Shown here: in pieces, positions 1 to 35,501 of the stretch
How positions within the stretch are numbered: position 1 is the first letter of the stretch
Layout of the letters: each line of letters begins with the position of its first letter
DNA from: Candidatus Margulisiibacteriota bacterium
Lineage (GTDB): Bacteria > Margulisbacteria > Riflemargulisbacteria > GWF2-35-9
Reading direction: 5' to 3'
DNA: 35,501 bases
Assembly: GCA_028715625.1 (NCBI GenBank)
Contig: JAQURL010000026.1
Span: 1 to 35,501, forward strand
Made by a program: the position numbers and the translations under genes
Notes under the pieces: model-generated
The model's input: only the letters and a program-made list of their open reading frames with translations
Databases searched by the model: none
What the model was told of the DNA's origin: nothing

Positions 1-95
1 ATTATCAAAGGGAATTTCATCAATTAATTTTTCAATCAGCTTCGTTCACCGTAACTTCGGCGATTCGTAGCCCGCAAAATCTTAATAGCAGGGAA

Positions 96-124
96 AATAT
101 AACAGAGTAATTTCTTTCTGTCAA
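96..124 (-). promoter_or_regulatory. Outward sigma70-type promoter at left edge
   Basis: On the minus strand a perfect -35 box TTGACA (119-124) and a -10 box TATATT (96-101) are separated by exactly 17 bases. Transcription would start near position 89 and run out of the window to the left. The first 90 bases contain no convincing start codon with a ribosome site, so the transcribed gene or RNA lies beyond the edge. This is one of the best consensus matches in the window. Confidence 0.65.
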
Positions 125-163
125 TCTGGATATACCTTAACGAAATTGGTTTACGGTTGTAAA

Positions 164-299
164 AAGCATACTCGACGCAAAATGGAATTTCGGCAAGGCG
201 CCAAGAAGCGAGTAGCGGAAGTGTACTTAATAGTACATTGAGCAGCGAGCGACGCAGGCAACATAGCCGAAAACCATTTTGCTAAGAGTATATCCTGCT
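164..299. repeat. Long imperfect palindrome, intergenic repeat-type element
   Basis: The element has outer arms at 177-194 and 266-282 that are complementary apart from an AA/TT mismatch and one extra base. Its perfect central hairpin is TGTACT (222-227), loop TAAT, AGTACA (232-237). Arms and centre share the same axis at 229.5. Weaker pairing extends the arms to about 164 and 299. The inner flanks (195-221 and 238-265) do not pair with each other but share a GCGAG/AGCG-rich look. The element starts immediately after the stop codon of the 300-989 gene. The architecture resembles dispersed intergenic palindromes known from many bacteria. I saw no second copy in the window. It does not look like a terminator because it has no U-tract. 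Confidence 0.6.
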
Positions 300-989
300 T
301 TAATTACTATACTTAACAACCTCGGTAATAACTTCCTCTCCTTTCAAGTTTTTACCTGAATATTTAAGAAAAAGATGTGGGGAATCCTTCATTATCCAGA
401 ATTTGAAAGTTTGCGGAAAAAGGATTGATTCTACAAAGCCTGCTGCGCCAACTTCCAATATTGTACATTTTTCCTTTTTTTGATCAAAAGTTATTTCTTC
501 ATCCCCTACTTCTTTTACATATAATAAAAATCCTCTTTTTATGTCAGGCAAAAAGCTCCAGAAAAGCACTTCTTTTTTGTCAGCAGGATAGCCACGAAAT
601 AAATGGAAAAAGGAATTCATGTCCCAGAGGTCCTTCTGGTTCAATTCATAATTATAAAATATTTTTTTGTCATAAATTGATACATCCACCGAATCTTTAT
701 TATATTTAAATTCTTTAATTTTATTTTTCTGCTGATCATAATAAACAAGATAAAATGGTTTCAGACTGCCTTTTAGCAGATAAATCTGAGCTGTTCCCCC
801 ATCATTAGATCTTATATCTATTAAATGCAAATTTATGTTTTGCGAGGTGGTTAGGGACACATTTTCCGTAATTATCACGATTTTACTGCCCTCTTTCATT
901 CTGTAAACCAGGGTTTCTTTATCAGATAAATTATCCTGAAAAAAAGCCTGGCATAAAGAGACAAGTAAAATCAGCAGTATTTTTTTCAT
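300..989 (-). CDS. Secreted protein of unknown function
   Basis: This 229-residue protein begins with two lysines and a hydrophobic run (residues 4-16), a typical Sec signal peptide. The mature part is mixed beta-type sequence with many aromatic and lysine residues and no other membrane segment. I do not recognise a family with confidence. The pattern of a periplasmic chain described by short strands such as 'TFKFWIMKDSPHLFLKYSG' near the C-terminus recalls DUF3108-like envelope proteins, but this is a weak resemblance. The start ATG at 989 has an A-rich weak ribosome site (AAGAAAG). The gene has its own promoter at 1010-1037 and is separated from the upstream gene by a strong terminator, so it is probably transcribed alone. 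Its stop codon abuts the palindromic element at 164-299. Confidence 0.75.
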   Translation of the reverse strand: MKKILLILLVSLCQAFFQDNLSDKETLVYRMKEGSKIVIITENVSLTTSQNINLHLIDIRSNDGGTAQIYLLKGSLKPFYLVYYDQQKNKIKEFKYNKDSVDVSIYDKKIFYNYELNQKDLWDMNSFFHLFRGYPADKKEVLFWSFLPDIKRGFLLYVKEVGDEEITFDQKKEKCTILEVGAAGFVESILFPQTFKFWIMKDSPHLFLKYSGKNLKGEEVITEVVKYSN

Positions 990-1009
990 AGTATTTCTTT
1001 CTTGTTTAT

Positions 1010-1037
1010 CTTATATTCTGAGAGTAATTCCTGACAA
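1010..1037 (-). promoter_or_regulatory. Promoter of the 300-989 gene
   Basis: The -35 box TTGTCA (1032-1037) and -10 box TATAAG (1010-1015) lie 16 bases apart on the minus strand. The start codon follows 20 bases after the -10 box, giving a leader of about 14 bases. The promoter sits between this gene and the terminator of its upstream neighbour. Confidence 0.6.
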
Positions 1038-1085
1038 GATGAGCATTTTATTGCCGGTTTCTGAATATAAATTAAAATAAACCAA

Positions 1086-1119
1086 AAAAAAGAGCCGGAA
1101 GAAATTCCGGCTCTTTTTT
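1086..1119 (-). terminator. Rho-independent terminator after outer-membrane protein gene
   Basis: A perfect 15-base-pair stem (1086-1100 with 1105-1119) encloses a four-base loop and is flanked by A and T runs on both sides. It lies 23 bases past the stop codon of the gene at 1143-2033 and would stop transcription on the minus strand. The symmetry means it could also work on the plus strand. Confidence 0.9.
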
Positions 1120-1142
1120 AACTAGCTTAAACTGTACTCAGA

Positions 1143-2033
1143 TTAGAGGAACAGTTCAAATCCTGCCTGACCAGAATTCGCTGTTGCGTCATTCTTGTCA
1201 GTTGTCATAGTCAGATCTGCAAATATTCTTGTTTCTGTATTTAAAGGCATACTTGCGCCAACTTTAATATTGGTTTTGTAGCCCCAGCTTGCTTTGGCAC
1301 CATCAGATAATGCCATTACCAGGTCGCCGAACAGCTTAACATTCATTCCGGGCAGTATGTAAGAAACATATGCTGCGCCGAAAGTTCTTGCTGCTGTTGA
1401 ACCGGACTTCAGTAAACTTGCGCCACTGTCGCCAAGTTCCATATATGCCTGACCGGCTAAACCGAATCCTGCGATATTGGTATCAGCATCAACACCAACT
1501 GCTGTTGCGCTTGTGCTGCCGTTTAAAAATAACAGTGCATAACCGGCTAAATTCATATCACCCATTTTTGTAATGGCTCTTGCGCCTAATTTACTTGTGG
1601 TGTTGTTATAACCGCCGGCAGCCAAAACATTTAATTTTGTGTCGCCGATGTTGGTCATGTATGCTACACCGATTGATTTGAAATATACCTGAGACAGAAA
1701 TGTGTTTGTCTCATATACTCCGCCACCATAGTTGGCGATTCCCAATCTCTGGTTACCGATTCTCAATTTACCGATAGCTGTTATTGTATCTACGAAGAAA
1801 TAATCTTCATCCTGACTGGAAAACGGTTTTGTAATCCATACTAAACTTGTCATATCACTAACTTTTGATGTTATTGTAATTCTGCTCTTGCCTAAACCTA
1901 CAGAATCCGGAGCTGCGAAACTTGATCCACTGGACCCCGATATACTGTATATGACGTTAGCAGCGAACTTTGGCTCATATGCCATACTTATTGCGAACAA
2001 TGCGATTAAACTTAAAACTAAAACTTTTTTCAT
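1143..2033 (-). CDS. Outer-membrane beta-barrel protein, porin-like
   Basis: This 296-residue protein has a signal peptide (MKKVLVLSLIALFAISMA, cleavage likely near residue 18). A long mature region follows, rich in Gly, Ala, Ser and Thr, with alternating hydrophobic strands. It ends in Phe-Leu-Phe-Leu-like amphipathic sequence (GFELFL), the signature of barrel proteins handled by BamA. No specific porin family is recognisable. The ribosome site AGAGGAG lies directly before the ATG. The gene has its own promoter 100 bases upstream and its own strong terminator, so it is a single-gene unit. Such an arrangement is usual for abundant surface proteins. Substrate or role cannot be told from sequence. 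Confidence 0.75.
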   Translation of the reverse strand: MKKVLVLSLIALFAISMAYEPKFAANVIYSISGSSGSSFAAPDSVGLGKSRITITSKVSDMTSLVWITKPFSSQDEDYFFVDTITAIGKLRIGNQRLGIANYGGGVYETNTFLSQVYFKSIGVAYMTNIGDTKLNVLAAGGYNNTTSKLGARAITKMGDMNLAGYALLFLNGSTSATAVGVDADTNIAGFGLAGQAYMELGDSGASLLKSGSTAARTFGAAYVSYILPGMNVKLFGDLVMALSDGAKASWGYKTNIKVGASMPLNTETRIFADLTMTTDKNDATANSGQAGFELFL

Positions 2034-2132
2034 GTTGTCTCCTCTCTTAAAGTTAATTGAAACTCTTTTAGATAGTTCGCTAAATCACCCCCTTATGAAT
2101 AAAAAATTTACCAAAATTTATCATTCAAAACT

Positions 2133-2161
2133 ATTGTAGATAATTTTTTTAAAAATGTAAA
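2133..2161 (-). promoter_or_regulatory. Promoter of the outer-membrane protein gene
   Basis: The -35 box TTTACA (2156-2161) and -10 box TACAAT (2133-2138) are 17 bases apart, both five of six to consensus. Transcription would begin near 2126, giving an untranslated leader of about 90 bases before the ATG at 2033. A long leader on an abundant outer-membrane protein gene is a common place for small-RNA or stability control; none is shown here. Confidence 0.7.
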
Positions 2162-2196
2162 GTGTTTTAAACTGTACATTATTGGACATATTTTTA

Positions 2197-4038
2197 TCAA
2201 AATTCAATAACTACCTCATATATCTTGGTTTTCGTTTTTTTACCTTTAACAGCGATTTCATCTATTAAATTACACTTATAATACTCTTTTACTTTTTCAT
2301 AAGTAAACTCGGATATCAGCAGATAGCATGTATGCTCGGGCGTTGTGTAATTACGGGTTGCCGATTCCAACCTGGCCGCAAGGTTAACCGCGTCTCCTAT
2401 TACCGTATAATCTTTATGCATGTCCGAACCTATATTACCTACAATTACCTCTCCGGTATTCAGGCCCATACCTATATCCAGCACTGTTTTGCCCTGTTCT
2501 TTCCATTTCTGTTGCAAAGCACGCAATTTTTTCAATTGAGCGATGCAGCAGTCCATAGCTATCTTGGGATGATTAGCCAAAGGAAGCGGGGCCCCGAATA
2601 TCGCCATTATTTCGTCACCTACATATTTATCCAGAGTACCGCCGAACTCAAAGATCACCTTGGTCATTTCATCCAGGTACTCATTGAGCTGTTCCACAAC
2701 CTGCGCCGGAGTATGAGATTCACTGAAAGTTGTAAAACTGCGAATATCGCTGAAAAAAATAGTTACTTCTCTTAAGCTGCCGCCAAGCTCAACTTTGTCC
2801 GGATGGGCTAAAAGCTCATCTACAACCGACGGCGCGACATATTGCGAAAAAACACCACGTATTTTGCGCTTTTCTTTTTCTTCACTGATAAATTTAATTA
2901 CTGTCTGGACAACAAATGTAATGAATATTGAAGAGATCAGCGTATAGGTGGGTATTTCCAATCTGAAATATTTAAAAATATAAGCATTTCCTATAAAAAT
3001 TATGGCAGTTTGCACTACAACCAGAAGAAATAGGAATCTGATCTTGAACATATGGCTGATAATTACATTTATATATACAAATAATATGAGCAGGCCGAGT
3101 AAGTAAATAAATGATATTTTTGATATATAAAGACCATCCAGAATTGTTTGTATTACATTGGCGTGAATTTCCACACCGGGCATATTAATATCGAATGGTG
3201 TGGGGAATACATCGTGCAATACTTCTGTGGAGGCCCCGATAAGGACGATTTTACCTTTAAAGAAATCAGGGCTGTCTTTTAAAAAACTACCGTCATATAT
3301 CCTGACATAGGGTACTGTTTCAAAAGTTCTGGACGGTCCGTAATAATTTACAAGTAAATTCTTGCCCTGCAAAGGAATAATATTCCTGCCGCATTTAATT
3401 CTGTTGCCCGGAATTAATAAAATACCAGCCTTATTCTGTATATAACGAACTGCCTGCAGGGCTAAAGAATAGTATTCCTTGTCACCTGAGTGATAAATAA
3501 TCTGGAAACGCCTGACTACGTTATCCTTATCAAAATAAGGATGGACAACTCCCAAGTCCAGGGCTGCGTCATCAAGCATTTTTATAGGTCTTTTGAATGG
3601 TTCGACTTTTACCTTAAAAAAAGCATTTTCTTTAATGTTTTGAAAATTTGCAGCCAATATCACATTTTGCGCTTTTTTTACCGATTCCGCGAATTGTACG
3701 TCGTCCTGCGGGTCAAATTGCGTAGGTGAATCAAAAAAAACATCAAAAAGAATTAAGGCCGCACCGTGTTCTTTGAGAATATCCACGATTTTTGCATGGT
3801 AACTTCTGGGCCATGGCCATTTGGACATCCAGTCTATAGACTCGTCATCCACTGAGACAATTACCACTTTATTGTCAGGCTTTAATTGCCCTCGAAATAT
3901 AAATTTTTGGTTATATGCCGTAAGATTTAATAAATCAATTATGGGAAGATAGGAACCAATACCAATGATAAGGGCAATTATTAAGGATTTAAGGATATCA
4001 GATTTAAATGATTTCCACATCTGACTTGATTTTACCAT
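2197..4038 (-). CDS. CHASE2-domain class III adenylate cyclase
   Basis: This 613-residue membrane protein starts with a transmembrane helix (about 18-38). A periplasmic CHASE2 sensor domain follows (about 42-300, including the VVIVSVDDESI strand), then three transmembrane helices (about 308-382) and a cytoplasmic cyclase domain (about 415-605). Metal-binding Asp431 (FFSDIRSF) and Asp475 (GDEIMAIFG) are present. Lys471 and Asp543 fit the ATP-selecting pair, and Asn552 and Arg556 complete the active site. It should therefore make cAMP from ATP in response to an unknown outside signal. The ATG at 4038 is supported by AAGGTG just upstream and lies inside ispH, giving a 35-base overlap. Met7 (4020) is an alternative start with no clear ribosome site. 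It is the last gene of the map operon. Confidence 0.92.
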   Translation of the reverse strand: MVKSSQMWKSFKSDILKSLIIALIIGIGSYLPIIDLLNLTAYNQKFIFRGQLKPDNKVVIVSVDDESIDWMSKWPWPRSYHAKIVDILKEHGAALILFDVFFDSPTQFDPQDDVQFAESVKKAQNVILAANFQNIKENAFFKVKVEPFKRPIKMLDDAALDLGVVHPYFDKDNVVRRFQIIYHSGDKEYYSLALQAVRYIQNKAGILLIPGNRIKCGRNIIPLQGKNLLVNYYGPSRTFETVPYVRIYDGSFLKDSPDFFKGKIVLIGASTEVLHDVFPTPFDINMPGVEIHANVIQTILDGLYISKISFIYLLGLLILFVYINVIISHMFKIRFLFLLVVVQTAIIFIGNAYIFKYFRLEIPTYTLISSIFITFVVQTVIKFISEEKEKRKIRGVFSQYVAPSVVDELLAHPDKVELGGSLREVTIFFSDIRSFTTFSESHTPAQVVEQLNEYLDEMTKVIFEFGGTLDKYVGDEIMAIFGAPLPLANHPKIAMDCCIAQLKKLRALQQKWKEQGKTVLDIGMGLNTGEVIVGNIGSDMHKDYTVIGDAVNLAARLESATRNYTTPEHTCYLLISEFTYEKVKEYYKCNLIDEIAVKGKKTKTKIYEVVIEF

Positions 4039-4903
4039 AACACCTTAATTTAAATCGAGACTTTAAGGTATTTACCGCTGAATTTATCAGTGATTCGGGC
4101 GTAGAAGCTCCGGAAGATATTCCCAGTTTTTTTACTTTCGAGAGTTTTGATAAAGCAAACTCATCAAGGCAGTCCAGCAAATAAGCTTTTGTTTTTTTTG
4201 AAGCGATTTCCAGAAGACGGTTGGCATTCGAACTGTTTTTTGACCCGATTATCAGCATCAGGTCAACTTTACCGGACAGGTCATCAACGGCTTTTTGTCT
4301 GGCAGTAGTCGCATAACAAATACTGGCAGGTTGTTCATTGTATATCGTTTGGGCAGGTAATGCGCTTTTGATTTTTTCAATAATTTCAAGTACCCAGTCT
4401 GCATTTAATGTGGTCTGACTTAATATAGCAAATTTAGAATGATTGGAAGGTATCTTTTTTACGTCTATTTCGTTTTCAATAAGCGTTGTATGTTTGGGGT
4501 TTTCCGCCATAACACCGGTTACTTCTTCATGATTTTTATGCCCTATATAAATAATATGATAACCTTTACGGCTGTAGGAATGTACTTTTTTATGGACTTC
4601 AGCCACAAGCGGACAAGTGGCGTCTATTATAGTACATTTTTTTTTCTCGGCTTGTTCACGAATTAGCGGAGAAACGCCGTGGGCACTAAAAACGATGACA
4701 CTTTCTTCTGGCAAATCCTTGATATCAAAAATAAAACGCACACCTTTTTTTTGGAAATATTCCACAACTTTTTTATTATGAACTATTTCATTGTAAACAT
4801 AAATTGGCACCGGATACTTTTTTACCAGGTCGTCTACCATTTTAATAGCCCTGGCCACGCCCGAACAGAATCCTCTGGGAGAAGCCAGATAAAGAGACTT
4901 CAT
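4004..4903 (-). CDS. ispH: 4-hydroxy-3-methylbut-2-enyl diphosphate reductase
   Basis: IspH carries out the last step of the MEP isoprenoid pathway, reducing HMBPP to IPP and DMAPP with a [4Fe-4S] cluster. All three cluster cysteines are present: Cys13 (PRGFCSG), Cys97 (DATCPLV) and Cys196. So are the substrate histidines 42, 75 and 125 and the catalytic acid at 126/127 (GHKNHEE). The SSNANRL motif and the ASTPESL loop near the C-terminus complete the family pattern. At 299 residues it has the usual length. It begins three bases after the accB-like gene stops and overlaps the cyclase start, so it is translated as part of the operon. No obvious ribosome site of its own is seen. Confidence 0.96.
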   Translation of the reverse strand: MKSLYLASPRGFCSGVARAIKMVDDLVKKYPVPIYVYNEIVHNKKVVEYFQKKGVRFIFDIKDLPEESVIVFSAHGVSPLIREQAEKKKCTIIDATCPLVAEVHKKVHSYSRKGYHIIYIGHKNHEEVTGVMAENPKHTTLIENEIDVKKIPSNHSKFAILSQTTLNADWVLEIIEKIKSALPAQTIYNEQPASICYATTARQKAVDDLSGKVDLMLIIGSKNSSNANRLLEIASKKTKAYLLDCLDEFALSKLSKVKKLGISSGASTPESLINSAVNTLKSRFKLRCYGKIKSDVEII

Positions 4904-4906
4904 AAG

Positions 4907-5326
4907 TTACAGGTCTCGTACCAGCACAACTTCCTGCCCGTAGCCTACAGGAGTGCCCTCTTCCACAATATACTTGATAAGCTTGCATTCTCTGTCTGCC
5001 AAAATATCATGGTCAATATTCATTGCTCTTACGGTTCCCAAAAGTTTGCCGGGTTTAACCTCAGGCTGGGCATCAATTTCCTTGCTGGACAATTTATGAT
5101 GAAAAAAACCTACATGATTGGATCTGATTACAGAAAACGGTTCTTCCAGAATATTGGCGGAATTTTCTTTCGGCTTTTCCTGATTTGGCACAATAACAAC
5201 CGGTTTTTCTTCTTTTTTTATACTTTTCTGCATTGTTACTTTTATTTCCGTATCTTCAAAATTTAATTTGCTTATACAGGAATTTTTAAAAATCTTGAGA
5301 ATATCTTCAACTTTTTTTACGTTCAT
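4907..5326 (-). CDS. AccB-like carrier protein lacking the biotin lysine
   Basis: This 139-residue protein has the layout of the acetyl-CoA carboxylase biotin carrier. It has an N-terminal helix of the AccB type (MNVKKVEDILKIF, then FEDTEIKV), a charged Pro/Lys linker (about 35-60) and a C-terminal biotinyl/lipoyl-like domain (about 62-139). The hallmark Ala-Met-Lys is replaced by Ala-Met-Asn at 101-103, read directly from the codons GCA ATG AAT. The usual SPMVGTFY segment is also altered (RSNHVGFFHH). It therefore should not be biotinylated. The start has a good ribosome site (GAGGTG) and follows map by 11 bases. It could be a structural paralogue, a regulator of the carboxylase, or a decayed copy; the intact frame and operon position argue against decay. 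Confidence 0.8.
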   Translation of the reverse strand: MNVKKVEDILKIFKNSCISKLNFEDTEIKVTMQKSIKKEEKPVVIVPNQEKPKENSANILEEPFSVIRSNHVGFFHHKLSSKEIDAQPEVKPGKLLGTVRAMNIDHDILADRECKLIKYIVEEGTPVGYGQEVVLVRDL

Positions 5327-5337
5327 ATTTTCACCTC

Positions 5338-6090
5338 TTATATTTTTGTAAGAATTCGCGGTCCGTCCGCAGTAATAGCTATAGTATGTTCAAACTGGGC
5401 TGACCATTTACCATCCAGAGTAACAACAGTCCAGCCATCGCTCAAAACTTTGGATTTCCATGTTCCCATATTGACCATTGGTTCAATGGCAATAACCATA
5501 CCTTCCTTAAGTGGTAAGCCTGTCCCTTTATGGCCATAATGAGGTACTGAAGGTGATTCATGCAAATCAATACCAACCCCATGCCCTGTGTATTCGCGCA
5601 CAACACTGAACCCGTTTGTTTCCACATAGTGCTGAATGGCATAACCGATATCTCCAAGACGTTTGCCGAGTTTTGCCGATTCAATCCCTTTATATAAAGA
5701 TTTCTCCGTTACTTCCACAAGTTTTTTCACTCGTGCTTTGGTTTCACCCAGCAAAAAGCTGCAACAGGAATCACCGATATAACCGTCTTTTTTAAGCCCA
5801 TAATCGACTTTGACCAGATCTCCCTCTTGAAGTATTCTGTCTCCGGGGATACCATGAACTATCTGCTCGTTTATAGACACACAGGTACTGTGGTAATAGT
5901 TGGGAACTTCACGGAATGTTGCAATAGCTTTATTTTTTTCTGCAAACTCGGTTGCCCAGTTATCAATCTCCAGAGTAGTTAATCCGGGCTTTATTTTACC
6001 CTTCAATAATTCAAAAAATTGAGCTACCAGTTTGCCGGCAACTGCGATTTTTTCGATTTCAGCTGGTTTATAAATAGCTTCTCTGCTCAT
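5338..6090 (-). CDS. map: Methionine aminopeptidase, type I
   Basis: Map removes the initiator methionine from new proteins in the cytoplasm. All five metal ligands of the pita-bread fold can be read: Asp96, Asp107, His170 (YTGHGVG), Glu203 (AIEPM) and Glu234 (FEHTIAI). Substrate-binding His79 lies in VHGIPGD. At 250 residues it matches the short bacterial type I enzyme, with no N-terminal zinc-finger extension. It is the first gene of the map, accB-like, ispH and cyclase operon. The 43-base gap to divergent trmB must hold both promoters. No clear ribosome site precedes the ATG. Confidence 0.96.
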   Translation of the reverse strand: MSREAIYKPAEIEKIAVAGKLVAQFFELLKGKIKPGLTTLEIDNWATEFAEKNKAIATFREVPNYYHSTCVSINEQIVHGIPGDRILQEGDLVKVDYGLKKDGYIGDSCCSFLLGETKARVKKLVEVTEKSLYKGIESAKLGKRLGDIGYAIQHYVETNGFSVVREYTGHGVGIDLHESPSVPHYGHKGTGLPLKEGMVIAIEPMVNMGTWKSKVLSDGWTVVTLDGKWSAQFEHTIAITADGPRILTKI

Positions 6091-6094
6091 GTGC

Positions 6095-6123
6095 TTTATT
6101 ATTAAGTACTTTTAGGCTACAAT
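6095..6123 (+). promoter_or_regulatory. Promoter of trmB, near-leaderless
   Basis: A -10 box TACAAT (6118-6123) lies 10 bases before the trmB ATG, with a weak -35 TTTATT (6095-6100) 17 bases upstream. Transcription would start only about 3-4 bases before the start codon, and no Shine-Dalgarno sequence is present. The site lies in the short gap shared with divergent map. Confidence 0.5.
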
Positions 6124-6133
6124 ATCTTACCCT

Positions 6134-6760
6134 ATGAGAGTAAGAAAGCATGCAAACCCATTCAATTTTCGCAAACAATCCGACAAATTGCAAATAAAAA
6201 AACTTTTTACTGATCCTGCAAAGCCTCTATACTTGGAAATTGGCTTTGCTCAGGGTGAATTCCTGCTAAAAATGGCCCAAACCCAAACCAATATAAATTT
6301 TCTGGGAATGGAAGTAAGAAAGCCGCTTGTTGATAAAATTAATGAACTGATTATTAAAAATAATCTTGCAAATATATGTATGCTACACGAAAGTTCTACA
6401 GTAAATCTGCATATTTTGCCTGAGAATAGCATTGACAAGGTCTTTATCTTTTTCCCAGACCCCTGCTTTAAGAAAAAGCATCACAAACGGCGGATAATAA
6501 CCCCTGCTTTTTTAACTGAGATATCCTCAAAACTGAAAGCTGACAATGAAATACTTTTTCAAACCGATGTTAAAGAACTATTTGAAGATACAAAAACATA
6601 TATAGCCGAACAACAAAACTATAAAATTCTTTCAGCAAAAAAGGAAATAGCCACAATCAATGAAACCGGGATACCCTCATATTTCGAGCAGAGATGCCTG
6701 GACAACGGTTGGCCGATATACAGGATCAAATTCTGCTTCTTAAAGACTAACAGGAACTGA
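6134..6760 (+). CDS. trmB: tRNA (guanine-N7-)-methyltransferase
   Basis: TrmB methylates G46 of tRNA using SAM. The 208-residue protein starts with the family opening (MRVRKHANP). It has the SAM-binding motif I (LEIGFAQGEF, residues 34-43) and the signature FFPDP followed by KKKHHKRR (107-120). The usual Trp after PDP is Cys here, a minor change. A Thr-Asp pair (FQTDVKELFE) follows in the expected place. The start is fixed by the N-terminal family match, although no ribosome-binding site precedes it. It stands alone and is divergent from map. Confidence 0.93.
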   Translation: MRVRKHANPFNFRKQSDKLQIKKLFTDPAKPLYLEIGFAQGEFLLKMAQTQTNINFLGMEVRKPLVDKINELIIKNNLANICMLHESSTVNLHILPENSIDKVFIFFPDPCFKKKHHKRRIITPAFLTEISSKLKADNEILFQTDVKELFEDTKTYIAEQQNYKILSAKKEIATINETGIPSYFEQRCLDNGWPIYRIKFCFLKTNRN

Positions 6761-6783
6761 TACCTAATTTTCTATTTAATTTC

Positions 6784-7149
6784 TTATTTTAAACTTAGTA
6801 AATTTTCAATATCTCCAGGTCTGCTATAATCATTAGCAATTTTATTTACATCTTTTCCCTTTTGAATTAGAAACATTATATCTTTTTCGGTTAAAAAAAC
6901 TTCTTTGCCCTCTGTATCATGCACAGCTTTCCCATCCCGTCCAAATACTTGTCCGGATGCAAGATTAATTTTTGCAGCAATCATATTACTATTTAAATAT
7001 GATGTTAGAGTTAACATGTTATCTTTTGTTGTAAATGCTCCTATATTTACTCGGGTATCAGGTATCTCTTTTGAAATCTTATCATCATTTATATTGATAT
7101 GGGCATCTCCTGGTAATAATGACCATCCTACTGACATTGGATCTGACAT
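6784..7149 (-). CDS. Small protein of unknown function
   Basis: This 121-residue soluble protein has no signal peptide or membrane segment and I do not recognise it. The middle is predicted to be strand-rich (AHININDD, LTLTSYLNS, KINLASGQVFGRDGKAV). The C-terminal third looks helical and charged, with FLTEKDIMFLIQKG. The start is firm: a full AGGAGG (7156-7161) overlaps the stop codon of the small gene upstream, so the two are translationally coupled. It converges with trmB, leaving only 23 bases between stops. The ORF on the opposite strand at 6905-7279 is a shadow. Confidence 0.75.
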   Translation of the reverse strand: MSDPMSVGWSLLPGDAHININDDKISKEIPDTRVNIGAFTTKDNMLTLTSYLNSNMIAAKINLASGQVFGRDGKAVHDTEGKEVFLTEKDIMFLIQKGKDVNKIANDYSRPGDIENLLSLK

Positions 7150-7159
7150 AGATTGCCTC

Positions 7160-7309
7160 CTATATAAAATTTATTCCGTTCTTATAAAAACTCTCAAGTT
7201 GCTCATACTCAACAGATTTACTTTTATCTGCATTCATCGCATTTATCACTTTATCATTGTGAAATTTTGCAAAATTTAATGCTTCTTCTAATGAATATTT
7301 CTTCCCCAT
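7160..7309 (-). CDS. 49-residue small protein, EF-hand-like loop
   Basis: This short frame encodes a 49-residue protein (MGKKYSLEEALNFAKFHNDK at the start). Two helix-like stretches flank NADKSKSVEYEQ (about residues 26-37), which has the spacing of an EF-hand calcium loop. It departs from the motif: Asn instead of Asp at position 1, Lys instead of Gly at 6 and Gln instead of Glu at 12. Calcium binding would be weak if present. Its stop overlaps the ribosome site of the next gene (6784-7149), strong evidence that the two form one unit. A promoter lies just upstream. Confidence 0.6.
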   Translation of the reverse strand: MGKKYSLEEALNFAKFHNDKVINAMNADKSKSVEYEQLESFYKNGINFI

Positions 7310-7326
7310 TTAATTCTCTTTTTTTA

Positions 7327-7355
7327 GATATATAAATATATTTCCCCTAATTCAA
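7327..7355 (-). promoter_or_regulatory. Promoter of the two small genes
   Basis: The -35 box TTGAAT (7350-7355) and -10 box TATATC (7327-7332) are 17 bases apart on the minus strand. The small gene starts 17 bases after the -10 box with a weak AAAGAGA ribosome site between. Confidence 0.5.
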
Positions 7356-7447
7356 TACTTGTAAACATTGATAAATATTAATTATTATTTACATTTGATA
7401 TAACCTGCAATTGTTCTCTTCTTCTTACGATAAATGAATAGATAAAA

Positions 7448-8671
7448 ATGCTGAACAAAAAAATAATAGCTGAAAACAGGACCGTTGGCATAAGTTCCTG
7501 TCATAAGAATAGGTCCGAGGTGACGATTTTCTCCGGCGGAACCGGCTGGAATGACATTGCCAGAGAATTTCATACTTTTTTCTCTAATGTAAATTATATA
7601 TTAACAACAACCGATAACGGTGGTAGCACCGGCCAAATCCGCGAATTACATGGCGGTCCTGGCTGTGGAGATCACCGCTCCAGAATTATTCGTCTGGCTG
7701 ATGAAAGCACAACCCTTGCCCAGAGTCTCAAAAAACTGTTAGCGAAAAGATTGACCAAAGACACCAGAAGCAAAGCCAAAAAGGAATGGTTTAATATTTT
7801 ACATGGTACCGGTCATTTATGGGATAATATTCCCCAGGCACATAGAAATATTATACTTACTTCATTATTGAAGTTCGAGCAGGAACGAATAATGAAGACC
7901 AATGAATTTAATTTTGATTTCCGTGGCGGCAGCATCGGCAATTTCTTTTTCGCCGGCACCAGGTTAATGTATGATTCGCTGGATTCAGCTATTTATATGT
8001 TTTCCAGGCTTCTTAATTTGCCTCAGACCATTTCAGTTATTCCCACAATTAAAACCAATGATTTTGCTACTATCGGAGTCGAGCTGAGATCAGGTGAACT
8101 GATCAAGGGACAAAATGAAATTTCTCATCCCTCTCCTAAAAATAAACCTACCTCTTTTGACAAACATCATCAGCACAAATTACCCTCACCGATTAAAAAA
8201 TTGTTTTATTTGAACAAATATGGAGACATTTTTAATCCTGAAGCACATCCCCAGGCCCTCAGCGCAATCGGGTCGTCCGACGCGCTAATTTACAGTATCG
8301 GTTCTCTCTATACCAGTATTATAGCCAATTTAATCGTAGAAGGTGTAGGAGAAAAAATAGCCGCAGGAAATTTCTCCAAAATAAAACTTCTTAACGGTTA
8401 TAATGACCGGGAAACTTATGGCATGAACTCCATCGATTATATAATAGCGGTTACAGAGGGTCTGAATCGTTATGGCAAACTGCGTAACAGGCCAGAACAT
8501 TATATACAAAAATTATTCTATACTGAAAATTCTAAAATACCTGTAGATTTAGCCGGCATAAAAGCTATGGGAATTACTCCTGTAAAAGTTAAGACTGCCA
8601 GCCATTCCAGTACTGACGAACCTCATTATAGTAAATCAGAATTGCTTAAAAAAATTCAGCAGGAAATCTAA
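7448..8671 (+). CDS. CofD/YvcK (UPF0052) family protein, eukaryote-type branch
   Basis: This 407-residue protein has the CofD fold signatures: an N-terminal nucleotide loop (FSGGTGWNDIA, residues 28-38), TTDNGGSTG (54-62), GGPGCGDHRSRIIRLAD (69-85), GGSIGNFFFAGTR, and a C-terminal SSDALIYSIGSLYTSII block. Bacterial YvcK proteins are shorter (about 320 residues). The extra blocks here (EWFNILHGTGHLWD and RSGELIKGQNEISHP) match what I remember of the plant and fungal members. Relatives act in control of gluconeogenesis and cell shape (YvcK) or transfer phospholactate (CofD); the reaction here is unknown. No ribosome site is evident before the ATG. It is a single gene closed by a strong terminator. 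Confidence 0.85.
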   Translation: MLNKKIIAENRTVGISSCHKNRSEVTIFSGGTGWNDIAREFHTFFSNVNYILTTTDNGGSTGQIRELHGGPGCGDHRSRIIRLADESTTLAQSLKKLLAKRLTKDTRSKAKKEWFNILHGTGHLWDNIPQAHRNIILTSLLKFEQERIMKTNEFNFDFRGGSIGNFFFAGTRLMYDSLDSAIYMFSRLLNLPQTISVIPTIKTNDFATIGVELRSGELIKGQNEISHPSPKNKPTSFDKHHQHKLPSPIKKLFYLNKYGDIFNPEAHPQALSAIGSSDALIYSIGSLYTSIIANLIVEGVGEKIAAGNFSKIKLLNGYNDRETYGMNSIDYIIAVTEGLNRYGKLRNRPEHYIQKLFYTENSKIPVDLAGIKAMGITPVKVKTASHSSTDEPHYSKSELLKKIQQEI

Positions 8672-8692
8672 ATTCTCAATAAACGTTGCAAT

Positions 8693-8721
8693 AAAAAGGC
8701 CCCGAAGTTCGGGGCCTTTTT
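8693..8721. terminator. Bidirectional Rho-independent terminator
   Basis: A perfect 14-base inverted repeat around one central base (8693-8706 and 8708-8721) has a GC core (GGCCCCGAA) and A/T runs at both ends. It lies between the convergent CofD-like gene and pgm, 21 and 23 bases from their stops, and should serve both. Confidence 0.93.
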
Positions 8722-8744
8722 ATTTAATAGAATTCTATTGATTA

Positions 8745-10421
8745 TTAACCTTCTTTAGCGTAAAAATCCAGTTCCGGAAATTCCACAACTTTTCCTACTA
8801 TCTCATTAGCTACCGGTCTCACATAATCCAAAGCTTTATCAAGTCTGGCAGAAATTTGATCTTCGCCTTTCTTAACACAATCCACATAAGTACGCAGCAA
8901 GGGATCTCCGGTACCCGTGCCGGAAAATCTCATGCTTAATGTCAGTATATCGCCTGTCGGTGATTCCAGTTTAAACATATAAGCCGCATTTTTTGTTTCC
9001 AAACCTGTAACCGGGGACTTGTAATTAAAAATTCTTGCATCCAGCACTTTGAACCCGGCAATTTCTTTTGGAGGATTATTAATTATACCCATTATTCTTT
9101 GGGTTGTTGCGTCCTTGGGGCATGTTATACCACCTCTGGTAAAATATGCTCGTCCGTCTTTTTTGTAAATTTCCTGTAAAAGTTGATCCAACGTTTTTTG
9201 TGTTTTGGCCATCAAGTATAACTGGAACATGGTGGCGAACATTCCATCTTTTTCGCCGTGCCAGGGATTACCATGACCGTTGCTTTCTTCAAATCCAAAA
9301 TTGCCTAATTCAGCGATAAATTTAAATCCGGTCGGAGTAGCGACCATCTTTATATCCTGACCTTCACGTTGTAAACGTTCTATAGCCAGATCAGGCTGAG
9401 AAGTAGATACTATTGATCTGCCCATAACCACCTGTCCGCCTTTAAAAATTTGTTCTTTTATAGGCAGAATACCATAATGTTCAGCCATTAAAGCAGCCAG
9501 ATCACCGGCAGTTATATTTCTTTTACCTTCATAATGCAGGTTCCTGTCACCGTCACCGTCGTAACCACCTGACAAATTATAGGCTGATGACTTTCCGATC
9601 AATTCTTCAAGATATCTGGGCTCAGGCTCAGGATGGCGATGCTCGTTCTCCGGACCGAAAAAAGGTAAAGGTTCTGCATTGATCATATCCAGCTTGATAC
9701 CAAATTCCGCACACAATGCTTTGGCGTATGGCCCACTGGCACCGTGCATCGGATCGAGTAATAACTGGAATGGCTTACCCTTAAATCCCTGTTTAATTAT
9801 TTCAGTATCAAATATCTTTTTCATGAAATCTACATAAACTTTTACCATATCGACTTCCTGGATTAATCCTTTTTCTACGGCTTCACTATAAGTCATATTC
9901 AATATTTTTGTATCTTTTACATCCTGTAATTTTACAAAGATATCTTCCGTCACTTCTTCAAGTGCTGGACCTGCTCCTCTGGAATAGCTTAAATTTGTTT
10001 TAATACCGACGTCCTCTGCCGGATTATGACTGGCGGTTTCAATAATCCCACCCATAGCTTTATAGGTCATTATTGCCGCAGATATTGCGGGTGTCGGCGC
10101 TAATCCGTTATCTTTTGGAACAATAGGTTTAAATCCATTGGCAGCTGCAATCAAGGCAGCTTCCTGAATGCGCTTCGGATTTCCGTTCCTGGGATCGCCG
10201 CCAACAATAACAACTTTGTTGCCCTGCTGCTCCACCGATAGACCATGCCAGTGATCGCATATAGCCTGATTCATCCTCGGATGAAATCCCGGTCTGTTAA
10301 ACTCAGGTGCTTTCAATCTGGTTCCTGAAGTACCCATTTTATCCTTTTTAGTTATGGTTACTGCTGAAACATCCATAGTTGTTATCATCGGATTATCATT
10401 TGCAATAATTTTATTGTTCAT
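8745..10421 (-). CDS. pgm: Phosphoglucomutase (alpha-D-phosphohexomutase family)
   Basis: The enzyme interconverts glucose 1- and 6-phosphate. It has the N-terminal GTSGTR motif, phosphoserine loop TASHNP (catalytic Ser131) and metal loop DGDGDR (about 288-293). The sugar loop is EESNGHG and the phosphate loop SGTGTGDPLLR. The last is like PGM1-type enzymes rather than phosphomannomutases, and the overall length of 558 residues agrees. The sugar loop departs from the usual EESAGAS, so specificity is less certain. An ATG at 10436 is in frame, but GGAGGAG at 10428-10434 overlaps it and points to the ATG at 10421, which I chose. It follows gpi by 23 bases and ends at a terminator. Confidence 0.9.
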   Translation of the reverse strand: MNNKIIANDNPMITTMDVSAVTITKKDKMGTSGTRLKAPEFNRPGFHPRMNQAICDHWHGLSVEQQGNKVVIVGGDPRNGNPKRIQEAALIAAANGFKPIVPKDNGLAPTPAISAAIMTYKAMGGIIETASHNPAEDVGIKTNLSYSRGAGPALEEVTEDIFVKLQDVKDTKILNMTYSEAVEKGLIQEVDMVKVYVDFMKKIFDTEIIKQGFKGKPFQLLLDPMHGASGPYAKALCAEFGIKLDMINAEPLPFFGPENEHRHPEPEPRYLEELIGKSSAYNLSGGYDGDGDRNLHYEGKRNITAGDLAALMAEHYGILPIKEQIFKGGQVVMGRSIVSTSQPDLAIERLQREGQDIKMVATPTGFKFIAELGNFGFEESNGHGNPWHGEKDGMFATMFQLYLMAKTQKTLDQLLQEIYKKDGRAYFTRGGITCPKDATTQRIMGIINNPPKEIAGFKVLDARIFNYKSPVTGLETKNAAYMFKLESPTGDILTLSMRFSGTGTGDPLLRTYVDCVKKGEDQISARLDKALDYVRPVANEIVGKVVEFPELDFYAKEG

Positions 10422-10427
10422 TTCTTT

Positions 10428-10434
10428 CTCCTCC
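10428..10434 (-). promoter_or_regulatory. Shine-Dalgarno site that fixes the pgm start
   Basis: GGAGGAG on the minus strand lies six bases before the ATG at 10421. It overlaps the upstream in-frame ATG at 10436, ruling that one out as the main start. Confidence 0.8.
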
Positions 10435-10444
10435 ATATTATTTA

Positions 10445-12118
10445 TTATTTATTTACACCAAGTAATCTGTTCATTAAAGCAGTAGTTGACGGATCGTGCT
10501 CGCCTGCCTGACCAGCTTTTATCTGATCACGAATTTTCCCGGCAAGTTTTTTACCCAGTTCAACACCATATTGATCTAAACTATTTATCTGCCAAATAAT
10601 ACCTTGTGTAAAAACTTTATGTTCATATAAAGCAATTTGCATTCCCAGGGTTTTCGGGGTTAATTTATCAAAAACAATAGTATTGGAAGGTCTGTTTCCT
10701 TTAAAGGTCCTGTGAGGAACCAAATTGGCCGGGCAACCTGATTTAACAAGTTCTTCAGATGAAAGACCATTCATTAGTGCTTCCGGCTGAGCAAGAAAAT
10801 TAGCCATTAATTTAACGTGATGGTCACCAACCGGATTTAATGATCTTAAATAACCGATAAAATCAGCAGGAATAATTTTGTCAGCGCTCTGGTGAAGCAG
10901 CTGATAAAAAGAATGCTGACCATTAGTCCCGGCAGCTCCCCATAATACCGGCCCTGTTGCATAATTGACCGCTTCTCCGAAACGATTAACATACTTGCCA
11001 TTGCTTTCCATGTCCAACTGCTGCAAATATGAAGGAAATAATTCTGAGTATTGATCATAGGGAAGTACTGCATAAGACTGAAATCCCATAAAATTGTTGT
11101 ACCATAAACCAATCAAGGCCATCTGCATAGGGATATTTTTTTCTATGGGTGCTGTTTTAAAATGTTCATCCATTACATTATAACCTTTTAAAAAATCTGC
11201 GTAATTATCCTTCCCTATGGATAACATTACCGGTAAACCTATTGCAGAAGGTGCTGAATATCTGCCTCCAACCCAGTCCCAGAATGGGAACATGTTTTGG
11301 GGATCAATTCCAAACTTTTCTACCAGTTCTTTTGCTGTAGATGCAGCCACAAAATGTCTGGCTATATCTTCCTGGTTGAATCTTTTCAAGAACCAGTCTT
11401 TTGCCGTTTTAGCGTTTGTCATAGTTTCTTCGGTAGTAAAAGTTTTGGACTCTATTATAAACAGAGTTGTTTCAGGATCGACTTGTTTCAGAACTTCCGT
11501 AATATCTGTGCCATCAATATTTGACACAAAATGCATAGCCAGGCCATCTTTGCCGTAAGCCTTTAAGGTCTTTGTTATCATTCTTGGGCCCAGGTCAGAA
11601 CCTCCGATACCTATATTAACGATTGCTTTGATAGGCTTGCCTGTTGCGCCCAGCCATTGACCGCTTCTTACTCTGTCTGTAAATTCAGCCATATGATTAA
11701 GCACGGCTGCAACTTCAGGCATTACGTTCTTCCCGTCAACTAGAATCGAACTTTTAGGAACAAATTTGTTATTGATATAATCAACATTTCTTAATGCTAC
11801 ATGTAATACTGCACGGTTTTCTGTAAAATTGATCTTGGCTCCGGAATACATCAAATCACGCCATTTTTCAACTTCAGCAGCTCTGGCCAGATTATTCAAT
11901 GCCTCCATGATTTCTAAGGTTACCGAATTTTTGGAAAAATCAGCATACATATTTTCCAATTCATGCGTCATTGCCTGCATGCGTTGAGGTTCAATCTTAT
12001 AAAGATCAGCTATATTTATTCCTTTTTTATTTATCAATTGCTGCATCTGTTTAAGAACATTCCATTCAGCTAATTCGATAAGTCTTTTTTCTTTTCTTGC
12101 CACTATTTTATTTGCCAT
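10445..12118 (-). CDS. pgi: Glucose-6-phosphate isomerase
   Basis: This enzyme interconverts glucose 6-phosphate and fructose 6-phosphate. The GIGGSDLGPRMI phosphate-binding motif, GGRYSAPSAIGLP, the catalytic Glu in DMESNGKYV, the His in GTNGQHSFYQLLHQ and the Lys in the C-terminal SLDQYGVELGK are all present. At 557 residues it matches the long bacterial/eukaryotic form. An in-frame ATG at 12145 exists, but AGGAGG at 12124-12129 points to the ATG at 12118 (MANKIVARKEK), the better start. It is followed by pgm, forming a two-gene sugar phosphate operon with a promoter at 12154-12182. Confidence 0.96.
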   Translation of the reverse strand: MANKIVARKEKRLIELAEWNVLKQMQQLINKKGINIADLYKIEPQRMQAMTHELENMYADFSKNSVTLEIMEALNNLARAAEVEKWRDLMYSGAKINFTENRAVLHVALRNVDYINNKFVPKSSILVDGKNVMPEVAAVLNHMAEFTDRVRSGQWLGATGKPIKAIVNIGIGGSDLGPRMITKTLKAYGKDGLAMHFVSNIDGTDITEVLKQVDPETTLFIIESKTFTTEETMTNAKTAKDWFLKRFNQEDIARHFVAASTAKELVEKFGIDPQNMFPFWDWVGGRYSAPSAIGLPVMLSIGKDNYADFLKGYNVMDEHFKTAPIEKNIPMQMALIGLWYNNFMGFQSYAVLPYDQYSELFPSYLQQLDMESNGKYVNRFGEAVNYATGPVLWGAAGTNGQHSFYQLLHQSADKIIPADFIGYLRSLNPVGDHHVKLMANFLAQPEALMNGLSSEELVKSGCPANLVPHRTFKGNRPSNTIVFDKLTPKTLGMQIALYEHKVFTQGIIWQINSLDQYGVELGKKLAGKIRDQIKAGQAGEHDPSTTALMNRLLGVNK

Positions 12119-12123
12119 AACAA

Positions 12124-12129
12124 CCTCCT
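12124..12129 (-). promoter_or_regulatory. Shine-Dalgarno site that fixes the gpi start
   Basis: A full AGGAGG lies five bases before the ATG at 12118. It is inside the longer frame that starts at 12145, so the shorter start is preferred. Confidence 0.8.
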
Positions 12130-12153
12130 GAAGATTTATATCCATCTATATTT

Positions 12154-12182
12154 CGTATACAGCATAAATAAATTTCAGTTAA
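12154..12182 (-). promoter_or_regulatory. Possible promoter of gpi-pgm
   Basis: TTAACT (12177-12182) and TATACG (12154-12159) lie 17 bases apart in the 151-base gap upstream of gpi. Both boxes are about four of six to consensus, so this is moderate evidence. The gap otherwise shows only AT-rich sequence. Confidence 0.4.
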
Positions 12183-12269
12183 ATATATCTATTTTTATTA
12201 ATTTGATTATTACATTGAAATATTAGCAGTTTTGTTCAGTTTTGCAAATTAAGTTTATCCGTTTTTAAA

Positions 12270-12905
12270 TTAATCCTTATTTTTCAGATAAGAATTGAGT
12301 TTGTTCATTAAATCGGTTGGCCCCTTCACTAAAATACCCTTAGTAATGCCGACACTTGTGGCACAATCCAGGTCTTTGCGCTGATTATCCCCGACACTCA
12401 GTACTTTTGCAGGAAGAACGCCAAAATAGTTCAATATTTCATTAAACATTTTAGGGTGAGGCTTGCCCTTCCCTGCCGATTGAGCGCATGTTACATAGTC
12501 AAAACAATCCATTATCCCGATTGCGTCCAAAACTTTGGGGACCATATATATTGAATTATTTGTAGCCACAGCCAATTTATACCCCGTTTCCTTCAAACCC
12601 AGAAGATACTTGCGAAGAACTTTATTTGTACTGATATATTGGTAAGGGTCCAGTTTTGGATTGGCATAGGTAAAACAATCATCCATTGTTAAATTATAGT
12701 AAGTCAGAGTCAGGTTTATTGAACCTATTTCTTTATATTTGCTTTCTACAAATTCAAAAGTTTGTCCGATTGAATCAGCAATATACTGGAAGCATAAACG
12801 GGCGTTTTCATCCGCGAATTCTATATTATAATAAAGTGTCAAATCAAGATCGAAAATTATGACATCTATATCAGATATTTTTTCAGAAATTATTTTTTTT
12901 CTCAT
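12270..12905 (-). CDS. HAD-superfamily phosphatase, pyrimidine 5'-nucleotidase-like
   Basis: This 211-residue protein has all four HAD motifs: DLDLT (nucleophile Asp19, acid Asp21), ATNNS with the motif II Thr, KPHPKMF with the motif III Lys, and VGDNQRKDLD with the metal-binding Asp pair. The DLDLTLYY opening with a helical cap is typical of the SDT1/PPM-type nucleotidases in the HAD family, which dephosphorylate nucleoside monophosphates or sugar phosphates. The actual substrate is unknown. It follows the large orphan gene by 31 bases and is probably co-transcribed with it. Its first codons share an A-rich motif with several neighbours. Confidence 0.8.
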   Translation of the reverse strand: MRKKIISEKISDIDVIIFDLDLTLYYNIEFADENARLCFQYIADSIGQTFEFVESKYKEIGSINLTLTYYNLTMDDCFTYANPKLDPYQYISTNKVLRKYLLGLKETGYKLAVATNNSIYMVPKVLDAIGIMDCFDYVTCAQSAGKGKPHPKMFNEILNYFGVLPAKVLSVGDNQRKDLDCATSVGITKGILVKGPTDLMNKLNSYLKNKD

Positions 12906-12936
12906 AAACTACAATTCTCCTGCGCTTTAATTATTA

Positions 12937-15045
12937 TCACTTATTTTCCATGTGGATTGTTTCCCTATCCAGACTGTAATAAAACTTCTCTGTATTAATA
13001 TAAAAAAAGTTATCTGCATTATTTACATTTTTTTTCATTCTTATATTCATTTTATCAATTATAAAATATTTAACATTATACAGCGCTGACAATCCTTGTA
13101 ATTCCCTGTGGCGGATATTATTCGTGGTTCGAATCAATTCTCTGTTGGGCAATCTGAGCCCCATATAAGTTGCCGGTTTATGAAAATTGCCGTCATATAC
13201 AGGTATTGCTGCAAGTATATTCCCCTTTTCAAAAATTCCATAAAACTTCAACTTTTCCTTATCAAAATTAGTTTTTATCTGGTTCAGGTACAAATACAAA
13301 TTTTCACTGATATTCTTGATAGTTTTTTTAGATAAATAGTAGCTTAGCAGATAATTTTTACAAGCTCCAAAGAAAATTTTTTTTAATTCAATATCTTCTG
13401 TATTTACGAGATTCGTTACAAATCCGTATTCATCAATGAATTTGTGTTCTTTCAGAAAAGTATATATTTTGTCATTGGGAATAGATGTTCCGTTTAATAT
13501 ATCTAAAAAATCATCATTTGTTACTTGTCCCGTTATCAACTTATTAATTAGCGGATTACTCATTGCTGAAAATTTCAAATACATGGGGTTATCATTTTCT
13601 GAGTTTCGCCCGAAATAAAAGGTAAATGATTCCGCTAATATTTTAACTGATAAAGGCATTATACCTGTTATATGCTTGCATACCCTGTTGGTAAAATTAC
13701 CAGCGTCAGTGAGCAGGATAGCTGACGGGATTTTGCTGTCAAGCTGATAAATTTTTTTCAAGGGTAATTCATATAAACCGGAATTGTCATATTTTTTTTC
13801 TATTTTCATAATAGTGCAGTCTTCTTTCAAATAAATTTTTATTTTATCCCATTTGTCTGTATCCACAATCAGACTTTCTTTTAAAAAGGGAAGCTGTATT
13901 ACATTGGACTGCGATTGCAGAGAAATATCGAACAGCAGTCCTCTGTATGCTGTAATCTTGCCGCCATTCATATAATATATCAGACTCTTTTTTGTTTTAT
14001 CCTGGCCAAAAGTTAGCCTTAATCCTCTTCTTAAAACTATTCCTTTTTCTGTTGGTAGTCTTAATATTACCGGTGTACATTTGGCAGTTACATTTTTTAA
14101 AACATTTTTGTATTTTTCCGGTAATCTTATTTTCAGGATATTATCTTTTTCAGAGCAGATTGCGGCATAGGTGGCTCCAAGCTTTATGGTTAATCGCCAC
14201 TTATTGTCCAACTCATAAATTCCCAGTTTATCAAACCTGGGGTCGTCCCTTAGAATATCTCCGGACCGGAACCATTGGACCGCTTTTAACCTGGGAGCAT
14301 GCATTTTTTGAATAATGTTTTCTCTGACAAAATTTAAACTTTCACTGTTGTATTCTGTTTTTGTGATAAATTTTCCATCAAGCGTATACAAAGATAATAC
14401 ATTACTTTTGTATTCCAGCCGGACCAATTGATTTTTGTATTTTTTGGAGACAAAAATGCCTTTTTTGCTGTTAAGCGGGTTAACTATCTCCCCCTTGGAA
14501 TTTGTTCGGCGAATAGTGTAATAGCAGGTGTCGTCTTCGGTCGTTTTAAAATCCCAAATATCCAGCAATTTTTCTCTGATAATTCTAGACAAACCAACTT
14601 TTGCCATTCTCCTTTTCAACGTCTTCCTGTCTGTATCCGCCGCAAACTGAAAATATTCACTGGCAGGATCGATATCCTCAAAAATTATTCCCGCGACAGG
14701 GTTATCATCCAGCAATCGGGCAAATTTTTCTACAGCCGCTGTGCCGTTTGTACCTCCTCTGTCAGCAAAAATATAGGACTTGAGCAAAGGCCTCTTTACA
14801 AAATCATGATAGCGGGTTAATTTTTTTATTAATTTATTAAATTCTATTGGTCCCAGATATCTTGTTAACTGAAAGTACTCCCATTCAGGATGTATTATTT
14901 CAGTAAAAACTTTATCGGTTATGTCTATTTTGTGTCGTACAGAAAAATGTTGCTCGCAGCCGTAAATATCCTTATAAATATTTGAAACATATGTATTTCT
15001 TGCAATGCCGCCATTATAGTATTCAGCTATTATTTTTTTTAACAA
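12937..15045 (-). CDS. Large orphan protein, 702 residues, unknown function
   Basis: I do not recognise this protein. It is cytoplasmic by appearance: no signal peptide, no membrane helix, basic and rich in Lys, Ile, Asn and Tyr. The N-terminal 180 residues look mixed helix/strand, with a GGTNGTAAVEKFARLL stretch near 98-113. The middle (about 190-450) is strand-rich with repeated short hydrophobic/charged alternation. The C-terminal part (about 480-702) looks helical then strand. No catalytic motif stands out. The start is a TTG at 15045 with a good AGAGG site six bases upstream; no ATG fits. It is followed closely by the HAD phosphatase. Its promoter lies within a dyad symmetry (15083-15127), suggesting regulation. 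The intact 2.1 kb frame makes it certainly coding. Confidence 0.85.
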   Translation of the reverse strand: MLKKIIAEYYNGGIARNTYVSNIYKDIYGCEQHFSVRHKIDITDKVFTEIIHPEWEYFQLTRYLGPIEFNKLIKKLTRYHDFVKRPLLKSYIFADRGGTNGTAAVEKFARLLDDNPVAGIIFEDIDPASEYFQFAADTDRKTLKRRMAKVGLSRIIREKLLDIWDFKTTEDDTCYYTIRRTNSKGEIVNPLNSKKGIFVSKKYKNQLVRLEYKSNVLSLYTLDGKFITKTEYNSESLNFVRENIIQKMHAPRLKAVQWFRSGDILRDDPRFDKLGIYELDNKWRLTIKLGATYAAICSEKDNILKIRLPEKYKNVLKNVTAKCTPVILRLPTEKGIVLRRGLRLTFGQDKTKKSLIYYMNGGKITAYRGLLFDISLQSQSNVIQLPFLKESLIVDTDKWDKIKIYLKEDCTIMKIEKKYDNSGLYELPLKKIYQLDSKIPSAILLTDAGNFTNRVCKHITGIMPLSVKILAESFTFYFGRNSENDNPMYLKFSAMSNPLINKLITGQVTNDDFLDILNGTSIPNDKIYTFLKEHKFIDEYGFVTNLVNTEDIELKKIFFGACKNYLLSYYLSKKTIKNISENLYLYLNQIKTNFDKEKLKFYGIFEKGNILAAIPVYDGNFHKPATYMGLRLPNRELIRTTNNIRHRELQGLSALYNVKYFIIDKMNIRMKKNVNNADNFFYINTEKFYYSLDRETIHMENK

Positions 15046-15082
15046 ATTAAACCTCTGTCATTATTAATTACACATGAACATA

Positions 15083-15127
15083 AATATATCGTAAGCTGCA
15101 ACAAAAAATTGTCAGGGTCGATATATT
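15083..15127. promoter_or_regulatory. Inverted repeat enclosing a promoter, possible operator
   Basis: Nine-base arms AATATATCG (15083-15091) and CGATATATT (15119-15127) are perfectly complementary. Shorter inner pairs (CTGCAA and TTGTCAG, one bulge) continue the dyad towards the centre at 15105. A minus-strand promoter for the 702-residue gene fits inside: -35 CTGACA (15110-15115), 16 bases, -10 TACGAT (15088-15093). A factor binding the arms would cover the -10 box and the region just above the -35. It also lies directly upstream of the divergent small frame at 15131. Confidence 0.5.
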
Positions 15128-15130
15128 ATT

Positions 15131-15313
15131 ATGAATAAAATCATATCCTGCAAAAAAAATAATGGTTTCTGTTATATTGGAATTGCCCCTGAGCTTAAAA
15201 AATTGTTAGGTGACCCCAGTTCAGCACTCATATTGCCGGCTGTTAAAAAAAATCCGGACTTTTTCCCGAAATGGGTTAGAGATTATTATCTGGGCAGCGA
15301 TTCAATAAATTAA
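15131..15313 (+). CDS. Possible 60-residue small protein
   Basis: This frame encodes 60 residues (opening MNKIISCKKNNGF, ending YLGSDSIN) in the gap between two minus-strand genes. Composition looks protein-like (ELKKLLGDPSSALILPA, then FFPKWVRDYYLG). It opens with the same Asn-Lys-Ile-Ile pattern as several neighbours. There is no good ribosome site and no clean promoter with correct spacing, and the stop overlaps the end of the convergent HAD gene by four bases. No family is recognised. It may be a real small gene or chance. Confidence 0.4.
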   Translation: MNKIISCKKNNGFCYIGIAPELKKLLGDPSSALILPAVKKNPDFFPKWVRDYYLGSDSIN

Positions 15314-16110
15314 ATCAAATTCAAAAGGACCTTAATCGTTTCATCTTTCGTACCGCAATAATAATCAGGTGCTGAATATTTCACTCTATGTTTCAGTATC
15401 TTCAGATTGTTAACAGAATAAGCCTTGTAAAGAAGAATGCTTTTTACAGGGAGTTTTTCTTTGGAGTTTTGCGCAAGCTGTACATCGCTGATGTTGTCTC
15501 CGATATAATAAATATGTTTGTAATCCCTAATATTTTTTAATTTGTAGAATAAAACAGGATTACTTTTGTCTTGACCGAATTTCCTCAACTCAGGATATTT
15601 CACAAAATCAAAATTTTTTGTATTTTCCACTGAAATTACTTCACTGAAAAACCTGTCAATCTTGAAGCGCCGCAAAACATATTGCGCTTCATCGTCTGTC
15701 CGGCCGGTAATAATGGAAAGTAGCCCGAACTTATCAGTCAGTTTCTTCAGGTCGGATACTGAAAAAATTAAAGCTTCCTTTTCTTTCAACCCATCTTTTT
15801 TATCTGCTCCAAGATATAATTCCTGAAAAACTTCTTTTATTTGTTCATAACTTATTTTCTCATTACCGGTTGTGATATCTTTATATTTATCAGTGCCTAA
15901 CCCCAGCAATATACTGTTAGTCAAGATATATCCCGCGTACCAGTCATTATTGAAGCCCTCAAGCATTTTGATTCGGTCAACATCTTTAATGCTGATTGGT
16001 TTATTTAAAAAATATTCCGCAGTTTTTTTTATGGCCCAACGATAAGACCTGGTTGTATCAATCAGCACTCCGTCTATATCAAATACCAGTTTAGTCCCTG
16101 ATAATTTCAT
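15310..16110 (-). CDS. HAD-superfamily phosphatase
   Basis: This 266-residue protein has the HAD motifs: FDIDGV (Asp11, Asp13), IITGRTD with the motif II Thr, a Lys in the FGQDKSNP region and YIGDNISDVQLA with the metal Asp pair. A helical cap inserts after motif I (SYRWAIKKTAEYFL). The DGVLIDTTRSYRWAI opening resembles a subfamily IA group known from archaea and cyanobacteria whose substrate is undetermined. It is the last gene of the hisIE operon and starts within the LpxB-like gene (20-base overlap) behind an AGGGAAAA ribosome site. A role as a sugar or histidinol phosphatase is possible by context only. Confidence 0.8.
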   Translation of the reverse strand: MKLSGTKLVFDIDGVLIDTTRSYRWAIKKTAEYFLNKPISIKDVDRIKMLEGFNNDWYAGYILTNSILLGLGTDKYKDITTGNEKISYEQIKEVFQELYLGADKKDGLKEKEALIFSVSDLKKLTDKFGLLSIITGRTDDEAQYVLRRFKIDRFFSEVISVENTKNFDFVKYPELRKFGQDKSNPVLFYKLKNIRDYKHIYYIGDNISDVQLAQNSKEKLPVKSILLYKAYSVNNLKILKHRVKYSAPDYYCGTKDETIKVLLNLI

Positions 16111-17164
16111 TAATTTTCCCTATTATTTTATCCAGCGCGCCGGACTTTTTATTCAAACTTTTCAATTTCTTCACTGACGAATTAATAAAATCATGATCTG
16201 CAGCGAGCCTGTTTATTTCTCCGGCGATCTTTTGTTCATCAAGTTCACCCCTGAATTCCGGGAACAAAAGTTGATTTTCTTTGGTATTCAAAAGCGAAGT
16301 ATATTTTACTTTTTTATCCAGTGATTTCAAAAGCCACTTTTTTCCGTAAGTTCTAAACAAAGGCAAATTCAATATTGCGCCCATTAAACCCTTGAAATTT
16401 ACCACCTCCGGATAATTAAATGGAAAAACAATTAAGGTTGGCACATTCAGATAAGCAAGCTGTATATTGTTTGTGCCGGGAATAGACACCGCCATATAAG
16501 CAGCCAGCATCAGTTCAAATGTTTTATCTTTATAATAAATAATAGATTTATCAAGCCTGTACTTTTGCAGCATTTGCTCAGGTATAAAAGATGATATATT
16601 AAAAATACATTTCAATTCAGGTTTTATATATTGCACAGCTTTCTGCATAAGGGGAAACAGATGTTTGAACTGTTCTGGCCTGCTGCCTGGGAAAAAAACA
16701 ATATTTTTTGTTTTTTTAAGCTCTTTTAGAAATTTTTCATCCGCTGCAGTGTGTTCGAAATAAGAAAACATCAAATCCCCGTCCTTATCGCGTGTAAAAA
16801 AAGCATCATAAAACATCCTGAAATTTTGGGCTCCTTCAGTATAGGCAATTGCCTTATAACCATAACGCCATTTTAATAACAGTGCCCACAAAAGGTCCCC
16901 TCCTAAGAACAATACAACTCCTTTTTTAGTCGGCTTAAAAGACAATCTTCTAAGATTTTTCCAAAATTCTTCGGGCCGAAAAACCTGATCTATTTCTTTA
17001 ATGCCGGTTGCGGTCTCCATTTCTGTGCCTGTAGAAAACCTGCATGGTAATAAAAACAAGGTTATACGAATATCCTTACGTTGTTTTTTCAGCTCCTTAA
17101 CAACCGGTGTTACCCACGTAGCGATTTCCCCGGGGCCATTTGTTGTTATAAAAACGTCATACAT
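16091..17164 (-). CDS. LpxB-like glycosyltransferase
   Basis: This 357-residue protein resembles lipid-A-disaccharide synthase (GT19, GT-B fold). It has an N-terminal NGPGEIATWVTPVVKEL segment, a mid-protein FFPGSRPEQF loop as in the LLPGSR motif of LpxB, and a SIPGTNNIQLAYLNVPTLIV block where LpxB has its SGTATLE donor-binding loop. The Ser-Gly-Thr is altered to Ser-Ile-Pro-Gly-Thr. It lacks a signal peptide and should work at the inner face of the membrane with a UDP-sugar. True LpxB activity is uncertain; no lpxA or lpxC is nearby. It overlaps both neighbours by a few bases, so it is translated as part of the operon. Confidence 0.7.
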   Translation of the reverse strand: MYDVFITTNGPGEIATWVTPVVKELKKQRKDIRITLFLLPCRFSTGTEMETATGIKEIDQVFRPEEFWKNLRRLSFKPTKKGVVLFLGGDLLWALLLKWRYGYKAIAYTEGAQNFRMFYDAFFTRDKDGDLMFSYFEHTAADEKFLKELKKTKNIVFFPGSRPEQFKHLFPLMQKAVQYIKPELKCIFNISSFIPEQMLQKYRLDKSIIYYKDKTFELMLAAYMAVSIPGTNNIQLAYLNVPTLIVFPFNYPEVVNFKGLMGAILNLPLFRTYGKKWLLKSLDKKVKYTSLLNTKENQLLFPEFRGELDEQKIAGEINRLAADHDFINSSVKKLKSLNKKSGALDKIIGKINEIIRD

Positions 17165-17876
17165 TTTTGAAATATTTTTTAAATCTTTCCATGGAACTGT
17201 TTATTATCAGTTTTTCGGGATATCCTGTCTCATTGATTAATTTTATAGCGAGTTCAAAATTCCCAACAGCTTCATGATAATGTGTATCGGTATTAACAAT
17301 AATGTCGTTACCGATCTTTTTGGCAAGTTTAAGCATTTCCAACCCAACTTTATAGGAGCCGGGACGAATAAACATATATGACGAATTATTTATTTCTATC
17401 AGTGTTCGTGTTTCTTTTGCCGCTTGCAGTACTGCTTTCATATCAACAGGTATCTTGGGGTTATCAATATGGCCTAATATTTTTACCGCTTTCCCGTAGT
17501 TCTTTTCCATTAGCTTCAGATAGCCTGAGGTTAACTGCTCGCTTGTGTAATAATGAGGAATAACACCGCTATGATAACTGGCGATAAAAAAATCCAGTTC
17601 TTTAATAACATGGCTCTTCAGATCAAGTTTTCCATCATCATCGATAATATTAAGTTCAGCACCCCTCAACACTCTTGTCCCACTTATCTTTTCCGGTAAT
17701 ATTTTCAGGTTTTGAAAGTAATATTCTTTAGGGCCGTCCGTCATAGCCGGACCATGGTCAGCGATGCCTATAACAGGTAGACTAATTTTTTTTGCGTAAC
17801 TAGCGTATTCTGTGATAGTGGAATAGGCATGTTCGCTGGCAATCGTATGTATGTGTAAATCTGCAATCAGTTTCAT
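17157..17876 (-). CDS. PHP-domain phosphatase, YcdX-like
   Basis: This 239-residue metal-dependent phosphoesterase has the full set of PHP ligands: DLHIHT (residues 6-11), IADHGP, GAELN, ASYHSG, LGHIDNP, EINNSS and NTDTH. The HTIASEHAYSTITEY opening is that of the YcdX group, trinuclear-metal phosphatases. Because it directly follows hisIE (two-base gap), it is a candidate histidinol-phosphate phosphatase, but YcdX proteins have other activities too. The gene overlaps the LpxB-like gene by eight bases. Confidence 0.88.
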   Translation of the reverse strand: MKLIADLHIHTIASEHAYSTITEYASYAKKISLPVIGIADHGPAMTDGPKEYYFQNLKILPEKISGTRVLRGAELNIIDDDGKLDLKSHVIKELDFFIASYHSGVIPHYYTSEQLTSGYLKLMEKNYGKAVKILGHIDNPKIPVDMKAVLQAAKETRTLIEINNSSYMFIRPGSYKVGLEMLKLAKKIGNDIIVNTDTHYHEAVGNFELAIKLINETGYPEKLIINSSMERFKKYFKNV

Positions 17877-17878
17877 GA

Positions 17879-18502
17879 TTATTTGTATCGCTTTAAAAGT
17901 TCTCTGAAAATTTCTTCCAGACTAACTTTTTTGTCTACAAGCGCCATAAGCAAATGGAAAAACAAATCTGCCGACTCATAAATGATTTCTTCTTTTTTAC
18001 CGTTTTTCAGAGCAATTACGATTTCAGTGGCTTCCTCACCTACTTTCTGTATTACTTTGTCACTACCTTTATCGAATAATTTAACTACATAAGAACCTTC
18101 AGGTCGATTTTGCAATCGCTCCTGTACTTTCCTGTAAAGCTCATTTAAAACTTCAAAGGAATCAGGTTTAATCTTTTCTTTATTTAACAGACTTCTGTAA
18201 AAACAACTCTCATTCCCCGTATGACAGGCAGGGCCCTGTTCAATTACCGAATAAAGAAGACAATCTTCATCACAATCAACACGAATATCGACAATTCTCT
18301 GCACATTGCCCGAAGATTCACCTTTTTGCCATAAACTTTTTCTGCTGCGTGAATAATAGGTGGCAAAACCGGTCGAGATAGAAGATTTCAGAGCTTCCAT
18401 ATTGGCATACGCCTGCATCAGTACTTTGCCGGAAAGATAACTCTGGCACACAACCGGAATTAAACCGTTTTTATCAAACTTCAAATCATCAATCTTAAAC
18501 AT
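17879..18502 (-). CDS. hisIE: Bifunctional phosphoribosyl-AMP cyclohydrolase / phosphoribosyl-ATP pyrophosphatase
   Basis: HisIE performs steps 2 and 3 of histidine synthesis. The N-terminal HisI domain (about 1-105) carries the metal site DCDEDC (76-81), the zinc cysteines at 93 and 100 and the QGPACHTG motif. The C-terminal HisE domain (about 112-207) has the pyrophosphatase helices with [12 protein letters not shown] and [11 protein letters not shown]. At 207 residues it matches the fused form of many bacteria. It is first in a four-gene operon with a PHP phosphatase, an LpxB-like transferase and a HAD phosphatase; no other his genes are near. The promoter puts the transcript start within a few bases of the ATG, and there is no ribosome site. 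Confidence 0.96.
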
Positions 18503-18511
18503 AATGTAGAC

Positions 18512-18540
18512 AGTTTAACAACTTTTCAGAATTTATTCAA
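18512..18540 (-). promoter_or_regulatory. Promoter of the hisIE operon, near-leaderless
   Basis: TTGAAT (18535-18540) and TAAACT (18512-18517) are 17 bases apart. The hisIE start codon lies nine bases after the -10 box, so the transcript would carry only about 2-3 leader bases. No Shine-Dalgarno sequence is seen. Confidence 0.5.
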
Positions 18541-18596
18541 TTTATTGGTTTTTAATTAACGGCAGGTACTAAATATGAACCGGACTTTTTTTCAAA

Positions 18597-19241
18597 TTAT
18601 TTAAAATAGCGTGCTTCTATTATTCCGGCCAGAATTGCTGATATTGTAGTCAGGTATTGTTGTATGTCATCTGAGCTTTGATGGGTTTGTTTGGTAAATA
18701 AACTGATAAGTCCTATTACAGAACGATTCTGGTTGGCGATAGGCACACTGTAATGCCCCATTCCGGGATATTTACCTTTGCATTGATATTGCTGATTTAT
18801 TTCCAGCTCTTTTGCGTAAATTAATTTGCCGTTAACTGCCGCCCTTCCGCATACTCCTTGGCCAAAAAGAATTTTAGGACAGGTTTTTTTTATTTCTTCA
18901 GGCAGATTAGTTTGTGCCTTGAGAATTAACTCCCCGGGATTTTTGTCCAATACATATATACCACCGCGCATCAACAAGTCCAAAAGAGGTATGGAAATTA
19001 TAATATCCAGTGCCTGTTGTAATTTGGCTTCCATGGACATTCTGATAATAGCGAGTTGATAAATGGAAATAAGAGCGCTTTGCAGCATATTGGTTTTTTC
19101 AAGATTCTCAATATTGTTATTCTGTTCCAAAATTTTTTCCAGCATTTTTTCATCAATCTTGTCCTGCAATTCAGTTTGTGATTGCTGGTTTGTGTCGGAA
19201 AATATATTTTTAAGCATGCCTTTTAGATCGAAATCCCTCAT
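18597..19241 (-). CDS. GAF-domain protein
   Basis: This 214-residue cytoplasmic protein has a helical, coiled-coil-like N-terminus (about 20-60, rich in Gln, Glu, Asn) and a GAF domain (about 60-212). The domain has the characteristic FGQGVCGRAAVNGKL and GHYSVPIANQNRSVIGLISLF segments. Several cysteines occur (KTCP, GVCG, YQCKGK), which might sense redox or a ligand, but this is inference. No output domain is attached, so it probably signals through a partner. The HDOD gene upstream, 68 bases away and in the same direction, is a natural partner. A clear ribosome site (AAAGGA) precedes the ATG. Confidence 0.85.
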   Translation of the reverse strand: MRDFDLKGMLKNIFSDTNQQSQTELQDKIDEKMLEKILEQNNNIENLEKTNMLQSALISIYQLAIIRMSMEAKLQQALDIIISIPLLDLLMRGGIYVLDKNPGELILKAQTNLPEEIKKTCPKILFGQGVCGRAAVNGKLIYAKELEINQQYQCKGKYPGMGHYSVPIANQNRSVIGLISLFTKQTHQSSDDIQQYLTTISAILAGIIEARYFK

Positions 19242-19309
19242 CTATCTAATCCTTTATGTGTTAATTTATTAGTATTAAGCCCAAATAAAATGAAGTTTAA
19301 ACGTTAAAA

Positions 19310-20194
19310 TTATTCTTTCAATTCATTCAATACTGTCTTCAGACGATCCAGTAAATTGCTTCTTATATCCAGTATAGCGTCTTTAGTCAAATTTAATTCT
19401 TTTAAATTTCGTTCTTTAAAGATTCCCTCCATTTCCAGTTTGGAATCCTGCTGTGTGACAATGCCAGACCCTACTTCCAAGGTTTTGGCAATACCATCGG
19501 CAATATGGACTATAAATGCTCCTATATTTTTACCCTGAACCTTTTCCGGATTATGATGATTTTCAATAACCTGACAAAGTTCTTCGGGAAAATTCCATTT
19601 TCTGGAGACCTCAGCGCCAACATCACCATGATTAAAGCCCATTATCTGTTCTTCTGCCTGAAAAAATTTCATACCGCCTGTTTTATAAAGGTTCCAGACT
19701 TCAGTCATTTCATTGCCTTCATGCATATTTATAATAAGCTTGCCCACATCATGCAGAAGGCCCATAATATAAGCTTCTTCCGGTCTGCCCAGACCTGTTT
19801 TCTCAGATAACATCCTGGATCCTATTGCGACTGCCAAACTGTGTTCAAAAAGAGCATTCTGTTCCATTCCGTATTTTTCCAGTTTTGTTTTTAAAAACTT
19901 CTGAGAGGTGGCAGTTAGCGCCAGACTTTTAACTTTATTAAATCCCAAACAGACAATGGCATAGGAAATAGTGCTAATACGTTGGGCCGCACCGTAATAA
20001 GCGGAATTGGCCAGACGCAATACTCTGGAGACCAGAGCCTGGTCCATTTCAATAATTTTGCCTATTTCAGCTGCGGTTACTGTATTTATGTCCATCTTGT
20101 TCAACTGAATAATTGTAGTTGGTAACGGGACTAAATCACCCCTGATTTTATAGACGATACTCGCAAACAGTTTATTGTTCAGCATATTTATCAT
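19310..20194 (-). CDS. HDOD-domain signalling protein
   Basis: This 294-residue protein has an HDOD domain (about 15-215), a relative of the HD phosphohydrolases found in bacterial signalling proteins. The RVLRLANSAYYG motif (58-68), SYAIVCLGFNKVKSLAL, His118, the GLLHDVGKL block (His148, Asp149) and NHHNPEK are all visible. Unlike many HDOD proteins it keeps an HD pair, so hydrolase activity cannot be ruled out. The C-terminal 80 residues are charged and helical. The ATG at 20194 has AGGGAAG about ten bases upstream and a good promoter; Met4 has no ribosome site. It lies just upstream of the GAF gene. Confidence 0.88.
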   Translation of the reverse strand: MINMLNNKLFASIVYKIRGDLVPLPTTIIQLNKMDINTVTAAEIGKIIEMDQALVSRVLRLANSAYYGAAQRISTISYAIVCLGFNKVKSLALTATSQKFLKTKLEKYGMEQNALFEHSLAVAIGSRMLSEKTGLGRPEEAYIMGLLHDVGKLIINMHEGNEMTEVWNLYKTGGMKFFQAEEQIMGFNHGDVGAEVSRKWNFPEELCQVIENHHNPEKVQGKNIGAFIVHIADGIAKTLEVGSGIVTQQDSKLEMEGIFKERNLKELNLTKDAILDIRSNLLDRLKTVLNELKE

Positions 20195-20218
20195 TGAAAT
20201 TTATCTTCCCTAGCCTTT

Positions 20219-20247
20219 ATCTTAACGAAAATATAATTTTAGTTCAA
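20219..20247 (-). promoter_or_regulatory. Promoter of the HDOD gene
   Basis: TTGAAC (20242-20247) and TAAGAT (20219-20224) are 17 bases apart, overlapping the last codon of tilS. The ATG follows 24 bases downstream of the -10 box, with a ribosome site in between. Confidence 0.55.
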
Positions 20248-21599
20248 CGGTTTACAGTAATCTTTAAAAAACTTTTACTCTTTTCTGTAATCTTTACTCT
20301 ATCATCAATTTCCTGGTTTACAATCCAGATAATTTGTTTGCTGTCGCAAATTATAGGGATATTCTCTCTCTGTCGTAAAGGAACTTTTCTATCAATAAAA
20401 AAATCCTTAACTTTCTTACTTTTTTTCATTCCTAACGGTATAAAAATATCACCGGGCATCCTGTAACGACAGTATAAGGAACTAATATTAACTTTCTCTA
20501 TATCCATATACACAGTTGCTTTGTTGTTTTTATCAATAACCGGTTCAGTTGCTTTTGCAATTGTTATGCAAAAATCACCGCAAAAATTTTGCCCATACTT
20601 TAAGGGATATTTATGTTGTTTCTTGCGCTGTTCTTTTGTCGTTAATAAGAAATGTTTATAGGATTTGCTTAAAATCATATTATTAATTAAGGAATATTCC
20701 CTGTTAGGAGTTGGGGACAGCAGAAATGCCGAAATATCTTCGAGTAAATTAGAATTTATTCGTCCATTATATTGAGGATGCTTTAATAATATTTTTTTTA
20801 TAATTTCCTTCCGAATATAAGGATGAATTTTCCTGAATTTCAATAAATCAAAGCCTTCACTCTCAACTATGATGTTTTTAAGAGCCTGTTCTGCGCTGGT
20901 ATCTACGAAATCGGATATTTCATCGGATATTTCCTTATTTGTTATTAGCACTTTTTCCAAGGCAGGACTGAAGTTGTTTTTTATCATCGGTATAATTATA
21001 TTGCGGAGCTTGTTCCGTTTAAAGTCGGTTTCATAATTGGTTTTATCAACTACATAAGAAATTTTATGGCTTTCCAGATAATCATAAATATCTTGTTTAA
21101 AAGCTTTTAATAATGGTCTTACAACCCTAACTGGTCCTTCACTGTCCTCAATGAACATTGTTTCCAAAATTCCCAGTTTCAGGCCGGTTGTTCCTGTAAG
21201 GTATTGAAACAATATCGATTCGGCCTGATCATCAGCGTGATGAGCAGTCACAATTATATTTGCTTTTAATTTTCTGGCTGTTCTTAATAGCTCCTTGTAC
21301 CGCAGTATTCGCCCTGTTTCTTCCAAACTTTTCTTTATTTTTTTTGCCGTCAAACGTACTTCAATTTTTTTTGAAAAAAAATTCACTTTCAAATTTTTGC
21401 ATATTTTTCTGCAGAATATTACTTCTTTATCAGCTTCCCGGCGCAGACCGTGATTTAAGTATAAAGCCGAAATACTGGCCTGAGGAAAAAGCTGTTTTAG
21501 AAGATATAAACAGGCAGTAGAATCGGCTCCTCCTGAAAAAGCTAAAAGAATACGATCATTATCATCAAAAAGTGATCTATTAAAAAATTTTTCCAGCAT
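20244..21599 (-). CDS. tilS: tRNA(Ile)-lysidine synthase
   Basis: TilS converts C34 of the CAU-anticodon tRNA(Ile) to lysidine, using ATP and lysine. The 451-residue protein has the N-terminal P-loop SGGADS (22-27), the LNHGLRREAD segment and TAHHADDQAE in the catalytic domain. The C-terminal TilS domain (about 370-445) includes RYRMPGDIFIPLG and VKDFFIDRKVPLRQR. Length and domain order match full-length enzymes. The ATG at 21599 lies nine bases after an extended -10 promoter, with no ribosome site. It is divergent from pheS. Confidence 0.95.
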   Translation of the reverse strand: MLEKFFNRSLFDDNDRILLAFSGGADSTACLYLLKQLFPQASISALYLNHGLRREADKEVIFCRKICKNLKVNFFSKKIEVRLTAKKIKKSLEETGRILRYKELLRTARKLKANIIVTAHHADDQAESILFQYLTGTTGLKLGILETMFIEDSEGPVRVVRPLLKAFKQDIYDYLESHKISYVVDKTNYETDFKRNKLRNIIIPMIKNNFSPALEKVLITNKEISDEISDFVDTSAEQALKNIIVESEGFDLLKFRKIHPYIRKEIIKKILLKHPQYNGRINSNLLEDISAFLLSPTPNREYSLINNMILSKSYKHFLLTTKEQRKKQHKYPLKYGQNFCGDFCITIAKATEPVIDKNNKATVYMDIEKVNISSLYCRYRMPGDIFIPLGMKKSKKVKDFFIDRKVPLRQRENIPIICDSKQIIWIVNQEIDDRVKITEKSKSFLKITVNR

Positions 21600-21608
21600 T
21601 GCAGAATA

Positions 21609-21617
21609 ATTATATCA
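21609..21617 (-). promoter_or_regulatory. Extended -10 promoter of tilS, near-leaderless
   Basis: The minus strand reads TGATATAAT, a perfect extended -10 element. A -35 box is not evident, as expected for this class. The -10 box ends nine bases before the tilS ATG, so the leader would be two or three bases. Confidence 0.6.
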
Positions 21618-21635
21618 TAATGCTTTGATCCCATG

Positions 21636-21664
21636 TTTACTAATATATTTCTATACCTTATAAT
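21636..21664 (+). promoter_or_regulatory. Promoter of pheS-pheT-mutS, near-leaderless
   Basis: TTTACT (21636-21641) and a perfect TATAAT (21659-21664) are 17 bases apart. The preferred pheS ATG at 21675 lies ten bases after the -10 box, giving a leader of about 3-4 bases with no ribosome site. The promoter would make the in-frame ATG at 21633 untranscribed. Confidence 0.65.
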
Positions 21665-21674
21665 AATTTCAACC

Positions 21675-22697
21675 ATGAAACAGAAGATAACAGAGATAAA
21701 ACAGACTTTCTCCTCTGATTTGAAAATTTGTGAGACAATTGAAGATATCGAACCTGTTCGTATCAAATATTTAGGGAAAAAAGGTGCAGTTACCGAACAA
21801 CTCAAACAGCTTTCTTCACTTTCTATAGACGAAAAAAAACTTTTCGGCCCCCAGCTTCATGAACTGAAAGAATATATAAGTAACGAAATAGACAAAAAAA
21901 TCAATTTTTTTGAGGAAAAACTCCTGCTTCAACAACTCGCATCTGAAAAAATTGATTTTACACTTCCCGGTAACAGCGTAACTAAGGGAAAAACACATAT
22001 CCTCTCCCAGGTAACCGACGAAATTAACAAAATATTTAACGATCTGGGGTTTGTTGTGGCGGAAGGACCGGAAATTGAAACCGACTATTACAACTTCAGC
22101 GCTCTGAACTTTCCGGCTGATCATCCTTCGCGTGACATGCATGATACTTTTTATGTTGATCATCCCGAGAATCTGCTTTTGCGTACACACACCTCCGGCG
22201 TACAAATACATGTCATGGAAAATTTCAAGCCTCCGGTGCGGGTTATCATGCCTGGGAAAGTATTCCGCAGCGACGCGGATATGTCGCACTCCCCGGTTTT
22301 TCATCAGGTTGAAGGCTTATATGTAGATAAAAATGTATCCTTTTCCCATCTCAAGGGAACTTTGCAATATTTTATGGATCGATTTTTTAAAGGTAGTAAA
22401 AATATAAGGTTACGCCCCAGTTTTTTCCCTTTTACTGAACCCAGTGTGGAAATGGATGTGCAATGCGTTTTCTGTGGCGGCAAAGGCTGCGGTATGTGCA
22501 AACAAACAGGCTGGATAGAAATCCTGGGAGCTGGAATGGTGGACCCCAACGTTTTGAAGAATGTAAAAGTTAATGCTGATGAATATAGCGGATTTGCTTT
22601 TGGTGTAGGCGTAGAACGCCTGGCTATTCTTAAATACGGTATTACTAATATAAAACTTTTTTATGAGAATCATTATTATTTTCTGGAGCAATTCTGA
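21675..22697 (+). CDS. pheS: Phenylalanine-tRNA ligase, alpha subunit
   Basis: PheS is the catalytic half of the tetrameric class II enzyme that charges tRNA(Phe). It has an N-terminal coiled-coil (about 1-90), then class II motif 1 region HPSRDMHDTFY, motif 2 (RVIMPGKVFRSDADMSHSP) and motif 3 near the C-terminus (GFAFGVGVERLAILKYGI). The four-cysteine CVFCGGKGCGMC segment is also seen in relatives. I start it at 21675 (340 residues), not at the in-frame ATG at 21633. The longer start adds 14 hydrophobic residues and lies upstream of the promoter. The TGA overlaps the pheT ATG by one base. Confidence 0.96.
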   Translation: MKQKITEIKQTFSSDLKICETIEDIEPVRIKYLGKKGAVTEQLKQLSSLSIDEKKLFGPQLHELKEYISNEIDKKINFFEEKLLLQQLASEKIDFTLPGNSVTKGKTHILSQVTDEINKIFNDLGFVVAEGPEIETDYYNFSALNFPADHPSRDMHDTFYVDHPENLLLRTHTSGVQIHVMENFKPPVRVIMPGKVFRSDADMSHSPVFHQVEGLYVDKNVSFSHLKGTLQYFMDRFFKGSKNIRLRPSFFPFTEPSVEMDVQCVFCGGKGCGMCKQTGWIEILGAGMVDPNVLKNVKVNADEYSGFAFGVGVERLAILKYGITNIKLFYENHYYFLEQF

Positions 22698-25081
22698 TGC
22701 TTGTACCTGTTGAATGGTTAAATGATTTTGTGGATTTGGATAAAAATATATCAACAGACGATATTGTTGCAGCTCTGATGGAACATAGCTGTGAAATAGA
22801 ACAGGTTATTGACAGGTCAAAGGGGATAGAGAATGTGGTTATTGGTAAAATCCTCTCGCTGGAAAAACATCCGGATGCTGACAAACTGCAGGTTTGCGCG
22901 GTTTCTGTCGGCAATAAAACAGTACAAATTGTAACCGGAGCCACCAATGTTAAAACTAACGATTTAATCCCTGTTGCTCTGGATGGCGCTCTTCTACCTA
23001 CCGGCCTGCAGATTAAAACTACGAAACTGCGCGGTGTTTTAAGCGAAGGTATGCTCTGTTCTGAAAAAGAATTGAAACTTTCTGACGAAGCATCGGGAAT
23101 AATGATACTGCCGTCCAACTCTCCTGTGGGTATGAATATTGTCAAATATTTAAAGCTTGACCGGCCCATTCTTAATCTGGCAGTTTTACCCAATCGTGGC
23201 GATTTATTGAGCATCAAAGGAATCGCCAGGGAGCTGAGTGTGATATATAACAAATCTCTTAAGGAAACTGCTGTATACAAACCGGGAAAAATTTCCGGGA
23301 AGAACAGTCTGCCATTAAAAATAAACATTGAGGCCCCGAATCTCTGCTCCAGATATATGGGTGTTGCTATCAAAGGCATTCAGCTGAAGTCCTCTCCTCA
23401 GTGGATGCAGGAACGCTTAAAACAGGCGGATGTAAAGCCTATTAACAATATCGTTGATATTACCAACTATGTCATGCTGGAACTGGGCCAGCCTTTACAT
23501 GCCTTCACTTATGAACAAATAAAAAATTCCACCATCGTTGTGCGCGAAGCCGGAGAAAAAGAAACAATTACGTTGCTTAATGATGAACAAATGGCTTTAA
23601 ATTCCAGCAAGCTCGTCATTGCCGACAATGTAAAACCAATAGCTCTGGCAGGGATTATGGGTGGGAAATATTCATCGATAGATTCTGGGACCCGGAATAT
23701 TATTATCGAATCAGCGTATTTTAACCCCGCAAGCATCAGAAAAACTGCATTTTCTTTGGCTCTAAGGACCGAATCTTCTCAGCGTTTTGAAAAAGGTGTC
23801 GATTGGCAGACAGTAGAACTTGCTATGCTCAGGGCCATAGAGCTTGTCTTAGAACTGGCCGGTGGCGAAGTAGCTTCAGAAATAGTCGATGTTAAAACCA
23901 AAGAGTGGCCCAGGGTGACGATTCCTTTTAACTCAAATAAAATTAACAGTTTACTCGGAACAAACCTCTCCAAAGAACAAATGACAAAAACGTTGTCAGC
24001 GCTTGGATTTGATGTTACAAACGATATCATTTACGTTCCTACATTTAGACAGGACGATGTTTACAGAGAAGCTGACATTGCTGAAGAAATCGGCAGAATT
24101 TATGGTTACAATAATGTTATCACTGTAATCCCACCTCTTACGGATTTTTCTAAAAACTGCAATCCTGAAAATTCATATGAACTGAATAACAAACTTCGCG
24201 AATTATTAACAGGTTATGGTGCCAATGAAATCGTATCCTATTCCATGGCCAGTCCAGACGAAATCGCTATGATTTATGATAAGACCGGAGTCTTTCTAAA
24301 AAACCCCTTAAATAAATCCGAATCTTTGTTAAGATGTAATCTTTTCATTTCTTTACTAAAAAATTTTGAATTTAATAATCGCAATCTGGTTCATGAGTTG
24401 AAAACCTTTGAATTGGGCCATGTATATTTTAAAGAAAATGAAAAATTTATGGAAGAAGCCCGCGGCGCAGCTCTTTTTACAGGTAGAAAGGAATCAACGA
24501 CTTATGAAAAACTCGTTCGCGAGTACAGTTTCCCGGATATCAAAGGATTAACTGAAGACCTGCTGAAATCTATTGGCATAAAAAAATATCAGCTTCAGGA
24601 AAATAAAACTTTTAGTTTTCTGCACCCTTACAGGTCCTGCGAGATAAGAGTCGGAAAAGACATACTGGCTGTGACCGGTGAAGTACATTCGCTTGTTAAA
24701 AAACACTATGATTTCAGAAAAACCGTTTGTTATAGTGAATTTTTTATCGATAACATAAAAAAATATATTTCTAATAGGAAACATTTTCAGCCTTATTCCT
24801 TGTATCCCACAGTAAAAAGGGACATTTCTTTCTGGATTGATAAGGTGGTTGTTTACGAAACTATTTTGAAAACTATAAATCAGTCCAAAGCCGAATACCT
24901 GAGTGATATTATTTTATCCGATATTTATGATGGCAAAAAATATGGCGATGACAAAATAAACTACGCTCTTTCTCTTATTTTCCAGAGCCAGGATTCTACT
25001 CTAACAGAAGAACAGGTTAACCATAGTTTTCAAAAAATTATACAGAATATTCAGAAGCAGTTAAATCTGATTTTTGCTTAG
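22697..25081 (+). CDS. pheT: Phenylalanine-tRNA ligase, beta subunit
   Basis: PheT is the tRNA-binding and editing partner of PheS. The 794-residue protein has the expected order: an N-terminal EMAP-like tRNA-binding domain (about 40-150, with HPDADKLQVCAV), and the B3/B4 editing domain (about 210-380, PINNIVDITNYVMLELGQP). Next come the B5 domain (about 400-475), a catalytic-like core and the C-terminal anticodon-binding FDX-ACB domain (about 700-794, with YPTVKRDISFW). Full length. Translation is coupled to pheS through a TGATG overlap, and mutS follows after two bases. Confidence 0.96.
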   Translation: MLVPVEWLNDFVDLDKNISTDDIVAALMEHSCEIEQVIDRSKGIENVVIGKILSLEKHPDADKLQVCAVSVGNKTVQIVTGATNVKTNDLIPVALDGALLPTGLQIKTTKLRGVLSEGMLCSEKELKLSDEASGIMILPSNSPVGMNIVKYLKLDRPILNLAVLPNRGDLLSIKGIARELSVIYNKSLKETAVYKPGKISGKNSLPLKINIEAPNLCSRYMGVAIKGIQLKSSPQWMQERLKQADVKPINNIVDITNYVMLELGQPLHAFTYEQIKNSTIVVREAGEKETITLLNDEQMALNSSKLVIADNVKPIALAGIMGGKYSSIDSGTRNIIIESAYFNPASIRKTAFSLALRTESSQRFEKGVDWQTVELAMLRAIELVLELAGGEVASEIVDVKTKEWPRVTIPFNSNKINSLLGTNLSKEQMTKTLSALGFDVTNDIIYVPTFRQDDVYREADIAEEIGRIYGYNNVITVIPPLTDFSKNCNPENSYELNNKLRELLTGYGANEIVSYSMASPDEIAMIYDKTGVFLKNPLNKSESLLRCNLFISLLKNFEFNNRNLVHELKTFELGHVYFKENEKFMEEARGAALFTGRKESTTYEKLVREYSFPDIKGLTEDLLKSIGIKKYQLQENKTFSFLHPYRSCEIRVGKDILAVTGEVHSLVKKHYDFRKTVCYSEFFIDNIKKYISNRKHFQPYSLYPTVKRDISFWIDKVVVYETILKTINQSKAEYLSDIILSDIYDGKKYGDDKINYALSLIFQSQDSTLTEEQVNHSFQKIIQNIQKQLNLIFA

Positions 25082-25083
25082 CC

Positions 25084-27537
25084 ATGGCTGTAACCCCCAT
25101 GATGCGTCAATATTACGAAATAAAATCAGGATGCGAAGACGCTATACTTTTTTTTCGCTTGGGTGATTTTTATGAAATGTTCTATGACGACGCATATAAA
25201 GCATCTCGAATCCTTGGATTAACTTTAACTTCCAGAGGTAAAGACGAAAACGGGGAAAAAATACCGATGTGCGGTATCCCCTATCATGCCGCCAATAATT
25301 ATATCCCCAAACTGTTAGCTCAAAATATCAAAATTGCTATCTGTGAACAGACAGAGGACCCCAGCCAGGCCAAGGGTTTAACAAGACGCGAAGTTGTAAA
25401 AATTTTAACTCCGGGTACAGTCCTGGAAGACAATCTGCTCCAAAGTCAGGAAAATAATTATTTAATGGCTATATCCAATGATACCCTGAAAAACAATTTC
25501 GGTCTGGCTTATTGTGATATCTCCACCGGAGAATTTTTCGTTACTGAGATAAATGACCCGGCAAAACTTGTGGACGAAATCGAAAAAATAAATCCCAAAG
25601 AAATTCTTACAGCCACTAATCTTGATATCAGACTTGTTCAAGGGTTCTTTACGACAGTCTATAACCCGCTTCCATATAAAGAAGCCAGGGACAGGTTTCT
25701 TAAATTCTATAACATTCACTCAGCTGAAGCTGTTGGTCTTGAGGATTTCCACATTTCCTTTTCGGCTCTGGCAGCTATTTTAAATTACCTGGAAAAAACC
25801 AAAAAAATCACCGGGTTTTTGAATAAACCCAAACGCATTGATAATCAGGACTATTTATACATGAATGCAGTGACCCTAAAAAACCTGGAAGTACTTTCGG
25901 CACTTAACCCTCAGAATAAATCAGGTTCTCTGATCTGGGTGCTGGACATGACCAGAACATCAATGGGCGCTCGGCTGCTGCGCAAATGGTGTGCCAAACC
26001 TTTGTACAATCGAGAACTCATTCAACAACGTCTCGATGCAGTAGACTTTTTCCATACCAATTTTGGCGTTCTTGCAGAGTTGGACAGTCTGTTGGGGGAA
26101 ATATATGACTTGGAACGTTTAAACGTAAAAATAGCCAACCAGATAGCTAATCCGCGTGATTTAATATCTATAAAAAATTCCTTGAATAAACTTCCTGCTC
26201 TTTACCAAATTTTAAAAGAAATACCTTCAAACCTGAAAAACCTTCTGCTTTTCCCTGAAGAATGGCTGAAAGCTACTCATGATATGTCTGTAGAAATAGA
26301 AAAAATCATTCTGGATGAACCTCCTGTACTTCTGAATAACGGTGGAATTGTTAAATCCAGTTATTCAGAGGAACTGGATAAACTGAGGGAAGATGTAAAA
26401 AACAGCAAACAATGGTTTATTGACCTGGAAATAAGGCTTAAAAAAGAAACCAACATCAAATCCTTAAAAGTAAATTACAATAAAGTTTTCGGTTATTACA
26501 TCGAAGTCACGACCACCAACCTCCCGCAGGTCCCCGATTATTTTATCAGAAAACAGACTATTTCTACCGGTGAACGTTTTTATACTCAGGAACTTAAGGA
26601 AAAAGAAAACTTTATTTTGCATGCCGATGAAATTATCATCAAAAAGGAAATAGAAATATTTACGGCTTTACTTGCCGACCTGAAAAAATATACTGATGCA
26701 CTGCAAATAATAGCCGATAAGATATCAGTCCTGGATTGTCTTACTTCTCTGGCCAAAGTTGCCCGGGCGAATAATTATAAAAAACCTGTATTGAACGATA
26801 ATGGATTGTTCAAGCTTCAAAACAGCCGCCACCCGGTATTGGAAAAAAAGCCGGACAGTTACCAGTTTGTAGCGAATGATGCTTTTTTTGACACACAAAC
26901 AAGCAATTTTGTTATACTTACAGGTCCGAATATGGCCGGTAAATCAACTTATATGCGGCAAATAGCTTTAATAATAATTATGGCCCAGATAGGCAGCTTT
27001 GTTCCGGCACAAGAAGCCAACATCAGCCTTACCGATAAACTTTTTGCCCGTATCGGCGCCAGTGATAATCTCTTTGAGGGTAAAAGCACCTTTATGATGG
27101 AAATGCTGGAATCATCCGGTATTCTGCATAACGCCACCAAAGACTCATTTATTATCCTGGATGAAATCGGACGGGGAACATCCACATTTGACGGGCTCAG
27201 CATAGCAGCGTCCATAGCTAAGTATATTTACAAACAAATTCAGGCCAAAACCATGTTCGCGACACATTATCACGAGATTACTTCTCTGACCGAACAATAC
27301 CCTCTTATGAAAAATATGAATATTGCTGTGGTTGAGGAACAAAATAAAATTCGCTTTACCTATAAAGTTATTCCGGGCAAAGCTGAAAAAAGCTACGGCA
27401 TTCATGTGGCGGACCTGGCCGGATTACCCAAGGAAATTATTCGTGACGCCACAAAAATCCTGGAAGAACTGGAAAAAGAAGAAATTTCCCTGCACAAAAA
27501 CAAGACCGGTAAAATCAAACAACTATCTCTTTTTTAA
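25084..27537 (+). CDS. mutS: DNA mismatch repair protein MutS
   Basis: MutS recognises mismatches and starts repair with MutL. The 817-residue protein has the mismatch-contact motif Phe29-Tyr30-Glu31 (LGDFYEMFYD), connector, lever and clamp regions. The ATPase domain has Walker A GPNMAGKSTYMRQ (about 614-626), ST motif ASDNLFEGKSTFMMEM and Walker B FIILDEIGRGTSTFDG, then the ATHYHEIT switch histidine. The C-terminal tail is short (KQLSLF at the end), similar to many bacteria. It starts two bases after pheT with no ribosome site, implying coupling. This pheT-mutS pairing is not a widely conserved operon. No clear terminator follows. Confidence 0.97.
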   Translation: MAVTPMMRQYYEIKSGCEDAILFFRLGDFYEMFYDDAYKASRILGLTLTSRGKDENGEKIPMCGIPYHAANNYIPKLLAQNIKIAICEQTEDPSQAKGLTRREVVKILTPGTVLEDNLLQSQENNYLMAISNDTLKNNFGLAYCDISTGEFFVTEINDPAKLVDEIEKINPKEILTATNLDIRLVQGFFTTVYNPLPYKEARDRFLKFYNIHSAEAVGLEDFHISFSALAAILNYLEKTKKITGFLNKPKRIDNQDYLYMNAVTLKNLEVLSALNPQNKSGSLIWVLDMTRTSMGARLLRKWCAKPLYNRELIQQRLDAVDFFHTNFGVLAELDSLLGEIYDLERLNVKIANQIANPRDLISIKNSLNKLPALYQILKEIPSNLKNLLLFPEEWLKATHDMSVEIEKIILDEPPVLLNNGGIVKSSYSEELDKLREDVKNSKQWFIDLEIRLKKETNIKSLKVNYNKVFGYYIEVTTTNLPQVPDYFIRKQTISTGERFYTQELKEKENFILHADEIIIKKEIEIFTALLADLKKYTDALQIIADKISVLDCLTSLAKVARANNYKKPVLNDNGLFKLQNSRHPVLEKKPDSYQFVANDAFFDTQTSNFVILTGPNMAGKSTYMRQIALIIIMAQIGSFVPAQEANISLTDKLFARIGASDNLFEGKSTFMMEMLESSGILHNATKDSFIILDEIGRGTSTFDGLSIAASIAKYIYKQIQAKTMFATHYHEITSLTEQYPLMKNMNIAVVEEQNKIRFTYKVIPGKAEKSYGIHVADLAGLPKEIIRDATKILEELEKEEISLHKNKTGKIKQLSLF

Positions 27538-27622
27538 TTTAACAAAAGATTGCAGAAAATAAATGTTTATAAACAGGCTCATGCGGGAATAAGGATACTG
27601 TAATTAATAAGATAAAACTAAT

Positions 27623-27793
27623 ATGGGAAACTGCAAACATCATAACGTATCGTTCTTAGGTATTCTGCAATACCGTACTTATCCGGAAAAATGCTTCATA
27701 TGCAATGACTGCCATACAGTAATTACAGACTATGTAACACACATTGATATGGAATTATACGCTGATAAAAAAGAAATGCTTCTGAATCTTTAA
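27623..27793 (+). CDS. 56-residue protein with Cys/His metal-site pattern
   Basis: A short frame in the 342-base gap after mutS encodes 56 residues. Cys4 and His6-His7 (NCKHH) are followed by CFICNDCH (24-31), the spacing of a small zinc ribbon or treble-clef knuckle. The tail is acidic (MELYADKKEMLLNL). No family is recognised. A TAAGAT hexamer (27608-27613) ends nine bases before the ATG, the same spacing seen at other near-leaderless starts here, but no -35 box fits and no ribosome site exists. The rest of the gap, 27538-27622 and 27794-27879, shows no other gene or clear terminator. The motif density makes it more likely real than chance. Confidence 0.55.
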   Translation: MGNCKHHNVSFLGILQYRTYPEKCFICNDCHTVITDYVTHIDMELYADKKEMLLNL

Positions 27794-27879
27794 AGATCAG
27801 AATCATAGCTAAACCAAAAGGGCTTATAGTATTATTCGCACAAATTGGGAATTAGAAAAACATTTTTGAAAGAGTATGG

Positions 27880-30171
27880 TTAAAAAACAACTTTCCAGGT
27901 AACAGCTATATTAAAGATAATCTGGGTCCAATCCAGAATTGTCTTAACCAGGTCAAAATCTTTTATTTCTTTGGTCGGCACCACAATAATATCGCCTTTT
28001 TGAACACCGGTACCGAAATCATTTGTCTTGCTTACCGTACCATCAGCATGTATAACAAATATTTCAGGAGTATCCGCGTCTTTTCTGAATAATCCAGCGT
28101 CATTCAGATAATATTGCATGTTCCTGTTTTCTTTATATACGAACATGCCCTGATTATAAACACCGCCGACAACACCTACGGTCTGAGGTATCGGAGGTAC
28201 TACAATCGAATCCTTGTCCTGCAGTTTGAGATCTTCATCCATTACGTTTTTATAAAATAACGCGCCGGCATCCATACGAATACGGTTAAAGTTGGACAGG
28301 CTCATGATATTCTGTACCAGTATTTCGTTGGAACTGCTGGTTTTATTAATACTTTGCAGCAAATTCAAATTATTATTTACTCTATAAAATTCTATTCCGG
28401 GAATATAGGCTTCGTCAGTGAAACCGCCGATACGTTTTATAAACATACTTAATGTTTCATTTTTGTAAATCGGATAAATGCCCGGCTGCATGGTTTCTCC
28501 ACGAATTTCCACTGTTCCGGCCACATCAAAGTCTCTTACGGACTTGATGAACACCTCATCCAGGGGTTGCAATACAAAAGTTTTAATTTCATTATTTTTT
28601 ACTTCGATAATTTTATTGTTACTGGTAGTCATTTTTCTCATAACATATATCTTTTCTTTATCAGCATTATACTTGAAGTCTCCGGCTTTAAAAACCAAAT
28701 CCTCCAGGGTCATGTTCTGATAATAAACAAAATTACCCGGCTTGGAAACCTCGCCTTGAATACTTAGATTATAATTTTTATTAAGTTCGCTGGTTGAATA
28801 TACTTTTATCTTATCAAACATCTCCAGACTAATGTTTTTTAAATCTGTTTCTTTAGCGTTAATCGGCAATATTTCATCCATGTTTGAGGTAGTCATTCGA
28901 TAGATTTCCACCCTATCCAGATATGCTGTTTTATTGAAACCTCCGGCAAGAGTAAGTAATGCTTGCAGGTTCTGAACTTTGCCGTATTCATAAAGCCCCG
29001 GGTGCAAAACATCTCCTTCAATATCCACCCAATTATCTATTTGATCCGAAATAGCTTTTATATCAATAATGTCTCCATTTTCTATAGGAATTTTTTTACT
29101 GTTATTTATAAAATCATCATAACTCTTAAAGGTCAAAGTCTGTAGTCTGAACTGGTCAGAATCTGTACCGCGTCTTATAAGGTTTACTTCCCTGAAATAA
29201 GTACTGCGCGTATATTTACCGGACATGGCCAACAAACTATACATCGTGGTATTTTCTTTCAGTTCGTAAATGGCCGGCACCTTTATTTCTCCTTTTATAG
29301 CAGCTGTATCCGCTATTTTAGGAACGTATATAGTATCACCTTTTTTCAATTGAATATCATCGCTCTTGTCACCATAAATCAGCAAATCATAAAGATCTAT
29401 AGTTTTATATAGCCGTCTGTCCCTGATAAGCTGAATATTCCTTAAAGTACCGATTTTTGTAGGACCGCCTGACGCATATAATCCATAAAGAAAAGTCGAG
29501 AGAGAGTTCAAGTTGTACCTGCCGGGTGTTTTTACTTCTCCCAATATAAATACATCTATAGTCTTCAGTTTACCCAAGGTTATATCCATTGTGAAATTTG
29601 CGAAATATTTTTCCATAAGATTATTTATTATACGTTTCGCGTCAGACAGGGTCAGATTAGCCACATTTACTTTACCTGCTTTTGGTAAAATTACGGTACC
29701 GTCAGTATCTATAATCAGATTAAAGTTTTGTTGAATATTACCCCAGAGATAGACAATTAATTCGTCTCCAGCGCCCAGGATATAGTCACCGCCGACAGGA
29801 ATATTTTCCAAAGGTGTAAATGTCAGAGATACTTGATTAAACACATCATATCCGAACTGTTTCAATTCTTTAGGAAATTTTGATTCAATAATGGAGCGAA
29901 ACTCCGGTTCTTGTTTAATCTCTGCAGCTTTAGGTATCTCAACTGCTTTTTCCGATATAACACCATTATCATTAAGAATTGGTTTGTTATTTTGAACCGT
30001 TTGTGCTGGATTCGAATTCAAATATGTTTCAGCAGCACTTTTTATCTCAGCGTCGCTGACATTATATTGTTTTTTAAGCGCATCAATATTTACAGGAGGC
30101 AATGCGGCTAAAACCAGGTTAAAGACAAAAGTAAAAACAATCCCGTAAAATATTCTATTAGTGTATTTCAT
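27880..30171 (-). CDS. Polysaccharide export protein with six SLBB domains
   Basis: This 763-residue Wza-family protein has a signal peptide (about 1-22) and a Pro/Ala/Lys-rich linker. The polysaccharide export domain (about 128-205) starts with YILGAGDELIVYLWG. Six SLBB repeats follow, each opening with a GEVKTPGRY-type turn (about 206 onward, the last near 670-715). A hydrophobic helix close to the C-terminus (about 740-760) could cross the outer membrane, as the C-terminal helix does in Wza. Wza itself has far fewer SLBB domains (about 380 residues), so this would be a much taller periplasmic tube. No lipobox cysteine is seen at the signal peptide. It is last in the surface operon, with a possible promoter of its own 27 bases upstream. 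Confidence 0.88.
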   Translation of the reverse strand: MKYTNRIFYGIVFTFVFNLVLAALPPVNIDALKKQYNVSDAEIKSAAETYLNSNPAQTVQNNKPILNDNGVISEKAVEIPKAAEIKQEPEFRSIIESKFPKELKQFGYDVFNQVSLTFTPLENIPVGGDYILGAGDELIVYLWGNIQQNFNLIIDTDGTVILPKAGKVNVANLTLSDAKRIINNLMEKYFANFTMDITLGKLKTIDVFILGEVKTPGRYNLNSLSTFLYGLYASGGPTKIGTLRNIQLIRDRRLYKTIDLYDLLIYGDKSDDIQLKKGDTIYVPKIADTAAIKGEIKVPAIYELKENTTMYSLLAMSGKYTRSTYFREVNLIRRGTDSDQFRLQTLTFKSYDDFINNSKKIPIENGDIIDIKAISDQIDNWVDIEGDVLHPGLYEYGKVQNLQALLTLAGGFNKTAYLDRVEIYRMTTSNMDEILPINAKETDLKNISLEMFDKIKVYSTSELNKNYNLSIQGEVSKPGNFVYYQNMTLEDLVFKAGDFKYNADKEKIYVMRKMTTSNNKIIEVKNNEIKTFVLQPLDEVFIKSVRDFDVAGTVEIRGETMQPGIYPIYKNETLSMFIKRIGGFTDEAYIPGIEFYRVNNNLNLLQSINKTSSSNEILVQNIMSLSNFNRIRMDAGALFYKNVMDEDLKLQDKDSIVVPPIPQTVGVVGGVYNQGMFVYKENRNMQYYLNDAGLFRKDADTPEIFVIHADGTVSKTNDFGTGVQKGDIIVVPTKEIKDFDLVKTILDWTQIIFNIAVTWKVVF

Positions 30172-30197
30172 CAGTTATTCCCATACTTAAGAAAATT

Positions 30198-30206
30198 ATT
30201 TTAGCA
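30198..30206 (-). promoter_or_regulatory. Possible extended -10 promoter of the SLBB gene
   Basis: TGCTAAAAT on the minus strand matches an extended -10 box, 26 bases before the ATG at 30171. No good -35 box is present. It lies in the 96-base gap between the barrel gene and the SLBB gene, the only sizeable gap in this operon, where no terminator is seen. Confidence 0.4.
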
Positions 30207-30267
30207 TAACATCAGAGTTTATAAAACTTAAAATATTTATGGAAAGTTAAACATACAAAGATAGCGA

Positions 30268-32604
30268 CTAGAATGTAGTTGTTAAACGAAAGATCAGAGT
30301 TTGTTCAATAAAATTTTTAGTTTTATCGGCTGTATCCAATTTGTCGCCTGCTGCCGCGATTGTTAAATCAATATAAAGTTTAGTTTCATAGAATATATAT
30401 TGATTACCTGGAAATTTATATATACCGCCCAGGCCTAAAGTTGTCTTATTGTTATTTACTCGTTGTGCCGGATCATTACCATCATTCAGGCCTAATTGCA
30501 GGACAATGCTTGCATAAGTACTTAACACCCTGGGTATATAGTCGTAATCTAGTCGAACTCCATATGATGTATAGGTTGTCATACTGGGGGTAACGCCCTT
30601 ATTCTGCTTGTCAGATTTGCTTAAAGAGAACTTGGCTTTTACCGGGGAGAATTCGGTATCGACATTGATTCCAATCGCTGTCTGATCAAAACTATTAGCC
30701 GAAGCCACAGCGTCTTCATATGATATCAAGCTGTAATTTGTATTCAATTTCCCAATAAACTTCCCGATTTCCAATCTGATATTAGTAAAAGAAAATAAGT
30801 GTGTCTGCGTTTTATTATCAACCAAAGATACATTCTGGGTGGAATCATTTTTCTTGAGATTCAAGTTATAATTGTATCCCAGATTAAAGATATCAAAAAC
30901 GTTGACATTAGCCATACCTTTAAAATCGTCACTGTAGGTTGTAGCACCGCCCATTTCCGGTGAGAGCAATTTGGTAACGTTGTCCTGCTCTTTTTGATAA
31001 GCGCCTGTAAAGGAAATCATGCTGCGTAACAGGTTTAACTTTAATGATGTTCCATAGAAGAAATCATCATTTTTTATTGATGTATTACCCAGACTTTTAA
31101 AACCCTTAGTCACCAAACTGGTATTGGTCTTAAAAAATAAATCGCGTGTAAAAAGCGGCGTACCGTATTCCAGATAGGCAGCTCCGCCCCCCTGCATACT
31201 TGTTCTGATTGGAATTAAGTTAAGTATGGCCTCAGGAATTATCTTCTTGGCCTCAGTCGGTATGGTATTGGTATCACCTGTGGAAATATCGGAATAATAA
31301 ACCGAACCGGCCAGTTCACTCTTAAAATAGCTGCTTGAATCTTCATTGAGGTTTAATTTGTTATACATGCCCAAAACAAAATTTTCCTGAGGTAAAGATG
31401 TTCCCCAGTTCGTTGTATTGGGCAACGAATTCATATCGTCTTTAAAATGCAGCAATGACAAAGATGTATCCAGGGCAAATACTCTCATGCTTAATTGATA
31501 GGCGGTTAATTTCTGAGTAAATGTTCCGTTAATATTGTTGCTGGGGTCACTGCTGCCAAAAACCGTACGGGCGGTATCGCCGTTAATATAGGTGAAACTC
31601 ATAACTCCTGGCAAACTCATTGTCATATTTACTCCGTCAACGTTTATTCCATTCAGGGTATATTGTGAAAGAACAGGAGCAGAATCCTTCAGAGATAACC
31701 TAACATACCCCTTGTCATCGTATAAATCGATTCTGGTGCGTGATTGCCTTTGTTGAGCTGATGTTTCTTCTGATGTTTCATAATCATATATATCCATATT
31801 CATAAAACCGCTCTTCAGATTCATTTCCATGGTATTTTTCATCCTGAAATTCGGTCTGGATATAACACTGGCACTTTTGTCAGTTGAATATAAATCGAGT
31901 ATTAGTTCTTCTTTGCCTTTCATATCCACTAAAGAAGGTTTTTTGGGTTGATATGTAAAGCTGGATTGGATTGTATACTCCTTGCCGTCCTTGCTCTTGA
32001 CAGAAAAATCTATTTTATGACTTTCCTGGCTCAGAGTGTATTGGGGTATATAGTTGATGAACGAAGAGTATATATTGGAAAGCCTGGTTACATCCTGATC
32101 GTCAACCTTTAAACTTATAGTTTTCAGGTCCAGAATATCATATGGATCTTCGTAAGAAATAAGTATTACCGGATTACCATCTCCGATATATGATTTGTTG
32201 GTGGGATTTAGCAATTTGATGTTGGGGTCGTTTTCAGTTTTTTTAATATCAGCTACAAAGGCATTTTCCTGAGGAAATACCAAAGGTAAAGTATAAGATG
32301 TACCATCCTGCATTTTTAAGAAAAAATAATATTGGAACTGATCGGAACCATTAAGTATCGGTGTAATGTTTAAGAGATATTTATTTGGCGGTATTGCAGT
32401 CATTTCTGCCTCGGTGTATTGGTTGTCCTGATCACCCTTGTAGTAAACCAGAACACTGTCTACAGAAGCAATATCAACATCTCTTGCTTCCAAATTTAAT
32501 ATAATAGGCTGATTGTTTATGACATAATCAAGCTTGTCATGCACAAGCACTACTGCAAATAAACTGCTGCTCAAAACACAAAAAAGGATTAATAGTTTTT
32601 TCAT
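30268..32604 (-). CDS. Large outer-membrane barrel-type surface protein
   Basis: This 778-residue protein has a signal peptide (about 1-17). The N-terminal periplasmic part (about 20-230) has Ig-like strand repeats (for example ILNLEARDVDIASVDSVLVY and PVILISYEDPYDI). The long C-terminal region is made of alternating strands typical of a beta barrel, ending FRLTTTF with the final Phe expected for BAM substrates. I do not recognise a named family. It sits four bases after the FecR gene and before the export gene, so it may form the outer-membrane part of a secretion or surface assembly complex. Barrel nature is inferred from composition and the C-terminus. Confidence 0.7.
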   Translation of the reverse strand: MKKLLILFCVLSSSLFAVVLVHDKLDYVINNQPIILNLEARDVDIASVDSVLVYYKGDQDNQYTEAEMTAIPPNKYLLNITPILNGSDQFQYYFFLKMQDGTSYTLPLVFPQENAFVADIKKTENDPNIKLLNPTNKSYIGDGNPVILISYEDPYDILDLKTISLKVDDQDVTRLSNIYSSFINYIPQYTLSQESHKIDFSVKSKDGKEYTIQSSFTYQPKKPSLVDMKGKEELILDLYSTDKSASVISRPNFRMKNTMEMNLKSGFMNMDIYDYETSEETSAQQRQSRTRIDLYDDKGYVRLSLKDSAPVLSQYTLNGINVDGVNMTMSLPGVMSFTYINGDTARTVFGSSDPSNNINGTFTQKLTAYQLSMRVFALDTSLSLLHFKDDMNSLPNTTNWGTSLPQENFVLGMYNKLNLNEDSSSYFKSELAGSVYYSDISTGDTNTIPTEAKKIIPEAILNLIPIRTSMQGGGAAYLEYGTPLFTRDLFFKTNTSLVTKGFKSLGNTSIKNDDFFYGTSLKLNLLRSMISFTGAYQKEQDNVTKLLSPEMGGATTYSDDFKGMANVNVFDIFNLGYNYNLNLKKNDSTQNVSLVDNKTQTHLFSFTNIRLEIGKFIGKLNTNYSLISYEDAVASANSFDQTAIGINVDTEFSPVKAKFSLSKSDKQNKGVTPSMTTYTSYGVRLDYDYIPRVLSTYASIVLQLGLNDGNDPAQRVNNNKTTLGLGGIYKFPGNQYIFYETKLYIDLTIAAAGDKLDTADKTKNFIEQTLIFRLTTTF

Positions 32605-32608
32605 TAAT

Positions 32609-33601
32609 TTATTTTAATTTGTACTTAATATTAATGTTATGTTCTTTGTTATCTTTACCCATAAATTTCAAATTTACTGTACGGCTGGATATAACCCCCT
32701 GTATATCAAAAGGAACGTTTATACCGGTAAAATATTTACCTGATATGCTGATCTCATGCTTCCCATTGGCTCCCTTAGCCCAGACTTCTGCCTTGCCATC
32801 TATAATCTTAAGGTCCAGTTCATCTTTCCAGTCAGCGGATGAATCCGATAGCGCTAATCCCAATGTTTTAGATAAAGATTTTATTTTAACCTCAACTTCA
32901 CCGCTAAATAAGCGATCATTTTTCGCATCTTTTAAAGTAATAAAAAACTTGAAAGGTTTGTCTTCCTGTTTGTTACCAGGAGCGCTAACCAGCAGTAAGG
33001 CTTCAGCCGAGAAGGCATCTTTCCAGTTCATCATTTTCTTTAAGTCTTCATCGGTGATATTTTGCAGATCAGCCTTTCCATCTTTACTGATAGTAGTTTG
33101 GGTATTCTTGCCGGCTAAAACTTGTCCATTTTGATTTTCAATTAGCACCAGTCCTTCTTTAACCCATATTTCCATATTGTCACCGGAATTAACCACATCA
33201 AACTCTGTACCCTTTACCGAAGCTACACCGTGTATAGATTCCACAGAAAACTTGTCACCTTTTCTGATAGAATTCCAAACCTGCCCCATATGGATAAATA
33301 CACCTTTTTCCTTCTTGGCTTCATTTCTGGTAAACTCAATTTCCGTACCATTGGCAATTCGAACCTTGGAACCGGTATAAAAAAATAATTCTGCCTTACC
33401 ATCAGTATAAGTTTTTAAATAGTCACCTTCATAAAAGGCCATACCTTTCTTGGCAGGGGCCCATTCTTTCATATCCTTGGATTTATAAGCAACCTCCCCT
33501 AAAAAGAAGGTCAATGAAGCTATGGGAGAACCTTCTTTAATCTGAGAAAATAATATTCCTGTAAGTAGTGACAAAATTAAAAATAATATAACTTTTTTCA
33601 T
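32609..33601 (-). CDS. FecR-domain periplasmic protein
   Basis: This 330-residue exported protein has a signal peptide (about 1-19) and a FecR domain (about 25-165). The domain shows YEGDYLKTYTDGKAELFF, a GSKVRIANGTEIEF strand and SVESIHGVASVKGTEFDV, the core of this family. The C-terminal half (about 200-330) is strand-rich with an Ig-like look. FecR domains classically relay signals to ECF sigma factors, but this form has no N-terminal transmembrane anchor and no sigma factor gene is near. Stand-alone FecR domain proteins of this kind are often surface or peptidoglycan associated. It lies four bases from both neighbours, inside the surface operon. Confidence 0.85.
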   Translation of the reverse strand: MKKVILFLILSLLTGILFSQIKEGSPIASLTFFLGEVAYKSKDMKEWAPAKKGMAFYEGDYLKTYTDGKAELFFYTGSKVRIANGTEIEFTRNEAKKEKGVFIHMGQVWNSIRKGDKFSVESIHGVASVKGTEFDVVNSGDNMEIWVKEGLVLIENQNGQVLAGKNTQTTISKDGKADLQNITDEDLKKMMNWKDAFSAEALLLVSAPGNKQEDKPFKFFITLKDAKNDRLFSGEVEVKIKSLSKTLGLALSDSSADWKDELDLKIIDGKAEVWAKGANGKHEISISGKYFTGINVPFDIQGVISSRTVNLKFMGKDNKEHNINIKYKLK

Positions 33602-33605
33602 TTTT

Positions 33606-35501
33606 TTACCTGACCTTCACAGATTTGATCTCAATCACACCCTGGATCATGTCATCCAGCATAACTTTATTTATTTTATCTTTGGCTCCGTCAAGGTCCA
33701 TTTCTTCATATGTATAATTCTCCAGAATATTTCCCGCGCCGTTTACTTTGAGAAAGTCTTTTACGAAATCTCCGAACTTCTGCAAATCCTGTAAAGTCGC
33801 TTCTACGTATGTTGGTTTTTCTACAACATCTCCTGTGCTTTTCTGATCACCTGTACCAACAACTTCCTCATTTTGGTATTCCAGTCTGAAATTCACAACC
33901 GACGAGGGTTTAATAATATCTTTACCGTCTTTTAGTCCGAAAACCTGCCAACTGTAATTACCTGTTACTAAATCTACACCATAATTTTCTCTGCTTATTT
34001 CAATTTGGCTTTCCTTAGTTGAAAACTCTTTGGCATCAGCTAAGGAAATATCTTTACCCATTTTCACTTTATATATTTCCACGTAATCAGGACCTTTGGA
34101 CCATTTCAAAGTTACTTTTGTTCCTCTGACGGTTTTGTTTATGGGGTCGATTACTGCCAGTTTTCCGCCTTTATCTTCTATTTCAAAAACAGCGATAACT
34201 GATGGCTTTACAACTTCCTCTCCGGCTTTAAAACCTGATACTTTCCAGCTATATATTCCGGGTATCAAATCCTGCAGCAGTAATGAATTTTCTTTAACAC
34301 TGAATAGTTTCCCATTATCCAGATTTGGTCCTGTCCCCAAAACGACTTTATATTCATCAATAAAAGGAAATCCATCCCACTGCAATTTGACTGTTCTCTC
34401 AGGAATTTTCTTGCCTACAGGGTTTATCAGATTAATCTGCTGTATCGGCAGAATAAATAGCCCTTCTTTGGAAGGTTCGCCGAAAACTTTACTATCTTTG
34501 TCATAAGCTGTAACTGACCATTTATAAGCTTCTCCCGGCTTTACCGCGATTATATCCGATAACAATTTCTCCGTTTCTTTGATGTTATCTATTTCAGCGT
34601 TAATATTTAGTTTTTCAATATTTATTTTTATTTTATAATGATCGGCTCCGGTAATCGATGTCCACTTTAATTTCGGATTCATTTCTGTGGTATTCCCAAC
34701 AGGTGCTAATAATACTATTTTTTCAGCGTTAATTTTCTGAGTGTAAAAATTGTAAAGCGCGCTGCCCGGCCCCATTATTCTTCTGCTGCCATCCAAAGCA
34801 AAGACTTTAAAATAGTATTTTTTACCTGCTTCCAGGGGAACAGAATCTCCTGCAACCGATAAAGCCGTAGTATCTCCGAAAAATATCTTCGCGCTGCTTA
34901 AACCGGGGTCTTCTTCAGACATTACCAGTTGATACCCTGCCGCTCCTTCAATCGGGGTCCATCTGAAAACAATGTTTGTAAAATTGTCTATAACCTGATT
35001 AACAGGTTGCAAAACTTCAATTAGTGGAAGAGGTTTGGTTTTAAATGATCCCAACACCGATGATTTGTTATAGTTCTTATCATTCTCATCAAAAGGAATA
35101 ACTTTCCAAAAATATTCTTTGCTTAGTTGGATAAATCCTTCTGAGTTATCGAAATTGAAAGGTGGGAAAGCGTCAATGACCTTGGCATTTTTTAAATCAC
35201 GGTTATCCGCGATCAATAATTGATATTTTGCTGCCCAATCTACTTTTTCCCAGTTAAATCTTATCGTCACCAGATTTTCAATTTGCTCGGCTATGGGTGA
35301 TATTAAATCAGGAGCTTTGCGGATCGGTGTTTTGAAATAACCCATGTCTGATTTTTTATTAAAATTATTTCCAAATTCATCGTAAGGTAAAACCTGCCAA
35401 AAATATTGTTTCTCGAAACCTATATTTCCACCTTTTTCAAGATGAAGACGGAAAGGACTTGTCTCAACGTCCACTTTTATAGGATTAGTCATATCTTTAT
35501 T
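33606..35501 (-). CDS. Repeat protein with tandem FN3-like domains, partial at window edge
   Basis: The reading frame is open through the right edge, so the start lies outside; the visible 631 residues are the C-terminal part. At least five complete and one partial repeat of about 90 residues are seen. Each has a hydrophobic-Pro opening (LISPI, VLQPV, LLAPV, LINPV, VIDPI), a central F.W or L.W strand and a Y.W.V strand (YFWKVIPFD, YKWSVTAYD, YSWKVSGF). This is the fibronectin type III/Ig-like pattern. The last 90 residues are different and may be a separate module. The protein is probably exported and extended. It is first among the visible surface operon genes, four bases before the FecR gene. 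Confidence 0.8.
   Translation of the reverse strand, partial: NKDMTNPIKVDVETSPFRLHLEKGGNIGFEKQYFWQVLPYDEFGNNFNKKSDMGYFKTPIRKAPDLISPIAEQIENLVTIRFNWEKVDWAAKYQLLIADNRDLKNAKVIDAFPPFNFDNSEGFIQLSKEYFWKVIPFDENDKNYNKSSVLGSFKTKPLPLIEVLQPVNQVIDNFTNIVFRWTPIEGAAGYQLVMSEEDPGLSSAKIFFGDTTALSVAGDSVPLEAGKKYYFKVFALDGSRRIMGPGSALYNFYTQKINAEKIVLLAPVGNTTEMNPKLKWTSITGADHYKIKINIEKLNINAEIDNIKETEKLLSDIIAVKPGEAYKWSVTAYDKDSKVFGEPSKEGLFILPIQQINLINPVGKKIPERTVKLQWDGFPFIDEYKVVLGTGPNLDNGKLFSVKENSLLLQDLIPGIYSWKVSGFKAGEEVVKPSVIAVFEIEDKGGKLAVIDPINKTVRGTKVTLKWSKGPDYVEIYKVKMGKDISLADAKEFSTKESQIEISRENYGVDLVTGNYSWQVFGLKDGKDIIKPSSVVNFRLEYQNEEVVGTGDQKSTGDVVEKPTYVEATLQDLQKFGDFVKDFLKVNGAGNILENYTYEEMDLDGAKDKINKVMLDDMIQGVIEIKSVKVR

Follow-up and report, generated by a model that had tools for sequence, protein, structure and literature searches.

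A family of paralogues of AccB, the biotin carboxyl carrier protein (BCCP) of acetyl-CoA carboxylase, is conserved across an order of the Margulisbacteria (Candidatus Margulisiibacteriota) and is not the oddity of one genome. The member studied here, encoded in the window (the whole stretch of 35,501 nucleotides that was analyzed), has an asparagine in place of the lysine that would bear biotin. Because the outline of AccB is kept, the features of a carrier are lost and a true AccB is encoded alongside, the best account of such a protein may be that it partners acetyl-CoA carboxylase without a catalytic part; by analogy, the chances seem about even that it acts as a non-biotinylated assembly or regulatory subunit of that enzyme, comparable to BADC of plants. 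The window is contig C26 of an assembly (G000) of 2.63 Mb in 127 contigs that is 97% complete, and the search for the paralogue covered all 74 genomes of the phylum. The features on which the argument draws are the following:

4907..5326, minus strand: gene for an AccB-like protein without the biotin acceptor lysine (ORF list, TIGR00531, AlphaFold2 model, Foldseek)
5327..5345, minus strand: region of the ribosome-binding site, AGAGGTG (sequence reading)
5338..6090, minus strand: map (methionine aminopeptidase), upstream neighbor in 7/7 genomes of the order (ORF list, neighborhood comparison)
4004..4903, minus strand: ispH (HMBPP reductase), downstream neighbor in the window and G030, though not in all relatives (ORF list, neighborhood comparison)
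5222..5326, minus strand: AccB-like N-terminal segment, residues 1–35, with a helix (3–16) and a strand (18–22) at low model confidence (pattern common to canonical AccB in alignment A4; model)
5078..5122, minus strand: segment in place of SPMVGTFY plus thumb, residues 69–83, SNHVGFFHHKLSSKE, from which the conserved thumb-region Tyr and Pro are gone (column counts)
5018..5020, minus strand: AAT codon of Asn103, the site of the biotinylated lysine (codon reading; column 164 of alignment A4)

An earlier sequence-only reading had called the frame intact and the ribosome site good, and both descriptions hold: the gene runs for 139 codons from an ATG at 5326 (4907–5326 includes the stop codon), and AGAGGTG ends 5 bases ahead of the start. 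Its remark on the tight spacing between map and ispH stands as far as the distances go (11 bases from the end of map at 5338 to the start at 5326 and 3 bases from the end of the gene at 4907 to the start of ispH at 4903), but the adjacency to ispH is lineage-specific and map is the constant neighbor. Throughout the seven genomes of the order the paralogue lies directly behind map, co-directional and with its frame intact, whereas ispH is not adjacent to it in G028, G029, G031 and G032, which rules out a general functional link to ispH, and in G033 one gene stands between the two. Further along the window, a gene for a CHASE2-like sensor with a class III nucleotide cyclase domain (2197–4038) shares 35 bases with the end of ispH; a CHASE2/cyclase gene of similar kind, identified by eye, directly follows the AccB-like gene in G031 and G032.

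Profile comparisons indicate that the window gene is a paralogue of AccB by homology and not by chance. The NCBIfam model of BCCP, TIGR00531, matches residues 1–137 over profile positions 1–155 of 156 (E=1.4e-13), and a profile of the paralogue family matches E. coli BCCP (4hr7) at 5.2e-17. The TIGR00531 score of 51.6 bits is nonetheless below half of the curated equivalog cut-off of 115.2 and a Pfam search of the protein gave no family at E=1 or better; thus, current annotation would not confidently call it AccB. An AlphaFold2 model built on 39 aligned sequences predicts a confident biotinyl barrel at residues 61–139 (block means of pLDDT 88–96), with the thumb region as a short helix (81–85), and places Asn103 in the turn of the hairpin formed by strands 95–101 and 104–109; the N-terminal part is poorly modeled (46–68). 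Among the best Foldseek matches in the PDB are 1bdo, the biotinyl domain from E. coli (the best, E=4.1e-5), and the BCCP chains of the E. coli BC–BCCP complex 4hr7. The layout of the 139-residue protein—an N-terminal AccB-like segment, a linker and a biotinyl fold, as had been proposed from the letters alone—is borne out by the full-length TIGR00531 match, the model and Foldseek, and the exposed hairpin, which a structure prediction had been expected to reveal or deny, is kept in the model.

What has been lost is the carrier site. In the A4 columns, 26/26 canonical AccBs have Glu100, Ala101, Met102, Lys103, Leu104, Asn106, Glu107, Ile108 and Glu109, whereas the window protein reads R-A-M-N at the acceptor motif, with Asn103 at the lysine position (the change from Ala-Met-Lys to Ala-Met-Asn through an AAT codon being as first read) and with Glu100 also gone. 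Column 164 holds Lys in all 26 canonical AccBs and Asn in six of the seven map-linked paralogues. A sequencing error or frameshift at the AAT codon, which the sequence-only reading had itself named as its possible undoing, is ruled out, since Asn stands in this column in five independent relatives. Glu100 is absent in 13/13 paralogues, as is Glu109 (0/13), and the window protein has Gly128 vs Glu in every other aligned sequence. Positions 100 and 128 correspond in E. coli to Glu119 and Glu147, which presumably matter for recognition by BirA; a literature search for a role of these two residues in BirA recognition found no paper stating it. The equivalent of SPMVGTFY is SNHVGFFHH, in agreement with the initial description, and the thumb differs in its defining residues: Tyr76 is present in 26/26 and Pro81 in 25/26 canonical AccBs, vs 1/13 and 0/13 paralogues, respectively. 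A thumb with Tyr and Pro is a requirement for function in E. coli (as cited in PMC11926652), and the change of the acceptor from Lys to Ala ends biotinylation of the Chloroflexus BCCP domain (PMC11077971). Given that precedent and the loss of both the acceptor lysine and the recognition motif, the prediction that the window protein should not carry biotin at site 103 is well supported, and the earlier claim of a non-biotinylated protein may be retained for that site. As an observation in its own right, 11 of the 13 paralogues have a cysteine, Cys114 (window 4985–4987), where Gly is invariant in 26/26 canonical AccBs; a redox or metal site is conceivable here.

A true carrier is encoded in the same cell. 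G000 has one canonical AccB, on contig C66, with SPMVGTFY and IEAMKLFNEIE, adjoining efp and recJ, which rules out the loss of all AccB function in the genome. The biotin/lipoate ligase family is matched once. The sequence-only reading had suggested looking for a second accB with Ala-Met-Lys next to accC; the gene and its AMK are there, but by efp and recJ and not by accC. The six relatives of the order each have an AccB of their own as well, that of G031 being a contig-end fragment in which the acceptor was not read. AccC was not found in the G000 assembly (97% complete), while the six relatives, each of them bearing the paralogue, do have it, and in the three examined it lies beside nusB and ribE; the NusB gene was likewise not found in G000, in a search run without a positive control. 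As the six relatives have accC and this neighbor is missing together with it, the absence of accC from G000 is probably an assembly gap. A tie of the paralogue to the absence of biotin carboxylase is ruled out by the same relatives.

The acceptor triplet within the order is AMN in the window, G028 and G029, SMN in G031, G032 and G033, and SMK in G030. A second AccB-like clade occurs between leuA and mtaB in 6/8 genomes of the Candidatus Termititenax family, with AIG (Gly) in four members and AMK (Lys) in two (G035, G036) and with no acc gene linked. A scan of genome_contigs gave no match to the window protein; with the Termititenax clade as query, named records came up, from which the family and the phylum (Candidatus Margulisiibacteriota) take their names here. 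The loci are:

L076, 2974–3387: G030 member with a Lys acceptor (SMK, codon AAA)
L081, 3648–4085: Termititenax clade
L087, 229–690: Termititenax clade
L083, 807–1271: Termititenax clade
L080, 1898–2323: Termititenax clade
L090, 3001–3420: Termititenax clade

The two clades have in common VGxF in place of SPMVGTFY and are possibly related; in the tree each forms one group, and a single origin is neither shown nor rejected (53/87). The AIG members carry a Lys-rich N-terminal extension. The question, raised at the outset, of whether Asn is conserved at the acceptor site can thus be answered with yes for 6/7 genomes of the order, but with Lys in G030 and Gly or Lys in the Termititenax clade. A genome with no other AccB and Lys in all close relatives, the other outcome that had been named as adverse, was not what emerged: there is a separate AccB, and one of the seven has Lys. 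The lysines of G030, G035 and G036 are what might favor the family being a second, specialized biotin carrier, of which some members are biotinylated, Asn and Gly mark local losses and the window copy is dead at the site. However, these three members too are without the Glu of E-X-M-K and the F-N-E-I-E that follows, and G030 branches from within the Asn members (with only moderate support), its Lys codon one third-position base away from Asn (AAT/AAA), so that this Lys may have been regained by drift; a second carrier is accordingly an improbable reading.

Beyond the home phylum (74 genomes), the survey took in the phylum of a Lachnospiraceae MAG (398 genomes), nearly all of the genomes used in the analysis being draft or metagenome-assembled. 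Among the best 30 profile matches in the 398 genomes, 29 were readable and all of these were canonical AMK carriers. A pattern for the exact AMN form gave 10 matches in the same 398 genomes, but not one had the 90 bases expected of a true member; run on the home phylum, the pattern found five of five expected members along with two chance matches. In the literature, no description of a bacterial acceptor-less AccB paralogue was found.

Could the family simply be a decaying, functionless duplicate of accB? It does evolve faster than canonical AccB, with identities of 58% vs 86% (G028/G029) and 30% vs 60% (G000/G030), and its acceptor residue is variable. Against this, the frame is intact in 7/7 genomes of the order at the same place behind map, an identity of ~30% inside the order is far past what a pseudogene survives with an open frame, and Nei–Gojobori dN/dS is 0.16 for G031/G032 and 0.19–0.28 for three Termititenax pairs, estimates that come from other members of the family, as the window gene has no relative close enough for one of its own. 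Decay is largely refuted by these frames, positions and ratios and has only a slim chance of being right. With dN/dS of 0.16–0.28 the members are not pseudogenes, and the family is maintained under purifying selection, in line with the first reading, in which the intact gene argued for function. The faster evolution relative to AccB also speaks against a BADC-like role, since it implies that the surface for a partner is under no tight constraint.

The main rival to a BADC-like role is that the paralogue has left acetyl-CoA carboxylase altogether, its biotinyl barrel now serving a different partner as a small scaffold or adaptor. The gene neighborhoods count for this and against the BADC-like role: no acc gene lies near the paralogue in any genome, and the neighbors belong to two unrelated settings, map (often with ispH) or leuA/mtaB. 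So does the loss of nearly all carrier-defining surface motifs, the thumb included; in plant BCCP1 the thumb is the surface contacting BADC, and it is altered in the window paralogue and deleted in those of G031 and G032. The lineage-specific Cys114 might point the same way. Yet the AccB-specific N-terminal segment is still recognizable in the map-linked clade and is scored by the full-length BCCP model, and a wholly new role would have no need of it; a departure from the enzyme is therefore rather unlikely. That the protein is a paralogue of the carrier with a structural or regulatory part in acetyl-CoA carboxylase, as suggested from the beginning, is plausible. In this BADC-like role, the kept N-terminal segment and biotinyl barrel would most likely still let it dock into the enzyme complex, by way of AccC or of AccB itself, and the docked protein would be a non-catalytic subunit that either helps the complex to assemble or fills carrier positions and lowers activity, like BADC. 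That it touches either of these proteins, and in which direction it acts, is what we infer.

Acetyl-CoA carboxylase catalyzes the committed step of fatty acid synthesis, and control by an acceptor-less carrier has been described for plant plastids; to our knowledge, such control by a BCCP paralogue is so far known only from there. If it also operates in these bacteria, the principle would be older or would have arisen twice, and a small, expressible system would be at hand for deciding between assembly and inhibition, a matter disputed in plants (PMC11926652). In either case, an AccB-like annotation is no guarantee of a biotin carrier.

A comparison may finally be drawn with three known systems. 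With AccB/BCCP (TIGR00531) the paralogue shares domain order, length, the N-terminal segment, the biotinyl barrel and Y-G-Q near the C-terminus, but it is without the acceptor lysine, E-A-M-K-L-F-N-E-I-E and the thumb Tyr/Pro, and is not beside accC or efp. With the single-domain biotin/lipoyl attachment protein 1z6h it shares the biotinyl/lipoyl barrel (family profile match E=1.2e-4), whereas 1z6h is a chain of 72 residues that has no AccB N-terminal segment; single-domain proteins of this kind carry a modifiable lysine. A further parallel is with BADC1-3 of Arabidopsis, BCCP paralogues of ~25–30% identity without the acceptor motif that reside with a true BCCP in the same compartment; the window protein is likewise a BCCP paralogue without AMKL, with a true BCCP in the same cell. 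The plant paralogues, which lack AMKL and are 25–30% identical to BCCP, form complexes with BC and BCCP and exert control over the enzyme; some studies report them as inhibitors and others as an assembly 'glue', a point still disputed (PMC11926652). The bacterial proteins differ in having Asn, Gly or Lys at the site, and any binding or regulation by them is putative; what links them to BADC is that both are BCCP paralogues. By that analogy, the family may tentatively be seen, at somewhat less than an even chance, as the bacterial equivalent of BADC, joining acetyl-CoA carboxylase in Margulisbacteria and tuning it.
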